The notes under the pieces are model-generated. The model was given only the letters and a program-made list of their open reading frames with translations. It was not told the origin of the DNA and made no database searches. Below, piece after piece: positions 1 to 64,000 of a DNA stretch of 64,000 nt. The translations under genes were made by a program, and so were the position numbers. Source of the DNA: Cyclobacteriaceae bacterium (GTDB lineage: Bacteria; Bacteroidota; Bacteroidia; Cytophagales; Cyclobacteriaceae); NCBI GenBank assembly GCA_947458585.1, contig CANGYY010000004.1, positions 1 to 64,000 of the forward strand, read 5' to 3'. The stretch's first letter is position 1; the number at the start of each line of letters is the position of its first letter.

Positions 1-106
1 CAATAGTGTGCTTGAAACTAATGGAATCTGCTGACTCCTTCCCTTTAAGGATTTGTTGAACGACTTTAAGCTTGAAGTCGACATCATACTTGATTTTTCT
101 GCTCAT
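1..106 (-). CDS. IS3-family transposase OrfA, N-terminal fragment
   Basis: Thirty-five codons are visible from an ATG at 106 to the window edge. The peptide begins MSRKIKYDVDFKLKVV and continues with a QQILKGKESADS stretch. This is the start of the helix-turn-helix region of IS3-family OrfA proteins, where a basic lead-in is followed by 'F K xxVV'. OrfA supplies DNA binding, and the full transposase is normally made by frameshifting into OrfB, which is not in view. Whether the copy is intact cannot be told. Confidence 0.7.
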   Translation of the reverse strand, partial: MSRKIKYDVDFKLKVVQQILKGKESADSISFKHTI

Positions 107-146
107 AGAAATGCCCCCAATAAGTGTCTAACTTTTTGGGGGCACA
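1..146 (-). mobile_element. End of an IS3-family insertion sequence (rest lies outside the window)
   Basis: Read on the minus strand, the element starts at about position 146 (or 144) with TG followed by a run of C, then AAAAAGTTAGACAC. This is the usual terminal pattern of IS3/IS150-type elements. About 38 bases inside that end an open reading frame begins and runs off the window edge. The other terminus and any target duplication cannot be seen. The end lies only about 40 bp past the stop codon of the next gene, so the insertion probably did not break it. Confidence 0.7.
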
Positions 147-186
147 TCATTGCTCAGGATGCTTTTTTTACAATTTAAGGGTTTCC

Positions 187-3100
187 TTATTTTTTGATAT
201 TCTGGAATAAATCGATAGGTGTAGCTTTTACCTTGTCCTCAAAGGCTTTCCAATCTCCTTGGATAAAGGCTTCTACCTTTGCAATAGCTTCAGCTGCAGC
301 CTCTTTGGCTTGAGTAAGCAAGCGCTCCTCTGTTGCTCCAGGTGCAGTGTAGCTTGAATTGGCATAGCTTCTTGGATCAAACAAGCGACTCATTGTAGTT
401 GGGAATAGGTTTCGTACGATTCCTTGTCCTTCTACTTTAGGTCCAGTGAATGCTTCACGCGCTGTATCCAGTTTCTTCTTGATATCCTTAGCGGCTGTTT
501 CAAGCGCTTTTGCATCATCGGACTTCACGTCCTTAATCAGTGAATTTACCTTATCGATTACTTTCTGAGCTTCGTCCAATTTTTTGGTAGTAGCAGTTAC
601 TTCAGAAGAAAGTGCTTCTACTTTTTTCAAGAAAGCATCTTTGGCTTGTAGGTCAGTAAGTACAGGCTTGATGCGTGGATCTGCATGTACCGTGATGGAA
701 GTTTCAGAAGACTCTCCTCCATATTCCATCACTACTTTGTAAGTGCCTGGAAGGGCATCTCCGCCACTTGGTTCGAAGAAGCCTCGACGGCCTCCACCAC
801 CTCCACCACCTTGGCCACCACCCCAGCCGCCAGACATTTCAGCGGAAGATTTGCGGTCTAGATTCCAGATGATTCGGTTAACCCCTTTCGAAGGAAGCGT
901 TTTCAAGGTTCTGATTTGTTCTCCAGAGGCTGTGTAAATTTTCACAGTCAAGGAATCCAACTTTTCTTTTTCGTCTTGAATCAAATAACTCAAACGACCT
1001 CCGAATACTCTGTTTTCACCCGCATACTTGGCAGAAGCCATGAAGCGTTCGCCATGCGGCTGCTGGATTTCTGCTTGATACGCATCAGGAGCAGGGAAGG
1101 CAGTGATTTTTCCAACTGGAGCCTTACCACCATTCTTGGCAAATGCACGGAGTGGACGGATGTCATCCAACACGTAGATCGCACGTCCAAAGGTGCCAAT
1201 CACCAAGTCGGCTTCACGCTCTTGGATAGTCATGTCGTAGGTGGACACTGCTTTAGGATAGCCATGTTCCCACTTATTCCAGGTTTTGGCTTTGTCAAAA
1301 GAAACGTACAATCCAAACTCAGTACCCAAGAAAACTAGGTTTGGTTCGGTAGGATCCTGTTTGATAGATAGGGTAAAGCCCCACACTTTCGAATCATCCG
1401 CGATACGTGTAAAGGTCTTTCCATAATCCGCGCTATGGTAAGCATAGGCAGCAAAGTCATTGTTTCGGTAGTTGTTGGCAATCACCCATACTTCACCAGC
1501 ATTGTAAGTGGATGCCTGAACCTGAGGAATCCAAGAAGCTTTAGGAAGGCCAGCCAATTTGGACGCTACATTGGTCCAGGTCTTTCCACCGTCTTGCGTT
1601 AATTGAAGATTGCCATCGTCTGTACCCACCCAGATCACATTCTTGTCTACTGGAGATGGGGCAATCGCGATAATGGTCGTGTGATTCTCAGCACCGGTGA
1701 TATCAAAAGTCAATCCACCTGTTTTTTGCTGTCGCTGTTTAGTCGAATCGTTGGTCGTTAAGTCTGGAGAAATGATTTCCCAGGTTTCGCCAGAATCTTT
1801 TGACTTATGCAAAAACTGAGAAGCATAGTAGACGGTATTGACATCGTGTGGATCCTGGGCAATTGCTGCATTCCAGTTGTAGCGAAGGAATACATCCTTG
1901 TCTGGATGCGTAGGGCGTATGGTGCGGTTGTGACCTGTGAGCTTATCAAAACGGCTCACATTACCTCCTTGAGACATGGTGTAGCCATATCTGGAGTTGG
2001 CAGGGTGAGATACTACATCAAACCCATCGCCAAAGGAAACTTCTTGCCAATAGGTATTTCGGATGCCATCTCCTCTCCAAAGGTAGGCTGGTCCTGTCCA
2101 AGAGCCGTTGTCTTGCATTCCTCCGTACACGTTGTAAGGCACTTCATTGTCCACGTTGATGTGGTAAAACTGACCTACAGTGATTCCTTCTGCAAAAAAC
2201 CAGGTTTTACCCATGTCTCTGGAAACATTCAATCCTCCGTCATTACCATTGATCAATAGGGAAGGATCGTTGGGATTGATGTACCAAGCGTGGTGATCAG
2301 GGTGCACTCCTGAGTAGGAGAGTAATTCTCTGAAGCTTTTTCCGCCATCTTCAGTGATTCCTACGCGAGAATAAAGCGTGTAGAGTCTGTTTTCGTTTTT
2401 AGGATCGGCATGGATCTCAAAGTAGTAGAAAGGTCGATCACCAATTTCAGCTTTGTCATTGATCATGGTGAATTTGCCTCCTCCATCTTCGGATACATAG
2501 AGTGCATTTTTAGAAGACTCGATCAATGCATATACTTTGCTGCTGTTGGCTTTGGAGATGGCCAATCCCATTCTTCCTAGATTTCCCTTAGGCAATCCAT
2601 TTTCTTCTGCAGATAGTTTTTTCCAATTGTCTCCTCCGTCTTGAGTAAGGAATAGGCCAGAGCTAGCTCCTCCAGACTCAAAAAACCAAGGATAGCGTCT
2701 GTGTTCCCACATGTTGACAAAGATCTTGTTGGGGTTGTTGGGATCCATGATCATTTCACCCACACCTGTTTTGTTGTCTACATATAAGATTTTCTTCCAA
2801 GTTTTTCCTCCATCGGTGGTCTTGTACACGCCACGATCCTCTTGAGTACCCCAAGGAGAACCAATGGCACCTACAAATACGGTGTTGGGATCATCTGGAT
2901 GAACGATGATTCGGTGGATGGCACGGGTTTTTTCAAGTCCCATGAGCTGCCAAGTCTTGCCAGCATCCATGGATCTATATACTCCATAACCCATGTTTAA
3001 GGAGTTTCTTGGGTTTCCTTCTCCAGTACCTACCCAAATGATGTTTGGATTTTTCTGATAAATGGAAATGGCTCCTATAGAATGTACCTTCTCATTATCA

Positions 3101-3339
3101 AAAATAGGTTCCCAGGTAATCCCTCCAGAAGTAGACTTCCAAAGGCCACCTGAGGCTGAGCCTGCATAGATGGTAGTGGGATCATCGTGCACTGCATCGA
3201 TGGCTGTGATTCTACCGCTCATGGCACCAGGACCGATGCTTCGGGCTTTCATGGATTTAAATACGTCCATGTTGACCTGCTGTGCCTGCACGCTTAGTTG
3301 CAGCATAGCCAGGAAAATAAAAAGAACTAATTTTTTCAT
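187..3339 (-). CDS. Secreted VPS10/sortilin-type BNR-repeat protein (glycosyl hydrolase-like)
   Basis: A protein of about 1050 residues. It has a signal peptide (MKKLVLFIFLAML..., cleaved near AQA-QQ) and at least ten Asp-box/BNR motifs of the type S-x-D-x-G-x-T-W spread over residues ~70-730. These predict a large beta-propeller like the sortilin/VPS10 fold. A C-terminal region (~760-1050) carries a beta domain and a helical, Ala/Lys-rich stretch (~920-1050), separated by a glycine-run segment near residue 840. Bacteroidota proteins of this build are annotated as exo-sialidase-like or VPS10 proteins, and their substrate is generally unknown. I prefer the ATG at 3339 over the one at 3360 because it gives a clean signal peptide. 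The IS end lies just downstream and no terminator is obvious. Confidence 0.85.
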   Translation of the reverse strand: MKKLVLFIFLAMLQLSVQAQQVNMDVFKSMKARSIGPGAMSGRITAIDAVHDDPTTIYAGSASGGLWKSTSGGITWEPIFDNEKVHSIGAISIYQKNPNIIWVGTGEGNPRNSLNMGYGVYRSMDAGKTWQLMGLEKTRAIHRIIVHPDDPNTVFVGAIGSPWGTQEDRGVYKTTDGGKTWKKILYVDNKTGVGEMIMDPNNPNKIFVNMWEHRRYPWFFESGGASSGLFLTQDGGDNWKKLSAEENGLPKGNLGRMGLAISKANSSKVYALIESSKNALYVSEDGGGKFTMINDKAEIGDRPFYYFEIHADPKNENRLYTLYSRVGITEDGGKSFRELLSYSGVHPDHHAWYINPNDPSLLINGNDGGLNVSRDMGKTWFFAEGITVGQFYHINVDNEVPYNVYGGMQDNGSWTGPAYLWRGDGIRNTYWQEVSFGDGFDVVSHPANSRYGYTMSQGGNVSRFDKLTGHNRTIRPTHPDKDVFLRYNWNAAIAQDPHDVNTVYYASQFLHKSKDSGETWEIISPDLTTNDSTKQRQQKTGGLTFDITGAENHTTIIAIAPSPVDKNVIWVGTDDGNLQLTQDGGKTWTNVASKLAGLPKASWIPQVQASTYNAGEVWVIANNYRNNDFAAYAYHSADYGKTFTRIADDSKVWGFTLSIKQDPTEPNLVFLGTEFGLYVSFDKAKTWNKWEHGYPKAVSTYDMTIQEREADLVIGTFGRAIYVLDDIRPLRAFAKNGGKAPVGKITAFPAPDAYQAEIQQPHGERFMASAKYAGENRVFGGRLSYLIQDEKEKLDSLTVKIYTASGEQIRTLKTLPSKGVNRIIWNLDRKSSAEMSGGWGGGQGGGGGGGRRGFFEPSGGDALPGTYKVVMEYGGESSETSITVHADPRIKPVLTDLQAKDAFLKKVEALSSEVTATTKKLDEAQKVIDKVNSLIKDVKSDDAKALETAAKDIKKKLDTAREAFTGPKVEGQGIVRNLFPTTMSRLFDPRSYANSSYTAPGATEERLLTQAKEAAAEAIAKVEAFIQGDWKAFEDKVKATPIDLFQNIKK

Positions 3340-3502
3340 GTGACTAACGATGTGTTTCAATTTTTTCCAATTAAACCAATTTTACTGATTTTCAAGGTTC
3401 AATTTACTTCAAAGGAAGGGATTGTTTGAGAAGCAAGACTATTTTTTTATGCATGGTTTGGGGAAAGTTCGCTTTTTGATTTTCTTTAAGAAAAAATAAA
3501 AA

Positions 3503-5341
3503 ATGGCAAAATATAGATTCAGGTCCTGGCTAGGACTTTTCTTTTTTATGGCAATTGGTCTCGGCTATGCCCAGAATGGTCGTTTTCAACAAGCTGTTTC
3601 CTACCGGATGGATGTGGACATGGATGTGGTGACCAATCGGTACCAAGGTACTCAGGTGCTTTCCTACACCAATAATTCCCCCGATACTTTAAAAAGGGTA
3701 TTTTATCACCTCTACTACAATGCCTTCCAACCAGGAAGCATGATGGATGTACGCTCCCGTACCATAGCGGATCCGGATCAGCGTGTGAAGGATCGAATAT
3801 CCAAATTGACTCCAGAGGAAATTGGCTATCTCCACACCACGCGTTTGACCATGAATGGCAAGCCAGTTACTTACAAGGAAGTAGGTACTATTTTGGAAGT
3901 AGAATTGACCACTCCCATTTTACCCAATAGCACGGTACAATTTGAAATGGCATTTGAAGGACAGGTGCCCCTTCAAGTAAGAAGATCCGGAAGGGATTCT
4001 GAAGAGGGGGTTCGCTATTCCATGTCACAATGGTATCCCAAAATGGCCAATTACGATGAGCAGGGTTGGCATGCCAATCCTTATGTAGGAAGAGAGTTTT
4101 ATGGGATATGGGGCGATTTTGATGTGAAAATCACGATCGACAAAACCTACACTATTGGCGGTACAGGATACCTCCAAAACCCGAATCAAATTGGGCATGG
4201 ATATCAGGATGATGGCGTCAAGGTGCCGGAGCCAAAAGGAAAAACCTTGACTTGGCATTTTGTAGCACCGCAAGTACATGACTTCATGTGGGCTGCGGAC
4301 AATAAATACAAACATGATAAGGTACAGATGGCAAATGGTATCACCGTACACCATTTTTACATTCCGGGTGAAAAGACTACCGAGAACTGGGAAAAGTTGA
4401 AGGAATTCACACCCAAGGCGATTGACTACTTATCAAAGAATTTTGGACAATATCCCTACAAGCAGTTTTCAGTTGTACAAGGAGGTGATGGAGGCATGGA
4501 ATATGCCATGTCCACCTTGGTCACTGGGCAGCGTTCCTTACCGAGTTTGGTTGGGGTGATGGTGCATGAATTGGCCCATAGCTGGTTTCATGGGGTTTTG
4601 GCTTCCAACGAATCCTTGTATCCTTGGATGGATGAGGGCTTTACTTCCTACGCTTCTAATTTGGCGATGGCTTCTATATTTCAAGCAAGTGCTACACCCC
4701 ATCGTAGTTCCTATGGGGGATACTACCGTTTGGTGAAATCTGGACTAGAAGAGCCCATGTCGACCCATGCAGATCATTACCAAACCAATTCAGCCTACGG
4801 TGCAGCGGCATACAGTAAAGGGGCCGTTTTCTTAGCTCAATTGGGTTATGTGATTGGTGAGGAGGCACGCGACCGTGGCATGCTTCGCTATTGGAATACT
4901 TGGAAGTTTAAGCATCCCAATGTCAACGACCTGATTCGTGTGATGGAGAAAGAAAGCGGTTTGGAATTGGATTGGTACAAGGAATACTTTGTCTATACCA
5001 CCAAGACGATCGATTACGGGGTCAAAGAGGTGAAGGCATCGGAAGAGGGTACTTCGATCACCTTGGAACGCATAGGGGCCATGCCTATGCCAGTGGATGT
5101 GGTGATCACCTATAAGGATGGAACCAAGGAATTGGTGTACCTGCCATTGGAAATGATGCGTGGGGAGAAAAAAGCGGAGGCAAATGCTCCTAGTATTGTG
5201 TTGAGTCAGGATTGGGCTTGGACTCATCCTACACACACGATCAGTTTAAAAAGAGCGATGAACACAATTAAATCTGTAGAGATTGATCCAAGCAAGCGCA
5301 TGGCTGATGTACAGGTAGAAAACAATAAAGTGGAGTTTTAG
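3503..5341 (+). CDS. Secreted M1-family zinc metallopeptidase (aminopeptidase N-like)
   Basis: A 612-residue protein with a signal peptide (cleaved near YAQ-NG). The zinc site HELAHSW lies near residue 355, and the third ligand Glu follows the second His after exactly 18 residues (WMDEGF), as in gluzincins. A GGMEY stretch near residue 330 takes the place of the GAMEN exopeptidase motif. The length fits the short Bacteroidota M1 form, with an N-terminal beta domain, a catalytic domain and a short C-terminal beta domain and no long helical domain. It is probably periplasmic or exported and trims N-terminal residues from peptides. It stands alone and ends at a bidirectional terminator. Confidence 0.9.
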   Translation: MAKYRFRSWLGLFFFMAIGLGYAQNGRFQQAVSYRMDVDMDVVTNRYQGTQVLSYTNNSPDTLKRVFYHLYYNAFQPGSMMDVRSRTIADPDQRVKDRISKLTPEEIGYLHTTRLTMNGKPVTYKEVGTILEVELTTPILPNSTVQFEMAFEGQVPLQVRRSGRDSEEGVRYSMSQWYPKMANYDEQGWHANPYVGREFYGIWGDFDVKITIDKTYTIGGTGYLQNPNQIGHGYQDDGVKVPEPKGKTLTWHFVAPQVHDFMWAADNKYKHDKVQMANGITVHHFYIPGEKTTENWEKLKEFTPKAIDYLSKNFGQYPYKQFSVVQGGDGGMEYAMSTLVTGQRSLPSLVGVMVHELAHSWFHGVLASNESLYPWMDEGFTSYASNLAMASIFQASATPHRSSYGGYYRLVKSGLEEPMSTHADHYQTNSAYGAAAYSKGAVFLAQLGYVIGEEARDRGMLRYWNTWKFKHPNVNDLIRVMEKESGLELDWYKEYFVYTTKTIDYGVKEVKASEEGTSITLERIGAMPMPVDVVITYKDGTKELVYLPLEMMRGEKKAEANAPSIVLSQDWAWTHPTHTISLKRAMNTIKSVEIDPSKRMADVQVENNKVEF

Positions 5342-5364
5342 GCTCCACTTCAATTTAAAGTCAT

Positions 5365-5395
5365 AAAAAAAGGTGGGTTAACCCACCTTTTTTAT
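5365..5395. terminator. Bidirectional Rho-independent terminator
   Basis: A perfect stem, AAGGTGGGTT paired with AACCCACCTT, is flanked by A and T runs on both sides. It serves the M1 peptidase from the left and the histone-like gene from the right. Confidence 0.9.
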
Positions 5396-5401
5396 TTAGA
5401 A

Positions 5402-5578
5402 TCAACCTGCGTTTTTCTTGTCCTGTACTTCAGTACGGATTGCTTGCGCTAGGTTTTTCAAATCTTGCATACCTTTTCTTACGCGGGTACCTGCAGCTTG
5501 ATTTCCTTTGTCATAGAACTTTTCGAAGTCAGCTTCCAAGCTCATTACTAGATTTTTTACTTCGCTAAATTTGCTCAT
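5402..5578 (-). CDS. Hc1-type histone H1-like DNA-binding protein (58 aa)
   Basis: A 58-residue ORF from an ATG at 5578 to a TGA at 5402. It begins MSKFSEVKNLVMSLEADFEK and has a basic centre, FYDKGNQAAGTRVRKGMQDL, followed by KNLAQAIRTE and a Lys-rich tail. This matches my memory of the short Bacteroidota members of the Hc1 (histone H1-like) family, which are abundant helical nucleoid-associated proteins. The gene lies between a strong terminator and a plausible promoter, so it is probably transcribed alone. The family assignment rests on the recalled 'GNQAAGTRVRK..QDLK' signature, and DNA binding in this organism is inferred. Confidence 0.85.
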   Translation of the reverse strand: MSKFSEVKNLVMSLEADFEKFYDKGNQAAGTRVRKGMQDLKNLAQAIRTEVQDKKNAG

Positions 5579-5618
5579 AGTAAAAGTTTTTTAGGGTTGA
5601 TGATAAGTTTATAAGGGT

Positions 5619-5649
5619 CTAATATAGGCCAAATACTTTCTATTTCAAC
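5619..5649 (-). promoter_or_regulatory. Candidate promoter of the histone-like gene
   Basis: On the minus strand, GTTG is followed by 19 bases and TATATTAG. This is one mismatch per box from the Bacteroidota -33/-7 pattern TTTG/TAnnTTTG. It ends about 40 bases before the ATG. Confidence 0.4.
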
Positions 5650-5676
5650 TCAGAGGCGCTTTTTTTTACTTTTTTT

Positions 5677-6927
5677 TTATTCTCCGAAAGAAAGTGCCAA
5701 AGCAGAATTCTTGTAAACCCCAGAAGTGAGCTTGTCTTTCACTGCTGCAAATGCCTTTACAGTCAAGTTTACATCCTCAATCGTATGAACTGCTGTAGGA
5801 ATTAACCTCAAGATAATCATGCCTTTAGGGATAACAGGATAGATTACTACAGAGCAGAAGATTCCAAAATTTTCTCTCAGGTCCATGGAAAGTGCGGCTG
5901 CTTCACCAACAGTGCCATTTAATACTACAGGGGTTACTGGAGAATTGGATTTCCCGGTGCTGAATCCATTTTCGACCAATCCTTTGCGAAGTGCATGTAC
6001 AATTTTCCATAGATTGTCTTTCAATTCAGGCTGACTTCTCAGCATGTCTAGTCGCTTGAGCGCTCCTTCAACCAATAGCATGGGAAGAGACTTTGCGAAG
6101 ATTTGAGAACGCATGTTGTATCTCAAAAACAAGATCACATCTGCATCGCCAGCGATGAAGGCACCGATGGAAGCCATGGATTTGGCGAAAGTAGAAAAGT
6201 ACAAATCGACTTGATCTTGTACCCCTTGCTCTTCTGCTGTACCTGCTCCAGTTTTACCCATGGTACCAAAACCATGTGCATCGTCTACCAACAATCTGAA
6301 ATCAAATTTCTTTTTCAATTCAACGATTTCTTTCAGCTTGCCCTGGTCTCCGGTCATACCAAATACACCTTCAGTAATCACAAGGATACCTCCTCCTGTT
6401 TCTTCTGCTAATTTGGTAGCACGTTGAAGTTGTTTTTCACAGCTTTCAATGTCATTGTGCGGAAACACATAGCGCTTGCCCAAATGCATACGCAAGGCAT
6501 CGATGATACAAGCGTGGCATTCTGAGTCGTAAACCACGACATCTTTTCTATCTAAAAGTGCATCAATGACAGACATGATGCCTTGGTATCCATAATTAAG
6601 GAGGTAAGATTTTTCTTTGCCTACAAAGTCAGCAAGTTCATCTTCGAGTTGCTCATGGAGGTCAGTTTGACCTGACATCATACGTGCACCCATCGGGTAG
6701 GCAGCTCCCCATTTGGCGGCTGCATCTGCGTCTGCCTTTCGGATATCAGGGTGATTGGCCAGACCCAGGTAGTTATTTAAGCTCCAAGTAAGTACTTCTT
6801 TTCCTTTGAAGTGCATTCTAGGAGCGATTTCACCTTCTAGTTTGGGAAATGAAAAGTAGCCGTCAGCAAACTCAGAGTGCTTGCCTAATGGGCCCATATT
6901 CGTTTTTAACTTTGCAAATAGATCCAA
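5677..6927 (-). CDS. PLP-dependent alpha-oxoamine synthase (serine palmitoyltransferase / cysteate acyltransferase type)
   Basis: A 416-residue cytosolic enzyme of the KBL/BioF/SPT family, which condenses an amino acid with an acyl-CoA and loses CO2. Visible landmarks are the SLNNYLG stretch near the N-terminus, DSECHACIID (PLP-stacking His), DDAHGFG (Asp and His contacting PLP) and FSTFAKSMASIGAF (Lys for the Schiff base). The substrate cannot be read from sequence. In Bacteroidota such enzymes start sphingolipid (serine) or sulfonolipid (cysteate) synthesis, while BioF and Kbl are alternatives. The start is TTG at 6927, which gives MDLFAKLKTN. The next ATG, 10 codons in, would cut this conserved-looking leader. 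A near-consensus promoter lies 50 bases upstream. No biotin or threonine genes are nearby. Confidence 0.8.
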   Translation of the reverse strand: MDLFAKLKTNMGPLGKHSEFADGYFSFPKLEGEIAPRMHFKGKEVLTWSLNNYLGLANHPDIRKADADAAAKWGAAYPMGARMMSGQTDLHEQLEDELADFVGKEKSYLLNYGYQGIMSVIDALLDRKDVVVYDSECHACIIDALRMHLGKRYVFPHNDIESCEKQLQRATKLAEETGGGILVITEGVFGMTGDQGKLKEIVELKKKFDFRLLVDDAHGFGTMGKTGAGTAEEQGVQDQVDLYFSTFAKSMASIGAFIAGDADVILFLRYNMRSQIFAKSLPMLLVEGALKRLDMLRSQPELKDNLWKIVHALRKGLVENGFSTGKSNSPVTPVVLNGTVGEAAALSMDLRENFGIFCSVVIYPVIPKGMIILRLIPTAVHTIEDVNLTVKAFAAVKDKLTSGVYKNSALALSFGE

Positions 6928-6978
6928 GGTCTTAAGAATTTAGAGTGTTTGGGGAATAAGTTTCGGTTGTAAAACAGC

Positions 6979-7010
6979 CAAAAATAAGACTTATCTTCCT
7001 TGGAAGCAAA
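6979..7010 (-). promoter_or_regulatory. Consensus Bacteroidota promoter of the alpha-oxoamine synthase gene
   Basis: On the minus strand there is a perfect TTTG (7010-7007), a 20-base spacer and a perfect TATTTTTG (6986-6979), matching TTTG-N19-21-TAnnTTTG exactly. The spacer also holds the small palindrome ATAAG-A-CTTAT. The box ends 51 bases before the TTG start codon, which supports that start. Confidence 0.7.
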
Positions 7011-7110
7011 AAACAGTTTTTATCCCTGTATTTAAGTACGAAACCTCAAAATAAATTCCTTATTTCGCTTCAGCTCTTGTGAGCAGCCCAAGTCAAACTT
7101 TAGCGTACCT

Positions 7111-8607
7111 ATGAAAAAAATCACCAAACTATTGGTTGCCAATCGTGGCGAAATAGCCCTTCGCATCATGCGGACTGCCCGTGAGATGGGTATTGCCACA
7201 GTAGCAGTATATTCTGAGGCAGACCGACTTTCTCCGCACGTGCGCTTTGCCGACGAAGCCCGTTGCTTGGGACCTGCTCCTTCCAATCAATCCTATTTAG
7301 TAGGGGCTAAAATTCTAGCTGTTTGTAAAGAACTAGGAGTAGATGCGATTCACCCGGGTTATGGATTCTTGTCCGAAAATGCAGCTTTCGCAAAACAAGT
7401 GCAGGAAGCTGGAATTCTATTTGTAGGTCCCTCTCCAGAATCCATCGAGGTCATGGGGTCCAAACTTGCTGCCAAACAAGCGGTAGCTGCCTATGATATT
7501 CCACTAGTACCCGGTACCGAGGAGGCGATTGCAGACGTGGCTGTTGCCAAAGCCAAGGCCAGAGAGATTGGTTATCCCATTTTGATTAAGGCTTCTGCTG
7601 GAGGTGGGGGAAAAGGCATGCGTGTGGTGGAATCAGAGTCAGAGTTTGATGAGCAAATGAATCGTGCGGTTTCCGAGGCCATCTCTTCCTTTGGCGATGG
7701 GGCTGTTTTTATTGAAAAATACATTTCCTCACCTCGACATATTGAAATCCAGATTTTAGGAGATCAACATCAGCATGTAGTCTACCTTTTTGAACGTGAG
7801 TGTTCCATTCAGCGTCGCCACCAAAAGGTGATTGAAGAAGCGCCCTCTGCAGTGGTAAGTCCTGCCATGCGTAAGGCGATGGGAGAGGCTGCCATTGGTG
7901 TCGCCAAGGCTTGCAATTATTATGGTGCAGGTACGGTGGAATTTATTGTAGACGAGAATCTCAATTTCTATTTTCTTGAAATGAATACGCGCCTGCAGGT
8001 GGAGCATCCGGTGACGGAGATGATCACAGGCAAGGACCTGGTTCGGGAACAAATCTGGATTGCTGAAGGAAAGCCACTTTCCTTTACTCAGGAGGATTTA
8101 ACCATTCAAGGTCATGCCGTAGAAGTACGCGTCTATGCTGAAGACCCAAAAAATAACTTTTTGCCAGATATCGGCAGGTTAGTGACCTACCGTCGTCCGC
8201 AAGGACCTGGAATTCGGGTAGACGATGGTTTTGAAGAAGGGATGGATATTCCGATTTACTACGATCCCATGATTGCCAAATTGATTGCACATGGGGCTAC
8301 GCGACAGGAAGCCATTGATCGAATGATCCGTGCCATCGACGATTACCGGATTACCGGTATTCAAACTACCTTAGGTTTCTGTCGCTTTGCCTTGTCTCAT
8401 GAGGCCTTTCAATCTGGGCAATTTGATACCAAGTTTGTTGAGCGCTATTTCAGTCCCGAACTTCTGGAACCTCAGTTTACGGAAGAAGAAAAAATACTTC
8501 TTGCCTCCTTGGCAGTTGAGTTTTTCGAGCAAGAAGACAAGCGAGTGAATCCCAAAACTCCGCTAAGCCAAACCAAGACTACCAACTGGACCAATCGCTT
8601 GACCTAA
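7111..8607 (+). CDS. accC: Biotin carboxylase subunit of an acyl-CoA carboxylase
   Basis: A 498-residue ATP-grasp enzyme that carboxylates biotin on a partner carrier protein. Evidence: the N-terminal KLLVANRGEIALRIMRTA, the ATP-binding glycine loop AGGGGKGM (~163-170), the ECSIQRRHQK motif, and FLEMNTRLQVEHPVTE. It is about 50 residues longer than E. coli AccC, ending in a polar tail, which resembles the ~500-residue stand-alone carboxylase subunits of Bacteroidota acetyl/propionyl-CoA carboxylases. There is no biotin carrier or carboxyltransferase gene next door. Its TAA overlaps the ATG of the DUF1015 gene (TAATG), so the two are translationally coupled. Confidence 0.9.
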   Translation: MKKITKLLVANRGEIALRIMRTAREMGIATVAVYSEADRLSPHVRFADEARCLGPAPSNQSYLVGAKILAVCKELGVDAIHPGYGFLSENAAFAKQVQEAGILFVGPSPESIEVMGSKLAAKQAVAAYDIPLVPGTEEAIADVAVAKAKAREIGYPILIKASAGGGGKGMRVVESESEFDEQMNRAVSEAISSFGDGAVFIEKYISSPRHIEIQILGDQHQHVVYLFERECSIQRRHQKVIEEAPSAVVSPAMRKAMGEAAIGVAKACNYYGAGTVEFIVDENLNFYFLEMNTRLQVEHPVTEMITGKDLVREQIWIAEGKPLSFTQEDLTIQGHAVEVRVYAEDPKNNFLPDIGRLVTYRRPQGPGIRVDDGFEEGMDIPIYYDPMIAKLIAHGATRQEAIDRMIRAIDDYRITGIQTTLGFCRFALSHEAFQSGQFDTKFVERYFSPELLEPQFTEEEKILLASLAVEFFEQEDKRVNPKTPLSQTKTTNWTNRLT

Positions 8608-9917
8608 TGGCTGAACTTTTACCGCTTAAGGCTTGGCGCTATAACAAAGAACTTGGCGAAAATTTAGAAAAATTGACGGCTCCACTTTTTGATGTGGTCT
8701 CGGCTAAGCAGCGTGAACTGCTCTATCAAAATCCCCTGAACAGCATACACTTGTCCGTTCCTGAAGGAGAGGAGGGACATTTAGCCGCAAAAAGTCTACT
8801 CAACAAATGGAAGGCTACTGGTGTCTTGGAGCAAGACGATGTGCCAGGTATATACGTGTATTACCAGTATTTCCGTCTTCCTGGAGAAAAAGAGGAGCGT
8901 TGCAGAAAAGGGTTCATTGCGCAGATCAAAGCCACTCCTTGGGAGGAAAACAAAATCTTGAGACACGAGAATACCATTGTGTCCGCAGTGCATGATCGGG
9001 TGGATTTACTTCGTGCCACCGAGATTCAAGCCAGCCCTACGCATGGATTGTATGAAGATGCAAACCAAGAACTTGAGCCCTGGATGGATCAGGCTATGGA
9101 AAGACCTTTGTATGAACTGGAAGATTACCAAGGTGTTCGTGAGGTGCTCGCTCGAATTACAGATCCCACGATCATTGCCCAATTCTTAAAGATCTTATCC
9201 GATAAGAAAGTAATCTTAGCCGATGGGCATCATCGACTTGAAGCAGCCATTGAATACCGGAAAGAGCAGGAAGAAATGCAGGTATCATCCCCTTGGAAGG
9301 CTGCAGACTATCATTTGATGTATTTGACCAATGTGGTAGGCAATCACTTGGAGATTCTCCCTACACATCGTCTATTCTACGGGAATGATTTGAAGAAAGA
9401 AGCATTCTTTTCTGCCTTAGAAACTTGGTTTGAAATTCGACCCATGGGGGATGCGGCCGAACTAGCTACTTATTCCTTTCCCCGCAAGCATTCTTTTGGT
9501 TTGGTATGGGAGGATGCGGCCTTTGTAATCAAGTTTCGGCAAGAGAAGTTTGATCAAGTAGCCCCTCATTTACCCGAGGTTCTCCGTCAATTGGATTTAG
9601 TCCTGTTACATGAGGTGGTGTTTGACAAAATCCTTGGGATCTCACCCAAGGAACAGCGCACTTCGCCAGCCTTGGCTTTTGAACGAAACTTTTCTAGATG
9701 TGTGCAAGAAGTACAGTCTAAAAATGCCAAGTTTGCCATCATCACTCGAGAGATTGACTTGAATCAAGTGATCGAAGTATGTAACTCCGGGCAGGTCATG
9801 CCTCAAAAATCCACTTATTTCTATCCCAAAGCGCTTGGGGGGATGCTATTTGCCACCGTAAATCAAGAAGAATTTAACTACGACTATGCCCAGTTTTTTA
9901 ACGAATCTAGCCTCTAA
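8607..9917 (+). CDS. DUF1015 family protein
   Basis: A 436-residue cytosolic protein recognised as DUF1015 by its opening (LPLKAWRYN, followed by TAPLFDVVS), the NPLNSIHLSVPEGE region and the DGHHRLEAAIEYR motif. The last sets a conserved Asp-Gly-His-His cluster in a ParB/sulfiredoxin-like fold. The family is widespread and sometimes annotated as a SerK-like kinase. I cannot assign an activity here. It overlaps accC by one base at its start and the maf ORF by 32 bases at its end, forming a compact three-gene unit. Confidence 0.85.
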   Translation: MAELLPLKAWRYNKELGENLEKLTAPLFDVVSAKQRELLYQNPLNSIHLSVPEGEEGHLAAKSLLNKWKATGVLEQDDVPGIYVYYQYFRLPGEKEERCRKGFIAQIKATPWEENKILRHENTIVSAVHDRVDLLRATEIQASPTHGLYEDANQELEPWMDQAMERPLYELEDYQGVREVLARITDPTIIAQFLKILSDKKVILADGHHRLEAAIEYRKEQEEMQVSSPWKAADYHLMYLTNVVGNHLEILPTHRLFYGNDLKKEAFFSALETWFEIRPMGDAAELATYSFPRKHSFGLVWEDAAFVIKFRQEKFDQVAPHLPEVLRQLDLVLLHEVVFDKILGISPKEQRTSPALAFERNFSRCVQEVQSKNAKFAIITREIDLNQVIEVCNSGQVMPQKSTYFYPKALGGMLFATVNQEEFNYDYAQFFNESSL

Positions 9918-10476
9918 AAAAATAATTTTGGGATCGAATTCCCCGCGGAGACAGGAACTCCTTCGAGGATTGGAACTTGATTTTGAAGTTCGGGTACATC
10001 CGGTTGTAGAGACTATTCCAGCGGACCTTCCAGCACAATATGCTGCTGCTTACCTTTCCAAACTGAAAGCAGATGCATTCCCTGGGGTTCTACAAGAAAA
10101 TGAACTGCTCATCACAGCAGATACGGTGGTCATTGAACATGGGAAGGTGCTGGGCAAACCAGCAACTGAGCAGGAAGCCTTTGAGATGTTGAAAAGCCTA
10201 TCAGGTGCTACCCATACCGTGATGACTGCAGTGACGCTAAAAGATCGGAAAACCTCCATCACTTTGGAGGATGAAGCCCAAGTGACTTTTCGATTTTTAG
10301 AGGAGGAAGAAGTTTGGCATTACCTTAAAAAATACCAGCCATTTGATAAAGCGGGTTCTTACGGAATTCAAGAATGGATAGGTTTTGTAGGGGTAAGTAG
10401 CATTACTGGCTCTTACTTTACGGTGATGGGATTTCCATTGCACCTAGTCTATTCCCAACTCAAAAAGTGGGTTTAG
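9886..10476 (+). CDS. maf: Maf-like nucleoside triphosphate pyrophosphatase
   Basis: A 196-residue Maf/HAM1-fold enzyme that hydrolyses non-canonical or dTTP/UTP-type nucleotides. Diagnostic parts are the N-terminal LGSNSPRRQELL loop (phosphate binding), ITADTVV with the metal-binding Asp, LGKPATEQEAFEML and the late DKAGSYGIQEW motif. The ATG at 9886 overlaps the DUF1015 coding end by 32 bases. A later start would leave no room before the phosphate loop, so I keep it. It is the last gene of the accC-DUF1015-maf run and ends before a strong bidirectional terminator. Confidence 0.9.
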   Translation: MPSFLTNLASKKIILGSNSPRRQELLRGLELDFEVRVHPVVETIPADLPAQYAAAYLSKLKADAFPGVLQENELLITADTVVIEHGKVLGKPATEQEAFEMLKSLSGATHTVMTAVTLKDRKTSITLEDEAQVTFRFLEEEEVWHYLKKYQPFDKAGSYGIQEWIGFVGVSSITGSYFTVMGFPLHLVYSQLKKWV

Positions 10477-10512
10477 GCGTCTTAGGAAAAAAAATTGGAT
10501 ACGTAAGGACAA

Positions 10513-10546
10513 AAAAATAAGGCGGGATTTCCCGCCTTATTTTTTA
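10513..10546. terminator. Bidirectional Rho-independent terminator
   Basis: The stem AATAAGGCGGGA / TCCCGCCTTATT is flanked by A and T runs. It ends the maf unit from the left and the small secreted-protein gene from the right, and it overlaps the stop codon of the latter. Confidence 0.9.
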
Positions 10547-10909
10547 CTTGATTACTCGCTTGCCTTCGACTGCGAAGGAATCCATGAGTGAGCCGCTGAC
10601 ATTTTCATCATCTTCACGCTGAATAGCCAAGATTAGATCACCATATTCCGAGGTGAAGGTAAGTGTAAGGCTGTTTTCTGACTCCGTAATGTCATTCATC
10701 TTGGTTTCATTACCAGATGAGTCCACAAACTTTCCGACCAACTTACCATCCACACGCTCGAGTGTAAGCATGACGGTGATGGTTCCCATTGGGGTGTCTT
10801 TGATCGTTACATCCCAATCACCTACAAAGTAGTCGGTAGTTTGGGCTTGGGTGGTGAAAGAAATAAGGAATAGTGCAAATCCGCACAGAAGGGTAGTAAT
10901 TAGTTTCAT
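10544..10909 (-). CDS. Small secreted protein of unknown function
   Basis: A 121-residue product with a clear signal peptide (MKLITTLLCGFALFLIS..., cleaved near TQAQ). The ~98-residue mature part is rich in beta-type alternation: GDWDVTIKDTPMG, then LTLERVDGKLVGKFVD, then LTLTFTSEYGDLILAIQ. The pattern of short strands with 'G-x-W' at the start and 'G-x-F' turns recalls small lipocalin-like or DUF-type ligand-binding barrels found in the Bacteroidota periplasm. I do not recognise a named family. It is a single gene facing the maf unit across a shared terminator. Confidence 0.7.
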   Translation of the reverse strand: MKLITTLLCGFALFLISFTTQAQTTDYFVGDWDVTIKDTPMGTITVMLTLERVDGKLVGKFVDSSGNETKMNDITESENSLTLTFTSEYGDLILAIQREDDENVSGSLMDSFAVEGKRVIK

Positions 10910-11023
10910 GGTTCTTTTGGTTAAGGAATTAATTAGGAAAGAAATATAGAAAAAGGATTTGAATTATTTTGAAGAGGACTATCGTTTTCGGTTTTTTTAA
11001 GGAATTCAAGTAAAGAACAACTT

Positions 11024-11036
11024 CCAGTTGAACTGG
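11024..11036 (-). terminator. Possible weak hairpin after the RND gene
   Basis: The perfect palindrome CCAGTT-G-AACTGG begins one base after the RND stop codon. No proper T-run follows, so it may be a stability hairpin rather than a true terminator. Confidence 0.3.
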
Positions 11037-11037
11037 C

Positions 11038-14000
11038 TTAAACTCTTGGTGGTAGCAATTTGTAAAGAACTGGGGTCACAATTCTGGATAGGATGGTAGA
11101 ACTGATTAACCCGCCAATAAGCACAATCGCAAGCGGAGAGATAAGCGGATTGGTGCTCAAGGCCACAGGGATTAAGCCACCTATTGCCGTAATGGTAGTC
11201 AACACGATGGGTAGGAATCGAATTTCCCCTGATTTTTGGATGGCGGTATCGAGATCTACCCCTTCTTTTCGCAACTGATTGGTAAAATCCACCAATAGGA
11301 TGGAGGTTTTTACCTCAATACCCGCCAAGGCGATGAGTCCAATGATGGCCACAAAGGAAAGGGAATTGCCCGTAATCCAAAGTGCAATCAAAGCGCCTAC
11401 CATTCCCAAAGGAATCACAGAGAGCACAATGATCGTGCTTTTGAAGGTTCGGAAAAGCAAAATCAATACTGCAATGAAAAGGAATACAGTGATGATAATG
11501 ATGGTGTTGAACCCTGCAAAGGATTCTTGTTTGGTTTCGTATTCGCCCCCTAATGTTAAGCGATAGCCCTCGGGTAAGGGAATTTGATCTAGTTTGGTCA
11601 TCGCTTCGCCAAGCACTCGATCCGTGAGGGAATTGGCATCTACGAAGGAGGATACAGAAACCGACCTATTTTTATTGTAATGGTCTATAGTCAGGGTGCT
11701 GCTTTCAAATTTGAGATCTGCGATTTGGGAAAGTGGGATACCCTTTCCTTGGTTGTTGTAGACATATATGGGTTCGAAGGTTTCTAAGGTCGCTCGATCC
11801 TCTTTTGGGGTAGTGAGCAAAATCGAACGCTCATTGCCCTGAGGATCTGTAAACGATCCCAAGTTCAACCCTGCAAGCGCAAGTCGGACGGTTTGGTCGA
11901 TGTCTGCAGTAGCAATACCCAATTGTCGAGCCTTATCTTTTTGAATGGCCACACGGATATCGGTCTTTAAGTTGGCTACGGGGTTATTGACATAGATGGT
12001 GCCAGGAGTTTGCTTGAGTAGGCTCTCTACTTTTCCAGCCAAACTTCGAAGCGTATCCAGATTTTCTCCTACTAGCCTGATTTCGATGGGAGCACTTACT
12101 GGAGGACCTTGTTCAAAGTTTTTAACTTCTACTTTTGCACCGACTACCTTTGCAAAACTCGCTTGAAGCGTTTGGATGATCTCAATTTTCCGAGGAGCTG
12201 AAGTTTCGGGTTCAAGTTGAACAAAGAGTTGCCCATAATCGCTGCGCTCGTTTTCAGGAATCTCGTTGTAATAGATGCGTGGATTTCCTTTGCCTACGTT
12301 GGTTGCAAAATTTTTCAACTCAGGAATTTTGGCCACTTCCTTTTCCACTTGCCTTACGAGTGAATCCGTGTTACTCAAGTTGGATTGAAGCGGCGTTGTG
12401 ATGCTGACAAGAAACTGTGGTTTTTCCGAGGAAGGAAAGAGGCTAAATCCAATAACAGGGAATAAACCAAGGGAGCCAAAGAAGATAGCGCCTGAAATAA
12501 CGAGTGTAGCTACTGGCTTTTTTAAGGCTTTTTCCAGGAGTGGAGCATAGCTCACATGGATACCTTTCTGAAAGAGGTCGTACATCTTGTTGGAATGTCC
12601 TTCGGTCTTGTTTTTTAAAAGCCAGGTGGAGAGGAAAGGAATAATGGTAAGGGATACTACCAGGGAGGCAAGCACGCTTGTGATGACTGACATCGGTAGG
12701 CTTCGTACGAAATCCCCCGAACTTTCTGGCAAGAATACCAGCGGAAGGAATGCGATAATTAAGGTGACCGTACATCCGACAACAGAGATAGAAATCTGTT
12801 GGGTGGCCTTCAATGCTGCTTCTTTCTTACTATACCCATCTCGAATCCATCGTTCGATGTTTTCTACGACGACAATGCTATCGTCTACCAATAAGCCCAA
12901 GGCCACTACCAAACCGACGATGCTGAGTTGGTTGAGTCCATAGCCTAGCGCATTCAATAAAATCAATCCGATGGCCAGGGATAAAGGGATGGAAACCATG
13001 ACGATAATTGAGGCACGGTTGCCCAGGGGAAGCAAAGTCACAAAAACCAAGGCGATTGCGATTAAAAAGTCCATTCCTAAGCCACCCAGTCGTCTATTGA
13101 CATAGTCAGCTTGATCAAAAGCAACAATTAGATCGATGTTTTTAGGCAATTTTTCTGTGCTAGAAGCGAGTAGGGGACTGTATTTTTCTTGTACGTTGGA
13201 GATGTTGGTCCCTTCTTTTAATGCTGCAGTTACAAAGATGGAGCGGTAGCCATTGAGTCGGGTGATGTGCTTGGTATCCTCAAAATCATCACGAATGGTT
13301 GCCACATCTTTCAATAGGATGTTTTTTCCTTGGAGTGAATACACCACGGTCTCGGCGATTTCATCGGCTGAACTGTAATTCCCGCTCGTTTTTACATTGA
13401 AGGTTTTGTTTCCTGCATCTACCTGACCTCCAGGAATATTACTCAATTCACTTTTGATGCTACCGATAAGCGCAGCAAGGGGAATGTTTAAGGTGGCTAC
13501 TTTATCCAGTTGTAATTCAACTTTTACGATTTGAGCAGGAAGTCCATGGATTTTGACATTTTTCAATTCCGTGATGCTCTCGAGATCTTTCTGGAGGCGA
13601 TCTGCCTCAGTCTTCAGCGATTCTCGGGAAGCATTTTCACTCACCAAAGCAATTTGGAGAATGTTGACATCGGAGGGTCGTACCTTCTTTACTTCGATGG
13701 AAAAAATTTCCGCAGGCAATTGGGGTCGAAGGGTGTTGACCTCCCGGACGAGTTCCTGGTATTTTTCATCTACATCCTCGTTGTAATTGTATTCTACTAA
13801 AAGAATCGCAGCACCGTCTTTGATCTCGGTTTCAATGCGCTTGATATTTTCGAGGGCATAGATGGTTTTTTCCAAGGGATCCACCACCAATTCTTCCAAA
13901 TCTTCTGGACTTGCACCTGGATAAATGACTACGATGGGAAAATTGGGGGAGTTGATTACCGGGTCTTCACTCCGCGGCATGTTCAAAAAGGTAGTCAATC

Positions 14001-14073
14001 CCAAGACCACCGTCATGAGAAAGATGACGAGTGTAAATTGGTAATTCTTTACCGCAAAATCAGAGATTTTCAT
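11038..14073 (-). CDS. RND-family efflux pump, inner-membrane permease
   Basis: A 1011-residue AcrB/MdtB-class antiporter that exports hydrophobic or toxic compounds using the proton gradient. It shows an N-terminal transmembrane segment (~10-30), a large periplasmic porter domain (~35-330), and a block of helices that includes the proton-relay motif GLLVDDSIVVVENIER (~392-407). A second periplasmic domain (~560-840) and the final helices, ending in a P-x-LYKLL stretch, follow. The start codon overlaps the adaptor gene stop (TGATG). It is the last gene of the tetR-tolC-adaptor-RND operon. The substrate class (drug, metal or lipid) cannot be read, but the DD pair fits hydrophobic/amphiphilic efflux rather than metal RND pumps. 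Confidence 0.92.
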   Translation of the reverse strand: MKISDFAVKNYQFTLVIFLMTVVLGLTTFLNMPRSEDPVINSPNFPIVVIYPGASPEDLEELVVDPLEKTIYALENIKRIETEIKDGAAILLVEYNYNEDVDEKYQELVREVNTLRPQLPAEIFSIEVKKVRPSDVNILQIALVSENASRESLKTEADRLQKDLESITELKNVKIHGLPAQIVKVELQLDKVATLNIPLAALIGSIKSELSNIPGGQVDAGNKTFNVKTSGNYSSADEIAETVVYSLQGKNILLKDVATIRDDFEDTKHITRLNGYRSIFVTAALKEGTNISNVQEKYSPLLASSTEKLPKNIDLIVAFDQADYVNRRLGGLGMDFLIAIALVFVTLLPLGNRASIIVMVSIPLSLAIGLILLNALGYGLNQLSIVGLVVALGLLVDDSIVVVENIERWIRDGYSKKEAALKATQQISISVVGCTVTLIIAFLPLVFLPESSGDFVRSLPMSVITSVLASLVVSLTIIPFLSTWLLKNKTEGHSNKMYDLFQKGIHVSYAPLLEKALKKPVATLVISGAIFFGSLGLFPVIGFSLFPSSEKPQFLVSITTPLQSNLSNTDSLVRQVEKEVAKIPELKNFATNVGKGNPRIYYNEIPENERSDYGQLFVQLEPETSAPRKIEIIQTLQASFAKVVGAKVEVKNFEQGPPVSAPIEIRLVGENLDTLRSLAGKVESLLKQTPGTIYVNNPVANLKTDIRVAIQKDKARQLGIATADIDQTVRLALAGLNLGSFTDPQGNERSILLTTPKEDRATLETFEPIYVYNNQGKGIPLSQIADLKFESSTLTIDHYNKNRSVSVSSFVDANSLTDRVLGEAMTKLDQIPLPEGYRLTLGGEYETKQESFAGFNTIIIITVFLFIAVLILLFRTFKSTIIVLSVIPLGMVGALIALWITGNSLSFVAIIGLIALAGIEVKTSILLVDFTNQLRKEGVDLDTAIQKSGEIRFLPIVLTTITAIGGLIPVALSTNPLISPLAIVLIGGLISSTILSRIVTPVLYKLLPPRV

Positions 14074-15119
14074 CAGTTCTTAACTTGAATAGTGGAACCA
14101 TCCGACAAATAGGCACTTCCTGAGACAATGAGGCTCTTGTAATTTTCCAATCCAGCGACCACCTGAATGGAAGTTGGAGTGATTTTACCCAATTGAATTT
14201 TTACTTTTTTTGCTTTTTGGCCATCGACTACAAAGACAAAGCCGCTGTCTCCATTGGCATCCAGAACGGATTCGAAAGGAATTTCCCAGCCTTGTACCGT
14301 TTGTGAAGGCTGAATGCTAGCCTTTCCAAACATTCCTGATGCCAAGGAGATTTCTTTGGCCGATTCTGGACTGATTTCAACCCAATAGGTGCCAGTGACC
14401 GGATCTGCCGATTGGCTTTTATGCGTTACTTTGGCAGGTATCCAAGTAGCTGATGACCCAGCGTTGATTTCGGCTTGGTCACCAATCTGTATGGAACTCC
14501 ATTGCTGATCACTCAAGGTCACCTTCAAGATCCAAGCACCAGAAGCAGCACCATTGATTTGTAGAATGGGAGTTCCTGAGGCAACCAACTGCCCTGGGTT
14601 TACAAATTTTTTGAGGACAAATCCATTTTTCGTTGCTCGAATTTGGGATTGGGCCAAGTTGAAATTTGCCGTATTTAACTGTTGTTCAGCAATGTCTACC
14701 GCTGTTTTTGAATTTTCAAACTGCTCTAAAGTTGCCACAGAGTCTTTGTAGAGGCGTGCTGCACGCTGGTGATCTCGAAGCGCCTTCTCGTAGGCAAGTT
14801 TGGATTGGCGAACCCCAGCTTGAATCTCTGTTAAATCTAAACTAGCCACTATTTGCCCCGATTTTACGGCATCGCCTTCCTCCACGAGTACTTTGGAGAC
14901 AATTCCCCCCAGTTTAAAGGATAGGAGTGTTTCGTCCTTGGTACTAAAGGTGCCACTTGCAGTCACTGTCGCAGCCATCTCGGAAGGTTGGAGCGCAAAA
15001 AGGCTGACTGGAATGGCCTCACCTGCTTGTGGGATGTTCGTATCACTAGGTGTACTGCTACTGCAACCTAGTAGAAAGAGAAGGGAAAATACAGGTAAAA
15101 GTGAATAGCGCTTTTTCAT
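14073..15119 (-). CDS. RND efflux periplasmic adaptor lipoprotein (membrane fusion protein)
   Basis: A 348-residue HlyD/AcrA-type adaptor. A lipobox (LFLLGCSSS) near residue 20 predicts lipidation and anchoring. The order is a biotinyl-lipoyl-like hairpin with EEGDAVKSGQIVASLD (~80-95), a coiled-coil hairpin (~97-150), the second lipoyl half with VLKKFVNPGQLVASGTPIL (~168-186), then the beta-barrel and membrane-proximal domains. It bridges the permease and the TolC-like channel. It starts 3 bases after the tolC-like stop and overlaps the permease start by one base. Confidence 0.9.
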   Translation of the reverse strand: MKKRYSLLPVFSLLFLLGCSSSTPSDTNIPQAGEAIPVSLFALQPSEMAATVTASGTFSTKDETLLSFKLGGIVSKVLVEEGDAVKSGQIVASLDLTEIQAGVRQSKLAYEKALRDHQRAARLYKDSVATLEQFENSKTAVDIAEQQLNTANFNLAQSQIRATKNGFVLKKFVNPGQLVASGTPILQINGAASGAWILKVTLSDQQWSSIQIGDQAEINAGSSATWIPAKVTHKSQSADPVTGTYWVEISPESAKEISLASGMFGKASIQPSQTVQGWEIPFESVLDANGDSGFVFVVDGQKAKKVKIQLGKITPTSIQVVAGLENYKSLIVSGSAYLSDGSTIQVKN

Positions 15120-15122
15120 GGC

Positions 15123-16511
15123 TTAGTTGGTTTCAGTAGTGAGTTGGCGTTCGAGCTGGGCTAGTGCCATCTGTAGTTTGTAGGAACTGATGTTTTTTTG
15201 AAGTGCAGCTTGCGTGTATTGATTTCTTGCGTCTATGTATTCAAGCAAAGATTGGCTACCCTCTTTGAAGCCCCGATCCACCAGGTTGAGGTAGGCCGTA
15301 GCCGACAGCAGTTTCTTCTCCGAAGATTGGAGCGAAGCGAGTAGGGTTTTTACCTCATTCCGTTGGACTTGGAGGCCTAAGTTCAATTTTTGATTCACCA
15401 ATTCTTTTTGCCTTTGGACCGCTTGCAAGCCGAGGACATTCCGTTGGATTTGGTTTTGATTTCTTCCCCCTTGAAATACCGGCATACTGAAGTTTAATCC
15501 CCACATCAGGTACCTGGATTGCGAATCAAAGTTCCAATCAAAACCCTGTGACCCCAGATCTGCGTAGGTGGAAAGTTTAGGGATCCAATAGTTTTTACCA
15601 GATTTGAGCACTGTTTCTTGGATTGTCTCCATGCTTTGCATGGCACCCAGTTCCGGGTTTTGTGGGTGAAGGTCTTCGAGAAGTAATTGATCCAATCGAC
15701 TCATATCGAGGGGTATATCTTCAAAGGGGACTGCCTGATCCAGTGGTCGATTGACCAGAAAATTCACGTATTGTGCGGCGTTACTTGTTTTTAGTTCCGC
15801 TTCAATTACTAACGACTTCACCTGTTCCAACTCGCTTTCGGCACGCAATAGAGCCGCAGGAAGTCTTTTCCCATTTTCTACCAAGGACCGGGTATCCTTT
15901 AAGTTTTGTTCGACGAGTTGTAAGGTGTTCTTTAGGATTTTGATGGAACTATGGGCAGCGCAGAAATTGAAGTATGCTACACGGATGTCTTGAATGAGTG
16001 TGGCACGGTAGATTTCAACTTGGTAGTTGGTCCAATTGACTTGTTCTTTTCGGATTTGCTGTTGGTAAATCAAATCCGTATTGAGTAGGGGAAGGGTGGT
16101 TCGGAAGCGGGTGTCGTAAAAGTTGTCAGGAAGTAACTGTTCCGAGACGTTGTCGATTTGTGGGAACTTGTTGGAAGCGGTGAGTTTATTCAAAGTCGAA
16201 TAAACGGGATTGAGCAAGTCTCCGACTGGAAAGGCGATGGTTCTACCTCCTTCAGCCAAGGTGTAACTTGCTCCAAAGTCCATCGAAGGCAAAAAGAAGC
16301 TTTTGGCATCTTTTAAGGCCAATAAACTTTGTTCCAGGCTCGCTTTTTTATCCTGAAGTACGAGGTTATTGGTCAATCCTTCCGTGATGTAGGTGTCCAA
16401 AACCTGCTGTGCTTGTACAGGGGTAACAAGCAGTCCAAAACAAAGCATAAATGCTTGAAATGGGCTCCTCAGGGACCAATTGAGTTGCTTCAGTGTGTAT
16501 TTTCTTTTCAT
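15123..16511 (-). CDS. TolC-family outer-membrane efflux channel
   Basis: A 462-residue protein with a signal peptide (cleaved near VQAQQ) and the two repeated outer-membrane-efflux-protein halves made of long helices and short barrel strands, including DLGSQGFDWNFD and MWGLNFSMPVFQGGRN (~345-360). The 'F-x-GG-x-x' strand end before a long amphipathic helix is typical of TolC/OprM proteins. It overlaps the tetR stop by 4 bases (ATGA) and lies directly before the adaptor gene, so pump, adaptor and channel are made from one message. Confidence 0.9.
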   Translation of the reverse strand: MKRKYTLKQLNWSLRSPFQAFMLCFGLLVTPVQAQQVLDTYITEGLTNNLVLQDKKASLEQSLLALKDAKSFFLPSMDFGASYTLAEGGRTIAFPVGDLLNPVYSTLNKLTASNKFPQIDNVSEQLLPDNFYDTRFRTTLPLLNTDLIYQQQIRKEQVNWTNYQVEIYRATLIQDIRVAYFNFCAAHSSIKILKNTLQLVEQNLKDTRSLVENGKRLPAALLRAESELEQVKSLVIEAELKTSNAAQYVNFLVNRPLDQAVPFEDIPLDMSRLDQLLLEDLHPQNPELGAMQSMETIQETVLKSGKNYWIPKLSTYADLGSQGFDWNFDSQSRYLMWGLNFSMPVFQGGRNQNQIQRNVLGLQAVQRQKELVNQKLNLGLQVQRNEVKTLLASLQSSEKKLLSATAYLNLVDRGFKEGSQSLLEYIDARNQYTQAALQKNISSYKLQMALAQLERQLTTETN

Positions 16512-17131
16512 GAGGAAAGTCTATCGAGAATACTGAAAAATTCATTTAAGCCATCTTTGACGATAGTGTCTTGGCGTTGAGCCAAAACGACCTCGCAGCG
16601 TCGGCGAATTCGTAGGGATACCATGCCATGAACGGTGGACCAAACCAAAAAAGACAGTGCTTCTTCTTCATGTCCTCGAAAATGCCCTACATCTATACAT
16701 TCCTTGATGGTGGAACGTAGAAAATTGAAGGTACCAAAGCCTTCTTTCCATTGCTCTTCGTTTGAATTAGAAACATGAAGGATGGGTGCATCTTTGATAA
16801 ACATCAAGTCATACATGTCTGGATTTTCCAATGCGAACTGTACATAAATAGAACCCATACCTTTTAGCCTTTCCATCGGATTGGATACCGATGCAAGTAC
16901 TTCCATGCGGCCCATCAATTGCTGAAAGCCTCCCTGGTGGAGGGCATGAAAGATCTCGTTCTTGTCCTTGAAATAATGATAGATGCTTCCAGGACTGTAT
17001 TCAATCAAGTCGGCAATGTTTCGAATAGAGGTTTTTTCCACTCCTTTTTCAAGGAAAAGGGTCTTGGCAGCAACTAAGATGCGCTCACGTAATTCTTCCT
17101 TATCTCGTTCTTTCCGTTCAGCGATACCCAT
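16508..17131 (-). CDS. TetR-family repressor of the RND efflux operon
   Basis: A 207-residue regulator. It has an N-terminal TetR helix-turn-helix (residues ~15-62: RERILVAAKTLFLEKGVEKT followed by SIRNIADLIEYSPGSIYHYF) and a helical ligand-binding domain with a WHG-like pattern (VWSTVHGM, ~170-177). It is the first gene of the operon, so it probably represses its own transcription and that of the pump until a ligand binds. A palindromic candidate operator lies 28 bases upstream of its ATG. The start at 17131 leaves the usual charged leader before the HTH. Confidence 0.92.
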   Translation of the reverse strand: MGIAERKERDKEELRERILVAAKTLFLEKGVEKTSIRNIADLIEYSPGSIYHYFKDKNEIFHALHQGGFQQLMGRMEVLASVSNPMERLKGMGSIYVQFALENPDMYDLMFIKDAPILHVSNSNEEQWKEGFGTFNFLRSTIKECIDVGHFRGHEEEALSFLVWSTVHGMVSLRIRRRCEVVLAQRQDTIVKDGLNEFFSILDRLSS

Positions 17132-17158
17132 GGTTTATTTTGAATACCCAAAAATAAA

Positions 17159-17171
17159 TGAACAGTGTTCA
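17159..17171. promoter_or_regulatory. Candidate TetR operator
   Basis: A perfect inverted repeat, TGAACA-G-TGTTCA, sits 28 bases upstream of the tetR start codon. On the minus strand it directly follows an AT-rich stretch containing TTATTTTG, a one-mismatch -7 box, so a bound repressor would block transcription. Confidence 0.55.
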
Positions 17172-17227
17172 AAATAAAAATAATACAAGATTTTTTTTTT
17201 TTTTGATAGGAGTAGGTATTGAACAAT

Positions 17228-17257
17228 AAAAAAGCCCGATACAATCGAGCTTTTTTT
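17228..17257. terminator. Terminator after the metP-metS type transporter genes
   Basis: AAAAAAGC-CCGAT pairs with ATCG-A-GCTTTTTTT, a stem with one internal mismatch and flanking A/T runs. On the minus strand it lies 26 bases past the small-subunit stop codon. It also insulates the tetR promoter. Confidence 0.75.
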
Positions 17258-17282
17258 AATTGGATGGCTACAGTGGCCTGGG

Positions 17283-17393
17283 TTATTTCTCTTCCGTATT
17301 TGGCTTTTTCAATACCAAATAGAAGCAATACAGCGTAACGCCAGTGATTAGCAATTGCGTTACAAGCGATAGAATTAGCGCAGATGTGTTCAT
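17283..17393 (-). CDS. MetS-type small subunit of an NSS transporter (36 aa)
   Basis: A 36-residue ORF. It begins MNTSALILSLVTQLLITGVT, continues LYCFYLVLKK and ends PNTEEK: one transmembrane helix followed by a short charged cytosolic tail. Its ATG overlaps the transporter stop codon (ATGA), so translation is coupled. In Corynebacterium the MetP transporter needs a similar small MetS protein, and many NSS genes carry such a partner directly downstream. Length, topology and position all fit. That the partner is required for transport here is inferred from that family. Confidence 0.85.
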   Translation of the reverse strand: MNTSALILSLVTQLLITGVTLYCFYLVLKKPNTEEK

Positions 17394-19039
17394 TGGATTG
17401 ATTTTTTGCGTTTAATTGTGGAATACCATACGATGGCACAAATACCTAGGAATAAGAGGAGCAATTGAAGTCTAGCCCAGCCTGAATACATCATTTTTTC
17501 CTCCAAAGCGGCCGCATTCTCCGGGTTGGCTAGAATTTGTGCTTCCAGGTCAGCAAAGGTGATTTTGGCAATTAAGGAACTCGGATCTAGTGCCCAACCT
17601 TCTCCTGAAACCAAGTTGCTGAAGGCAGCCACCCAATCGTTACCCGCAGGGGTAATCAAGGCGCCTAAGAATACAATGCTTAGTAAGACAGGAGTGACAT
17701 AGGTCATGATCACCTTGTAGAACGATGGAATGCGGATATCAGCACCTCGGGTGATTTCCTCCCATCCTTTTTTCATTCCGAAAATGTAAGTGAATAGGAT
17801 GGTTTCAAGCAAAGCAAAAATTACCAAACTGACCGTACCTCCCCAATAATCGTATTCGTCAAAGTATCCGTACTGGTAGAATAGGACAGTAGGAAGGCCC
17901 ATCGCCAAGGAAACTAGTCCAAAGGAAACAGCTCCTTTAACCTTTCCCCAACCAAACTCATCCTGCATAAAGCCCATCCACGGAGTACCCATGGCTAGGG
18001 AAGAAGTAATACCTGCAAAGAACAATAGCCCAAACCAACAGACACCGGCGAAGGCACTAATTAAGGGTCCCCACTGTTGAAATAAGTAGGGCATCGTCTG
18101 AAAGGCCATGCCAAATCCAGCATTTTCCAATACCCAATCCAATCCTAAAAATCCAGCAGCGATTGGAATTACAATGGCACTTCCTAGAATTACTTCTACA
18201 AATTCGTTGGTAAATCCGGCAGTCACGGAGTTGAGTGCGATATCTTCGTTTTCCTTTAAGTAGGAGGCATAACACTGAATGGAACCCATTCCGACAGACA
18301 AGGTGAAGAAGATTTGTCCTGCTGCAGCGAGCCAAACTTTAGGGTCTGCAAGCGAACTGTATTGTGGGGTCCATAAGAAGTTGATTCCATCCCATGCATT
18401 CGCTTTAGGGAATTCTGCTGAGGCAAAGTCGCTACCCATGGTCCATCCTCGAACAGCCAAAATGATACCGAATAGGATCAATAAAGGCATGCCGACCTTT
18501 GCTACCTTTTCGATACCTCCCAGGCCTGTAGAAAGGATGTACACATTGACCCCCAATACTAAAATGTAGGCAATAACCGGGAATAGCGGGATTCCGAAAT
18601 CCGAACCTGAAAGTTGTACATATTGATCAAAAAATAAACTCACCGCCTCCTTACTCATTCCAGTAAAGGTTCCGATGACACTGTGCACCACGTACACAAA
18701 GGTCCAGGATTCAATGTAGGTGTAGTAGGCGACTACGGCGATGTTGGTGAAAATTCCGAACACCCCAATGTATTTCCAGTACCATTTCTTACTCATGGAA
18801 TCCAGAATGTAAGGGGTACTGTGGTTGCCCAATTTACCGCCAAATCTACCCATACTCCATTCCGTAAATAGCAACGGAATACCCATCAATAGGAAGCAGA
18901 TGATGTAGGGTAGGATAAAGGCTCCCCCTCCATTTTGAACTGCTTGAACTGGAAACCTGAGGAAGTTTCCAAGACCTACAGCATTTCCTGCCATGGCCAA
19001 AATAAGCCCAACACGCGAGCCCCAAGCCTCTTTTTTCAT
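17390..19039 (-). CDS. Sodium-dependent transporter of the NSS (SNF) family, MetP-like
   Basis: A 549-residue membrane protein with about 11-12 helices. The first helix has the family signature WGSRVGLILAMAGNAVGLGN followed by FLRFP, which forms part of the sodium and substrate sites. GGGAFILPY follows in helix 2. The LeuT-fold family moves amino acids with sodium, and proteins with a MetS partner are known for methionine or alanine uptake. The exact substrate is not readable here. A 22-bp near-perfect palindrome stands 23 bases upstream of the start, suggesting specific regulation. Confidence 0.9.
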   Translation of the reverse strand: MKKEAWGSRVGLILAMAGNAVGLGNFLRFPVQAVQNGGGAFILPYIICFLLMGIPLLFTEWSMGRFGGKLGNHSTPYILDSMSKKWYWKYIGVFGIFTNIAVVAYYTYIESWTFVYVVHSVIGTFTGMSKEAVSLFFDQYVQLSGSDFGIPLFPVIAYILVLGVNVYILSTGLGGIEKVAKVGMPLLILFGIILAVRGWTMGSDFASAEFPKANAWDGINFLWTPQYSSLADPKVWLAAAGQIFFTLSVGMGSIQCYASYLKENEDIALNSVTAGFTNEFVEVILGSAIVIPIAAGFLGLDWVLENAGFGMAFQTMPYLFQQWGPLISAFAGVCWFGLLFFAGITSSLAMGTPWMGFMQDEFGWGKVKGAVSFGLVSLAMGLPTVLFYQYGYFDEYDYWGGTVSLVIFALLETILFTYIFGMKKGWEEITRGADIRIPSFYKVIMTYVTPVLLSIVFLGALITPAGNDWVAAFSNLVSGEGWALDPSSLIAKITFADLEAQILANPENAAALEEKMMYSGWARLQLLLLFLGICAIVWYSTIKRKKSIQ

Positions 19040-19061
19040 AAATAATGTACGTTAATTAGCG

Positions 19062-19083
19062 AAAATCTAAACCTTTAGATTTT
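19062..19083. promoter_or_regulatory. Palindromic candidate operator upstream of the NSS transporter
   Basis: AAAATCTAAA-CC-TTTAGATTTT is an exact 10+10 inverted repeat with a 2-base centre, 23-44 bases upstream of the transporter ATG. It is AT-rich and has no adjoining T-run, so it looks like a protein binding site rather than a terminator. Confidence 0.5.
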
Positions 19084-19378
19084 CCAAGTTTATTTTTCTC
19101 TTCTACAAACAGGCAATTTTCGAGATTCTAGTGAATAGAAAGCCTCGATCTTAGCATTCCGTTTATATTCCAAGAATACCACTTTTTTTTCAGAACAAAC
19201 AACTAAAATTCCAGTTACACCCGTAAAAAACCGAAAGGTATGAAGTCTATTTTTCAGAATAACCGCTTAAATGCCTTGGTATAACCTGCTGACCTAGTTC
19301 AAATTAGTCGGCAATGATTGGATTGCTTTTCTCAATTTGTTTGCCTTCAATACTGGAACTAGAATTTCCACAGTTTCT
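19084..19378. other. Intergenic region without a recognisable gene
   Basis: About 295 bases between the NSS transporter's upstream palindrome and the GH32 stop codon. I see no convincing ORF, RNA gene or terminator, only AT-rich sequence and a short GCAAT...ATTGC inverted repeat near 19312-19327. Confidence 0.5.
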
Positions 19379-20893
19379 TTAGTTTTTTTCCAAGGATGGA
19401 TTCGGTGATTCCTGTAAATCCAAAATCTCCACTTCATCTAGCCCTTGGATAAGTGCTATCTTTTTCCAAGGGGAAGTAGGGAAAAGGAGGGAGGTCAAGA
19501 CCAATTCCCCTTCATTCACAAATACTTCAATCGAAGAAGCATCCAAGAAGATGCGTACCGATTCTGCCTTCCAGGACATGGGCGCAGAATGTGCCGCTGC
19601 AAAATCTCGATTGAAGTTGGCCGTACCTGCCTTTCTTCGATCCACAGTGACCAAGCCCATTTCTTTGTTTATCACCACCTCTTCTCCCAATTCATTGGAA
19701 AGGAGCAAGGAGAAACTATCGTCTCCACTTACTTCTGCTCGAATCTCAACAGCAGCACTCGGAATCAAAGATTCTTTTCCCGATACACTGTAGGAAGTGC
19801 TTTTCATCGATATCAATTCTTTTGCAGGAGCAGATTGCAGCAAAAGTGTCCCATCTACATCAAAAAGATTGAGTTCTCGTGGCAAAGTAGTTGCAGATCG
19901 CCAAGTCTTCGTGGGAACCACCTGTGCATAGTCCCAGTTGCTCATCCAACCGATCCAGAGGGTTCGATTTTGCTCTTTGGGGAGGTTGGTCCAGGTAACC
20001 CCAGCATAATTATCTGGCCCATAATCCAACCAGCGGATCATCGTATCGTCTGGAGTAAATGCACCCTGCTTGAAGTCTCCGATAAAGTATTGAGTAGCCG
20101 AACCTTTTTGAGGTCCTCCTGGATTCATGCTGACTAATAACACCCATTTTTGACTTCCATCCGGGGCCTTCATGGAGAGTAATTCGGGACATTCCCAAAC
20201 GCCTCCGTGGGCTCCCACACCCTGTCCAAATTCACCCAAGAATGTCCATTCTTTCAGGTTGGCGGACTCGTAAAAGTGGACACGATCTTTTGCGGCTAGG
20301 GTCATTACCCAACTTGATTTTCCATCTGCTTGGGTGATTTGAGTGATTTTAGGATCGCGGAAATCCCGAATTCCTGGATTCTTCAGCACGGGGTTTCCCT
20401 CATACTTTTGCCAAGTCTTTCCTTTATCTAGGGAAAAGGCGAGGCCTTGCGTTTGAAAATCTATAGTGCCCTCTTTTTCGCCTTTGGGGTCATGGTAGGT
20501 GAATAGTGCCACCAAAGGAGGAGTTGTTGTGCTTCCCAATCCCGAGGTATTTTCTGCATCGTACACGGCACTTCCTGAAAAAATATAGCCTAAACTGTCG
20601 GGAAACAAGGCAATGGGCAATTCCTCCCAGTGGACCAAATCCTTGGATACTGCATGGCCCCAATGCATAGGTCCCCAAACCGTGCTATCTGGGTAATGCT
20701 GGAAAAATAAATGGTATTCTCCATCTACATAAACCAGTCCATTGGGATCGTTCATCCATCCTTTGGCAGGGGTGAAATGGTAGGCAGGTCGGTATTGCTC
20801 TAAGTTGTTCGGCGTAAATTTTACTTCCTGCTGGCTGCAACCGTAGGCTAGGAAACTTGTAAAAAGTAGAACACAAAAGTTTTTGATTTTCAT
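19379..20893 (-). CDS. GH32 fructan hydrolase lipoprotein (levanase/inulinase/invertase type)
   Basis: A 504-residue glycoside hydrolase with a lipoprotein signal (SFLAYGCSQQ). The three GH32 acidic positions are present: GWMNDPNG (~47, nucleophile Asp), FRDPKI (~178, transition-state Asp) and WECPEL (~233, acid/base Glu). A five-blade propeller should be followed by the C-terminal beta-sandwich (~360-500), which includes SIEVFVNEGE. It likely releases fructose from fructans or sucrose at the cell surface or in the periplasm. It is a stand-alone gene, with no SusC/SusD pair, fructokinase or transporter next to it. Confidence 0.92.
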   Translation of the reverse strand: MKIKNFCVLLFTSFLAYGCSQQEVKFTPNNLEQYRPAYHFTPAKGWMNDPNGLVYVDGEYHLFFQHYPDSTVWGPMHWGHAVSKDLVHWEELPIALFPDSLGYIFSGSAVYDAENTSGLGSTTTPPLVALFTYHDPKGEKEGTIDFQTQGLAFSLDKGKTWQKYEGNPVLKNPGIRDFRDPKITQITQADGKSSWVMTLAAKDRVHFYESANLKEWTFLGEFGQGVGAHGGVWECPELLSMKAPDGSQKWVLLVSMNPGGPQKGSATQYFIGDFKQGAFTPDDTMIRWLDYGPDNYAGVTWTNLPKEQNRTLWIGWMSNWDYAQVVPTKTWRSATTLPRELNLFDVDGTLLLQSAPAKELISMKSTSYSVSGKESLIPSAAVEIRAEVSGDDSFSLLLSNELGEEVVINKEMGLVTVDRRKAGTANFNRDFAAAHSAPMSWKAESVRIFLDASSIEVFVNEGELVLTSLLFPTSPWKKIALIQGLDEVEILDLQESPNPSLEKN

Positions 20894-20912
20894 GAGATGC
20901 AGGATTAGGAAT

Positions 20913-20920
20913 CAAAAATA
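20913..20920 (-). promoter_or_regulatory. Possible -7 box of the GH32 gene
   Basis: On the minus strand, TATTTTTG matches TAnnTTTG exactly 19 bases before the ATG, but no good TTTG lies at -33. Confidence 0.3.
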
Positions 20921-21000
20921 TCCTTTATTCGCGATTCTATTCATTTTTGAGTCATCTTTTCTACTACACTAGTACCGAATCCATACTTCATAAAATATTC

Positions 21001-21031
21001 TTTTTTTAATCTTTTCGGGGTAGTACCTTTG
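21001..21031 (+). promoter_or_regulatory. Candidate promoter of rmlA
   Basis: TTTT, a 19-base spacer and TACCTTTG (21024-21031, exact TAnnTTTG) stand 22 bases before the ATG at 21054. This makes the earlier in-frame TTG at 21036 an unlikely start. Confidence 0.5.
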
Positions 21032-21053
21032 ACCTTTGACTTACTATTTTTCT

Positions 21054-21914
21054 ATGAAAGGAATCATTTTAGCAGGGGGCTCAGGAACACGTTTGTATCC
21101 CCTTACCATTGCAGTGAGTAAGCAACTCATGCCGGTCTACGACAAACCCATGATTTACTACCCTTTATCGGTTTTGATGATGGCGGGCATCCAGGAAATC
21201 TTGATTATTACCACTCCAGAAGATTCTGCTGCTTTTCAAAAGTTGTTAGGAGATGGCTCGCATGTGGGTTGTCAAATTACTTATGCCGTGCAGCCTAGTC
21301 CAGACGGGTTAGCACAGGCCTTTATCATTGGAGAAGAGTTTATCGGAAAAGATAAAGTAGCCTTGGTCCTTGGGGATAATATCTTTTATGGTTCAGGCTT
21401 GCACAAAACCTTGCAAGAAAATACAAACCCAGAAGGAGGGGTGGTGTTTGCCTACCATGTCAATGATCCCGAGCGCTATGGGGTAGTGGAGTTTGATGCC
21501 AACCAAAAGGCCATCTCCATTGAAGAAAAACCTGCCCAACCCAAATCAAATTATGCCGTACCTGGCTTGTATTTCTACGACAACCAGGTGGTCGAAATAG
21601 CCAAAAATATCAAACCTAGTGTGCGTGGTGAATTGGAGATCACTGACATCAACAACGAATACCTCAAGAAAGGACAACTTCAAGTAGCCATCCTCAATAG
21701 AGGTACGGCTTGGTTGGATACGGGTACCCACCAGTCCTTGCTTCAAGCAGCCCAGTTTGTGGAAGTAATTGAAGAGCGCCAAGGGTTGAAAATTGGATGC
21801 ATCGAAGAGATTGCTTACCGCAATGGATTTATTGGCAAGGAAAAGTTGCTGGAAGCAGCAGCTAAACTTGGGAAAAGTGGCTACGGTGCCTACCTAAGAC
21901 GCTTGGTCAATTAA
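21054..21914 (+). CDS. rfbA: Glucose-1-phosphate thymidylyltransferase
   Basis: A 286-residue enzyme joining dTTP and glucose-1-phosphate to make dTDP-glucose, the first step towards dTDP-rhamnose and related sugars of surface polysaccharides. It opens with the nucleotide-binding motif [17 protein letters not shown]. Other landmarks are [30 protein letters not shown] (metal-binding Asp), [13 protein letters not shown] (catalytic Lys region) and AWLDTGT. Starting at the ATG at 21054 gives the standard family length and puts the promoter upstream. It is unusual in standing alone, with no rmlB, rmlC or rmlD in view. Confidence 0.93.
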
Positions 21915-21936
21915 GTTTTCACTTACAGATAAAAAA

Positions 21937-21965
21937 TAAAAACCTCCGAAAGGAGGTTTTTTTAT
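21937..21965. terminator. Bidirectional terminator between rfbA and corA
   Basis: AAAAACCTCC-GAAA-GGAGGTTTTT is a strong GC-clamped stem with flanking A and T runs, between two convergent genes. Confidence 0.9.
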
Positions 21966-21970
21966 GGCTA

Positions 21971-22849
21971 TCAAATGATTTTTCGTCGCTTAAACCAGAT
22001 AAAAATCAATAAGGAAATCCCAAACATGGCCCCCCAGGTTACATAATACCCATATTCCCAATCCAACTCTGGCATAAACTTGAAATTCATGCCATAGACG
22101 CCAACCAAAAAGGTGAGCGGAAGAAAGAAGGCTGAAAAAATAGTCAGCAACTTCATGACTTCATTTGTTTTTTGGGAAGTGCTAGATAAGTAGATGTTTA
22201 ACAGGGAGTTGGCTTCATCTAGGAAATCTTCAAATTGAAGGATCAAACTAGTTGTGGTTTCTTTTAAATCTTGAAGTTGTCCTTCATTCGTCGGGTGTAC
22301 GTCCAAGTGAAGAAGGACAGTTTGGGTCAACTGCAGCACTTTTTTGCAAGATCGAGCCTTGGCTTTGGCAAAGTAGAGTGACTCTATGGAAAATCGATTC
22401 CTCCGACCTAGGAAAACATCACTTTCAAAACGATCCATTTCCTCGGACAACCAATCTGCTGGGTCTTGGTAAGTCGCAAGCATTTTCTCTGTGATTTTTA
22501 AAATTAAGGCTTCGGGATCTTCGAAATGTCCAGAAACCTCTTCCAAAAAGTGGAAAGGCTTTTGATGTACCGTAAGCAAAACTTCATTGGTGAAGAAGAA
22601 TCCAATTTTATTGCTAAGCTCTGGAATGGTGGTAAGCCGATCATTTGATTTTACACTGTAAGCCCGTAAAATCATAAAGTTGAATTCCCCAACTTTTTCT
22701 AGTTTGGGTAGGTGCCCCACTTCCAACAAGTCTTCCATTAGGTGGGGATTTAGACCATAAGGTTGGATTTTTTCCTTCAGTTCAGTCAATTTGGGGTTTT
22801 CCAGATCAACCCATTGAAAGTTGGCAAAATCAGTACTTTTTTCTTTCAT
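21971..22849 (-). CDS. corA: CorA-type divalent metal ion transporter
   Basis: A 292-residue CorA family magnesium/cobalt channel. A soluble N-terminal funnel domain and long stalk helix (~1-235) precede two transmembrane helices. The signature YGMN (GMN ~253-255) ends the first helix, followed by an acidic loop (FMPELDWEYGY) and a second helix with a basic tail, FKRRKII. The length and the single GMN are standard. It faces rfbA across a shared terminator and is probably monocistronic. Confidence 0.9.
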   Translation of the reverse strand: MKEKSTDFANFQWVDLENPKLTELKEKIQPYGLNPHLMEDLLEVGHLPKLEKVGEFNFMILRAYSVKSNDRLTTIPELSNKIGFFFTNEVLLTVHQKPFHFLEEVSGHFEDPEALILKITEKMLATYQDPADWLSEEMDRFESDVFLGRRNRFSIESLYFAKAKARSCKKVLQLTQTVLLHLDVHPTNEGQLQDLKETTTSLILQFEDFLDEANSLLNIYLSSTSQKTNEVMKLLTIFSAFFLPLTFLVGVYGMNFKFMPELDWEYGYYVTWGAMFGISLLIFIWFKRRKII

Positions 22850-22909
22850 GACTGTTGATTTGGGGCAGCTTGTATGGAGCGGTTTAAAAGGGGATGAGGC
22901 CTATTCTAC

Positions 22910-23221
22910 TTAAAATTTAGTTTGTTGGCTCTTATTCAGGTTGCGGTCAAAAAGAAAAGGACCAAAGGGTAGAAGTGAGGCTACCAATGCAAAAAAGGTC
23001 CTACTAAAACTCCATTTCAAACTTTTTGCGGTAGGGTAAACTGCATAGATGTAGACTACAAATAACACTCCATGGGCCCAGCCTGTGTATTTGACTGCAA
23101 GTGGCATGTCAAAACCATACTTTAGGGGCATGGCGATTCCGAGTAGCACTAAAAAAGAGAGGCCTTCAGCCAAACTGATCCACTTGAACCGTTTGGCCCA
23201 GCGTAGTTGTGATTCGTTCAT
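22910..23221 (-). CDS. DUF3817 family membrane protein
   Basis: A 103-residue protein with three predicted helices. SLAEGLSFLVLLGIAMPLKY and the WAHGVLFVVYIYAV helix are characteristic of DUF3817, a small integral-membrane family of unknown function. The conserved 'EG-S-L', 'P-KY' and 'G-HG-LF' positions are all present. Its ATG overlaps the stop codon of the upstream unknown gene (ATGA), so the two are co-translated. Confidence 0.85.
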   Translation of the reverse strand: MNESQLRWAKRFKWISLAEGLSFLVLLGIAMPLKYGFDMPLAVKYTGWAHGVLFVVYIYAVYPTAKSLKWSFSRTFFALVASLLPFGPFLFDRNLNKSQQTKF

Positions 23222-23826
23222 TTTGGTCCAGTACTAAGGTTGAAAAGGAGTTGAAGAGTAGTCCAAAGTTGTCTTTTTAAGGTTTTATCCTCTGAGATAC
23301 TCGTGAGGGCATCTGCAAAGAGGTATTCCGTTTCCCCTTCCGTATGAATTTCATAAGGGGTAATTGGGATTTGGTTGATCGGGTGTTTGACCCGCCCAAA
23401 CTTGAGCACCACATGGGCATTCAGGGCTTGAAAATCTTCCATGCTGCGGTTTTCAAGGCTTTCTGCAGCAAGCAATCCTACTTCCGTCATGGAGTGACCA
23501 CAGGCATTCAACATTTTGACCAGCATGTCCATGACATCCGAATTGAGATTGGATTCTTCATGAAGTACGAGAATACCTTTGGTGAAGTTCCCTCTTACCT
23601 GGATGGGGTCTAAAACTGGAGCGGACTGAACTTCCTCAGGTAAATTTGATTTTTCTGGGGTTTCATCGCTCAAATCGGCCGATTTTTCTACTGCTACGAT
23701 ATCCTTAGCCACTTGAATTTCTGAAGTCCCAAAAAGCGACTGCTCGATTTTTTTTTGATCTTCCGGAAGGAGAAAGATCGAGTCTTCTAAGAAAGTTTGT
23801 AAGGATTCTAGGCTGTCATTTTCCAT
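23218..23826 (-). CDS. Unknown cytosolic protein with a HolD/uracil-glycosylase-like C-terminal half
   Basis: About 202 residues from the ATG at 23826. The in-frame TTG at 23859 is a weaker choice. The N-terminal third is acidic and Pro-rich (probably disordered, ~30-75). The C-terminal part looks globular: GILVLHEESNLNSDVMDMLV, later AHVVLKFGRV, and a closing segment YLFADALTSISEDKTLKRQL followed by WTTLQLLF. That last pattern, a strand then 'L-x-x-I-x-x-D-x-x-LKRxLW', resembles the end of DNA polymerase III psi (HolD) and related glycosylase-like folds. The resemblance is from memory and unproven. It overlaps the DUF3817 gene by 4 bases. Confidence 0.65.
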   Translation of the reverse strand: MENDSLESLQTFLEDSIFLLPEDQKKIEQSLFGTSEIQVAKDIVAVEKSADLSDETPEKSNLPEEVQSAPVLDPIQVRGNFTKGILVLHEESNLNSDVMDMLVKMLNACGHSMTEVGLLAAESLENRSMEDFQALNAHVVLKFGRVKHPINQIPITPYEIHTEGETEYLFADALTSISEDKTLKRQLWTTLQLLFNLSTGPK

Positions 23827-23895
23827 GGCTAAAGTTGGCGAAAATTTACCCTTTGGCAAAAATTTAGTAAGGGATCAGAGGGGTAAATTCAACCT

Positions 23896-24825
23896 TTATT
23901 TTTTCTTAACTGGAGTTTCGTCGCAGGCTACGTCCCCAACGATATACTGCATGCCATCCAACATGAATTGGAGTAAGGCTGGGTTTTCAAAACTTTGCGC
24001 ATTATGAGAAGGAGCAATGTACATCACTTTACCCTTTCCCTCTGGTCGAATCCAAGCCACATACGTTTTTCCACTCGTAAGTTTTTGATTGGCTCGTTGG
24101 CTTTGAATCTCCGCATTGTCGAAGTAGAGGAGGGGCGTAAAATTTAAATCTGAATAAGCATTTTTATAAAAATAGGGCTCGTCCACATGGGAGAATCCTT
24201 CTTTTGGAAATGCGGCAACCAAGGGATGGCTGGGATCTTCAAGTTTTACTTGGATCGCCTGTTGGGGAGGATGGTAATCAAAACTAGCACCCACCAATTC
24301 GCTGAATTTCTGGGAATTATTCAAGGTGGTAATTCCACCATGAAGCAGGAGGAGTCCACCGCCCTTTTTTACAAATTCAATCACGTTGCTTTCAAATTCC
24401 TGTGCCTTAGCCATCAAAAGTGCGGAATCTGCAGTTGATTCTGCGCGGAGTTGATCCCAAAATAGGTGCCGATGGTCTGGCTTGGAACAGGTGTTGTTGA
24501 GCACGATGGCATCGTATTCGGCCAAACTCGCTTTTTCAAATTGGTGGATATCCTTGCTGGCTACCACGTCAAACTGCTTGGTGTTGGAACCTAATATTTG
24601 GATGACTTCCGCAGTGTGGGGAATGACCCAATGCTCAAATCCAGTATGGAGTGAAAAGAGCAAGATTTTTTTTGGGGAAGAGCTCGAAAAGCGAATTTGT
24701 TTTGGGGCGAGGTCTTGAATTTTCTGTTTCCAAGCTTCATTTAAGGGAACAATCTCTAAATCTTGACCAAAAGTCAATTGAGATAAGAAAAGAAAGCAAA
24801 GACCAAGAATAAGGTGTTTTCGCAT
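23896..24825 (-). CDS. Secreted ThuA-domain protein
   Basis: About 309 residues with a signal peptide (MRKHLILGLCFLFLSQL..., cleaved near FGQ). The ThuA fold, a class-I glutamine-amidotransferase-like fold, is seen in KKILLFSLHTGFEHWVIPHT, NNTCSKP, GGGLLLLHGGITTL and the late KVMYIAPSHNAQSF. ThuA proteins occur with Gfo/Idh/MocA oxidoreductases in sugar catabolic loci, and their catalytic role is unsettled. The ATG at 24825 is chosen over a TTG 21 codons upstream because it starts the signal peptide. It is transcribed away from the DUF6807 and oxidoreductase genes across a 78-base region with a shared palindrome. Confidence 0.85.
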   Translation of the reverse strand: MRKHLILGLCFLFLSQLTFGQDLEIVPLNEAWKQKIQDLAPKQIRFSSSSPKKILLFSLHTGFEHWVIPHTAEVIQILGSNTKQFDVVASKDIHQFEKASLAEYDAIVLNNTCSKPDHRHLFWDQLRAESTADSALLMAKAQEFESNVIEFVKKGGGLLLLHGGITTLNNSQKFSELVGASFDYHPPQQAIQVKLEDPSHPLVAAFPKEGFSHVDEPYFYKNAYSDLNFTPLLYFDNAEIQSQRANQKLTSGKTYVAWIRPEGKGKVMYIAPSHNAQSFENPALLQFMLDGMQYIVGDVACDETPVKKK

Positions 24826-24855
24826 AGTTTTAGAACTGTTGGTTGGCAAGTAATT

Positions 24856-24874
24856 CCAATATAACCTATATTGT
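24856..24874. promoter_or_regulatory. Back-to-back promoter palindrome between thuA-like and DUF6807 genes
   Basis: CAATATA-ACC-TATATTG (24857-24873) is an inverted repeat whose arms act as a possible -7 box in both directions: TATATTGG on the minus strand and TATATTGT on the plus strand. The plus-strand box has TTGG 20 bases upstream. It lies midway in the divergent region, so one factor could control both transcripts. Confidence 0.4.
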
Positions 24875-24903
24875 TTGCTTAAGCCCAATAACCAGAATTT
24901 CTT

Positions 24904-25872
24904 ATGCGTTTCAAAAGAATTCTCCTTCTTTTCTTATTCTCTGTATCACTTTTTGCAGGAAGCGTAGCGCAGCAGGTAAGCCTCAGAGAAACCGCCACAG
25001 GTGTAGAGTTTCTTTTGGATGGTAAACAAGTGCTGCGGTACCAAACTGCCAAAGCAGCAGTGCCCTCGGGAGTTAAGGAAGCCTACAGTAAGTCTGGATT
25101 TATACATCCGATTCAATCCCCAAGTGGGCAAATTCTTAGCAGAATACAGCCAGAAGACCATTACCATCATTATGGGATCTGGGGACCTTGGGCAAGGGCC
25201 ACCATTGGGGGCAAGGAAGTAGATTTTTGGAACCTAGGAGATGAAGAAGGGAGGGTGGATTTTTCCCGTATTTTATCCAAAAAACAAGCAGGTGGTGCGG
25301 CAGAATTGACGGTAAGGCAAAACCACCTAGATCTTAAAGCATCAAAAGAGAATCAAATCGCCATGGAGGAGGACCTTCGAATCAAGGTCAAGCCTGCCGA
25401 CAAGGGCCGCTACCTGGTGGAATACACCAGTACCTTACGTACCCAATTACCTGGCGGCATTCTCTTGGATGATTACCGCTACGGTGGAGGCATTGGGTTT
25501 CGAGCCACGGAGTTGTGGGGAGATGCCAATAGCAGTATCCTGACCTCAGAAGGTAAAAACCGGGCCTCGGCAGATGGAAGTTCGGCTCGATGGATTTTGG
25601 TCACAGGACAATCGGACCATCCCTCTGGAAAAAGCGGTATTCTATTTATGAGTCATACCAACAATCAATCCCATCCTGAACCACTACGCGTATGGCCTCT
25701 GGGGCAGTACGAGGGGAAAGGGAATGTATTTATCGAATTTTGCCCGATACGCTACAACTCTTGGGAAATACAACCTGGTCAACGGTACATCCTGAGTTAC
25801 CGAATGCTTGTATTTGATGGAGAGTTGAGTGTTCAGGAGGCAGAAAATTATTGGAAATCCTTTGTGAAATAA
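24904..25872 (+). CDS. Secreted DUF6807 ('PmoA-like') protein
   Basis: A 322-residue protein with a signal peptide (cleaved near SVAQQ). It matches the DUF6807 family, often mis-named methane oxygenase PmoA in annotation pipelines. Features are the EDHYHHYGIWGPWARATI segment, a DDYRYGGGIGFRATE segment, and GQRYILSYRMLVFDGEL near the end. The His-rich EDHYHHYG stretch could bind metal or substrate. These proteins accompany Gfo/Idh/MocA and ThuA genes in carbohydrate loci, but no activity is established that I know of. It is followed after 10 bases by a Tat-exported oxidoreductase, forming a likely operon. Confidence 0.82.
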   Translation: MRFKRILLLFLFSVSLFAGSVAQQVSLRETATGVEFLLDGKQVLRYQTAKAAVPSGVKEAYSKSGFIHPIQSPSGQILSRIQPEDHYHHYGIWGPWARATIGGKEVDFWNLGDEEGRVDFSRILSKKQAGGAAELTVRQNHLDLKASKENQIAMEEDLRIKVKPADKGRYLVEYTSTLRTQLPGGILLDDYRYGGGIGFRATELWGDANSSILTSEGKNRASADGSSARWILVTGQSDHPSGKSGILFMSHTNNQSHPEPLRVWPLGQYEGKGNVFIEFCPIRYNSWEIQPGQRYILSYRMLVFDGELSVQEAENYWKSFVK

Positions 25873-25882
25873 CCCGATCGCT

Positions 25883-27262
25883 ATGCAAAGAAGAGATTTT
25901 ATGAAAAAAACAGCCCTGGCTACAGCAGCATTTGGTATCCCTACCTTGGTGCCTGCTTCGGTCCTGGGAAAAAATGCGCCAAGCAACAACATCCACATCG
26001 CACAAATTGGCTGTGGTCGGATAGCGAGGGAGCATGATTTGCCAGGAATCTGGAAGCACGATAAGGCTCGAGTAGTGGCAGTGGCAGACCTGGATAGCAA
26101 GCGTATGCTAGACGGTAAAAAATTGATTGAGGAGTATTACACCCAAAAAATGGGGACACCTTACCTGGATGTCAAGACTTATACCGATTACCGGGAACTC
26201 CTGCTCAACAAAGACATCGATGCAGTCATCATCTCCACTCCGGACCACTGGCATTCCCAGCCAGCGATGGAGGCTGCATTAGCCGGAAAGCACGTGTACC
26301 TTCAAAAGCCAACCTCCTTGACCATAACGGAAGGTCGGCAACTGGTAGATATCGTACAAAAAACTGGGATAAAGTTGCAATTGGGCACACAGCAACGGTC
26401 GAGCGAACAATTTAGGTTGGCGGCTGAACTGGTGCGAAATGGTAGAATTGGCAACTTGCACACGGTTCGTATTGGCCTTCCAGGCGATCCGGCCGGTCCA
26501 GATGCCCCCCCAATGCCCATCCCTTCCACCTTGAACTTTGACATGTGGTTAGGATCTACTCCAGAGATTCCCTATTCTGAAATTGGCGTCCACCCTCAGC
26601 ACGATTACAGCCGACCGGGATGGTTGAGACACGAAAATTACGGGGCTGGTATGATTACCGGATGGGGGCAACATCATTTTGATTCTGCCGCTTGGGGCAT
26701 GAATACCGAGTTTTTTGGTCCCCAATACATAGAAGCTGTGGCAGAATTTCCACGGTCTGGTTTTTGGAATGTTCATGGAGACTTTTTGGTCAAGGCTACT
26801 TACGACAACGGCATCGTGATGCTGACTTCAGGCACCTATCCAAATGGCATTCGCTACGAGGGAACAGAAGGTTGGATATGGGTTTCCCGAGGAAGTTACA
26901 CGGCTTCAGCATCAGATCCTGTCACCCAGGGCAACAATGCCAAAGCCTTGGATGCATCGGACCCCAAAATCCTGCTCTCTGTTTTGGGTGAAAACGAAAT
27001 CAAGTTTACCCGAAGTTCCTCTCACCATGGCAATTGGCTTGAAGCCATTCAAGAAAATGTGCAGTTACTTTCTCCAGTTGAAATTGGTCACAGATCTTGT
27101 TCCGTGTGTTTGATTAGCCACATTGCCATGAAGTTGGGACGAAAGTTGGAGTGGAATTCCGCCACCGAAGAATTTGTCAATGACCCGGAGGCCAATACCT
27201 ACTTGAGTAGGGCTCAGCGCAAGCCTTGGGGTACCGATTTGGTGTATCAAAAAAATAAGTAA
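25883..27262 (+). CDS. Tat-exported Gfo/Idh/MocA-family oxidoreductase
   Basis: A 459-residue NAD(P)-dependent sugar dehydrogenase/isomerase homologue. It opens with a twin-arginine signal (RRDFMKKTALATAAFG...), so it should be folded with its cofactor in the cytosol and then exported. The Rossmann domain shows IAQIGCGRIAREH and the dinucleotide-domain motif DHWHSQPAMEAALAGKHVYL followed by QKP (the KP catalytic region). The substrate domain includes HHFDSAAWGM. Bacteroidota members carry a tightly bound cofactor and can oxidise sugar hydroxyls reversibly in the periplasm. The gap to its neighbours is 10 and 25 bases, so it is an operon member. Confidence 0.88.
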   Translation: MQRRDFMKKTALATAAFGIPTLVPASVLGKNAPSNNIHIAQIGCGRIAREHDLPGIWKHDKARVVAVADLDSKRMLDGKKLIEEYYTQKMGTPYLDVKTYTDYRELLLNKDIDAVIISTPDHWHSQPAMEAALAGKHVYLQKPTSLTITEGRQLVDIVQKTGIKLQLGTQQRSSEQFRLAAELVRNGRIGNLHTVRIGLPGDPAGPDAPPMPIPSTLNFDMWLGSTPEIPYSEIGVHPQHDYSRPGWLRHENYGAGMITGWGQHHFDSAAWGMNTEFFGPQYIEAVAEFPRSGFWNVHGDFLVKATYDNGIVMLTSGTYPNGIRYEGTEGWIWVSRGSYTASASDPVTQGNNAKALDASDPKILLSVLGENEIKFTRSSSHHGNWLEAIQENVQLLSPVEIGHRSCSVCLISHIAMKLGRKLEWNSATEEFVNDPEANTYLSRAQRKPWGTDLVYQKNK

Positions 27263-27287
27263 TTCCTTCCAAACTGAACAATTCCCG

Positions 27288-28661
27288 ATGCGCAGGCTGC
27301 TTCTTTTAACCCTACTTTCATTGATGGGAATCCCTACTGCTTACACCCAAAACAAGGGAATTACTGCTGGGAATGAACCCCTTTTTAGGTTCATGACCTT
27401 AGATCCAGGCCATTTCCATGCGGGTTTGGTTCACAAGACCATGTACCCCGGAGTAGATCCAACTTTGTATGTGTATGCACCGGAAGGTCCAGAATTGCAG
27501 GACCACCTAGCTCGAATCAAGGGATACAATACCCGAGCAGAAGCACCCACTTCCTGGATACCAAAGGTATATGCTGGGGAGGATTACCTTCGAAAGATGC
27601 TGCAGAAGCAACCGGGAAATGTGATGGTGGTGGCAGGGAAAAACGATCAAAAGATCGACTACATCCTGAAGGCGCTTGGCAAAGGCATTCATGTCTATGC
27701 AGACAAGCCCTTGGTAATTGATTCTGAGGGCTATCAAAAATTGAAAGAGGCTTACCAGATAGCAGGAAAAAAGGAAGTATTGCTCCTGGACATCATGACC
27801 GAGCGCTTCGAAATTACCACCTTACTTCAGCGGGAACTGTCGCAGATTCCGGAGGTATTTGGGGAGTTGGAAGAGGGATCGCCTGAGAATCCCGCCATCA
27901 CGAAGGAATCTGTCCATCATTTCTTCAAGCAAGTTTCTGGCGCTCCACTGGTTCGCCCAGATTGGTTTTTTGATGTAAAGAAAGAGGGAACAGGGATAGT
28001 AGATGTGACCACCCATTTGGTGGATCTTATCCAATGGGAGGCATTTCCAGATCAAATTTTAGATACAGCAGATGTTCAACTTTATTCCTCCAGAATTTGG
28101 AAGACGAGCTTGACTTTGGAGGAATTTAAGCAGGTCACTCAAAAGCCTTCTTTTTCGAAGGAATTACTTCAGTACCAAAAAGAAGGGAATTTGGAAGTGA
28201 TGAGCAATGGGGAATTCCAATACACTTTGCGTGGCAAGCATGCCAAAGTGAGTGTGATTTGGAATTTTCAGGCCCCAGAAGGGACAGGAGATACCCATTA
28301 CAGCATGATGCGCGGTACCCTAGCAAACCTAATCATCAGGCAAGGGAAAGAAGAGGGATTTAAACCTGTTTTGTATGTGCAATTAGTCGGGTCTTCTCCG
28401 CAAAATTTGGAACAAGCCCTTACAAAGACACTGCAAAGTCGCTATCCAGGGCTTGAATTGCAGCAACTTCCAAGTGGAGAATACAAGGTGCTGGTTCCTG
28501 ATCATTACCATACGGGGCATGAAGCCCATTTTGCAGAGGTGACCAAAAACTACCTGCATTACTTATCGACCGGCTCTTTGCCGCTCTGGGAGGTCCCCAA
28601 TACGCTTACCAAATATTACACCACCACGGAGGCCTTGAAGATGGCTAGGAAAGGCTTTTAA
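27288..28661 (+). CDS. Secreted Gfo/Idh/MocA-like protein with an Oxidoreduct_C-type domain
   Basis: A 457-residue protein with a signal peptide (cleaved near YTQNK). The N-terminal half contains FRFMTLDPGHFHAGLVHKTM and a later GKGIHVYADKPLV segment, in which 'K-P' matches the catalytic loop of Gfo/Idh/MocA enzymes. However, the classic G-x-G-x-x-G dinucleotide loop is replaced by LDPGHFHAG. The C-terminal half resembles the 'putative oxidoreductase C-terminal' family, with DHYHTGHEAHFAEVT near the end. It follows the Tat-exported dehydrogenase by 25 bases. The altered loop suggests a different cofactor or a binding role. Confidence 0.8.
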   Translation: MRRLLLLTLLSLMGIPTAYTQNKGITAGNEPLFRFMTLDPGHFHAGLVHKTMYPGVDPTLYVYAPEGPELQDHLARIKGYNTRAEAPTSWIPKVYAGEDYLRKMLQKQPGNVMVVAGKNDQKIDYILKALGKGIHVYADKPLVIDSEGYQKLKEAYQIAGKKEVLLLDIMTERFEITTLLQRELSQIPEVFGELEEGSPENPAITKESVHHFFKQVSGAPLVRPDWFFDVKKEGTGIVDVTTHLVDLIQWEAFPDQILDTADVQLYSSRIWKTSLTLEEFKQVTQKPSFSKELLQYQKEGNLEVMSNGEFQYTLRGKHAKVSVIWNFQAPEGTGDTHYSMMRGTLANLIIRQGKEEGFKPVLYVQLVGSSPQNLEQALTKTLQSRYPGLELQQLPSGEYKVLVPDHYHTGHEAHFAEVTKNYLHYLSTGSLPLWEVPNTLTKYYTTTEALKMARKGF

Positions 28662-28709
28662 ACTTAAACTGGTCCAAAGCAGTTATTTGATTTTATACTG
28701 CGCTACCGG

Positions 28710-30113
28710 ATGACTAATCTTTCCTCTTCCTCTCCCAAACTCACTGTAGCCCTCGCCGGTGCAGGAGGATACATTGGAAGTTGGTTTATCGAACAGTACA
28801 AGGAAAATTACCAATTGATAGGATTAAGTCGTGGAAAGGCCGTTTCCAATCCTTATCCTGAAGTAGAATGGAGGCAAGTAGAATTGTATTCCATTACCTC
28901 CACAGCAGAAGCACTTCGGGACGTAGACGTAGCCATTTATTTGGTTCATTCCATGAGTGCCTCTACGCGACTCAACCAAGGGAGCTTTGAGGATACAGAT
29001 CTAATTCTAGCAGACAACTTTAGTCGTGCGGCAGAAATCGCAGGAATCAAGCAAATCATTTACCTAGGTGGATTGATTCCCGATGAGCCCGAAGAACATC
29101 TTTCTCGGCACCTAAAAAGTAGGTTGGAGGTCGAGCAAACCCTAGGTTCACGGTCTGCGAAATTGACTGCCATCCGGGCATCCATCATTGTTGGGCCGGG
29201 TGGATCTAGTTTTGACATGATCAAAAACTTGGTAAAAAAATTACCGGTGCTCATGTGTCCCAAATGGACCAATTCCTTGACGCAACCCATTTCCTTGCGA
29301 GATACCTTAGAAATCCTCACCACTTGCATTGGTAATCCCAACGTATACGATCAAGTGATTGAAATCGGAAGTCCAGAAGTGATGAGTTACCGAGACATGC
29401 TTTCCCGTACGGCAAAAGTGATGGGTAAAAAGAGGATCATTTTTTCTGTCCCCGTTTTCTCCTTGGGCTTTTCCAAATTCTGGGTAGGTCTGTTTGGAGA
29501 AACCCCTCCACAACTCGTGTCTCCCTTGGTGGAAAGTTTGAAGCATACCTTGGTGGTCAATCCGGTGCATGCGTTTAAAGAAAAAGACTTGACCTACCTC
29601 AGTTATGAGGAGGCGGTAAATGTTGCTCTTTCCACTCAAGAAAGGCCAAAATTACCCAAATTCAAGTACAAGAAAGGCCTGAAAAATACAGTTAGATCCT
29701 TGCAGCGGATGACCAATCTTGGAGGGCACGATGCACTTTGGGTGGCTTACCGCTATGCACTTTGGCTTCCTTTTTTCTTTCGGTATATCATCCGAGGAAA
29801 GGTACACGACACAGATGTCCTCGGGTTTCATTTGCTCTGGGGCAAGAAGCCCATGCTGGAATTGACCCATGTACCCGATCGCAGCGATAGCCAAAGGCAA
29901 TTGTTTTACATCACGGGAGGCTGGCTCGTCAAACGATACGATTATGGATGGCTTGAATTCCGTGAGGTGTTGGATAGCAAGTACATCATTTCAGCCATTC
30001 ATGAATTTGCACCCCGATTGCCTTGGTTTATTTACATCAATACCCAGGCTCGGCTACACCTCTGGGTGATGAATCGCTTTCAAAAGTATTTGGAAAAAAA
30101 AGCGGACCTTTAA
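28710..30113 (+). CDS. NAD(P)-binding atypical SDR fused to a DUF2867-like domain
   Basis: A 467-residue cytosolic protein. Residues ~10-290 form an NmrA/extended-SDR Rossmann domain (VALAGAGGYIGSWFIEQ, VHSMSASTR, IRASIIVGPGG). The C-terminal ~150 residues (WLPFFFRYIIRGKVHDTD, HLLWGKKPMLELTHV, FREVLDSKYIISAIHEFAPR) match the position and character of the DUF2867 domain seen in E. coli YbjT-like proteins. The function is not established; a quinone, lipid or stress-related role is guessed for the family. It follows the oxidoreductase operon by 48 bases and may be read through from it. Confidence 0.78.
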   Translation: MTNLSSSSPKLTVALAGAGGYIGSWFIEQYKENYQLIGLSRGKAVSNPYPEVEWRQVELYSITSTAEALRDVDVAIYLVHSMSASTRLNQGSFEDTDLILADNFSRAAEIAGIKQIIYLGGLIPDEPEEHLSRHLKSRLEVEQTLGSRSAKLTAIRASIIVGPGGSSFDMIKNLVKKLPVLMCPKWTNSLTQPISLRDTLEILTTCIGNPNVYDQVIEIGSPEVMSYRDMLSRTAKVMGKKRIIFSVPVFSLGFSKFWVGLFGETPPQLVSPLVESLKHTLVVNPVHAFKEKDLTYLSYEEAVNVALSTQERPKLPKFKYKKGLKNTVRSLQRMTNLGGHDALWVAYRYALWLPFFFRYIIRGKVHDTDVLGFHLLWGKKPMLELTHVPDRSDSQRQLFYITGGWLVKRYDYGWLEFREVLDSKYIISAIHEFAPRLPWFIYINTQARLHLWVMNRFQKYLEKKADL

Positions 30114-30156
30114 TTAGTTTCTCTAAGTTCACCAACTTGATTTAATTTTTACTAAG

Positions 30157-31107
30157 ATGAAAACTTTAGCTTTTAACAATGGCGATCAGCTGCCAATTCT
30201 TGGATTAGGAACCTGGAAAAGTAAGCCAGGAGAGGTTCGAAAGGCAGTATTTTGGGCAATTCAAGCCGGTTATCGACACCTAGATTGTGCAGCGATCTAT
30301 CAAAATGAACGAGAAGTGGGGCAGGGGATTAGCGATGCACTAGCTGAGGGGCTTGTCAAACGTAGTGATCTGTTTGTGACTTCCAAACTCTGGAACAATT
30401 CACATCGGCTGGAAGATGTGCGACCGGCCTTGGAAAAGACTTTAGATGACTTGAGATTAGATTACGTCGATCTTTATTTGGTTCACTGGCCCATTGCTTA
30501 CAAGCCAGGTGTAGGGTTTGCCACTCAACGGGAGGAGTACTACACTTACCAGGATGTACCCTTGAGTCAAACTTGGGAAGCCATGCAAGACCAAAAGCAA
30601 ACTGGACTTGCCATGCACATCGGGGTATCTAATTTCAACCAAGCCAAACTCAACGAACTTTTTGCTGTTGGCGGTCAGCGTCCCGAAATGAATCAAATCG
30701 AATTGCATCCCTATCTTCCTCAAGACCCTTTGGTGTCTTTTTGCAAAGCAAATGGGTTATTAGTAACTGCATATTCTCCATTGGGCTCTCCTGACTCTCG
30801 TGCCGAAAAGCATGCACAGGATCCTAAACTGTTGGAAGATGGAATAGTAAAGGCTATCGCTGAAAAGCATGGAGCTAGTGTAGGACAAGTATTGATTGCT
30901 TGGTCCATCGCTCGGGATATTGCCGTAATACCTAAATCTGTAAATCAGGCGCGCATTGGCGAAAATTTTGCGGCAGCAACCTTGACCTTGGATAGCGGTG
31001 ATCTTGCTCAACTTCATGCGATAGGAACCCAGCATCGATTTGTGGATGGCACCTTCTTTACTGGTTCAAAAAGTCCCTATCGCCTGACTGATCTTTGGGA
31101 TAGTTGA
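30157..31107 (+). CDS. Aldo/keto reductase
   Basis: A 316-residue NADPH-dependent reductase of the AKR TIM-barrel family. The catalytic tetrad is visible: Asp and Tyr in HLDCAAIYQNE (~46-55), Lys in FVTSKLW (~78) and His in YLVHWP (~110). The C-terminal NADP-phosphate site is seen in AVIPKSVNQARIGEN. It resembles eukaryotic-type AKRs (alcohol or xylose reductases), which reduce aldehydes and aldoses. It starts 43 bases after the SDR gene and could share its transcript. Confidence 0.9.
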   Translation: MKTLAFNNGDQLPILGLGTWKSKPGEVRKAVFWAIQAGYRHLDCAAIYQNEREVGQGISDALAEGLVKRSDLFVTSKLWNNSHRLEDVRPALEKTLDDLRLDYVDLYLVHWPIAYKPGVGFATQREEYYTYQDVPLSQTWEAMQDQKQTGLAMHIGVSNFNQAKLNELFAVGGQRPEMNQIELHPYLPQDPLVSFCKANGLLVTAYSPLGSPDSRAEKHAQDPKLLEDGIVKAIAEKHGASVGQVLIAWSIARDIAVIPKSVNQARIGENFAAATLTLDSGDLAQLHAIGTQHRFVDGTFFTGSKSPYRLTDLWDS

Positions 31108-31153
31108 GAAAATACACTCCAGTACGACACTATTGACTTTGCTTGGATTTTTT

Positions 31154-31771
31154 TCAATCGGCTAATTCTAAATTTTCTAGAATGCTGCCTAGCTGATCAA
31201 AGTCTCGTAGCCCTGGTTTGATCTCGTCTCCACCATCTAGTGCCAATCCAGCAAGTCCTGGGATTTCGGCAAGCGAACTGGCGTTTTCTGGGTTGATTCC
31301 AAAACCTAAAAATAGGCTAACCTTATTTGCTAATTCTTTGATAAATATTTGATTATCAATTGTTAGAATATTTTCAGTTGAAGTTAGATGTAGGGTGATT
31401 TGATGTTGATTTAAGACTTCTATTTTTGGGAGGATGGATTCAATCCCTTCCATGCTCACTCGATAAATCAATTCCTTTCCAAGGTTCTTGAGTTGGATTA
31501 GCGTATCTAAATCACTCGATTCGACCCAATTAATCCCTGGATAGTCTTCCAATTTTCTTTCGATGGTGTAGGCATCCGAATCCGTAAATTCTGCGGCATA
31601 GTCTGTTCCAGAAATCCATCCAGTGATCTCTTGAAATTGGCTAGGGGAGATGTAGTGTGGATTCCCTTCTTCCAACGAAAAACCCAAAACATCCACATAC
31701 ATTCCAGAGCAATAGCGTGCATCGGTTAGGTTGGTGATTCGGTTGATCTTCACTTTTGTCTTCAGAGCCAT
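31154..31771 (-). CDS. TrpF-like TIM-barrel protein lacking the phosphoribosylanthranilate isomerase active site
   Basis: About 205 residues. The first strand KTKVKINRITNLTDARYCSG and the end (FGINPENAS, then ALDGGDEIKPGLRDFDQL) follow phosphoribosylanthranilate isomerase closely. The catalytic Cys of KICGIT is Asn here (KINRIT), and the loop with the general acid and the GGTG-x-x-FDW segment is absent. It is therefore unlikely to be a working TrpF. The ATG at 31771 places the first strand at the very start. A GTG at 31852 would add an unlikely leader. No tryptophan genes are nearby. It may bind a phosphosugar or have a structural or regulatory role. Confidence 0.7.
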   Translation of the reverse strand: MALKTKVKINRITNLTDARYCSGMYVDVLGFSLEEGNPHYISPSQFQEITGWISGTDYAAEFTDSDAYTIERKLEDYPGINWVESSDLDTLIQLKNLGKELIYRVSMEGIESILPKIEVLNQHQITLHLTSTENILTIDNQIFIKELANKVSLFLGFGINPENASSLAEIPGLAGLALDGGDEIKPGLRDFDQLGSILENLELAD

Positions 31772-31977
31772 GTCAGTTCGAGTTTGAAAATGCGAAGGTA
31801 AGGAAGCCTGTAGTTCTCCCCAAGTATTTTCCTTTTGCTTTGCTTCTTGCACATCCTAAAGCTCATTGATCCGTTTAGTGGAATAGTCAACTGCCGGTGG
31901 TGGCACTTTTCATGGTGTGCAACTGCCTCAGATTTGGTATCTTCGGATCGCTTCTGTGCATTTCAAGCGAACAACTT

Positions 31978-33639
31978 ATGTTACCTAGGCCCTTTTTACC
32001 CTATTTTTTCCTGTTTGTAATTACCTGTTTGGCTTCCAAGGTTGGGATGTCTCAAGATCGCTATGCTGTTTTTTTCAAGTTCAAGCCTCAGCAGGAATTT
32101 TCCTTAGCCAATCCAAGCAAGTTTTTGACGAGTAAAGCCATTCAACGAAGGGATCGGGAAAAAATAGGTGTTGATAGTTTGGATTTGCCTGTTTCTAGTG
32201 CCTATGTGCAGGGATTGCGCCCTCATGCCCAAGAAATCTTGTATGTAAGTAAATGGCTCAATGCTGCCGTAGTGGTGGCTGATTCCACTGGAAAAAAGGG
32301 AATGGAAGCCTTGCCTTATGTGCAAAAGGTGCAATGGGTAGCCAAGGGTTTTCTTTCTAGAACAGGAAATCGGCTCAATCAAGAAAGTCAAGAGGGTCTT
32401 CCTAAATCAAAAAAATGGGCAATCGAAGAAAGCTACCGGGAGGCAGCGGCCTATGACTTTCAAAATCAATTGCTAGGAATCCCTGACATGCACCAAGCAG
32501 GATTTACCGGGAAAGGGGTGACCGTAGCGATCTTTGATTCTGGGTTTCCAGGTTTAGATAAAGCCCCTGCTTTTTCGCATCTATTCACCAATAAACAAGT
32601 GCTTGGTCAACTGAATGTCGTCCGCCCTTGGATCAAAGAAGTATTTCGAGACAATGAGCATGGGACTCAAGTGGCCTCCTTGATTGTAGCCAATCAAACG
32701 GAAACTTTGGTTTCAGGCGCGCATCAAGCGCAGGTGATCTTTGCCATCACTGAGGATGTAGCTACGGAGTACCCAGTGGAAGAACTCAACTGGGTTCGGG
32801 CTGCTGAATATGCCGATAGTTTGGGGGTAGATATCATCAATAGTTCTTTGGGGTATCTGGATTTTGATGATCCCAAATTGACTTATACCACCGCCCAATT
32901 GGATGGGAAAACCACCTATGTGTCCAGAGGCGCAAGTATCGCTGCGAAACGAGGAATTTTGATAGTGAACAGTGTGGGCAATTATGGTTCGGCAGGGATC
33001 AGTAGTTTGGTGGCACCTGCAGACGCAGCTGGAATTCTTGCTGTAGGATCGGTAAATGCCAGTTCTACAGTTTCCTCCTTTAGTTCCCGTGGCCCAACTG
33101 CGGATGGTCGAATCAAGCCAGAGGTAGTGGCATTTGGACAAAGCCCAGTACTAATCCGAGCATCAGGGCAGGTTTCAGCGGCAGCGGGTACTTCTTTTTC
33201 TGCTCCTCAAATTGCTGCCCTGGCAGCAGGTTTGTGGGAAGCAAAGCCAACCTGGACCAAAGATGAATTGTTGACTAATCTTATCAAAAGTGGGACCCAA
33301 TATGCCACACCTGACCAGAACCTGGGATATGGTATTCCCAATTTCCGAGGAGCCTATTTTGGAGCACTATTGGGGATTAACGAAGCGAAGGAAATCGAAG
33401 GGAATATTTACCCAAATCCCGTAATGGATGACCAAGTATTCATTCGCTTTGGGCAAGAATTAAGCATCCAAATCCAGGTGTTGGATCGTTCAGGAAGGCC
33501 CGTTTTGGAAAAATTGTTACAGCGTAATACTACCAAAGACCCGTATTTCCTTACTTTAGATTTGCTGCCATCCGGATTGTATTTTCTCCAATTGATAAAT
33601 GGCAAAGAAATTGTGTACCGAAAACTTAGTAAGCAGTAA
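31978..33639 (+). CDS. Secreted S8 subtilase with type IX secretion C-terminal domain
   Basis: About 553 residues from the ATG at 31978, which begins a signal peptide (MLPRPFLPYFFLFVITCLAS...). The catalytic triad is Asp in VAIFDSGFPG (~187), His in NEHGTQVASLI (~228) and Ser in GTSFSAPQIAAL (~407). The final ~75 residues start IYPNPVMDDQVFIRF and end LPSGLYFLQLINGK, a T9SS type-A sorting domain. The protease should therefore cross the outer membrane by the Por system and be released or anchored. An N-terminal pro-region (~20-165) is expected. An earlier in-frame GTG/ATG region would add an implausible leader. Confidence 0.92.
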   Translation: MLPRPFLPYFFLFVITCLASKVGMSQDRYAVFFKFKPQQEFSLANPSKFLTSKAIQRRDREKIGVDSLDLPVSSAYVQGLRPHAQEILYVSKWLNAAVVVADSTGKKGMEALPYVQKVQWVAKGFLSRTGNRLNQESQEGLPKSKKWAIEESYREAAAYDFQNQLLGIPDMHQAGFTGKGVTVAIFDSGFPGLDKAPAFSHLFTNKQVLGQLNVVRPWIKEVFRDNEHGTQVASLIVANQTETLVSGAHQAQVIFAITEDVATEYPVEELNWVRAAEYADSLGVDIINSSLGYLDFDDPKLTYTTAQLDGKTTYVSRGASIAAKRGILIVNSVGNYGSAGISSLVAPADAAGILAVGSVNASSTVSSFSSRGPTADGRIKPEVVAFGQSPVLIRASGQVSAAAGTSFSAPQIAALAAGLWEAKPTWTKDELLTNLIKSGTQYATPDQNLGYGIPNFRGAYFGALLGINEAKEIEGNIYPNPVMDDQVFIRFGQELSIQIQVLDRSGRPVLEKLLQRNTTKDPYFLTLDLLPSGLYFLQLINGKEIVYRKLSKQ

Positions 33640-33690
33640 CTTTCGTCCAAACAGGAGTTATTCCTTGATTTGTAACTTATTCTATCGTAG

Positions 33691-34347
33691 ATGAGCCCTC
33701 AACTAGCCCCGTCCATTCTTGCAGCTGATTTTGCCAACCTTCAAAAAGAGGTAGAAATGCTCAATTCCTCCGATGCGGATTACATCCATGTGGATGTGAT
33801 GGACGGGATTTTTGTTCCCAATATTTCTTTTGGCATTCCTGTCACCGAGGCCATTCATCGCCATGCTACCAAGCCTTTGGATGTACACCTGATGATTGTG
33901 AATCCTGAGTTGTATTTGGAACCCTTTGTGAAGGCGGGAGCATCAATTTTAACTGTGCATGTGGAAGCTTGTACCCATTTGCACCGCACTTTGCAGGAAA
34001 TCAAACGCTTGGGAGTTCGTGCGGGGGTAGCCTTGAATCCACATACACCCATTGAATTACTGAGTGAAGTATTGGAAGAGGTGGACTTGGTCTGTGTCAT
34101 GTCGGTTAATCCAGGTTTTGGAGGCCAAAAATTCATTGAGCACAGTTATTTAAAAGTTGCCAACTTGAAGGAAATGATCCTGAAAAAAGGATGTAGTACC
34201 CAAATTGAAGTCGATGGGGGTGTTACGGATCAAAATGCCAAAGGCTTGGTCGAAGCGGGTGCAGATGTATTGGTAGCGGGGAGCTTTGTTTTTAATGCTC
34301 CTGACCCCATTGCTACCATTGCTTCACTAAAAGCAATTCAAGGGTAG
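33691..34347 (+). CDS. rpe: Ribulose-phosphate 3-epimerase
   Basis: A 218-residue TIM-barrel enzyme converting ribulose-5-phosphate to xylulose-5-phosphate in the pentose phosphate pathway. It shows all the family signatures: LAPSILAADFANL, YIHVDVMDGIFVPNISFG (metal and catalytic Asp), LDVHLMI, VNPGFGGQKFI (phosphate loop) and IEVDGGVT (second catalytic Asp). The length is standard. It lies 51 bases after the subtilase and just before an unknown secreted protein. No cofactor or sensor is seen. Confidence 0.95.
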   Translation: MSPQLAPSILAADFANLQKEVEMLNSSDADYIHVDVMDGIFVPNISFGIPVTEAIHRHATKPLDVHLMIVNPELYLEPFVKAGASILTVHVEACTHLHRTLQEIKRLGVRAGVALNPHTPIELLSEVLEEVDLVCVMSVNPGFGGQKFIEHSYLKVANLKEMILKKGCSTQIEVDGGVTDQNAKGLVEAGADVLVAGSFVFNAPDPIATIASLKAIQG

Positions 34348-34393
34348 GTGATGATGTCTGTTTCAATGCTTAGCAATTAAACCTCTCCAAACG

Positions 34394-34876
34394 ATGCGAA
34401 ATCCCCTTTCTGTAGCCCTTCTCCTATTTCTTTGCTCCAGCCAACTTCTATTTTCTCAAGAGGTCAAACCTGAAATCATACTCACAGATGCAGATTGGAC
34501 CAAGTATGCTCAAGTAGAAGTGATGACAGCTGCCTTTCTAACTCAAAAAGAGGATGAACTCAAAACTTGGGTCAAAGCAAAAGAAGAACTTGGTGGAGGA
34601 GCCCGATTTAATCAAATCAAGAGGGTTTGGGGCAATGCAAAAAAAGAAACCGGTATTGAATTAACTGAGAAGGAGCGTGCTGCCTATCAGGAATATTTAA
34701 GCGTTCAAGATTCCTTACAAAAAATGGTGGTAACCTACCAAGCAGGATTGATTCGAGATGAGAAGGTTTTGGGTTTGGCGCTTTTCGAGCAGCTATCAAA
34801 AATTATCCGTGATGATCCTTCCCAAAAAGAAAAATTGGTTCAAGAAGTGGCTCGCTTAAAAAAGAAATCGAAGTAA
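34394..34876 (+). CDS. Secreted helical protein of unknown function (160 aa)
   Basis: It has a signal peptide (MRNPLSVALLLFLCSSQLLF..., cleaved near FSQ), then a charged, mostly helical mature part: EDELKTWVKAKEELGGGARF, later LTEKERAAYQEYL and a Lys-rich end, VARLKKKSK. No catalytic pattern or lipobox is evident. It lies 46 bases after rpe and 65 bases before the barrel-like gene (start at 34942), with which it may function at the envelope. I do not recognise a family. Confidence 0.65.
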   Translation: MRNPLSVALLLFLCSSQLLFSQEVKPEIILTDADWTKYAQVEVMTAAFLTQKEDELKTWVKAKEELGGGARFNQIKRVWGNAKKETGIELTEKERAAYQEYLSVQDSLQKMVVTYQAGLIRDEKVLGLALFEQLSKIIRDDPSQKEKLVQEVARLKKKSK

Positions 34877-34941
34877 CTTTTCTAAAAATGATTTCTTTGT
34901 CCCCTTACACACCAAAAACCCAATCCTTTCGTTTGTTCAAT

Positions 34942-35961
34942 ATGCATAGAAGAGGGATTTTCCTGTTGGTTACATTTTTCTTAGTGGCAGTTGCTTCTGC
35001 TTTTGGGCAGGATGACGATATTTTTGGAATTACACGGAAGGCAAGAAAACCAAAAAGTGAGTCTCGAATTGGAAATATTTTTCGAAATGTAAAGGAACAA
35101 TTTTCATTTCAACTTTCTTCAGGGGCAGCTTATTCCACACTGAGCACTAATTTTTACAAGGGCGATGGCCAAGTGTATCCCATCACGCAGTACCAAAATC
35201 AGGAGTATGGCTACTTCCCTCTGCCTGATACTCTTTCCTTGACTGCTAGAAACTTGATTCTACCTACCGTTGAGGCAGGATTGCGATTGAATTTATTCAA
35301 TATTCTCACGCTGGGTGGAGGCTATGGTTGGGAAAACGGACGCTTAGAACCGTTGGAAGGAAATGGCTACCAGTTTTCGCTACAGGGATCCGATTACCAG
35401 GCCACGAATTACTACGCCTCTGCAGGCTTAATCTTGTATGATGCCAGCAGACGGAGATTTTTATTGAAAATGAAATACAAGAAATTCGATGGGGCTAATC
35501 CAGAACTTAAAATGCGGATGAAGCGGGAATACGAACAGCGGATCAAACAAAATTATCCTTGGAATATCAGTGTGGAAGCTGAGGTAGGGAAAGTGAAAGT
35601 CAATCAAGGCGAGCCACTAGTTCCCAAAGTGTATCAAGCTCGTCTTGCCGCTGTAGAGGATCAGTTTACCTATGCTGCCGGGCTTCGGATTGGCTATGAC
35701 CTTTCCGAATACGCGTCTGTATTTGCAAAAGGAAAATACATGCAACGGTCATTTGTAAATAATTCGCCCGATTTCACGCCTTTTCCCATGAATCAAGAAG
35801 TGTATTCGGTACAAGTTGGGCTAGCGATGAAGGTTCCTGGAACCAAACGATGCAAGATAACTGGCTGTGGCGTAGTCATGAAGCACAGTCACAATGGAAT
35901 AGAATACCGAGGTAGTTCAATTTTTAACCTTCAAAATCGAAAAATCGGACAGTGGTACTGA
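34942..35961 (+). CDS. Outer-membrane beta-barrel-like protein with Cys/His C-terminal tail
   Basis: About 339 residues from the ATG at 34942, which starts the signal peptide (MHRRGIFLLVTFFLVAVAS..., cleaved near AFGQ). An ATG at 34888 would add 18 polar residues before it. The mature part alternates hydrophobic and polar residues in strand-like blocks (VEAGLRLNLFNILTLGGGYG, SAGLILYDASRRRFLLKMKY, AAGLRIGYDLSEYASVFAKG), fitting a transmembrane barrel of about 8-12 strands. The chain does not end in a barrel Phe but in a ~35-residue tail with CKITGCGVV and KHSHNGIEYRG. I recognise no named family. Confidence 0.7.
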   Translation: MHRRGIFLLVTFFLVAVASAFGQDDDIFGITRKARKPKSESRIGNIFRNVKEQFSFQLSSGAAYSTLSTNFYKGDGQVYPITQYQNQEYGYFPLPDTLSLTARNLILPTVEAGLRLNLFNILTLGGGYGWENGRLEPLEGNGYQFSLQGSDYQATNYYASAGLILYDASRRRFLLKMKYKKFDGANPELKMRMKREYEQRIKQNYPWNISVEAEVGKVKVNQGEPLVPKVYQARLAAVEDQFTYAAGLRIGYDLSEYASVFAKGKYMQRSFVNNSPDFTPFPMNQEVYSVQVGLAMKVPGTKRCKITGCGVVMKHSHNGIEYRGSSIFNLQNRKIGQWY

Positions 35962-35967
35962 CAAAAT

Positions 35968-36015
35968 AAAAGCAGAACAAGGAATAAAAACTTGGTTTTA
36001 TTACCGCCTGCTTTT
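35968..36015 (+). terminator. Nested inverted repeat between the barrel gene and gyrA
   Basis: Outer arms AAAAGCAG / CTGCTTTT enclose inner arms AATAAAA / TTTTATT around a 6-base loop. It begins 6 bases after the barrel gene's stop and ends in a short T-run, so it may terminate that gene. It also overlaps the presumed gyrA promoter. Confidence 0.55.
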
Positions 36016-36026
36016 TACTATCTTGC
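35996..36026 (+). promoter_or_regulatory. Candidate gyrA promoter
   Basis: TTTT, a 19-base spacer and TATCTTGC (36019-36026) approximate TTTG/TAnnTTTG, ending 30 bases before the gyrA ATG. It is a partial match only. It lies inside and just after the nested inverted repeat. Confidence 0.4.
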
Positions 36027-36056
36027 AACCTTAATTTACGTTACAGTACGCATTTT

Positions 36057-38585
36057 ATGGCCCAAGGAGAAAACGAGCATATCATTCCAATTAACATTGA
36101 AGAGGAAATGCGTGGTGCCTACATCGATTATTCGATGTCGGTAATTGTTTCCAGAGCACTTCCAGATGTCCGAGACGGACTCAAGCCAGTTCACAGACGT
36201 ATCCTTTACGGGATGCAGGAACTTGGTGTCTTACACAACAAACCACATAAAAAATCTGCCAGAATCGTAGGGGAGGTTTTGGGAAAGTATCACCCACATG
36301 GTGACTCTGCCGTATACGAAACAATGGTTCGTATGGCTCAAGACTGGTCCTTACGCTATACTTTGGTCGATGGCCAGGGTAACTTTGGTTCCGTGGATGG
36401 TGATAATGCCGCAGCAATGCGTTACACCGAAGCAAGACTGAAGCGAATTGCTGAAGAATTGCTGGTGGATATCAACAAGGAGACCGTTGACTTCCAATTC
36501 AACTTTGATGACTCTTTAAAGGAGCCTACCGTGCTTCCTGCGAAGGTTCCTGCGCTCTTATTGAATGGAGCTTCAGGGATTGCGGTGGGTATGGCTACCA
36601 ACATGGCTCCACACAATTTGGGTGAGGTCATCGATGGAATCATCGCTTACATCGACAATAAGGAAATCACTGTGGCGGAATTGATGAATTTCATCATTGC
36701 CCCGGATTTCCCAACAGGTGGGATAATCTATGGTTACAATGGAGTGAAAGCTGCCTTTGAAACAGGCAGAGGCCGTATTGTCGTTCGTGGTAAGGCCAAT
36801 ATTGAAACTAAAGAAGGGGGAAATAAGGAGATGATTGTCATCACCGAAATCCCCTACATGGTCAATAAGGCAAACATGGTCGAAAAGACTGCCCAATTGA
36901 TCAACGAAAAGAAGATTGAAGGTATTTCTGCCATTCGAGACGAGTCAGATCGATCTGGAATGCGGGTAGTATATGAATTAAAGCGTGATGCTGTTTCGAG
37001 TGTGGTATTGAATAACCTTTACAAGCAAACAGCCTTACAAACTTCTTTCTCGGTAAATAATGTGGCCTTGGTAAAAGGGCGTCCACAAACACTGAACCTC
37101 AAGGACCTTATTGTTCATTACGTGGCTCACCGCCACGAGGTAGTTGTTCGTCGGACAGAATTTGAACTGAAGGAAGCGGAGAAGAGAGCGCACATCCTAC
37201 AAGGGTATTTGATCGCCTTGGATCATTTGGATGAGGTAATCTCATTGATTAGAAGTTCAGCAGATCCTGAAACTGCCCGGAATGGATTGATGGAGCGCTT
37301 TGAATTGAGTGAAATCCAGGCAAGAGCCATCCTCGACATGCGTCTTCAGCGCCTTACCGGCATGGAGCGTGAAAAAATCATTGAGGAATACAAAGAAATC
37401 ATGGCGCTTATTGAGGAGTTGAAATTCATCTTGGCTGACGAAGGCAAGCGAATGAAAATCATCAAAACAGAGCTCCACGAGATGAAAGACCGCTATGCGG
37501 ATGACCGTCGTACGGAGATCGAGCACAATGCAGAAGACTTCAGCTACGAGGACATGATCCCGAATGAAGAAGTGGTCATTACCGTTTCCCATCAAGGCTA
37601 TGTAAAGCGTACTGCTTTGACTGAATACCGTACCCAAGGCAGAGGTGGAATCGGATCCAAAGGGGTAAGTACCAAGGAAGACGATTGGACTGAATACTTG
37701 TTTACTGCTTCCACACACAATTACCTCCTAATCTTTACGGATAAGGGTAAATTGTTCTGGCTGAAAACTTATGCAATTCCAGAAGGTTCCAAGACTGCGA
37801 AAGGAAGACCTATTCAAAACTTGATCAACATTACCCAGGATGATAAGATCAGATCCATCATTCAGGTAGAAAGCCTAGACGATCAAGATTACATCAACAA
37901 TCACTTCTTGGTGATGGTCACTAAGCAAGGGGTAATCAAGAAGACTACCTTGGAGCAATATTCTAGACCTAGAACCAATGGAATTATTGCCTTGAATTTC
38001 CGAGAGGATGATCAATTGGTTCATGTGGCCAAAACCAATGGCGATCAGCACATTGTGATTGCAGCCAAATCGGGTAGAGCCATCCACTTCCATGAGTCTG
38101 CAGTACGTCCAATGGGTAGAACAGCAACAGGTGTGAAGGCGATTACACTAACCGATAAATCAGATTTTGTGATTGGCATGGTTTGTGCATCCGAACCTAA
38201 TGCAACCTTATTGGTGGTATCTGAAAAGGGATATGGAAAACGTTCCGACCTTGACGAATACCGAATCACAAATAGAGGGGGCAAAGGAGTAAAAGCTATG
38301 AATGTGACTGAAAAGACAGGTGCATTGGTGGCAATTAAAGAAGTAGTGGATACCGATGATTTGATGATTATCAACAAGTCAGGCATCACCATCCGTATCT
38401 CCATGGACGAATTACGTGTCATGGGAAGAGCTACTCAAGGCGTACGCTTGATTAAAGTAGGAGAAGGGGATGAAATTTCTTCCGTGGAAAAAATTTCTAG
38501 AGAAGAAGAAGAACTTTCAGAATCTTCCGATATTGTGCCCGATTCTCCGGAATTACCCGAATCACCCTTAGAAACAACTGAATAA
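36057..38585 (+). CDS. gyrA: DNA gyrase subunit A
   Basis: An 842-residue type IIA topoisomerase subunit that breaks and rejoins DNA to add negative supercoils with GyrB. It has the N-terminal [20 protein letters not shown] block, the quinolone-region stretch [19 protein letters not shown], and the catalytic Tyr in [11 protein letters not shown] (~123). The C-terminal domain (~500-800) has six repeat-like blades. The GyrA-box is seen as QGRGGIG (~525), where E. coli has QRRGGKG. The tail is acidic ([10 protein letters not shown]...). The start and length are standard. A small TPR gene follows 22 bases later. Confidence 0.95.
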
Positions 38586-38607
38586 CCAATTCCTAACGAA
38601 AACACGA

Positions 38608-39816
38608 ATGAAAAAGCTCGTTCTATCACTAGCACTGGTTGCGACCGTCACCTTTGCTTTTGGACAAAAGAAAGTAGTAAAAGAGGCAGAAAAAGGATTT
38701 AAGTCAGGAAACTTACAGACTGCACTTACAGCCATTGATGCTGCCACAACTAACCCTGAAACTAGCGCAGATCCAGCTACTTTCTTGGTGAAAGCAAAGA
38801 TTCATACCAAGATTTTTGCAACCGATTCTGCCAATACCAAAGAAACACTTGAAGCAGGAAACCAAGCTTTGGCTACCTTCAATAAAACCTTTGAAATGGC
38901 AGGAAGTAGCAAAACTTCTCCTGTTGGAAAAGAAGTTTACGCTGAAGAAGTACCAGGTCTTCCAGACAACTTGAGACCTTATTCCATGGTAACCCTGAAG
39001 AACCTTTCTTTTGATAAGGCTTTAGAGCGTTACAATGAGGAGGATATGGAGATGTCTTACGAATTCTTCAATCTTGCTGGTGAAATTGACAAGACTGACT
39101 CTACTATTCATTACAATGCAGGTTTCCTTGCAAACGATTTGGGTAGATTTGAAGATGCCAAAAAGCACTTTAACTACCTGTTTGAGTTGCCTACTTACAA
39201 CAAGACCAATGCTTATTACTTCATGGTTCAAATCCTAAGCACGGAAGAGAAGAATCCAGAGGCTGCATTTGATTTGGTTACTAAAGCTCGTAAGGAGTAC
39301 CCAAGTGATAAGGTTTTGGCTGAATACGAAATCCAGTTGCTTCTGCAGTTGAACAAAATGGATGAGGCAATGAAGCAAATCAATGATGCTCTTGCAAATG
39401 ATCCAAACAATCCAGGCTTGTTGTTGCGTTCTGGATACTTGAAAGAGCAAGGAGGAGATTTGGAAGCTGCAATGGTAGATTACAAAAAATCAGTCGAAGT
39501 GGATCCGAACTTCTTCGAAGGCAATTACTACACTGGCGCCTTGATGCTTGAGAAATCTAGAAGCATTCTTGCCGAGCTTAACTCACTTTCTGATGCAGAA
39601 TGGGAGAAAAGATCTAAAGAGATGGGTACACAAGCAGATGGTTTGTACAAGCAGGCTGTTCCTTATTTCACCAAAGCTTTGGAAATTAAGCCGGACAATA
39701 CAGACATCATGATCATCTTGTTTCAGGTGCATACTCGCTTGAAAAATACAGCAGAGGTAAATGCCATGAATGCAAAAATTTCAGCCATTCTTGGAGCTAA
39801 TTGGCAGGAGAATTAA
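38608..39816 (+). CDS. Secreted tetratricopeptide-repeat protein
   Basis: A 402-residue protein with a signal peptide (MKKLVLSLALVATVTFAFGQ) and at least four TPR units. Clear ones are DSTIHYNAGFLANDLGRFED, PGLLLRSGYLKEQGGDLEAA with MVDYKKSVEVDP, and PYFTKALEIKPDNTDI. Such periplasmic TPR proteins act as protein-protein scaffolds. No partner is evident from the context. It follows gyrA by 22 bases, so it may be co-transcribed, and it ends at a strong terminator. Confidence 0.85.
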   Translation: MKKLVLSLALVATVTFAFGQKKVVKEAEKGFKSGNLQTALTAIDAATTNPETSADPATFLVKAKIHTKIFATDSANTKETLEAGNQALATFNKTFEMAGSSKTSPVGKEVYAEEVPGLPDNLRPYSMVTLKNLSFDKALERYNEEDMEMSYEFFNLAGEIDKTDSTIHYNAGFLANDLGRFEDAKKHFNYLFELPTYNKTNAYYFMVQILSTEEKNPEAAFDLVTKARKEYPSDKVLAEYEIQLLLQLNKMDEAMKQINDALANDPNNPGLLLRSGYLKEQGGDLEAAMVDYKKSVEVDPNFFEGNYYTGALMLEKSRSILAELNSLSDAEWEKRSKEMGTQADGLYKQAVPYFTKALEIKPDNTDIMIILFQVHTRLKNTAEVNAMNAKISAILGANWQEN

Positions 39817-39833
39817 TCCCTGATTCCTAACAT

Positions 39834-39863
39834 GAAAGGCCGGATTTTTCCGGCCTTTTTTTT
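39834..39863 (+). terminator. Rho-independent terminator
   Basis: GAAAGGCCGGA-TTT-TTCCGGCCTTTTTTTT is a GC-rich stem with a long T-run, 18 bases past the TPR gene stop. It ends the gyrA-TPR unit. Confidence 0.92.
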
Positions 39864-39992
39864 TCTTCAGGTCTTTACGTTGCTTCTCAATTGTACAATG
39901 ATAGTTGATCCATTTTTTTTATCGTATTCATCAAAATTCAATTTTATTTGGCGATGATTTGAATTAGTTTGCGTCTAGTTGATCAAACACCC

Positions 39993-42446
39993 ATGAGTCC
40001 ACGAATTTTACCATTTCTACATTTCTTCGGTGCCCTTTTCATTTTTGCTACTTCAAGTTTTGGGCAATCTTTAACTTCCTCAGAGCGGTACCATCTGCTG
40101 TTGCAATTGCGAGAGACGAAGCGGGTATTGTATGTGGCGGCGCATCCGGACGATGAAAATACACGACTGATCGCCTATTTGGCCAATGGAGAACACGCAG
40201 AGGTGGCATACTTGAGCCTTACGCGTGGGGATGGAGGACAAAACCTCATCGGTAAGGAATTGGGTATAGAATTGGGTCAAATCCGTACCCAGGAATTGAT
40301 CAAGGCAAGGGAAATTGATGGGGGCAAACAGTATTTTACCCGAGCCCTTGATTTTGGATACAGTAAGGACCCAAGCGAAACGCTACAAAATTGGGACAAA
40401 GAAAAGGTGCTATCCGATGTGGTTTGGGCGATACGAAGCTTCCAACCAGACATCATTATCACCCGATTCAATACCACTCCTGGAATTACCCATGGCCACC
40501 ATACCACTTCGGCCATCTTAGCTGAGGAAGCATTTGCAATTTCAGGTGACCCAAAGGCGTTTCCAGAACAATTGAGTTATGTGAAGCCTTGGAATGCAAA
40601 ACGCATCTTTTTCAATGCCTACAATTTCAGAGGGGAGTTTGAGCCTGAAGCGGGAAAGCGCTACCACGCTATGGAAGTAGGGGGCTACAATTCCTTGCTG
40701 GGCAAATCTTACCATGAGTTTGCCGCCGACAGCCGAACCATGCACAAATCTCAGGGCTTTGGATCTACGGCTGGTACAGGAAAAGCCAAGGACTTTTTGG
40801 AACAAGTAGGGGGAGAGTCCTATGTGAATTCTCCATTTGATGGAGTGGAAAGCCGCTGGTCATCTGACAAGGATGGCCTAGCTATTCAATCCCAATTGGA
40901 TCAACTGTTGGCAAATTTCAATCTAGTTGAAACTCCAAAAAACCTTCCTGCATTACTGGCTATCCGTTCGGACATGTTTAAGTTAGATACAAGTAGCCCT
41001 TGGATTGCTAGTAAGTTAGCCAAGTTGGATCAACTTATTTTTTCTTGCCTAGGATTAGGGATGGAATTTGTTACGAACCAAGAATTGGGTTATCCTGGTG
41101 AAAAAATAGCGGCCCAACTTATTTTTGTCAATCCTTCGCAAGTTCCAATTTCTGAGATTTCCTTCCAGCTTAAAGATACCTACTACCCGAGCAAGGACAC
41201 CAAAGGGGATGAAGACACCAAGCTTCCCATTACTTTTGAACTTGCAGCTAATGAAGCCTATTCCCAGCCTTATTGGCTAAATGAACCCTTGGATGGAGCA
41301 CTTTTTTCGATCAAAAGTCAACGTGACATCGGGCTTCCCTACAAAGAAAAAGTTGGAGGTGACTTAAGTTTTGTTTTGGGGGAGCAAAAATTTAAGGTAG
41401 CAGTTCCCTTGGTTTACAAATTCAATGATCCCATTGATGGAGAGGTGAATCAACCATTTACCATCGTACCTGAAGTAGACCTTTCTCTTTCTAAAGATTT
41501 GGTTTTTCTTGTCCCTGGGGCAGACCCTACGGTAACAGTAATGGTCAACTTTAGGAATGAGTTGCTGGAAGGTGCTTTAGAATTTGAAGGCTTAAACGCC
41601 AGTCAATTTAAAGTACTAAAGGTTGAAGAATTCCCCGCCCAAAAACAGCGAAAGTATAGCGTGACTTTTCTTCGAGGAGAAAATGGAAAGCAGGAACTTA
41701 GGGCTCGCTTTAAGACTACATCAGGCCAAGTATTTGACCAAGTGATACACCGGATATCCTATCCCCATATTCCAAATTTAACCTATTTCAGTCCAGCACA
41801 GATTCAACTGATCCAAGAAGATTGGAAAGTTTCTGGTGGAAAAATAGGCTATCTCGAAGGTGCAGGGGATGAAGTTTCGGATGTCTTGTCTTCCTTGGGC
41901 TATCAAGTGGAGTTCTTGACAGCGGAAAACTTGGAGGTTGACCAATTGAACGAATTTCAAGCGATAGTGGTCGGAATACGAGCCTACAATACCCAGGAAT
42001 TCTTAGCAAGTAAGCAGCAGATCCTGCTCGATTACGTGAAGGCTGGAGGCAATTTGATTCTGCAATACAATACAAGTAGCCCATTGGTGACTCCTAATTT
42101 AGGCCCGTATCCTTTTGCCATCGGTCGAGATCGTGTGACCGTGGAAGGCTCTCCGGTACAAGCAGATTGGGAGCATAGCCTACTTCGTACACCCAATCGA
42201 TTGGAAGGAAAGGATTTTGAGGGATGGGTTCAGGAACGTGGGCTTTATTTTGCTTCTAAAGTGGACGAACGATACCAAACTCCTTTGACTTTACAGGATC
42301 CAGGAGAAGCAGCAAACAAAGGTGCTTTGATCACTACGCAGTTTGGAACTGGAACCTATGTGTATACCGGTATTTCCTTTTTTAGGCAATTGCCTGCGGG
42401 AGTTCCTGGAGCGATCAAATTATTCATCAACTTGATTGAGCAATAA
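39993..42446 (+). CDS. Large secreted PIG-L family deacetylase
   Basis: About 817 residues from the ATG at 39993, which begins a signal peptide (MSPRILPFLHFFGALFIFAT..., cleaved near FGQ). The TTG at 39969 lies in a probable -7 box (TTAGTTTG), so it is not used. The N-terminal ~300 residues are a PIG-L/LmbE zinc deacetylase: VAAHPDDEN (~49) and THGHHTTS (~166) carry the metal ligands. A beta-sandwich region (~380-620) and a C-terminal Rossmann-like domain resembling a glutamine-amidotransferase fold (IGYLEGAGDEV..., AYNTQEFLASK, GGNLILQYNTSSP) follow. It likely deacetylates an N-acetyl sugar conjugate outside the cytosol. The microprotein gene starts 1 base after it. Confidence 0.88.
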   Translation: MSPRILPFLHFFGALFIFATSSFGQSLTSSERYHLLLQLRETKRVLYVAAHPDDENTRLIAYLANGEHAEVAYLSLTRGDGGQNLIGKELGIELGQIRTQELIKAREIDGGKQYFTRALDFGYSKDPSETLQNWDKEKVLSDVVWAIRSFQPDIIITRFNTTPGITHGHHTTSAILAEEAFAISGDPKAFPEQLSYVKPWNAKRIFFNAYNFRGEFEPEAGKRYHAMEVGGYNSLLGKSYHEFAADSRTMHKSQGFGSTAGTGKAKDFLEQVGGESYVNSPFDGVESRWSSDKDGLAIQSQLDQLLANFNLVETPKNLPALLAIRSDMFKLDTSSPWIASKLAKLDQLIFSCLGLGMEFVTNQELGYPGEKIAAQLIFVNPSQVPISEISFQLKDTYYPSKDTKGDEDTKLPITFELAANEAYSQPYWLNEPLDGALFSIKSQRDIGLPYKEKVGGDLSFVLGEQKFKVAVPLVYKFNDPIDGEVNQPFTIVPEVDLSLSKDLVFLVPGADPTVTVMVNFRNELLEGALEFEGLNASQFKVLKVEEFPAQKQRKYSVTFLRGENGKQELRARFKTTSGQVFDQVIHRISYPHIPNLTYFSPAQIQLIQEDWKVSGGKIGYLEGAGDEVSDVLSSLGYQVEFLTAENLEVDQLNEFQAIVVGIRAYNTQEFLASKQQILLDYVKAGGNLILQYNTSSPLVTPNLGPYPFAIGRDRVTVEGSPVQADWEHSLLRTPNRLEGKDFEGWVQERGLYFASKVDERYQTPLTLQDPGEAANKGALITTQFGTGTYVYTGISFFRQLPAGVPGAIKLFINLIEQ

Positions 42447-42447
42447 C

Positions 42448-42552
42448 ATGGAAGAAAAACAAATTCCCTGGACTAAAATCTACCTTGGTTTGATGGCTAG
42501 TTTGGTCCTGATGATCTCTCTAATGTATGCCTTAACCCTTGCTTATTCATGA
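42448..42552 (+). CDS. 34-residue single-helix membrane microprotein coupled to a symporter
   Basis: An uncalled short ORF, beginning MEEKQIPWTKIYLGLMASLV, then LMISLMYALTLAYS and TGA. A short charged cytosolic start leads into one 22-residue transmembrane helix. It begins 1 base after the deacetylase stop and its stop overlaps the symporter ATG (ATGA), so all three genes are translationally linked. It is shorter than the known DUF485/DUF997/DUF4212 small partners of sodium:solute symporters, which have two helices. I infer a stabilising or regulatory subunit; the family is unknown to me. Confidence 0.75.
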   Translation: MEEKQIPWTKIYLGLMASLVLMISLMYALTLAYS

Positions 42553-44270
42553 GTACTTTAGATTGGGCAGTTCTATTTTTAACCCTGGTTTCCATTGCCG
42601 TGTACGGAGTGTACAAAACTCGTGGCAAGCAAAGTTTAGAAACCTACCTCAAAGGTAATAAGGATAATTGGTGGACAATCGGGCTATCCATCATGGCTAC
42701 GCAAGCCTCTGCGATCACCTTTTTGAGTACCCCAGGTCAGGCTTATGAAGACGGGATGCGTTTTATTCAGTTTTATTTTGGCTTGCCTTTGGCCATGATT
42801 ATCATCTCGATTGCCTTCGTGCCTATCTATTACAAGTTGAAGGTGTATACGGCCTATGAGTATTTAGAAAATCGATTTGACCTTAAAACAAGGACCCTAA
42901 CTGCCTTGCTATTTATTGTACAAAGAGGGTTGGCTGCGGGAATTACCATTTATGCACCGGCCATTATTCTTTCCACCCTGCTTGGCTGGAACTTGACCTT
43001 GACCAATATCTTTATTGGGGTCTTGGTAATTGCATATACCGTTTCGGGAGGTACGGAAGCAGTTTCCATTACCCAAAAGCAGCAAATGGCGGTGATGATG
43101 GGAGGAATGGTTTTGGCGGGAATCATGGTCATTCAATTGCTTCCCATTTCCATGAAAGAAGCGCTGCAGGTGGCGGGTAAGATGGAAAAGCTGAACGTGG
43201 TCAACTTTGAGTTTGACTTAGCCGACCGCTATTCCTTCTGGTCAGGAATGACTGCTGCGGTATTTTTGTTTTTGAGTTATTTCGGTACAGATCAAAGCCA
43301 GGTTCAACGCTACCTCTCTGGACAAACCTTGACCCAAAGCCGTATGGGATTACTCATGAATGGATTTTTGAAGATTCCCATGCAGTTTTTGATTCTATTT
43401 ATTGGGGTTTTGGTTTTTGTGTTTTACCAATTCATCACTCCTCCAGTCCATTTCAATCAGGTGCAAACCGAGGCCCTTCGTCAAAGTGAATATGCTTCTG
43501 AATTTGGTCGTTTGGAGCAATCCTATCAAGCTAATTTTGATTCTTCGAAGCAGGTATATACGCAACTCTTGTCCTCTATCGATCAGGAGAAAGCTGAAAC
43601 CACGGAACAATTGACCAGTACCCTGAAAAGTTTGAAGAGTGAGCAGCAGGAAATTCGAGAAGAAGTAAAGACTTTGCTAGTGACCCATGATCCAGAGGCT
43701 GAAACACGGGATACGGACTATGTCTTTATGCGGTTTGTGATGGATTATTTGCCCACAGGTGTGGTAGGCTTATTGTTTGCAGCCATTTTTGCTGCAGCCA
43801 TGTCCTCTTCTTCTTCTGAGCTGAATGCCTTGGGCAGCACCACTACGGTGGATTTGTACAAGCGATCGATTCGTAAGGAAGCCTCTGATGTCCATTATGT
43901 CAATTCCTCCAAATTATTCACTGCCTTCTGGGGATTGGGGGCCATTCTGTTTGCTACCTATGCCTCGCTGTTTGAAAACCTGATTCAAGCGGTGAACTTA
44001 CTTGGCTCTTTATTTTACGGAACGATCTTGGGAATATTTGTGGTAGGATTCTTTATCAAATGGATCAAGGGGCAAGCTGTTTTCCTCGCAGCCCTGCTAT
44101 CACAGGCCTTGATTTTGGTGGTCCATTTCTTTAATGGCAAGGGACTATTCGGTATGCATTGGGACATTGGTTTCCTCTGGTACAATGCAATTGGCTGCCT
44201 TTCTGTAGTCTTGTTTGGGCTAATCTTGCAGGGCGGAATAGGAACTTTCGGAAACAAAAAATCGCTTTAG
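42549..44270 (+). CDS. Sodium:solute symporter (SSS family) with a coiled-coil insertion
   Basis: A 573-residue LeuT-fold transporter of the SSS family with about 13 helices. Family marks are the early YLKGNKDNWWTIGLSIMATQ, GLAAGITIYAPAIILST, GGTEAVSITQKQQ and SYFGTDQSQVQRYLSGQTL. Between two helices, residues ~297-389 form a soluble stretch of mainly Gln/Glu/Lys/Ser residues with coiled-coil character (e.g. TEQLTSTLKSLKSEQQEIRE), which most SSS proteins lack. The substrate is unknown; the deacetylase neighbour suggests a sugar or amino-sugar product. It ends in a strong terminator shared with DUF2911. Confidence 0.9.
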   Translation: MSTLDWAVLFLTLVSIAVYGVYKTRGKQSLETYLKGNKDNWWTIGLSIMATQASAITFLSTPGQAYEDGMRFIQFYFGLPLAMIIISIAFVPIYYKLKVYTAYEYLENRFDLKTRTLTALLFIVQRGLAAGITIYAPAIILSTLLGWNLTLTNIFIGVLVIAYTVSGGTEAVSITQKQQMAVMMGGMVLAGIMVIQLLPISMKEALQVAGKMEKLNVVNFEFDLADRYSFWSGMTAAVFLFLSYFGTDQSQVQRYLSGQTLTQSRMGLLMNGFLKIPMQFLILFIGVLVFVFYQFITPPVHFNQVQTEALRQSEYASEFGRLEQSYQANFDSSKQVYTQLLSSIDQEKAETTEQLTSTLKSLKSEQQEIREEVKTLLVTHDPEAETRDTDYVFMRFVMDYLPTGVVGLLFAAIFAAAMSSSSSELNALGSTTTVDLYKRSIRKEASDVHYVNSSKLFTAFWGLGAILFATYASLFENLIQAVNLLGSLFYGTILGIFVVGFFIKWIKGQAVFLAALLSQALILVVHFFNGKGLFGMHWDIGFLWYNAIGCLSVVLFGLILQGGIGTFGNKKSL

Positions 44271-44290
44271 GATTAATTGAAAAGGGAACA

Positions 44291-44328
44291 AAAAAAGAAG
44301 CCTTCGAATAATCGAAGGCTTCTTTTTG
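44291..44328. terminator. Bidirectional terminator between the symporter and DUF2911 genes
   Basis: AAGAAGCCTTCGA-TAA-TCGAAGGCTTCTT is a long stem flanked by A and T runs. It stands between two convergent genes and touches the DUF2911 stop. Confidence 0.92.
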
Positions 44329-44329
44329 C

Positions 44330-45178
44330 TTATTTGATCGATTTGATCAAGCGGTCATTGAGACCCACATAATCCAAATTTTTGCCTTCTTCGGCTAGTT
44401 TCTTCGACTTGGTGGCAGACTCCAGCGCTTCAGTCTTTTTGCCAAGGCTCAATTCAATTTTTGCCTGTAGGTGCAAGGTCCAGTATTTTGGATCAGAGCT
44501 TGTAGACTGCTTGATCCAAGTATAGGCTTGGTTTAGATCCTTATTGCTAGTGAAATAATAATTGGCAGCTTGGTAGAGTAAGGCTGGGTTGGTGCTTTGC
44601 GCATCGATTACCTGCTTCTTGATATCTGCCATGACGATGGGATCTACTTCGGTTTGAATAGTGAATTCCACACGAGTTTGTTCCCATTTGATTGAAAGGT
44701 CAGCGCTAGAATCGGTTAGCTTAGCGAAGCTAATTTCGAAAGAATCGTACATTCTACTTGTTTTGGCTGGTGTAGCTGTGAAGCGAAGCATGTCGTCCTT
44801 GGAATCATAGCCAATAGCTCCCCAAAGTTTTGTGTTTTTACTCAGGATCATCGTCCAGGAAGACTTATCTGGAATGGAATAAAGGGCATAGGAGCCGGCA
44901 GGAATCTTAGTGCCGCTGATACTTACTTCTGTAGAGAAGGTAAGTATGGTGGCTCCATTGGCACCAGTTCTCCAAACTTCACCGAAAGGAACAAGCTCGC
45001 CGAAGATTTTTCTACCTTTTGTGCTTGGCCGGCTAAAATCCACAGTCACATCTGTGAGGCCCACTTTTTGAATAATTTTTGAACTTGGGCTCGCCTGTGG
45101 CATTTGAATTTGTTGGGCCATACTCGAAATGCTAACGAAGAGTAAAGCCAGAATTAGTAGGTTGATTTTTGTTTTCAT
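44330..45178 (-). CDS. Secreted DUF2911 family protein
   Basis: A 282-residue protein with a signal peptide (MKTKINLLILALLFVSISS..., cleaved near MAQQ). It carries the DUF2911 core: SPSSKIIQKVGLTDVTVDFS, RPSTKGRKIFG, LVPFGEVWRTGAN, IPAGSYALYSIPD, and SFEISFAKL with the two antiparallel sheets that follow. This family is common in Bacteroidota and its function is unknown. The last ~90 residues add a helical, TPR-like tail (LYQAANYYFTSNKDLNQAYT...). It faces the symporter across a shared terminator and stands alone. Confidence 0.9.
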   Translation of the reverse strand: MKTKINLLILALLFVSISSMAQQIQMPQASPSSKIIQKVGLTDVTVDFSRPSTKGRKIFGELVPFGEVWRTGANGATILTFSTEVSISGTKIPAGSYALYSIPDKSSWTMILSKNTKLWGAIGYDSKDDMLRFTATPAKTSRMYDSFEISFAKLTDSSADLSIKWEQTRVEFTIQTEVDPIVMADIKKQVIDAQSTNPALLYQAANYYFTSNKDLNQAYTWIKQSTSSDPKYWTLHLQAKIELSLGKKTEALESATKSKKLAEEGKNLDYVGLNDRLIKSIK

Positions 45179-45358
45179 ATCTGTAGAGGGTAAATGAAGG
45201 AGTTTTGTTTGCTTGCCAGGCCATTTGCTCTGGTCTCATTTTGAACCTGCAAGTTCTTAGAATATTCTCTTTTTTCTTAAAAAAGGAAGAGAATTTGATG
45301 AATGAATTTTTTGCCCTGTTTGAAAGGTCTATTTTAGATGTAACTAAGCCACAATTAC

Positions 45359-46279
45359 ATGAGTCTTGCAATAATTAGTCCAGGAAGAGATCCTAAAGTT
45401 TGGATTGAGGCACTTCGCTACCACCAACCCGATATTGATCTTCAAGTTTATCCAGAAATTGATCGTCCGGAAGCTGTGGAGATGGCCTTGCTATGGCAGC
45501 ATCCTCCTGGATACCTCAAAACTTTTCCCAACTTAAAATTAATCAGCTCTTTAGGGGCAGGTGTGGACCATATTCTTTCAGATCCTGCTGTTGGGGATGA
45601 ACTTCCAATCGTTCGGATTGTCGACGAGAAATTGACTTGGTCCATGACCAATTATGTAATCATGGGTGTATTGAACTATCATAGGCAGTTCCTTCGTTAC
45701 TACCATGACCAACACGACAAGGTTTGGGACATGACTAATCCTGAAATACCTGTCAAAGTAGGAGTGATGGGCGTAGGGGCTTTGGGAGGAGATGTATTGA
45801 ACAAGTTAGACGGCTTAGGATTTGAGGTGGTTGGTTTTGGCTTTTCAGAGAAAAAAGACTTTCCCTATCCTTACTTTCAAAAAGATCAACTGGAAGAATT
45901 CCTTTCACAGGTCAATGTTCTGGTTTGCTTACTTCCACTTACCCCAGAAACCGAGGGGATTTTAAATCTTTCCCTTTTCAAAAAGTGTACAAAAGGCACC
46001 TATTTGATCAATGTAGCGAGAGGAAAGCATTTAAAGGAAACGGATCTGTTGATGGCTTTAAATGAAGGAATGCTTTCTGGGGCGCTATTGGATGTGTATC
46101 AAGTAGAGCCTTTGCCATCGGTCCATCCATTTTGGGAGGAAAAGCGAATTCAATTGACTCCTCATATTGCTTCTGTTACGAATCCAAAAGCTGCCGCTCC
46201 TCAAATTATTGAGAATTATAACCGGTTAAAAGCCGACCTTACTTTACTTAATCTCGTAAATCGAACTAGAGGTTACTAA
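45359..46279 (+). CDS. D-isomer-specific 2-hydroxyacid dehydrogenase (glyoxylate/hydroxypyruvate reductase type)
   Basis: A 306-residue NAD(P)H-dependent enzyme closest in shape to E. coli GhrA. The nucleotide-binding motif VGVMGVGALGGDVLNKL (~140) and the catalytic Arg (NVARGKHL), Glu (VEPL) and His (LTPHIASVTNP) are all present. It should reduce glyoxylate or hydroxypyruvate to glycolate or glycerate, although related 2-keto acids are possible. It lies 9 bases before the universal stress protein gene, so the two probably share a message. Confidence 0.88.
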   Translation: MSLAIISPGRDPKVWIEALRYHQPDIDLQVYPEIDRPEAVEMALLWQHPPGYLKTFPNLKLISSLGAGVDHILSDPAVGDELPIVRIVDEKLTWSMTNYVIMGVLNYHRQFLRYYHDQHDKVWDMTNPEIPVKVGVMGVGALGGDVLNKLDGLGFEVVGFGFSEKKDFPYPYFQKDQLEEFLSQVNVLVCLLPLTPETEGILNLSLFKKCTKGTYLINVARGKHLKETDLLMALNEGMLSGALLDVYQVEPLPSVHPFWEEKRIQLTPHIASVTNPKAAAPQIIENYNRLKADLTLLNLVNRTRGY

Positions 46280-46288
46280 CTATCAACT

Positions 46289-47131
46289 ATGGCATCTCCA
46301 TTCACTATCCTTTGTCCGATTGACTTTTCAGATTGTGCGTTGAATGCGTTGGAGTATGCCTCAAAAATAGGAGAGAAGTACAAAGCCAAATTGATTGTGT
46401 TTCACGTCCTAAATAAGGAGGACTATCAAAAATTGGCCCCCTTGGATATGGATGGGATCTATCAGGAAGAGTTCGTAAAAAACAAGTTAGCTAGTTTGCA
46501 AAATGCAGTTATTCAAGAAAGCATTCCGAAAGGACTCCATAGTTGTGAGGTGATGCTTTCAGAGGGACCAATCGTGCAAAAGACCATTGAATTTTCACAG
46601 AAAATCAATGCGAACTTAATTGTGGTTGGAACCGAGGGAATGAATGATTTCAAAGAGCAGGTTTTTGGAAGTCGCTCTAGTCGCTTGGTGTTGCAAGCTG
46701 ACCGAGATATTTTGGTGGTTCCGCGCAAAGTATTTTTCAAGAGACCTCGAAAATTGGTCTATGCATCGGATTATGTCGAAGAGGACAAGTTGGCGATTCA
46801 AAAAGTAGTGGAGTTTGCTTCCTTTTTCAAATCGGAAATAGATATCGTGCACGTATCGTCACGAAACCGAATTATTGATAAGGCCTTGCACAAGAGCATG
46901 TTGGAAGAACTTCAACCCTTTGTCAAGTACGATTTGGTCAATTATGTCTTGAAATCATTTCGAGATGATATTGCGCTTGGACTCGAAAATTACCTGCAAT
47001 TGGCCAAAGGGGATATGTTGGTCACACTCAGCAAAAAGAAAGACTTTTTTGATCAACTTTTTTCAAAGAACCTTTCTCGCAAAATGTCCTACTTCATCAC
47101 CAAACCACTTTGGGTGATTAAGAGTTTTTAG
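46289..47131 (+). CDS. Tandem universal stress protein (UspA)
   Basis: A 280-residue protein made of two Usp domains (~5-145 and ~150-280). The first has the ATP-binding signature: FTILCPIDFSDCALNALEYA at the start and VVGTEGMNDFKEQVFGSRSS (G-2x-G-9x-GS) later. The second domain (KLVYASDYVEEDKLAIQKVV onward) lacks that glycine motif. It therefore binds nucleotide probably only once and dimerises internally. Bacteroidota tandem Usps respond to starvation or envelope stress. It follows the 2-hydroxyacid dehydrogenase by 9 bases and overlaps the convergent TPR gene by 14 bases. Confidence 0.9.
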   Translation: MASPFTILCPIDFSDCALNALEYASKIGEKYKAKLIVFHVLNKEDYQKLAPLDMDGIYQEEFVKNKLASLQNAVIQESIPKGLHSCEVMLSEGPIVQKTIEFSQKINANLIVVGTEGMNDFKEQVFGSRSSRLVLQADRDILVVPRKVFFKRPRKLVYASDYVEEDKLAIQKVVEFASFFKSEIDIVHVSSRNRIIDKALHKSMLEELQPFVKYDLVNYVLKSFRDDIALGLENYLQLAKGDMLVTLSKKKDFFDQLFSKNLSRKMSYFITKPLWVIKSF

Positions 47132-47840
47132 AGCTCTTTTTAACGAAAATCCCGGTTAAAAATGCGGCAAATTCTTTACGAGTGGCAGGTTCCGTGAAAA
47201 TACCTTTCAATACAGAAATAAAATGACTTGCAGTCAATCCAGGTGTTTTTGACTTTTGTGGGGTCGTTTTTTCCTCCCTCTTTTCTGATGAAGTTGTACC
47301 GCTGGCCTGAAGAACCTGTTCCGGCTCCTTTTTGGGAGGATATCCTGACAAAGCATCCGCTTTAGTAAAGTTCTGTTGCGCTTTTTCTTTGCGCCCCATT
47401 TTTTCTTCTACCAAACCCAGATTATTGTAAGCCACAGCATCTTCAGGATCTAATTCGATAGCCTTTTCATAATCAGCAATGGCGCCTGCCAAATCCCCAA
47501 TTCGATCTTTTAGGTAAGCTCTGCTGCTGTAGCGGTAGGGATTGTTCGGATCCAAATTGGCAGCACGATCCAATTCTTCGATAGCCTCTTCATTTCTCCC
47601 CAAAAGATGCAAGACCACCGCCCGATCACTGATGTAATCCGTATTGTAGGGTTCGAGTTGGATCAACACATCAAAATCCGCCAAGGCTTCCAATCCTTTT
47701 CCAAGACGAGTTAAAATTCGGCCACGGTAGAGGTAAAAAGTAGGATTTTCACGATCCTGAAGGATCAGTTCATGAAAAATGGTTAATGCGGCTTCAAAAT
47801 TTCCTTCTTTGTACTGGGCTACCCCTTTTTCAAAATTCAT
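47118..47840 (-). CDS. Cytosolic tetratricopeptide-repeat protein
   Basis: A 240-residue protein without a signal peptide. Residues 1-170 contain about five TPR units (FEKGVAQYKEGNFEAALTIF, PTFYLYRGRILTRLGKGLEA, DYISDRAVVLHLLGRNEEAI, YRYSSRAYLKDRIGDLAGAI, AVAYNNLGLVEEKMGRKEKA). A Pro/Ser/Lys-rich linker (~175-205) follows, then a short helical end, LKGIFTEPATRKEFAAFLTG. It probably works as a scaffold; no enzyme domain is present. Its C-terminal codons overlap those of the tandem Usp on the other strand. Confidence 0.82.
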   Translation of the reverse strand: MNFEKGVAQYKEGNFEAALTIFHELILQDRENPTFYLYRGRILTRLGKGLEALADFDVLIQLEPYNTDYISDRAVVLHLLGRNEEAIEELDRAANLDPNNPYRYSSRAYLKDRIGDLAGAIADYEKAIELDPEDAVAYNNLGLVEEKMGRKEKAQQNFTKADALSGYPPKKEPEQVLQASGTTSSEKREEKTTPQKSKTPGLTASHFISVLKGIFTEPATRKEFAAFLTGIFVKKSSKNS

Positions 47841-47957
47841 AGCATCTCAATTGGCTTGCAAAATAAACCCAGAATCTCCGATTAAAGTTTATTTGCTTCG
47901 AAATTCTCACCTTTCGATTGGCATCTATTATCTTTAGGAGCACGTGAAGTTTCCCTT

Positions 47958-48980
47958 ATGGCCCTCCTTCCTGAAGTAGTTTTAAAAGATTTAAAAGCGC
48001 AGAAGTTTGCTCCCATTTACTTTTTGCAGGGAGAAGAACCCTATTTTATTGACTTGGTAAGTAACTACATCGAGAAGAATGCCATTCCTGAGTTCGAACG
48101 TGGTTTCAATCAGCTGGTGTTGTATGGAAAAGAAGCTTCTGTAAGCACCATTCTTTCCCACGCACGCAAATTTCCCATGATGGCCGAAAGGCAGTTGGTC
48201 TTGGTCAAAGAGGCGCAGAATATTCCTGACTTGGGAAAAGAAGATGCTCAAAAATTATTGGTAAGCTACCTCAGCAATCCGTTACCGAGTACAATTTTGG
48301 TTTTTGCATATAAGCATAAAAAATTAGATGGGCGAAGCAGTTTAAAGAAGGAGATCGAGAAAAAGGCGGTTTTTGTTGAAGCCGAGAAAATAAAGGATTG
48401 GAAATTAAATGAGTGGATTGAATCCTATTTCAAGGAATTAGGGCATCAAATAGATGCCAAAGCTGGACAACTTTTAGCCGATTCCATTGGCAATAACCTT
48501 GAGGTAATGACCAATGAGGTGGGAAAAATGTTAATCAATTTTCCTGAACCTACACGCTTTAACGTAGATCATATTTCCAAGTACATTGGGATTCACAAGG
48601 AATACAACAATTTCGAGTTGACGAAAGCGATTGGATTCAGAGATGTAAACAAGGCGAATCTTATTGTGCATTACTTTATCCAAAATCCTAAAAACCATCC
48701 CGTCATTCCGATTTTCTCCTTGTTGTTTTCTTACTTTTCTCGGATTGCTTTGCTACATCGTGCGGGGTCCTTGCCGGAAAGCCAACTTGCGGCGGCGATA
48801 GGGGTGAACCCTTATGGCCTCAAAGAATACGTGGTTGCTTCAAAAAATTACAAGTTAGGCAAGGTAATTGATGTATTTGGATACCTAAAAGAGGCAGATC
48901 TTCGTTTTAAGGGAGTAGATTCTGGAAGCATGACTGAAGGGGAAATCCTTCGGGAACTGGTCTACAAAATTTTGCACTGA
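47958..48980 (+). CDS. holA: DNA polymerase III delta subunit (clamp loader)
   Basis: A 340-residue HolA homologue: an AAA+-type protein without the full ATPase active site, which opens the sliding clamp. The N-terminus PEVVLKDLKAQKFAPIYFLQ with GEEPYFIDLV, the FPMMAERQLVLVKEAQ block, the KTSK-equivalent region FAYKHKKLDGRSSLKKEIE, and IGNNLEVMTNEVGKM plus the three-helix end (ILRELVYKIL) match the family. It heads a co-directional run and is followed 14 bases later by the 993-residue TPR protein. Confidence 0.93.
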   Translation: MALLPEVVLKDLKAQKFAPIYFLQGEEPYFIDLVSNYIEKNAIPEFERGFNQLVLYGKEASVSTILSHARKFPMMAERQLVLVKEAQNIPDLGKEDAQKLLVSYLSNPLPSTILVFAYKHKKLDGRSSLKKEIEKKAVFVEAEKIKDWKLNEWIESYFKELGHQIDAKAGQLLADSIGNNLEVMTNEVGKMLINFPEPTRFNVDHISKYIGIHKEYNNFELTKAIGFRDVNKANLIVHYFIQNPKNHPVIPIFSLLFSYFSRIALLHRAGSLPESQLAAAIGVNPYGLKEYVVASKNYKLGKVIDVFGYLKEADLRFKGVDSGSMTEGEILRELVYKILH

Positions 48981-48994
48981 TTAAGCTATTTGCC

Positions 48995-51976
48995 ATGAAA
49001 TACTACTTGGTTCTGCTTGCAGGACTGGGCTTCACTTTGGAGTCCTTTTCACAATCTTCGCTTTACCAAACTAGTCCCCAGCCAGTACTAGACCGTGCTG
49101 CTATTTTGTACGATCAACAGGCCTTTGCAGCAAGTTTTTACGATAATACCCAGCTTTTAGCAAAAGATCTTACTGGTTCTCAAAAAAAGCAAGCAGCCCT
49201 GCAACAAGCGCTTTCTGCATTGCAGATGGACCGACCTGATGGGTTAGGTTTGGTGAAACAGTTTGTTCAAGATTATGCAGGCGAACCGAGTGTAGCCCAT
49301 GCAGCAATTGCATTGGGTGATTATTACTTTTATAAAAAGAGATATGCTGAAGCCATAGCTGGCTATGTTTTGGCTCCACTTGGATTAGTCAATCGAGAAT
49401 TGCGAGCCGATGTCACCTTTAAATTGGGATACAGCTTCTTTCAGCAAAAAGAATATGCCAAGGCTGCAATTTATTTGGATCAAGTTAAAAATGGAAGTAC
49501 TCCGGTGGAATCTGATGCCCTGTATTACAGTGGTTACATTGCGATGGAACAGGGGAATACCCCACAAGCCATTCAAGAACTACAGCTTGCCTCGAAAAGT
49601 CCATTTTACGCCACTAAGGTGCCTTTTCTTTTGACTTCACTTTATTACCAAGAAGGGAAGTATGCAGATGCTATCGCTTATGCGGCCCCATTACTAGCCT
49701 CTAAAACCGCTTTAGATCAAAAGGAAAGCATTCATTTGTATTTGGCGGAGGCCTATTATGCTTCCAAGGACTTTGCAAACGCTGCTCAGCAATACGAAGC
49801 ATTTAGTTCCTTTCAAAAAGGTGAGCTTTCGACTAAAGAAAATTACAAGGCTGGGATTTCCTTTTTTGAAACCAAAACTTATCCCAAAGCCAGTGAATAC
49901 CTAAAATTGGCCGCCTTGGGAGAACCTGATGTGGCTCAAGCAGCAAGTTACTACTTAGGACATGCGTATGTGCAGCAGGGTAATTTCCCATTTGCACTCA
50001 CTAGTTTTCAAGTGGCAGCAGCGAGTTCGGTTGATTTGGGTATACAGGAAGAAGCCTTGTTTAATCTGGCCAAGATCAATTTGCAGCGTGGAAACTTTCA
50101 AGTAGCAGTCAATTCCTTGGATGAGTATTTGACCAACTATCCTCGTGGAACAAGGGCTACAGAGGTGGAAACCTTATTGTCCGATGCCTTGCTGAATTCA
50201 TCTGACTATTTGCGGGTTTTAGACCAATTGGATAGGTTAAAAAGCAAATCTCCTCGCATTCAAGAAGCTTATCAAAAGGTGGCTTTTTACCAGGCCATGA
50301 TTTATTACCGGGATCAGAAACTGGAGCAAGCTATCGCTTATCTGACCAAGTCTCAGGTTTTTCCATCGGATAAAAACCTCCTAGGAGAAACCTACTTTTG
50401 GAAAGGGGAGATTTACAGTGCACAGGATGAACTAGGCCAAGCGATCCCTGCCTACCAAAATGCGCTGAAGCAAATCTCTTCCACCTCTGAGTATGCATTG
50501 AAGGCTAGCTATGGATTGGGATACGCCTACTTTAATGCCCAAGAATATGGATCGGCTGAAGTGCAATTTGAAGCCTACCGTACCACTCAGCGAAACAAGC
50601 GAGAGCCTTCCTATCAAGATGCCTTGCTTCGTTTGGGGGATTGCTATTTTGTTCAAAAGAAATTTCCCGAAGCGGAAAAGACGTTTAGTCAAGCCATTGA
50701 GGCAGAAATTGAAGGCCAGGATTATGCCCATTTGCAATTGGCGGTGGTAACCAATTACCAAGGAAAGAATCAACAGGCAATAGAGCAGCTCAACCTGTTG
50801 ATTTCCAATTTTCCATCAAGTGCTTACGTAGAAGATGCATTTTACCAAAAAGGCCAACTTTACCTGGAAGAGATGAGGTATGAGGAAGCGATCACCGCTT
50901 TTTCTGAATTGATCAGTACAAGATCAAATTCACCTTTTATGCCTTTTGCCTTGGAGGGAAGAGCAGTTGCCAATTATTCGTTACAGCGCTATAGCCAAAC
51001 TATTGCAGACTATAAAGTGATTCTTGAAGATCACCCTCTAGCGGAAAACTCAGAAGCTGCCTTGAAAGGGCTACAAGAGACCTTGGCGGTGCAAGAAAAG
51101 TCGGAGGAGTTTGGGGAGTACTTGCAATCCTACAAAAAGGCAAATCCTGATGCCGGCTCGGTTCAATCCTTGGAGTATGAAGCAGCCAAAAACCTGTATC
51201 TTGATCAGAAATATGTGCAAGCAGCAAAAGCTCTGGAAAATTACTTGCGCGCTTATCCTGAATCTGGACAAAAAAGTGAAGCACTGTATTTTGCTGGAGA
51301 TTCCTACAAGCAAATAGGAGAGGTTTCAAAAGCTAGGGAATTATTTAAGTTGCTTGAGCAGCAAGCCCCATCTCCTTACCGGGTAAAGGCGCTTCAACAA
51401 TTAGGAAAAATCGAATTAGAAGGTAAAAACTTTGCTGAGGCCTTGCGCTATTTGGAACCCATAGCGCAACAAACAAGAACGCAGGTAGAAGAAGTTGAAG
51501 TGATGCTGGGGATTCTAGATGCTCATTTTGGGTTGGGAAATTACAGCCAGGCAATTGGTGCTGCTGAAAAATTGATTGCACTGGGAGATATCCTTCCTGG
51601 AACTACCCCCAAAGCGCTTCTGATTAAGGGAAAATCACAAAGAGCACTCAATCAAAATTCAGAAGCAGAGGATAGTTTTGGATTGTTGCTTCAAGAATAC
51701 ACCACTGTGGAAGCGGCAGAGGCACTGCTACTCTTAGCCCTCCGCTATCAGGAAAAGGGGGATTATGTGGGTTCTAATGAACTGATTTTTGATTATTCTG
51801 AAAGCTTTTCAGCCTATGACTATTGGTATGGCAGCATGTTTTTACTATTAGCAGAAAACTACATTCAGCTTGGAGAGGTATTTCAAGCAAAAGCAACCCT
51901 TCAATCGATCCTAGATCAGTCCACGGATGCAACGGTTAAGGAAAAAGCAGCATCTACCCTTAAAAGCCTCAACTAG
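48995..51976 (+). CDS. 993-residue periplasmic TPR-repeat protein
   Basis: It has a signal peptide (MKYYLVLLAGLGFTLESFSQ) and then about 24 degenerate TPR or Tol-Pal YbgF-like repeats running the full length, e.g. QTIADYKVILEDHPLAENSE, AYVEDAFYQKGQLYLEEMRY and SGQKSEALYFAGDSYKQIGE. The '...A-x-x-x-FG-x-x-Y-P' pattern recurs at ~36-residue steps. The array could wrap or bridge periplasmic partners. It is followed after 3 bases by the beta-barrel gene, so the two are almost certainly one functional pair. It is a scaffold or adaptor by inference. I know of no characterised member. Confidence 0.85.
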   Translation: MKYYLVLLAGLGFTLESFSQSSLYQTSPQPVLDRAAILYDQQAFAASFYDNTQLLAKDLTGSQKKQAALQQALSALQMDRPDGLGLVKQFVQDYAGEPSVAHAAIALGDYYFYKKRYAEAIAGYVLAPLGLVNRELRADVTFKLGYSFFQQKEYAKAAIYLDQVKNGSTPVESDALYYSGYIAMEQGNTPQAIQELQLASKSPFYATKVPFLLTSLYYQEGKYADAIAYAAPLLASKTALDQKESIHLYLAEAYYASKDFANAAQQYEAFSSFQKGELSTKENYKAGISFFETKTYPKASEYLKLAALGEPDVAQAASYYLGHAYVQQGNFPFALTSFQVAAASSVDLGIQEEALFNLAKINLQRGNFQVAVNSLDEYLTNYPRGTRATEVETLLSDALLNSSDYLRVLDQLDRLKSKSPRIQEAYQKVAFYQAMIYYRDQKLEQAIAYLTKSQVFPSDKNLLGETYFWKGEIYSAQDELGQAIPAYQNALKQISSTSEYALKASYGLGYAYFNAQEYGSAEVQFEAYRTTQRNKREPSYQDALLRLGDCYFVQKKFPEAEKTFSQAIEAEIEGQDYAHLQLAVVTNYQGKNQQAIEQLNLLISNFPSSAYVEDAFYQKGQLYLEEMRYEEAITAFSELISTRSNSPFMPFALEGRAVANYSLQRYSQTIADYKVILEDHPLAENSEAALKGLQETLAVQEKSEEFGEYLQSYKKANPDAGSVQSLEYEAAKNLYLDQKYVQAAKALENYLRAYPESGQKSEALYFAGDSYKQIGEVSKARELFKLLEQQAPSPYRVKALQQLGKIELEGKNFAEALRYLEPIAQQTRTQVEEVEVMLGILDAHFGLGNYSQAIGAAEKLIALGDILPGTTPKALLIKGKSQRALNQNSEAEDSFGLLLQEYTTVEAAEALLLLALRYQEKGDYVGSNELIFDYSESFSAYDYWYGSMFLLLAENYIQLGEVFQAKATLQSILDQSTDATVKEKAASTLKSLN

Positions 51977-51979
51977 ATC

Positions 51980-53686
51980 ATGCAAAGGATAGTCAAACTA
52001 CTTACTTTTCTTGGGCTGTTTTGTGTAGGCATTGGTACACTTCAAGCGCAAACTTCCCAAAATGGAGCTGTTCAAGATCAGGAGTTTATCATTCAAAAGG
52101 ATCGAGTGATCCGCTTGCCAAAGAAACTGCGGAGCTTAGAAAAAGCACCTTCTTTACCTCAGCCTAAAGCTTTAGGCCCACTTAGTTTTCCAGTGGCTCC
52201 CTTTTTTCTTACAATTCCTGCTGCGGAGATTACTTCAGAACCAGCTGAAAAGGAATGGGAGGTACCTAATTTGGAAACCTATCCAGGGTTGGTTCGAGTT
52301 GGATATGGTAATTTTTTATCTCCCTTGATTGAAGGAAGGTATCAATCCACTCAATCTGAAGATTGGCAGTATGCGACCAGAGTTTTTCACCAGAGTTTTG
52401 GAAAAGGTCCGGTGACTTGGATGGAAGAAGAGAGTAAAGAATCTCATACCGAACTCGCAGGGCAAGGGAGTTACTTTTTTTCGACTAGCGAGTTGTATTC
52501 TTCTTTGAGTTTGAGAAGAGATGCTTACAGGTACTATGGTGAAGATCTGGGTTTTGTAGTCCCTCCAAATGTCGATTTTGGAGGCCCAGTTTTTGATCCA
52601 AACACGCAAATTCAGGGAAATTTTAAACTAGGAATTCGAGATAGTGAAAAAGTAGGTCTCATCGGATACGAGGGAGCCTTACTTTTGAATGGTTTCAAAG
52701 ATAGTTTTGCTGCAAGAGAGCAGGAGTTAGGCTTTGAAGGAAAGGGTATTTACAGACCATCCAAAGACTTATCGGGAACTGTGGCACTTACCTATTTTAC
52801 TACAGATACTCAGGATCGTGGCTACGATTTAAACCGAAATTATTTGTCGCTACGACCAGAAGGCAATTACCAATGGGGTGATTTCAACTTTACTGCCGGA
52901 TTCGTACTGGTTTCAGAAAATGATTCATTAGAAGCATCAAAACCCGGAATTCGCTTGTTTCCATTAATTAAATCTACCTATCAAATTGGGGAGAACTTAA
53001 GCGTAAATGCAGCGATCACTGGAGATGTCCAGCGGAATACCTACCGAAGCTTTGTTCAGGAAAATCCTTTCCTTGGACCAAGTGAAAAATTGTTGAATAC
53101 AGTAACTAAACTTTCTTTTTCAGCAGGAGTAGAAGGGCTTGTTTCGGATAAGTTAGTTTATCGGGCAGGGATTGATCTGCGTCGCCAAGCCAACCTCCAT
53201 TTCTTCGTGAATTCATATGCCGATACTTCTCGATTTGAATTGGTTTACGACCAGGAGGCTACTGTGTTTCAGTTTAATTCTAGTGTCGAACTGTCTTTAA
53301 CCGAAAAATATACCCTTGCTACTCAGGTTGATTTCTTCCATTACAACTTGTCAAACCAACAGGTGGCCTGGCATCGTCCAACCTGGACACTTCAGATGAA
53401 TCAGCGGTATTCACCTTTTAAAAAATTATCCCTGCAGGCTAACCTTCAGGTAATGGGTGGATTGCAGGCAAGAGGATTCGGAGTAATTGAAACTAAACCC
53501 GTACAAGCCGAAGTAGTCAAACTTCCGGCAATTGTAGATCTTCAATTCAACCTGGATTATGCGGTTTCTTCACGGCTTTCTGTATTTGTCTCTGGGAGTA
53601 ACCTCCTGAATCGAAGCAATACACGATGGATGAACTATCCAGTCAGGGGAATTCAAGGTGTAGGTGGACTTAGTTTTAAATTTTAA
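51980..53686 (+). CDS. TonB-dependent-receptor-like outer-membrane beta-barrel without a visible plug
   Basis: A 568-residue protein with a signal peptide (cleaved near LQAQT). A Pro-rich ~80-residue lead follows (KALGPLSFPVAPFFLT), then ~20 strand-like segments of 8-12 alternating residues to the end, which closes with Phe-Lys-Phe. The final piece, LNRSNTRWMNYPVRGIQGVG, is typical of Bacteroidota TonB-dependent barrels. However, the ~130-residue plug domain and a TonB box cannot be seen, so transport may differ from a normal siderophore or SusC-type receptor. It sits 3 bases after the giant TPR gene and upstream of ExbB/ExbD/TonB. Confidence 0.72.
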   Translation: MQRIVKLLTFLGLFCVGIGTLQAQTSQNGAVQDQEFIIQKDRVIRLPKKLRSLEKAPSLPQPKALGPLSFPVAPFFLTIPAAEITSEPAEKEWEVPNLETYPGLVRVGYGNFLSPLIEGRYQSTQSEDWQYATRVFHQSFGKGPVTWMEEESKESHTELAGQGSYFFSTSELYSSLSLRRDAYRYYGEDLGFVVPPNVDFGGPVFDPNTQIQGNFKLGIRDSEKVGLIGYEGALLLNGFKDSFAAREQELGFEGKGIYRPSKDLSGTVALTYFTTDTQDRGYDLNRNYLSLRPEGNYQWGDFNFTAGFVLVSENDSLEASKPGIRLFPLIKSTYQIGENLSVNAAITGDVQRNTYRSFVQENPFLGPSEKLLNTVTKLSFSAGVEGLVSDKLVYRAGIDLRRQANLHFFVNSYADTSRFELVYDQEATVFQFNSSVELSLTEKYTLATQVDFFHYNLSNQQVAWHRPTWTLQMNQRYSPFKKLSLQANLQVMGGLQARGFGVIETKPVQAEVVKLPAIVDLQFNLDYAVSSRLSVFVSGSNLLNRSNTRWMNYPVRGIQGVGGLSFKF

Positions 53687-53705
53687 TTTACTCAAGGGTA
53701 AAGGG

Positions 53706-53736
53706 TTGGGCATTACCTAGTTTTAAGTTAGTTTCG
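53706..53736 (+). promoter_or_regulatory. Candidate internal promoter before the SPOR-ExbB-ExbD-TonB genes
   Basis: TTGG, a 19-base spacer and TAGTTTCG (53729-53736) are each one mismatch from TTTG/TAnnTTTG. The box ends 18 bases before the ATG at 53755. It could give the downstream genes their own start within the long run. Confidence 0.45.
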
Positions 53737-53754
53737 TGTCTTCTCACTAGCACC

Positions 53755-54549
53755 ATGGCAGAAAAAGAATCCAGTTCCAAACAATGGTCAGATCCCAAGG
53801 ATTTTGGTCTTCCTTTTGTAGAAATCACACCGCTAACTAGCAAAAAGGCTAAAGCTAAGGCAAAGGAAATTCAACCTGAACCTGTAATTCCTGTTGCTGA
53901 ACCTCCAAAAGTAGCTGCAGCACCGAAGCAGGAAAAGAAAAAGGAAACCAAGCAAACTAGACCGATGACCTCACCGCAGGCTACGTCTGCTAAAAAGCAG
54001 GGGTCAAAAACCTGGATTTGGGTGGTTGTTTTTGCCTTTGTTGGCGCAGTATCGGTGATTGTATGGCAACTACAGTCTGGTTCACTCTTGAGTTCAGACC
54101 TTGGGGATCAAGACACTAAAGAACTCGCTCAGAATTTACCTGAAGAGAAGAAGGCGACAGCAGAAGTGACTACAGCACCTGCCATAGACTCTTTGGCCAA
54201 GGAAGATTCTTTGGCAAGCTCGACTGCCGCTACAAATTTGCCTGCAGCTGCTAATTCTGGTACAAATCTTGCGTCTACTAATCCAGTGAGTCTAACCCCA
54301 ATCAATTCCAAAGGTGAGAAAAAGCGATTTTTCCTAGTGATTGCAAGTTTGCCGAAAGAATCGCTGATCAAAGATTTTGCAGCAAAAATGAGTATAAAAC
54401 CTGCTACCATGTACTTGATTACCCCTTATGCCGACAGTCCCAATTACCGACTCGCTATAGGTAAGTTTGATAGTTGGAATGCAGCTTCTGAGGAATTGGT
54501 CAAAGTGAAAGCCCAATACGCAGCTGATTTATGGATCTTGAACTATTGA
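53755..54549 (+). CDS. Inner-membrane SPOR-like protein
   Basis: A 264-residue bitopic protein: a cytosolic Lys/Pro/Ala-rich start (~1-84), one transmembrane helix (~85-105, TWIWVVVFAFVGAVSVIVWQ), a Ser/Ala/Asn-rich periplasmic linker, and a C-terminal domain (~190-264). That domain runs KRFFLVIASLPKESLIKDFA, ITPYADSPNYRLAIGKFDSW, and 'AxxxLxxVKAQYAADLWIL'. The last pattern, with 'Y-R-L-x-x-G-x-F-x-x-x-x-x-A', is a SPOR domain. SPOR domains bind denuded peptidoglycan at division or remodelling sites. Its stop overlaps the ExbB-like start by one base. Confidence 0.82.
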   Translation: MAEKESSSKQWSDPKDFGLPFVEITPLTSKKAKAKAKEIQPEPVIPVAEPPKVAAAPKQEKKKETKQTRPMTSPQATSAKKQGSKTWIWVVVFAFVGAVSVIVWQLQSGSLLSSDLGDQDTKELAQNLPEEKKATAEVTTAPAIDSLAKEDSLASSTAATNLPAAANSGTNLASTNPVSLTPINSKGEKKRFFLVIASLPKESLIKDFAAKMSIKPATMYLITPYADSPNYRLAIGKFDSWNAASEELVKVKAQYAADLWILNY

Positions 54550-55238
54550 TGATGACATTATTACAAACACTTGCAATTGATTCTGTGGCCACAGTGCCAG
54601 CCGCTGACGAAGCTACCACTCAATCCATTGGTTTGCTGGACCTTCTGATTAAAGGTGGATACATGATGATTCCGCTGTACGTTTTGTTTGTGTTGGCGAT
54701 TTTCATCTTTGTACAGAAGTTATTGGTGATCAAAAAAGCATCCAAAACACCTGGTCATTTGATGGATCAGGTCAAACTATTGGTACAAAGTGGTCAAGTA
54801 GAAAAAGCAAAAATGATTTGCGCAGGGGACAATACCCCCGTGGCCAACATGATTTCCAAGGGAATTGATCGAATCGGATCTCCTTTGAAAAACATTGAAG
54901 TGGCCATTGAGAATGTTGGTAAACTGGAAATCTACAAATTGGAAAAGAATCTAGGTGTCCTAGCCACAGTTTCCGGTGCTGCACCCATGATTGGGTTTCT
55001 AGGGACAGTAACGGGGATGATCCAAGCCTTTATTTCTATTGCTCAAGAAGACGGCATGGTATCACCCAAACTGCTTTCTTCTGGGATTTACGAAGCCATG
55101 ATTACCACAGCAGCCGGCTTGGTAGTGGGAATCGTAGCCTATTTGGGATACAACTATTTGGTGACTCAGGTTTCTAAATTGGTCCACCACATGGAGTATA
55201 CTTCCATCGAATTTATTGACCTTCTTCAGGATAAATAA
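54549..55238 (+). CDS. exbB: ExbB/TolQ/MotA-type proton channel subunit
   Basis: About 229 residues with three transmembrane helices: LIKGGYMMIPLYVLFVLAIF (~30-50), then the conserved pair around GVLATVSGAAPMIGFLGTVT (~140-160) and the third helix near GIYEAMITTAAGLVVGIVAY. The polar Thr/Ser residues that form the proton path with ExbD are in place. ExbB-ExbD motors energise TonB at the outer membrane. The start at 54549 (ATG overlapping the previous TGA) is preferred to the ATG at 54531, which would add six residues read inside the SPOR gene. Confidence 0.92.
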   Translation: MMTLLQTLAIDSVATVPAADEATTQSIGLLDLLIKGGYMMIPLYVLFVLAIFIFVQKLLVIKKASKTPGHLMDQVKLLVQSGQVEKAKMICAGDNTPVANMISKGIDRIGSPLKNIEVAIENVGKLEIYKLEKNLGVLATVSGAAPMIGFLGTVTGMIQAFISIAQEDGMVSPKLLSSGIYEAMITTAAGLVVGIVAYLGYNYLVTQVSKLVHHMEYTSIEFIDLLQDK

Positions 55239-55240
55239 GC

Positions 55241-55633
55241 ATGGGACTCCAGCAAAAAAATAAAGTAGATGCTTCCTTCAGCATGTCCTCCATGACGGAT
55301 ATCATCTTTCTTTTGCTTATTTTTTTCATGCTCACCTCTTCTTTCATTACCCCATCAGGACTTTCGGTGAATTTGCCATCCAGTGAAACTTCTGATATTG
55401 TGATGCAGGAGGTGACTGTTTCAGTGACGAAGGACTTGCAATTTTCAGTCAACGATCAACTCACTTCTCGTGAGCAATTGAAGGCGGTACTTACTCCATT
55501 ATTGGAGGGCAAAAAAGGTCAGGTAGTCCTGCATTTGGACAAAGAAGTACCTGTGGAGTACCTAGTAGAAATTGGGGGCATCGCAGCTGGTCTCGGTGCC
55601 AATGTATCCATTGCTACCAAACCCTACAACTGA
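55241..55633 (+). CDS. exbD: ExbD/TolR biopolymer transport protein
   Basis: A 130-residue bitopic protein. A short N-terminus leads into the single helix SSMTDIIFLLLIFFMLTSSF (~17-36), whose Asp (TDIIF) is the essential proton-carrying residue of the ExbD/TolR family. A small periplasmic alpha/beta domain follows (VVLHLDKEVPVEYLVEIGGI). It starts 2 bases after the ExbB stop, and its TGA overlaps the TonB-like start. It works with ExbB and TonB. Confidence 0.93.
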   Translation: MGLQQKNKVDASFSMSSMTDIIFLLLIFFMLTSSFITPSGLSVNLPSSETSDIVMQEVTVSVTKDLQFSVNDQLTSREQLKAVLTPLLEGKKGQVVLHLDKEVPVEYLVEIGGIAAGLGANVSIATKPYN

Positions 55634-56520
55634 TGCTCGATGTGAATTCAAATTCACTGGAACGGAAAAGTCGGATTCAATCCGCAGTGGTCACATTCGT
55701 GATCCAACTGCTGTTGTTTTTGGCTTTTTACTTCATGGTCGTGTGGGAGCAACCCAATCCACCCACCCCAACTTATGGTTTGGAATTGAATTTGGGATTT
55801 TCGGATTTTGGTTCTGGAGATCCATCCGAAGTAATGCCCAATTCCTCCGAAATTCCTATCACTGAAGCTCCGGCTCCGGGTGAAATCGTTCCCCCAACCC
55901 AAACAGCTGTTGCTACAAGTAACGCCACGGCTTCGAATCCCAAGCCAAGTGCCTCCCAAGCCGTCAGTACGCAACCTTCTCCCATCAAAGGAGAGACTGT
56001 GGCAAGCCCAACACCACTGAAGGAAGAAGCCAAAGAAGTTCCGAGCAATCAAAAGGTGGCCGAACAGCCCAAGTTGGACCAGCGTGCAGTTTTTGGTGCA
56101 GGCGGGAAAAGAGGAAGTGGCGCTAATGCAAGTAATGGATCTAGTCAAGGAAACTCCAATACCTCTGGTGATCAAGGAAAACCTACTGGAACTATAGATG
56201 GAAGAGCTTTACAAGGTTCCGGATCGGGTAAAGGTGAAGCTGGAGGCGCAGGATATAGCCTTGACTTAGCTGGATGGGATTTTGCCTCTCGGCCAAGTAT
56301 CAATGATCGGGTTTCCACTCGTAATGGTCGGATTGTATTTAATATCACCGTGGATGGATCAGGAAAAGTGGTTCAAGCAATAGTTCATGAATACAATGTT
56401 TCCAACGAAGTATTGGCTTACTACCGTCAGGTAGTCAATCAACTGGATTTTAAAAAATCTGGAGGCTCAGCCGCAGAATTCTCCAAGGGCAAAATCACCT
56501 TTGTGATCAAGGTAGAATAA
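55633..56520 (+). CDS. TonB-like energy transducer
   Basis: A 295-residue bitopic protein with one N-terminal helix (~14-35, SAVVTFVIQLLLFLAFYFMV). A long Pro/Ala/Ser/Gly-rich periplasmic stalk (~60-190) includes a low-complexity Gly/Ser/Asn part. The TonB C-terminal alpha/beta domain (~215-295) shows RIVFNITVDGSGKVVQAIVH, then a helix and a final strand, GKITFVIKVE. It overlaps ExbD by one base and precedes folC by 3 bases. It should span the periplasm and pull on an outer-membrane partner, most plausibly the barrel encoded upstream. Confidence 0.85.
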   Translation: MLDVNSNSLERKSRIQSAVVTFVIQLLLFLAFYFMVVWEQPNPPTPTYGLELNLGFSDFGSGDPSEVMPNSSEIPITEAPAPGEIVPPTQTAVATSNATASNPKPSASQAVSTQPSPIKGETVASPTPLKEEAKEVPSNQKVAEQPKLDQRAVFGAGGKRGSGANASNGSSQGNSNTSGDQGKPTGTIDGRALQGSGSGKGEAGGAGYSLDLAGWDFASRPSINDRVSTRNGRIVFNITVDGSGKVVQAIVHEYNVSNEVLAYYRQVVNQLDFKKSGGSAAEFSKGKITFVIKVE

Positions 56521-56523
56521 AGC

Positions 56524-57816
56524 ATGAATTACCAAGAGACGCTGGATTACCTTTTTAATGCATTACCCATGTTTCAACGGGTAGGAGCGTCTGCATACAA
56601 AGCCGATTTAACCAACACGATTGCACTTTGTACCCATTTGGGTAATCCTCAAGAGCAATTTAAATCCATTCATGTGGCAGGTACCAATGGTAAGGGCAGT
56701 ACTTCCCATTCCTTGGCATCCATATTTCAAGCTGCAGGCTACAAAACGGGCCTCTATACCTCACCACACCTGAAGGCGTTTACCGAACGAATTCGAGTGA
56801 ATGGCGAAGAAATAAACAAAGACGATGTCGTAGAATTTGTGGCTACCCACAAGGATTTTTTGGATCAACTGAAGCCCAGTTTCTTTGAAATGACCGTAGG
56901 CTTGGCCTTTTGGTATTTTGCCAAGGAGGAAGTTGACATTGCAATCATTGAAGTGGGTATGGGTGGGAGATTGGATAGCACCAATGTGATTTCGCCCGAA
57001 CTTTGCGTCATTACCAATATAGGCTTTGACCATACCCAGTTTCTTGGAGATACACTTCCCTTGATTGCTGGGGAAAAAGCAGGCATCATCAAGGCGAGTG
57101 TACCTGTAATAGTTAGCCATACCCAAAAAGAAATTCAGGCGGTATTTCTCCAAAAGGCTACTGAAATGCAAGCCAGCCTTGTTTTTGCAGATCAGCAATG
57201 GGAGGTAACTCGAATCCAAAATTCGGATGCATCCCAACTCGCTAGATTTCAGGTAAAGGGAAGAGCTGATGCTTTTGAATTGGAATTTGGGTTGAGAGGA
57301 GATTACCAGCGATACAACCTGCCGGGAATTTTAGAAGCCGTAGAGCAACTAAGGAAACAGGGTTGGAAACTGAGTAAAGAAGCCCTTCATTTGGGATTGG
57401 CGCGTGTTTCAGAGCAAACAGGACTAAAAGGCAGGTGGCAGATTTTGCAAACCCAGCCACTCACTATTGCCGATACAGGTCATAACGAAGCGGGGATAAT
57501 AGAGGTGGTGAATCAACTGAAAAAATACCCCTTTTCCCAACTTTGGATGGTGATCGGGATGGTAAATGACAAGGATATCTCCAAAGTTTTGGACTTACTT
57601 CCAAAAGATGCGACCTATATTTTTTGCCAAGCAAGCATCCCACGCGCAATGGATGCAGATATATTGGCAAGCAAGGCATTGGAAAAGGGTTTAATGGGAC
57701 AGGTAATTCCCAAAGTGACGGATGCGATTGAATTTGCTCGAAAAAATGCAGGAGCAGATGACCTGATATTTATTGGAGGTAGTACTTTTGTGGTCGCAGA
57801 AATTGAAGACCTCTAA
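56524..57816 (+). CDS. folC: Bifunctional folylpolyglutamate synthase / dihydrofolate synthase
   Basis: A 430-residue Mur-ligase-family enzyme that adds glutamate to dihydropteroate or folate. The ATP loop is VAGTNGKGSTSHS (~53-65). Other marks are SPHLKAFTERIRVNGEEI, EVGMGGRLDSTNV and NIGFDHTQFLGDTLPLIAGE followed by KAGIIK. The start lies 3 bases after the TonB stop, and its TAA overlaps trmB (TAATG), so the folate and tRNA genes share a message with the ExbB-TonB set. Confidence 0.95.
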   Translation: MNYQETLDYLFNALPMFQRVGASAYKADLTNTIALCTHLGNPQEQFKSIHVAGTNGKGSTSHSLASIFQAAGYKTGLYTSPHLKAFTERIRVNGEEINKDDVVEFVATHKDFLDQLKPSFFEMTVGLAFWYFAKEEVDIAIIEVGMGGRLDSTNVISPELCVITNIGFDHTQFLGDTLPLIAGEKAGIIKASVPVIVSHTQKEIQAVFLQKATEMQASLVFADQQWEVTRIQNSDASQLARFQVKGRADAFELEFGLRGDYQRYNLPGILEAVEQLRKQGWKLSKEALHLGLARVSEQTGLKGRWQILQTQPLTIADTGHNEAGIIEVVNQLKKYPFSQLWMVIGMVNDKDISKVLDLLPKDATYIFCQASIPRAMDADILASKALEKGLMGQVIPKVTDAIEFARKNAGADDLIFIGGSTFVVAEIEDL

Positions 57817-58478
57817 TGAGTAGAAAAAAACTGGTTCGCTTTGCCCAAAACGAAGTCAATCCCAATGTAGTCCAGGCAGGCAAGCCTATTTTTGAACAGA
57901 TTAAAGGGCAGTGGAATGCGCTTCAGTTCCAAAATGAGCAACCCTTAGTCGTGGAACTTGCCTGTGGAAGAGGGGAGTTTACCTTGGGTCTAGGAAGACA
58001 ATATCCCACACAAAACTTTATTGGAGTAGATATCAAAGGAAGTAGAATCTGGAAAGGAAGTTCAACTGCTACGGCCGAAGGCATTCCTAATGTGGCCTTC
58101 TTGCGAACCCAAATTCAACAACTGGATACTTTTTTCGCGCCAAGTGAGATTTCTGAACTGTGGATTACTTTCCCAGATCCTTTTCCACGTGATGGGGATG
58201 AAAAACGACGCTTGACCTCAGCCAGATTTTTGGAGATGTACAAGCAACTCGTGAAAGCGGGGGGAACCATCCACTTCAAAACAGACAATACAGGCCTATT
58301 CGAGTATACCGAGGAGGTTTTGGCTTCCCGATCGGATTGCAAAGTTTTGTTCGTTACGACTGATTTTTATGCAAGCGAACTGCGGGATGCCCACCACGGA
58401 ATCAAAACTCGCTACGAGAAGATTTTTTCCGACAAGGGGGAAAAAATCAAATACATTCAATTTTCCTTTATCGAATAA
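57816..58478 (+). CDS. trmB: tRNA (guanine-N7-)-methyltransferase
   Basis: A 220-residue SAM-dependent enzyme that methylates G46 of tRNA. Visible are VVELACGRGEFTLGLGRQYP (SAM loop), IGVDIKGSRIW, and WITFPDPFPRDGDEKRRLTS (the conserved DP-P block with downstream Arg residues), plus the late FETDN-like KTDNTGLFEYT. The length is typical. The TAA of folC overlaps its start codon. Its last 11 bases overlap the convergent 3-hydroxyacyl-CoA dehydrogenase gene. Confidence 0.93.
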   Translation: MSRKKLVRFAQNEVNPNVVQAGKPIFEQIKGQWNALQFQNEQPLVVELACGRGEFTLGLGRQYPTQNFIGVDIKGSRIWKGSSTATAEGIPNVAFLRTQIQQLDTFFAPSEISELWITFPDPFPRDGDEKRRLTSARFLEMYKQLVKAGGTIHFKTDNTGLFEYTEEVLASRSDCKVLFVTTDFYASELRDAHHGIKTRYEKIFSDKGEKIKYIQFSFIE

Positions 58479-59346
58479 AATCCGGTTCTCGGTAGCGTGG
58501 ATTGGGATAGGAATAAAATCCTTCGCCGGTTTTCTCTCCTAGTTTTCCTTGATCAATGTAGGTTTTCAAATGGGCAGCAAAGGCCTGTGAAGCTGAATCC
58601 GGCATTTTGTGGGTAACGTGCCAAGCGGTATCCAATCCAATGGAATCCAATATCCCAAAAGGCCCCATGGGCATGTGGAAGTTCACCATCCAAGACTTGT
58701 CAATATCTTCAATGCTACCCACCTCACGTGTGATTAGTTTGCCCGCCGCACCCAAAAGGGCCATCAGCATTGTGTTGAATAGGTATCCAGGGTTCTCTTT
58801 TCGTACGATTACAGGAACTTGATTTAATTTCCTTCCCAATTCTTCTAGGATCCCAATCAATGCAGGATCGGTACCAGGATGGGGCATGATATCTACCACC
58901 CTAGAATAGAACACATCGTGAAAATGGAAGGCACAAAACCGGGAAGGGCTACCAGTTTCTTCTGCAAACAGAGAGGGGAGTAGGTAAGAGGTATTTGTGG
59001 TCAACCAAGTGTGGGATTCCGCGAGTTTGCCTACTTCGGTCCAAAGTGATTTTTTGATATCTACATTTTCCGTAACGCTTTCATTGACCAAATCAGCGCC
59101 TTTCAAGGCTTCAGCTAAGTCCAAGGTAGGCTGGATTCGTTGGAGGATCTCGGGAACTTGTGATTCCGTAAGTGTTCCACCACGTACCAGTTGACGGAGG
59201 ATTTTTTGCATGGTGAGGATGGCCGAATCCAAGGATGCCTGTTTCAGATCAAAAATGGAAACGGTAAATCCAGAGATAGCAGATTGGAGGGCTACTCGGG
59301 AGCCAAGCGTGCCTGCTCCAAGGATGCAAATTTTATGAAGGGTCAT
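58468..59346 (-). CDS. 3-hydroxyacyl-CoA dehydrogenase
   Basis: A 292-residue NAD-dependent enzyme. The Rossmann loop is GAGTLGSRVALQSAISGF (~9-26). The catalytic His lies in FHFHDVFYSRVVDIM (~143), followed by the C-terminal helical domain with KENPGYLFNTMLMALLGAAG and DSIGLDTAWHVTHKM. It oxidises 3-hydroxyacyl-CoA to 3-oxoacyl-CoA. It is last in a four-gene minus-strand operon, starting 3 bases after the kinase gene, so it would act on the product of the upstream dehydrogenase/kinase steps. Confidence 0.92.
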   Translation of the reverse strand: MTLHKICILGAGTLGSRVALQSAISGFTVSIFDLKQASLDSAILTMQKILRQLVRGGTLTESQVPEILQRIQPTLDLAEALKGADLVNESVTENVDIKKSLWTEVGKLAESHTWLTTNTSYLLPSLFAEETGSPSRFCAFHFHDVFYSRVVDIMPHPGTDPALIGILEELGRKLNQVPVIVRKENPGYLFNTMLMALLGAAGKLITREVGSIEDIDKSWMVNFHMPMGPFGILDSIGLDTAWHVTHKMPDSASQAFAAHLKTYIDQGKLGEKTGEGFYSYPNPRYREPDFIR

Positions 59347-59349
59347 GGG

Positions 59350-60378
59350 TTAGATTTTATCAGTTTGAAGAGTTTGAATGGCTTTTTTGCCAGCGGCATC
59401 CACCACATGGATGAGTTGAGCAAATCTAGGATCTGTTGAAAAGCCTTGGGAATAACGTTTGAAAATTTGTTGGGCGATCACGGCTACTTTCACTAATCCA
59501 AAGACATAGTAAAAGACCATTTCTTGTTTGGAGCCCTTTCCTTTGGTAAAATAATAGGCCATGATTTCTTCCCGGCTGAGATTGCCGGGCAAGTGACTTA
59601 AATTGAATAGTTTTAAAATCTGTGGATCGTTTTCCTCCGCCCAATAGGCCAGGCTAGTGCCTAGATCCATCAGCGGATTGCCTACCGTGGCCATCTCCCA
59701 ATCCAATACTCCTTTGATAAGGGTGGGATTCTGGGGGTCCAAAACCAAGTTATCGTATTTGAAGTCGTTGTGAATGAAGGCAAGGTATTCGGTGGAAGGA
59801 ATATTTCCCTGGAGCCAAGTTGCTGCTTGTTCCAACTCTGGAAGCTCATTCGTTTTTGCTCGAAAATACCGGTCTACCCATCCTTCCACTTGGCGTTGGG
59901 TGTAGCCTTCTGGCTTTCCCAAGTGAATAAGGCCCGATTCCTGAAGTTCGAGTTGATGTAGTTCGAGAAGGCAGTCTACCGCCGAACGGGATAAGGCAGC
60001 AAAGCCTTCCTTTTCTAGGGTCATTCCTTGAGGAACTCGATTTCTCAAAATTGCTCCTTCCAGATACTCCATGATAAAGAAGGGAGCACCAAGAATGGAT
60101 TCTTCGTCACAAAAGTGAATTGGCTGTGGACTCTTGGTGTAGCCTGCCTTTTTCAATCCCTCAAGGATCCTAAATTCCCTACCCATGTCGTGTGCCTTGG
60201 CTATTTTTTCACCAAAGGGAGGACGTCTCAAGATGAATTTTTCAGTAACACTTTCTACAAGAAAGCTCAAATTGGAATAGCCACCTGGGAGTTGGGTTAC
60301 CTGTATCTTGTCAGCAGCACAGTGGAGTACTGGGTCCAAATAATCCTTAAGCAAATCAAAAGTTAATTCACTATTCAT
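59350..60378 (-). CDS. APH-type phosphotransferase (LvaA / ACAD10-ACAD11 kinase-like)
   Basis: A 342-residue kinase of the aminoglycoside-phosphotransferase fold. It shows VTQLPGGYSNLSFLVE (glycine loop), KFILRRPPFG, the catalytic Brenner motif HNDFKYDN (~203-210) and the metal-binding VLDWEMATVGNP (~224-235). These are the marks of the ACAD10/11-kinase and LvaA group, not of drug-resistance enzymes. In mammals and in Pseudomonas putida, such kinases phosphorylate the 4-hydroxyl of 4-hydroxyacyl-CoA. Its start overlaps the acyl-CoA dehydrogenase stop by 4 bases (ATGA). Confidence 0.9.
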   Translation of the reverse strand: MNSELTFDLLKDYLDPVLHCAADKIQVTQLPGGYSNLSFLVESVTEKFILRRPPFGEKIAKAHDMGREFRILEGLKKAGYTKSPQPIHFCDEESILGAPFFIMEYLEGAILRNRVPQGMTLEKEGFAALSRSAVDCLLELHQLELQESGLIHLGKPEGYTQRQVEGWVDRYFRAKTNELPELEQAATWLQGNIPSTEYLAFIHNDFKYDNLVLDPQNPTLIKGVLDWEMATVGNPLMDLGTSLAYWAEENDPQILKLFNLSHLPGNLSREEIMAYYFTKGKGSKQEMVFYYVFGLVKVAVIAQQIFKRYSQGFSTDPRFAQLIHVVDAAGKKAIQTLQTDKI

Positions 60379-61583
60379 TTACTGACGTAATTTTTAAGAA
60401 TACTTCGGGCAAGGGCAGACTTGTGTACCTCGTCAGGGCCATCGTAAATACGTGCTCCTCGTTCGTGTCGGTACCAATAGGATAGCAGCGTATCATCGGT
60501 GATGCCTAGTGCTCCATGGACCTGGATGGCTCGGTCAATCACTTTCATGAGTACATCGGCCACAAAAAATTTGATCGTTGAAATGTCTTCTTTGACTGCT
60601 TTCGCGCCATTTTCTTGCATTTTCTGGGCGGTATCGAGCACCATGAGTCGGCTGGCTTTGATTTCTGCTCGACTTTCTGCAATCCAGTTTTGGATGGTTT
60701 GCTTGTCTGCCAAGTGCTTGCCTACTTCTAGTTCTCGAGATAGCGCACGTCTGCACAGCATATCAAATGCCCGTTCGCAGATGCCAATCCAACGCATGCA
60801 GTGGTGAATTCGTCCAGGTCCCAGTCGTTCTTGCGCCAAGGCAAATCCCTGACCTTCCATACCAATTCGGTTGGACACGGGTACTCGGCACTGCTCAAAT
60901 TTGACTTCAGCATGGGAGAGGTAATCTTCTCCCGCTTCACCCATAATGGAAATGTTGCGAACCAAGGTGTAGCCTGGCGTATCCAAGGGGAGCAAGATCA
61001 TGCTTGCTTTCTGGTAGGGAGAAGGCGCATCGGGATTGGTAACGGCCATGACGATGGTGAATTGAGCCCCATCAGCGGCTGTGGTAAACCATTTGTGGCC
61101 TTGAATCACATAATCTTCCCCATCCCGGGTGGCTGTGGTAGCCATATGGACTGGATTGCTACCTGGAAGTTGAGGTTCGGTCATGGCAAAGCAGGAGCGG
61201 ATTTCTCCGCGTTGCAGGGGTCCAAGCCACTTTTCTTTCTGTTCCTCCGAACCAAACTGGTGGAGCAATTCCATGTTGCCTATATCTGGAGCATTGCAGT
61301 TGAATACGTAATGTCCGATCGGGCTTTGGCCCAAAATTTCAGACACCTGGGCAAATTGCACGAGGTTCAAACCCAGGCCACCTTCATTCTTGGCTAAATG
61401 TGGAGCAAATAGACCTAAAGACTTTGCCTTTTCCCGGAGGGCCTTTAGTGCTGGTAAATAAGACTTAAATGGTCCTTTGACCACATCCAAGTCTATGGGG
61501 AATAGTTCCTGTTCTACAAACTGACGATAGGCAACCAGCAGTTGCTGCAGTTGTGCTGCCGAGATTTCTTGGGTTGGGTTCAT
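60375..61583 (-). CDS. Acyl-CoA dehydrogenase of the ACAD10/ACAD11 type
   Basis: A 402-residue flavoprotein with the usual ACAD domains. Group-specific marks are YVFNCNAPDIGNMELLHQFG (~95), SCFAMTEPQLPGSNP and, near the end, RIYDGPDEVHKSALARSILK (~378-397). The APDxGNMELL and YDGPDEVH pieces are typical of ACAD10/11 and LvaC. In known systems this enzyme, together with an APH-type kinase, converts 4-hydroxyacyl-CoA through a 4-phospho intermediate to the 3-hydroxyacyl-CoA isomer. It lies 7 bases after the SDR stop and overlaps the kinase gene by 4 bases. Confidence 0.92.
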   Translation of the reverse strand: MNPTQEISAAQLQQLLVAYRQFVEQELFPIDLDVVKGPFKSYLPALKALREKAKSLGLFAPHLAKNEGGLGLNLVQFAQVSEILGQSPIGHYVFNCNAPDIGNMELLHQFGSEEQKEKWLGPLQRGEIRSCFAMTEPQLPGSNPVHMATTATRDGEDYVIQGHKWFTTAADGAQFTIVMAVTNPDAPSPYQKASMILLPLDTPGYTLVRNISIMGEAGEDYLSHAEVKFEQCRVPVSNRIGMEGQGFALAQERLGPGRIHHCMRWIGICERAFDMLCRRALSRELEVGKHLADKQTIQNWIAESRAEIKASRLMVLDTAQKMQENGAKAVKEDISTIKFFVADVLMKVIDRAIQVHGALGITDDTLLSYWYRHERGARIYDGPDEVHKSALARSILKNYVSK

Positions 61584-61590
61584 TGTAAAA

Positions 61591-62358
61591 TCAAATGGTA
61601 AAGCCTCCGTCTGCGGTCAAAATGGCTCCAGTCGTATAGGTAGAAGCGGGAGAGGCAAGAAACAAGGCCATGGCACCAATTTCCTCTGAGGTTCCCGCTC
61701 TTTTTATGGCCAACTGCTTCAAGATCATGGACATGATTTTTTCATTGGACCAAAGTGCTTCTGAGAATTTGGTTTGGATAAGTCCGGGGCAAATGGCATT
61801 GACACGAATCTTGGAATCACCCCATTCCTTGGCAAAAACCTTGGTTAAGGAAATCAAGGCCGCTTTGGATACCGAGTAAATTCCCAAACCTTGTTCCGGG
61901 GAAATTCCTCCGATGCTGGAAATATTGATAACCGAGGCACCAGCCGATTTTCTGAGGTGAGGATAGCACAATCTACTGAGTTCAAAAGCCGCCTTCACAT
62001 TCACGTTCATGATCTTGTCAAAGGCTTCAAGGGTTGTTTCATGAACAGGGCCAAAAACCGGATTGCTGGCAGCATTATTCACTAAGATGTCGATGCCACC
62101 ATATTTCTCAACCGTCTTTTCTACCAGAACCTTGAGTTCTTCCATGTTTCCCACATTGCAGGCAATTCCGGAGACCTCATAGCCTTTAGCGTTGAGTTGC
62201 TGTGCTTGCTCATCCAATACCTCTTGCTTTCTGCTACTAATGACTACTTTGGCACCTGCTGCAGCAAACATTTCTGCAATGCCAAATCCAATGCCTTTGC
62301 TAGCCCCTGTAATCAGGGCTACTTTTCCATCCAATGAAAAAACTGAAGATAAATCCAT
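61591..62358 (-). CDS. Short-chain dehydrogenase/reductase (LvaD-like position)
   Basis: A 255-residue classical SDR. It has the TGASKGIGFGIAEMFAAAGA cofactor loop, the NNAASNP motif, a Ser in INISSIGG, and the catalytic YSVSK (~160-164). Its FabG-like length and C-terminus (LTADGGFTI) fit a keto-acid or hydroxyacyl-CoA reductase. I choose the ATG at 62358 (MDLSSVFSLDGKVALITGAS). The ATG at 62406 adds a 16-residue hydrophobic lead that looks like promoter sequence read through. It is first in the operon, facing a divergent MDR-family gene. Confidence 0.88.
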   Translation of the reverse strand: MDLSSVFSLDGKVALITGASKGIGFGIAEMFAAAGAKVVISSRKQEVLDEQAQQLNAKGYEVSGIACNVGNMEELKVLVEKTVEKYGGIDILVNNAASNPVFGPVHETTLEAFDKIMNVNVKAAFELSRLCYPHLRKSAGASVINISSIGGISPEQGLGIYSVSKAALISLTKVFAKEWGDSKIRVNAICPGLIQTKFSEALWSNEKIMSMILKQLAIKRAGTSEEIGAMALFLASPASTYTTGAILTADGGFTI

Positions 62359-62469
62359 TTGTTTTTGGGTTATTTTTCTTCCAAAAGATAGGAAAAATAT
62401 GGCCATGCTGTAACTTGTGGGCCAAGCAAATTCATTAATTATCCCTCATTATCTCTTTTTTCTATCCCC

Positions 62470-63441
62470 ATGAAAGAATTAATTTTTGATCAAACTGGCA
62501 CACCACAAGAGGTCTTGTATCTCAAGGAAAGTGAAATGCCTCAACCTAAGGCACATGAAGTGCTGATCCGAGTGAAAGCCAGAAATATCAACCCTTCAGA
62601 CATCATGTTTGTGCGTGGAATGTATGGCATCACCCCCAAACTCCCGAGTAGTGCAGGATTTGAGGCGAGTGGGGTAGTAGAAAAAGGAGATGAATCAGGA
62701 AAAGTAGCCGCAGGTACCCGGGTGATGTTTACGGCTATCGGCACCTGGAAAGAATATGTTTGTGTGCCAGCGGCTCTAGTCATTCCTATTCCTGGGCAGA
62801 TGTCAGACGAGGTGGCCTGTCAGGCATTTGTCAATCCAATGACGGCCTATGGGATGATTGAAGAGGCAGGTCTACAGGCTGGGCAATGGCTTTTGATTAC
62901 AGCAGGAGCATCTGCGTTTGGCAAATTCGCTATTCAGATGGCTAAAGCGAAGGGCATTCGAGTGGCTGCCACTGTTCGCCATGAATCTCAGAAACAATTG
63001 TTGATGGATTTAGGGGCAGAACTAGTCATCAATACCAGTACCGAGAAATTGGCGAAGGTGATTTTTGAGAAAACTGAGGTAGGCGTAGATGTGGTCTTTG
63101 ATGCAGTCGGAGGGGAGTTGGGTGTAAAAGCCTTGTCTTGTCTAAAGCAAAAAGGGCGGATGCTCGTATTTGGTGCACTTGCTTTGGAAAACCTGTCCAT
63201 TAACAGTGGCTTGCTGATCTTTAAAAATCTACGCATCGAGGGATTCTGGTTGAGTACCTGGATTGAGGAACTTTCTGCCGAACAACGGATGAAGGCTTTC
63301 CAACGGGTATTTGGATTTTTTATGCAGGATGAATCGAAGGTGGATGTGGCCGCAACTTATCCCTTGTCCGAATTTAAAGCCGCTTTAGATGCTTACGAAA
63401 AAGCGGGAAGAAATGGAAAAATCCTGCTTGTGAGTGAATAG
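62470..63441 (+). CDS. MDR-family zinc-free oxidoreductase (quinone / enoyl-CoA reductase type)
   Basis: A 323-residue medium-chain reductase. It has MKELIFDQTGTPQEVLYLKE, the FEASGVVEKG lobe, QAFVNPMTAYGMIEEAG (typical of ETR/MECR-like enoyl reductases), the NADPH site TAGASAFGKFAIQMAKAKGI, and FDAVGGELG. The catalytic zinc ligands of alcohol dehydrogenases are not seen. It might reduce an enoyl-CoA, ketone or quinone. It is divergent from the SDR-ACAD operon and may share its control. Confidence 0.85.
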   Translation: MKELIFDQTGTPQEVLYLKESEMPQPKAHEVLIRVKARNINPSDIMFVRGMYGITPKLPSSAGFEASGVVEKGDESGKVAAGTRVMFTAIGTWKEYVCVPAALVIPIPGQMSDEVACQAFVNPMTAYGMIEEAGLQAGQWLLITAGASAFGKFAIQMAKAKGIRVAATVRHESQKQLLMDLGAELVINTSTEKLAKVIFEKTEVGVDVVFDAVGGELGVKALSCLKQKGRMLVFGALALENLSINSGLLIFKNLRIEGFWLSTWIEELSAEQRMKAFQRVFGFFMQDESKVDVAATYPLSEFKAALDAYEKAGRNGKILLVSE

Positions 63442-63510
63442 TTGGTCCAATGGAACGGCTATTTTTAGGATTATCGCCATATTTGCAACCGAATAATTAA
63501 GACAGTTACC

Positions 63511-63933
63511 ATGAATTGGGAAAAAATTGACCAGGAACTCACTGAAATTGTGCAACAGCGAATTCAGTTAAGCGCTTTGGAATATAGTGATGAAAATTAC
63601 GACGATTTAGAGGAGCAATTACACGACCTCGAAGATGACTTCAATGAGCATTACGAGGATGTTTTGGCTCCTGAATTGGAAAAAATTTATACCAAGTTGA
63701 AATCAGATACGGATGTCCTTCTACCTACAGCCTATTTGGCCAATACCTACCAGGAAATGCTTCCAGATGCAAAAGGAAGTATAACCTATGAGGTAAGTGG
63801 GGAGCAAGGGGTGCCCATTGAATCGGATCAACTCGGAAAAGTGGATATGCGAATTGTACTTATCCCAAACCCAGTTCGATTTGTATTGCTGGTCAACGGC
63901 AAGCAATTGAAAGAATTGTGGAAAAGTAGGTAA
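63511..63933 (+). CDS. Acidic cytosolic protein of unknown function (140 aa)
   Basis: A 140-residue protein that is strongly acidic and helical for ~70 residues (EQLHDLEDDFNEHYEDVLAP). A more hydrophobic end follows, GKVDMRIVLIPNPVRFVLLV with NGKQLKELWKS. No signal peptide or catalytic pattern is visible and I recognise no family. It lies 69 bases after the MDR gene and ends in a strong terminator. Confidence 0.7.
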   Translation: MNWEKIDQELTEIVQQRIQLSALEYSDENYDDLEEQLHDLEDDFNEHYEDVLAPELEKIYTKLKSDTDVLLPTAYLANTYQEMLPDAKGSITYEVSGEQGVPIESDQLGKVDMRIVLIPNPVRFVLLVNGKQLKELWKSR

Positions 63934-63934
63934 A

Positions 63935-63963
63935 GAAAAAGGGGCGAAAGCCCCTTTTTTTTT
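63935..63963. terminator. Bidirectional Rho-independent terminator
   Basis: AAAAAGGGGC-GAAA-GCCCCTTTTT, with A and T runs on either side, follows the acidic-protein gene. It would also serve a gene entering from the right. Confidence 0.92.
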
Positions 63964-63971
63964 AGAATAAA

Positions 63972-64000
63972 CTAGCCTGCACAGCCTGTGGCTTCGTGGC
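63972..64000 (-). CDS. Possible C-terminus of a gene entering from the right
   Basis: Eight codons ending in HEATGCAG and a TAG at 63974-63972 are open to the window edge on the minus strand. They are followed by the terminator at 63963-63935. The pattern of stop then terminator suggests a real gene end, but eight residues cannot identify it. Confidence 0.35.

Follow-up and report, generated by a model that had tools for sequence, protein, structure and literature searches.

A kinase and an ACAD10/11-type acyl-CoA dehydrogenase as a predicted 4-hydroxyacyl-CoA module in a relative of Algoriphagus

Introduction

The phosphorylate-and-eliminate chemistry considered here is already known, and its closest described systems are the mammalian proteins ACAD10 and ACAD11 and the lva genes of Pseudomonas. 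In mouse ACAD11, residues R626, H634 and R637 bind phosphate and D753 is catalytic (PMC12440821), while a helix-breaking proline of human ACAD11, P463, has been tied to a wider cavity (PMC11342911). ACAD10 and LvaC preparations also yield some 3-hydroxyacyl-CoA, possibly via a contaminating hydratase (PMC11342911). In Pseudomonas, LvaD is a short-chain dehydrogenase/reductase (SDR) reducing levulinyl-CoA to 4-hydroxyvaleryl-CoA (PMC6692424). A further APH-fold enzyme, 25-hydroxysteroid kinase (25-HSK; PDB 9fsg), phosphorylates a tertiary steroid hydroxyl, with elimination as the next step; the lyase is given there as unknown, with no candidate near the 25-HSK gene (PMC8449060).

Here, we analysed a 64,000-nucleotide stretch of DNA (the window) from a bacterium related to Algoriphagus, whose genome assembly is 82.6% complete. 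A sequence-only reading had proposed four of its genes as a candidate levulinate-like pathway for 4-hydroxyacyl-CoA, possibly a distinct Bacteroidota version. We report that the kinase and the acyl-CoA dehydrogenase of this block belong to the ACAD10/11 kind and behave as a unit across genomes; what is new lies in a little-studied family branch that extends across many bacterial phyla. Our literature searches on DUF6285, on a Bacteroidota version and on bacterial homologues found no papers.

Results

Layout and conservation of the locus

The block consists of four minus-strand genes, all assigned to families by Pfam: a stand-alone 3-hydroxyacyl-CoA dehydrogenase-like gene (HCDH, 58468-59346; 3HCDH_N and 3HCDH), an APH-fold kinase of 342 aa predicted to act on 4-hydroxyacyl-CoA (59350-60378; PF01636), an ACAD10/11-type acyl-CoA dehydrogenase of 402 aa (ACAD, 60375-61583) and an SDR oxidoreductase (61591-62358). 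HCDH and kinase are separated by 3 bp, kinase and ACAD overlap by 4 bp (ATGA) and ACAD and SDR lie 7 bp apart, which bears out the earlier description of overlapping or nearly abutting genes. The SDR frame is open from 62406, with an alternative start at 62358; the latter is the better choice, because several genus mates (e.g. loci L091 and L092) have a shorter frame, of 255 aa, that begins at the equivalent position, and stops were found in genus mates inside the match of the longer frame. After a gap of 111 bp, a divergent MDR-family reductase-like gene (QOR, 62470-63441) follows on the plus strand as a syntenic neighbour; a search around this gap for a Bacteroidetes-type promoter pattern gave no match.

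The order and strand of all four genes were kept in each of the 18 fetched same-genus ACAD regions (L064-L066 and L085-L099), and the arrangement is therefore more than chance. Judged by match positions, it was also present in seven of eight further same-genus ACAD genomes without wide fetched regions, the exception (G296) carrying kinase and ACAD off the slot. The same four-gene order recurs in loci of Aquiflexum, Cognataquiflexum, Mongoliibacter and Lunatibacter.

The dehydrogenase

The best PDB sequence matches of the window ACAD were ACAD11 (8v3u/8v3v, E 5.7e-86) and 2wbi, then 4hr3, with ordinary acyl-CoA dehydrogenases appearing from 1.6e-42; it is 41% identical to mouse ACAD11, and its AlphaFold model (mean pLDDT 90.2) has 4hr3 and ACAD11 as nearest folds. 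The motifs quoted in the sequence-only reading are present, namely APDIGNMELL (98-107) and YDGPDEVH (380-387). Residues R253, H261, R264 and D381 align with mouse R626, H634, R637 and D753, and by this correspondence the first three would form a phosphate pocket and D381 is the predicted catalytic residue. Equivalents of all four were found in 117/117 window-like rows and 17/18 classic rows of the alignment, and in none of six ordinary ACADs; the window-like enzymes have Asp where ordinary ACADs have their catalytic Glu.

The ACAD tree was computed from 65 of 143 rows and held mouse ACAD11 and bacterial relatives, with LvaA, LvaC and ACAD10 left out. ACAD10/11-like rows part from ordinary ACADs at a branch support of 99/98, and the grouping with ordinary enzymes that had been named as counter-evidence did not occur. 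The window ACAD shares one supported clade with ACAD11 but belongs to a different subclade, represented by 40 tree rows with 15 phylum names between them. At the column fitting human P463, deduced by numbering with the human ACAD11 sequence itself outside the alignment, Pro occurs in 6/18 classic and 0/117 window-like rows, so the bacterial members would not be defined by a P463-type proline; His occupies this column in the window (H91) and in 108/117 window-like rows. The proline of the APD motif (P99), near this position and in another column, is kept throughout the window-like and classic rows (135/135), and two of the six ordinary ones have it as well.

The kinase

The kinase carries the reported HNDFKYDN (203-210) and DWE (226-228) motifs, with R162, D205, N210 and D226 as key residues. 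Its best PDB sequences were 9o56 (9.7e-75), named only as an aminoglycoside phosphotransferase, the ACAD11 kinase domain (3.8e-44) and 3dxp, and it is 30% identical to the mouse ACAD11 kinase. D205, N210 and R162 are the equivalents of the catalytic D220, the helper N225 and the CoA-contacting R176 of mouse ACAD11; among 119 kinase rows, window and mouse included, the first two are universal and the third is found in 118. By fold (model mean pLDDT 90.6), 25-HSK ranked second, and the ACAD11 kinase domain was absent among the 50 matches listed. For both kinase and ACAD, Pfam and NCBIfam gave generic names only, none over a specific cut-off.

On contig C59 of the same genome, another APH gene has an ACAD and a ligase as neighbours. 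This group was considered as a second module and rejected, its ACAD (row L124) lacking the pocket residues; in the kinase tree its APH was the outgroup and has a very long branch.

Co-occurrence of kinase and dehydrogenase

Among 296 genomes of the phylum, 22 have the kinase and precisely these 22 have ACAD, also where the two genes are unlinked; five of them carry the other, classic ACAD subtype. Presence and absence of the two agree in 57/58 near relatives; in genome G344 a kinase was found and no match to ACAD. Of the scored named loci, 54 have 3 kb or more of flank on each side; in these, the kinase lies within 3 kb of ACAD in 43 and no kinase does in 11, and in all seven other genomes with ACAD and no nearby kinase, a kinase is encoded elsewhere in the genome. 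In all nine fetched genus mates without ACAD, both genes are missing from the neighbourhood; in genus mates that lack the pair, SDR, HCDH or both remain in the slot. This genome co-occurrence and the joint absence from the genus slot mark the pair as the unit. For loss or gain of the pair within the genus we can give only a bracket of two to four events, from 32 chosen rows that were realigned after gap removal, several being half empty, with G304 out and G296 labelled as pair-lacking in the slot. Strict co-descent of kinase and ACAD was rejected, the two trees not mirroring each other outside Bacteroidota; the co-occurrence holds.

SDR, HCDH and the genomic surroundings

The closest solved relative of SDR is DHRS4, with 2zat and 3o4r heading the PDB list, and we regard it as a candidate for 4-oxo/4-hydroxyacyl-CoA interconversion. 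Some SDR lies within 3 kb of ACAD in 34/79 scored named loci, any SDR match being counted, weak ones included. For HCDH, the best PDB sequence was the diketoreductase 4dyd, followed by 3-hydroxybutyryl-CoA dehydrogenases; it carries Asp where five aligned enzymes carry Glu and is a candidate for a downstream step, an HCDH match occurring within 3 kb of ACAD in only 14/79 loci. Each of the two genes stays without the kinase-ACAD pair in some genus mates.

QOR was dropped as a fifth member, since it stays in eight of nine fetched genus mates without the pair. It is within 3 kb of ACAD in 8/79 scored named loci, seven of these in the slot of Algoriphagus and near kin, and probably lies outside the operon. 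MDR genes also occur in a few distant ACAD loci.

The ORF list shows no hydratase in the four-gene block, and neither a ligase (LvaE) nor a regulator (LvaR) was recognised among the ORFs of positions 55000-64000 (by reading, with Pfam for five ORFs). We take LvaB to be a member of the DUF6285 family; the corresponding profile, PF19802, matched nothing in the genome assembly (82.6% complete). The earlier statement that an lvaB-like partner and a ligase are not adjacent was thus confirmed. AMP-ligase matches were found five times elsewhere in the genome, and at another locus ligase, 3HCDH, thiolase and ACAD genes stand together.

Discussion

A predicted two-enzyme module

Taken together, the best solved relatives, the pocket residues, the tree and the co-occurrence place kinase and ACAD in the ACAD10/11 and LvaA/LvaC kind, as had been suggested. 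We consider it likely, with good confidence, that they form a two-enzyme module removing the 4-hydroxyl of 4-hydroxyacyl-CoA. Sequence, residues, tree, co-occurrence and joint absence are observed; from them we infer the catalysis and the substrate range. The kinase would phosphorylate the 4-hydroxyl with ATP, and the resulting 4-phosphoacyl-CoA would be held in ACAD by R253, H261 and R264, where D381 would abstract the alpha proton, FAD being used transiently, with loss of phosphate and return of the electrons. The product would be a 2-trans-enoyl-CoA formed without net oxidation, and ordinary beta-oxidation could complete the breakdown of the acid. SDR may supply or drain 4-hydroxyacyl-CoA by an LvaD-like 4-oxo/4-hydroxy conversion, and HCDH may oxidise 3-hydroxyacyl-CoA. 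Points that weigh against this reading are the modest identities to mouse ACAD11, the His at the column fitting P463, the persistence of SDR and HCDH where the pair is missing, the Asp of HCDH, the kinase in G344, the 11 loci with no kinase nearby, and the fold list of the kinase, in which the ACAD11 kinase domain does not figure.

Alternative readings

A broader reading includes this module and adds to it, making the block one dedicated pathway in which SDR reduces 4-oxoacyl-CoA to 4-hydroxyacyl-CoA, kinase and ACAD strip the hydroxyl, and HCDH takes 3-hydroxyacyl-CoA on. The conserved order, within the genus and in the four further genera, the SDR genes near many ACADs, the SDR nature of LvaD and the 3-hydroxyacyl-CoA seen with ACAD10 and LvaC are all in its favour, but the block has no hydratase, HCDH is seldom nearby, and SDR, HCDH or both persist in genus mates that have no pair. 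We therefore retain the kinase-ACAD core of the original proposal and not SDR and HCDH as dedicated steps, the complete pathway being conceivable and, on balance, doubtful. Were the kinase instead part of a 25-HSK-like system, ACAD would act on a CoA-bound steroid side chain, as the fold ranking, the activation of a tertiary hydroxyl by 25-HSK and the genes for a cytochrome P450 or for a bile acid symporter near some plasmid-borne pair relatives might suggest. However, the 25-HSK sequence match (1.2e-8) is far weaker than that to the ACAD11 kinase domain, no lyase candidate lies near the 25-HSK gene, its lyase being given as unknown, and no steroid gene was recognised, by reading, among the ORFs around the block; we judge such a role very improbable. 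Equally remote is an ordinary acyl-CoA dehydrogenase beside an unrelated small-molecule kinase: the generic family names and the ETF genes present in some loci of the window-like subclade would fit, but all 117 window-like rows keep pocket residues missing from ordinary ACADs, Asp replaces the catalytic Glu, and the two proteins share their genomes.

Scope and implications

The "distinct Bacteroidota version" proved too narrow a label, given the 15 phyla named in the ACAD subclade and the Bacteroidota genomes with the classic subtype. A link to levulinate would be by analogy, and nothing singles out levulinate. As a speculation that we think rather unlikely, the window-like subclade and its kinase might be a general, LvaB-free bacterial salvage module for 4-hydroxyacyl-CoA, wider than levulinate use and also present in anaerobe lineages, fed by lipid peroxidation, gamma-lactones or 4-hydroxybutyrate; for the last, it could use ATP to replace the radical enzyme 4-hydroxybutyryl-CoA dehydratase in an oxygen-tolerant way. 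If the broad subclade does act on 4-hydroxyacyl-CoA, this chemistry would be far wider in bacteria than the Pseudomonas example. The unit to treat is kinase plus ACAD, and we advise against calling the four genes together a pathway for levulinate. The same genus offers, for an ACAD10/11 branch in which we found no assayed member, natural null strains that have kept the neighbourhood and lack the pair, suited to growth and metabolite comparison.

Comparison with known systems

With 25-HSK, the window kinase shares the APH fold and, presumably, the activation of a hydroxyl for elimination; it differs in substrate, in its weak sequence match and in having an ACAD partner, none being known for 25-HSK (PMC8449060). 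Plasmid clusters of Caballeronia, Azoarcus, Deinococcus and Azospirillum share a kinase-SDR-ACAD three-gene core, whereas their ACADs belong to the classic subclade and three of the four also carry a gene for a histidine phosphatase, of which the window block has none. Like the Pseudomonas lva genes, the block encodes kinase, ACAD and SDR in individual genes that lie near one another, and the P. citronellolis lva cluster is also described without lvaB (PMC6692424). Compared with P. putida lva as described there, the genome has no DUF6285 match, and the block has no adjacent ligase and has an extra 3-hydroxyacyl-CoA dehydrogenase. Mammalian ACAD10 and ACAD11 share with it the kinase and ACAD, the R/H/R pocket, the catalytic Asp and the predicted two-step chemistry (PMC12440821, PMC11342911); in them kinase and ACAD are fused, whereas here they are two separate genes, and the window ACAD stands apart from ACAD11 in its own subclade, with His at the column fitting P463.

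Gene block and genus assignment

Open reading frames at the expected positions, all four named by Pfam, confirmed the sequence-only reading of four overlapping or nearly abutting minus-strand genes. In transcription order, these encode an SDR (61591-62358), an ACAD (60375-61583), an APH-fold kinase (59350-60378) and a 3-hydroxyacyl-CoA dehydrogenase-like protein, HCDH (58468-59346). Gaps of 7 bp and 3 bp separate SDR from ACAD and kinase from HCDH, respectively, while ACAD and kinase overlap by 4 bp (ATGA). The MDR reductase gene QOR (62470-63441, plus strand) lies divergently upstream of SDR, and two convergent genes downstream of the block are presumably trmB and folC, names given by reading only. 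The source assembly amounts to 2.78 Mb. Among the matches listed, the closest named ACADs belong to a Cyclobacteriaceae MAG (95% identity) and, with isolates, to Algoriphagus aquaeductus (81%), so the genus is probably Algoriphagus.

Conservation of the predicted 4-phosphoacyl pocket

The closest solved sequences to the ACAD were ACAD11 (8v3u, E 5.7e-86; taken as mouse, following PMC12440821), the human ACAD11 and the Mycobacterium abscessus protein 4hr3 (1.2e-82); in the same list, ordinary ACADs begin at E 1.6e-42. Its AlphaFold model (mean pLDDT 90.2) matched most closely 4hr3 (TM 0.91) and ACAD11 (0.89), followed by human 2wbi_B (0.86), with ordinary ACADs at no more than 0.84 among the matches listed. 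According to Rashan et al. (PMC12440821), R626, H634 and R637 of ACAD11 bind the 4-phosphoacyl group and D753 acts in catalysis. We aligned 143 sequences (scores of 80 bits or more, aligned over no fewer than 250 residues), namely the window ACAD, mouse ACAD11, 117 window-like (identity to the window ACAD of 50% or more), 18 classic (35-50%) and 6 other, ordinary ACADs; these rows are not independent, as they include near copies and some named loci are identical contigs to unnamed ones. The window has the equivalents of all four, as do 117/117 window-like, 17/18 classic and 0/6 other rows; R631, general to ACADs, has its equivalent in 143/143. The exception, an ACAD on a Streptomyces plasmid (L156), is the only one of the 18 classic rows with Tyr for the phosphate-binding His.

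The proline P463 of the human enzyme is also singled out by Paquay et al. (PMC11342911). At its column, placed by numbering, the window has H91, and window-like rows have His in 108/117 and Pro in 0/117, so the window subclade appears to differ there from ACAD11; 6/18 classic rows have Pro. This near-constant His at the cavity-proline column may mark a different substrate pocket.

For the kinase, the closest solved sequences were 9o56, whose title says no more than 'aminoglycoside phosphotransferase', the kinase domain of ACAD11, and 3dxp. Among the 119 kinase rows that aligned over 220 residues or more, window and mouse included, D220 and N225 have their equivalents in 119/119 and R176 in 118/119; an Arg next to the Glu of helix C is likewise present in 119/119, although it bears number 83 in the chain used versus R86 in the paper, and was thus left uncounted. 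The model's best fold match was 3dxp, followed by the 25-hydroxysteroid kinase 9fsg, far weaker by sequence (E 1.2e-8); the ACAD11 kinase domain was absent from the 50 fold matches listed.

Phylogenetic placement

The ACAD tree comprised 65 chosen rows of the 143, with mouse ACAD11 and Burkholderia multivorans included and LvaC, LvaA and ACAD10 left out. B. multivorans stood in for the B. pseudomallei proteins, which, in PMC11342911, were used in place of ACAD10 domains. Against these references, a 99/98 branch separates the six ordinary ACADs from the pocket-bearing rows, window and mouse ACAD11 among them, bearing out the proposed kinship. On the pocket-bearing side, 17 of 19 classic rows form one group with ACAD11 and B. 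multivorans (100/99) and 40 window-like rows a second (99/95), which the remaining two classic rows (Rhodococcus, Massilia) join at 94/79. Identities are 41% between window and mouse ACAD11, 44% between window and B. multivorans, and 52% between mouse and B. multivorans. The 40 window-like rows, mostly MAGs, span at least 15 phylum names as given by record titles or lookups; the underlying scan retained the best 80 of at least 588 confirmed matches. Outside Bacteroidota the kinase tree (54 rows) departs from the ACAD tree, which suggests that kinases were exchanged between ACAD types.

Kinase and ACAD as a unit

At cut-offs of E <=1e-70 (ACAD) and E <=1e-40 (kinase), both genes occur in the same 22 of 296 phylum genomes, five with classic and the rest with window-like ACADs, and neither is ever alone, even though the pair is unlinked (different contigs or ~8 kb apart) in four (G275, G283, G190, G178). 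Among 58 relatives, ACAD was found in 30 and kinase in 31 (kinase E <=1e-30), the sole disagreement being a kinase-only 720-contig assembly (G344); same-genus genomes without ACAD also miss the kinase (11/11). A kinase lies within 3 kb of the ACAD in 60/79 named loci (of 80; L238 was left out), and in 43/54 of those flanked by 3 kb or more on either side. In a Hydrogenedentota MAG (L207:7709-8793), the kinase relative is split across two overlapping frames, a frameshift or sequencing error.

In nine genus mates without the pair, the slot is marked by QOR (8/9), the small gene found at 63511 in the window (9/9) and trmB-folC (4/9). It holds SDR and HCDH side by side in L241 (8 bp apart) and L244 (51 bp), SDR alone in L240, L242, L243 and L245, and HCDH alone in L246-L248; searches across the 58 relatives were consistent with these contents. 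Kinase and ACAD are hence the unit that comes and goes together, while SDR and HCDH also have a use where the pair is missing. On a concatenated 32-row tree, pair presence must change four times, two of the changes being forced by well-supported branches; losses are likelier than gains, because the full block is present in other Cyclobacteriaceae.

One genome, G296 (L249, L250), retains SDR and QOR in this slot and carries divergent copies of the pair (ACAD 65%, kinase 45-47%) on other small contigs, which is either replacement by transfer or contamination. Locus L161 (CAMBMU010000009.1), titled Spirosoma fluviale, looks mistitled, since it matches contig C9 of G322, a member of the window's genus, in length and has identical proteins.

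SDR, HCDH and the remaining steps

The nearest solved sequence to the SDR is DHRS4, a carbonyl reductase, as its name also says. LvaD, which reduces levulinyl-CoA, is likewise an SDR (PMC6692424). The nearest matches of HCDH are a diketoreductase and 3-hydroxybutyryl-CoA dehydrogenases; its score falls just below the PRK08293 cut-off (309.4 versus 312), and it carries Asp at a position that is Glu in all five enzymes aligned with it. Of the 79 scored loci (from the best 80 of at least 588 matches), 14 have an HCDH match no farther than 3 kb away, 12 of these being titled Bacteroidota. SDR and HCDH are candidate participants in the pathway. DUF6285, which we take to be LvaB, had no match in the window genome (82.6% complete), which has five AMP-ligase matches. 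On contig C11, genes for an AMP-ligase, a thiolase and an ACAD accompany one whose product has 3-hydroxyacyl-CoA dehydrogenase domains, so that enoyl-CoA could be oxidized there.

Comparison with known systems

No assay of any window-like enzyme was found, nor, in the limited literature searched, any paper on a Bacteroidota version, bacterial homologues or DUF6285. ETF genes share the locus with window-like ACADs in L198, L200, L202, L216, L222, L226 and L237 (Pfam on two), on contigs labelled Desulfobacterota, Deltaproteobacteria and Planctomycetes, yet the ACAD10 reaction takes no external acceptor. Sixteen loci of both ACAD subtypes (among them L058:3424-4098, L222, L225 and L231) hold a histidine phosphatase-like gene, assigned by Pfam (PF00300) for L058 alone. 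The P. citronellolis lva cluster has one as well, but the window block does not.

In ACAD10/11 and Burkholderia relatives, according to PMC11342911, ATP phosphorylates the 4-hydroxyl of 4-hydroxyacyl-CoA, and the ACAD part converts the product to 2-trans-enoyl-CoA with no added electron acceptor. Because the residues are conserved and the two genes occur together, the window pair most likely performs the same chemistry: the kinase would carry out the ATP-dependent phosphorylation of the 4-hydroxyl, and the ACAD would turn the phosphorylated product into 2-trans-enoyl-CoA without an added acceptor. The pair is a real, well-supported case of this known enzyme type.
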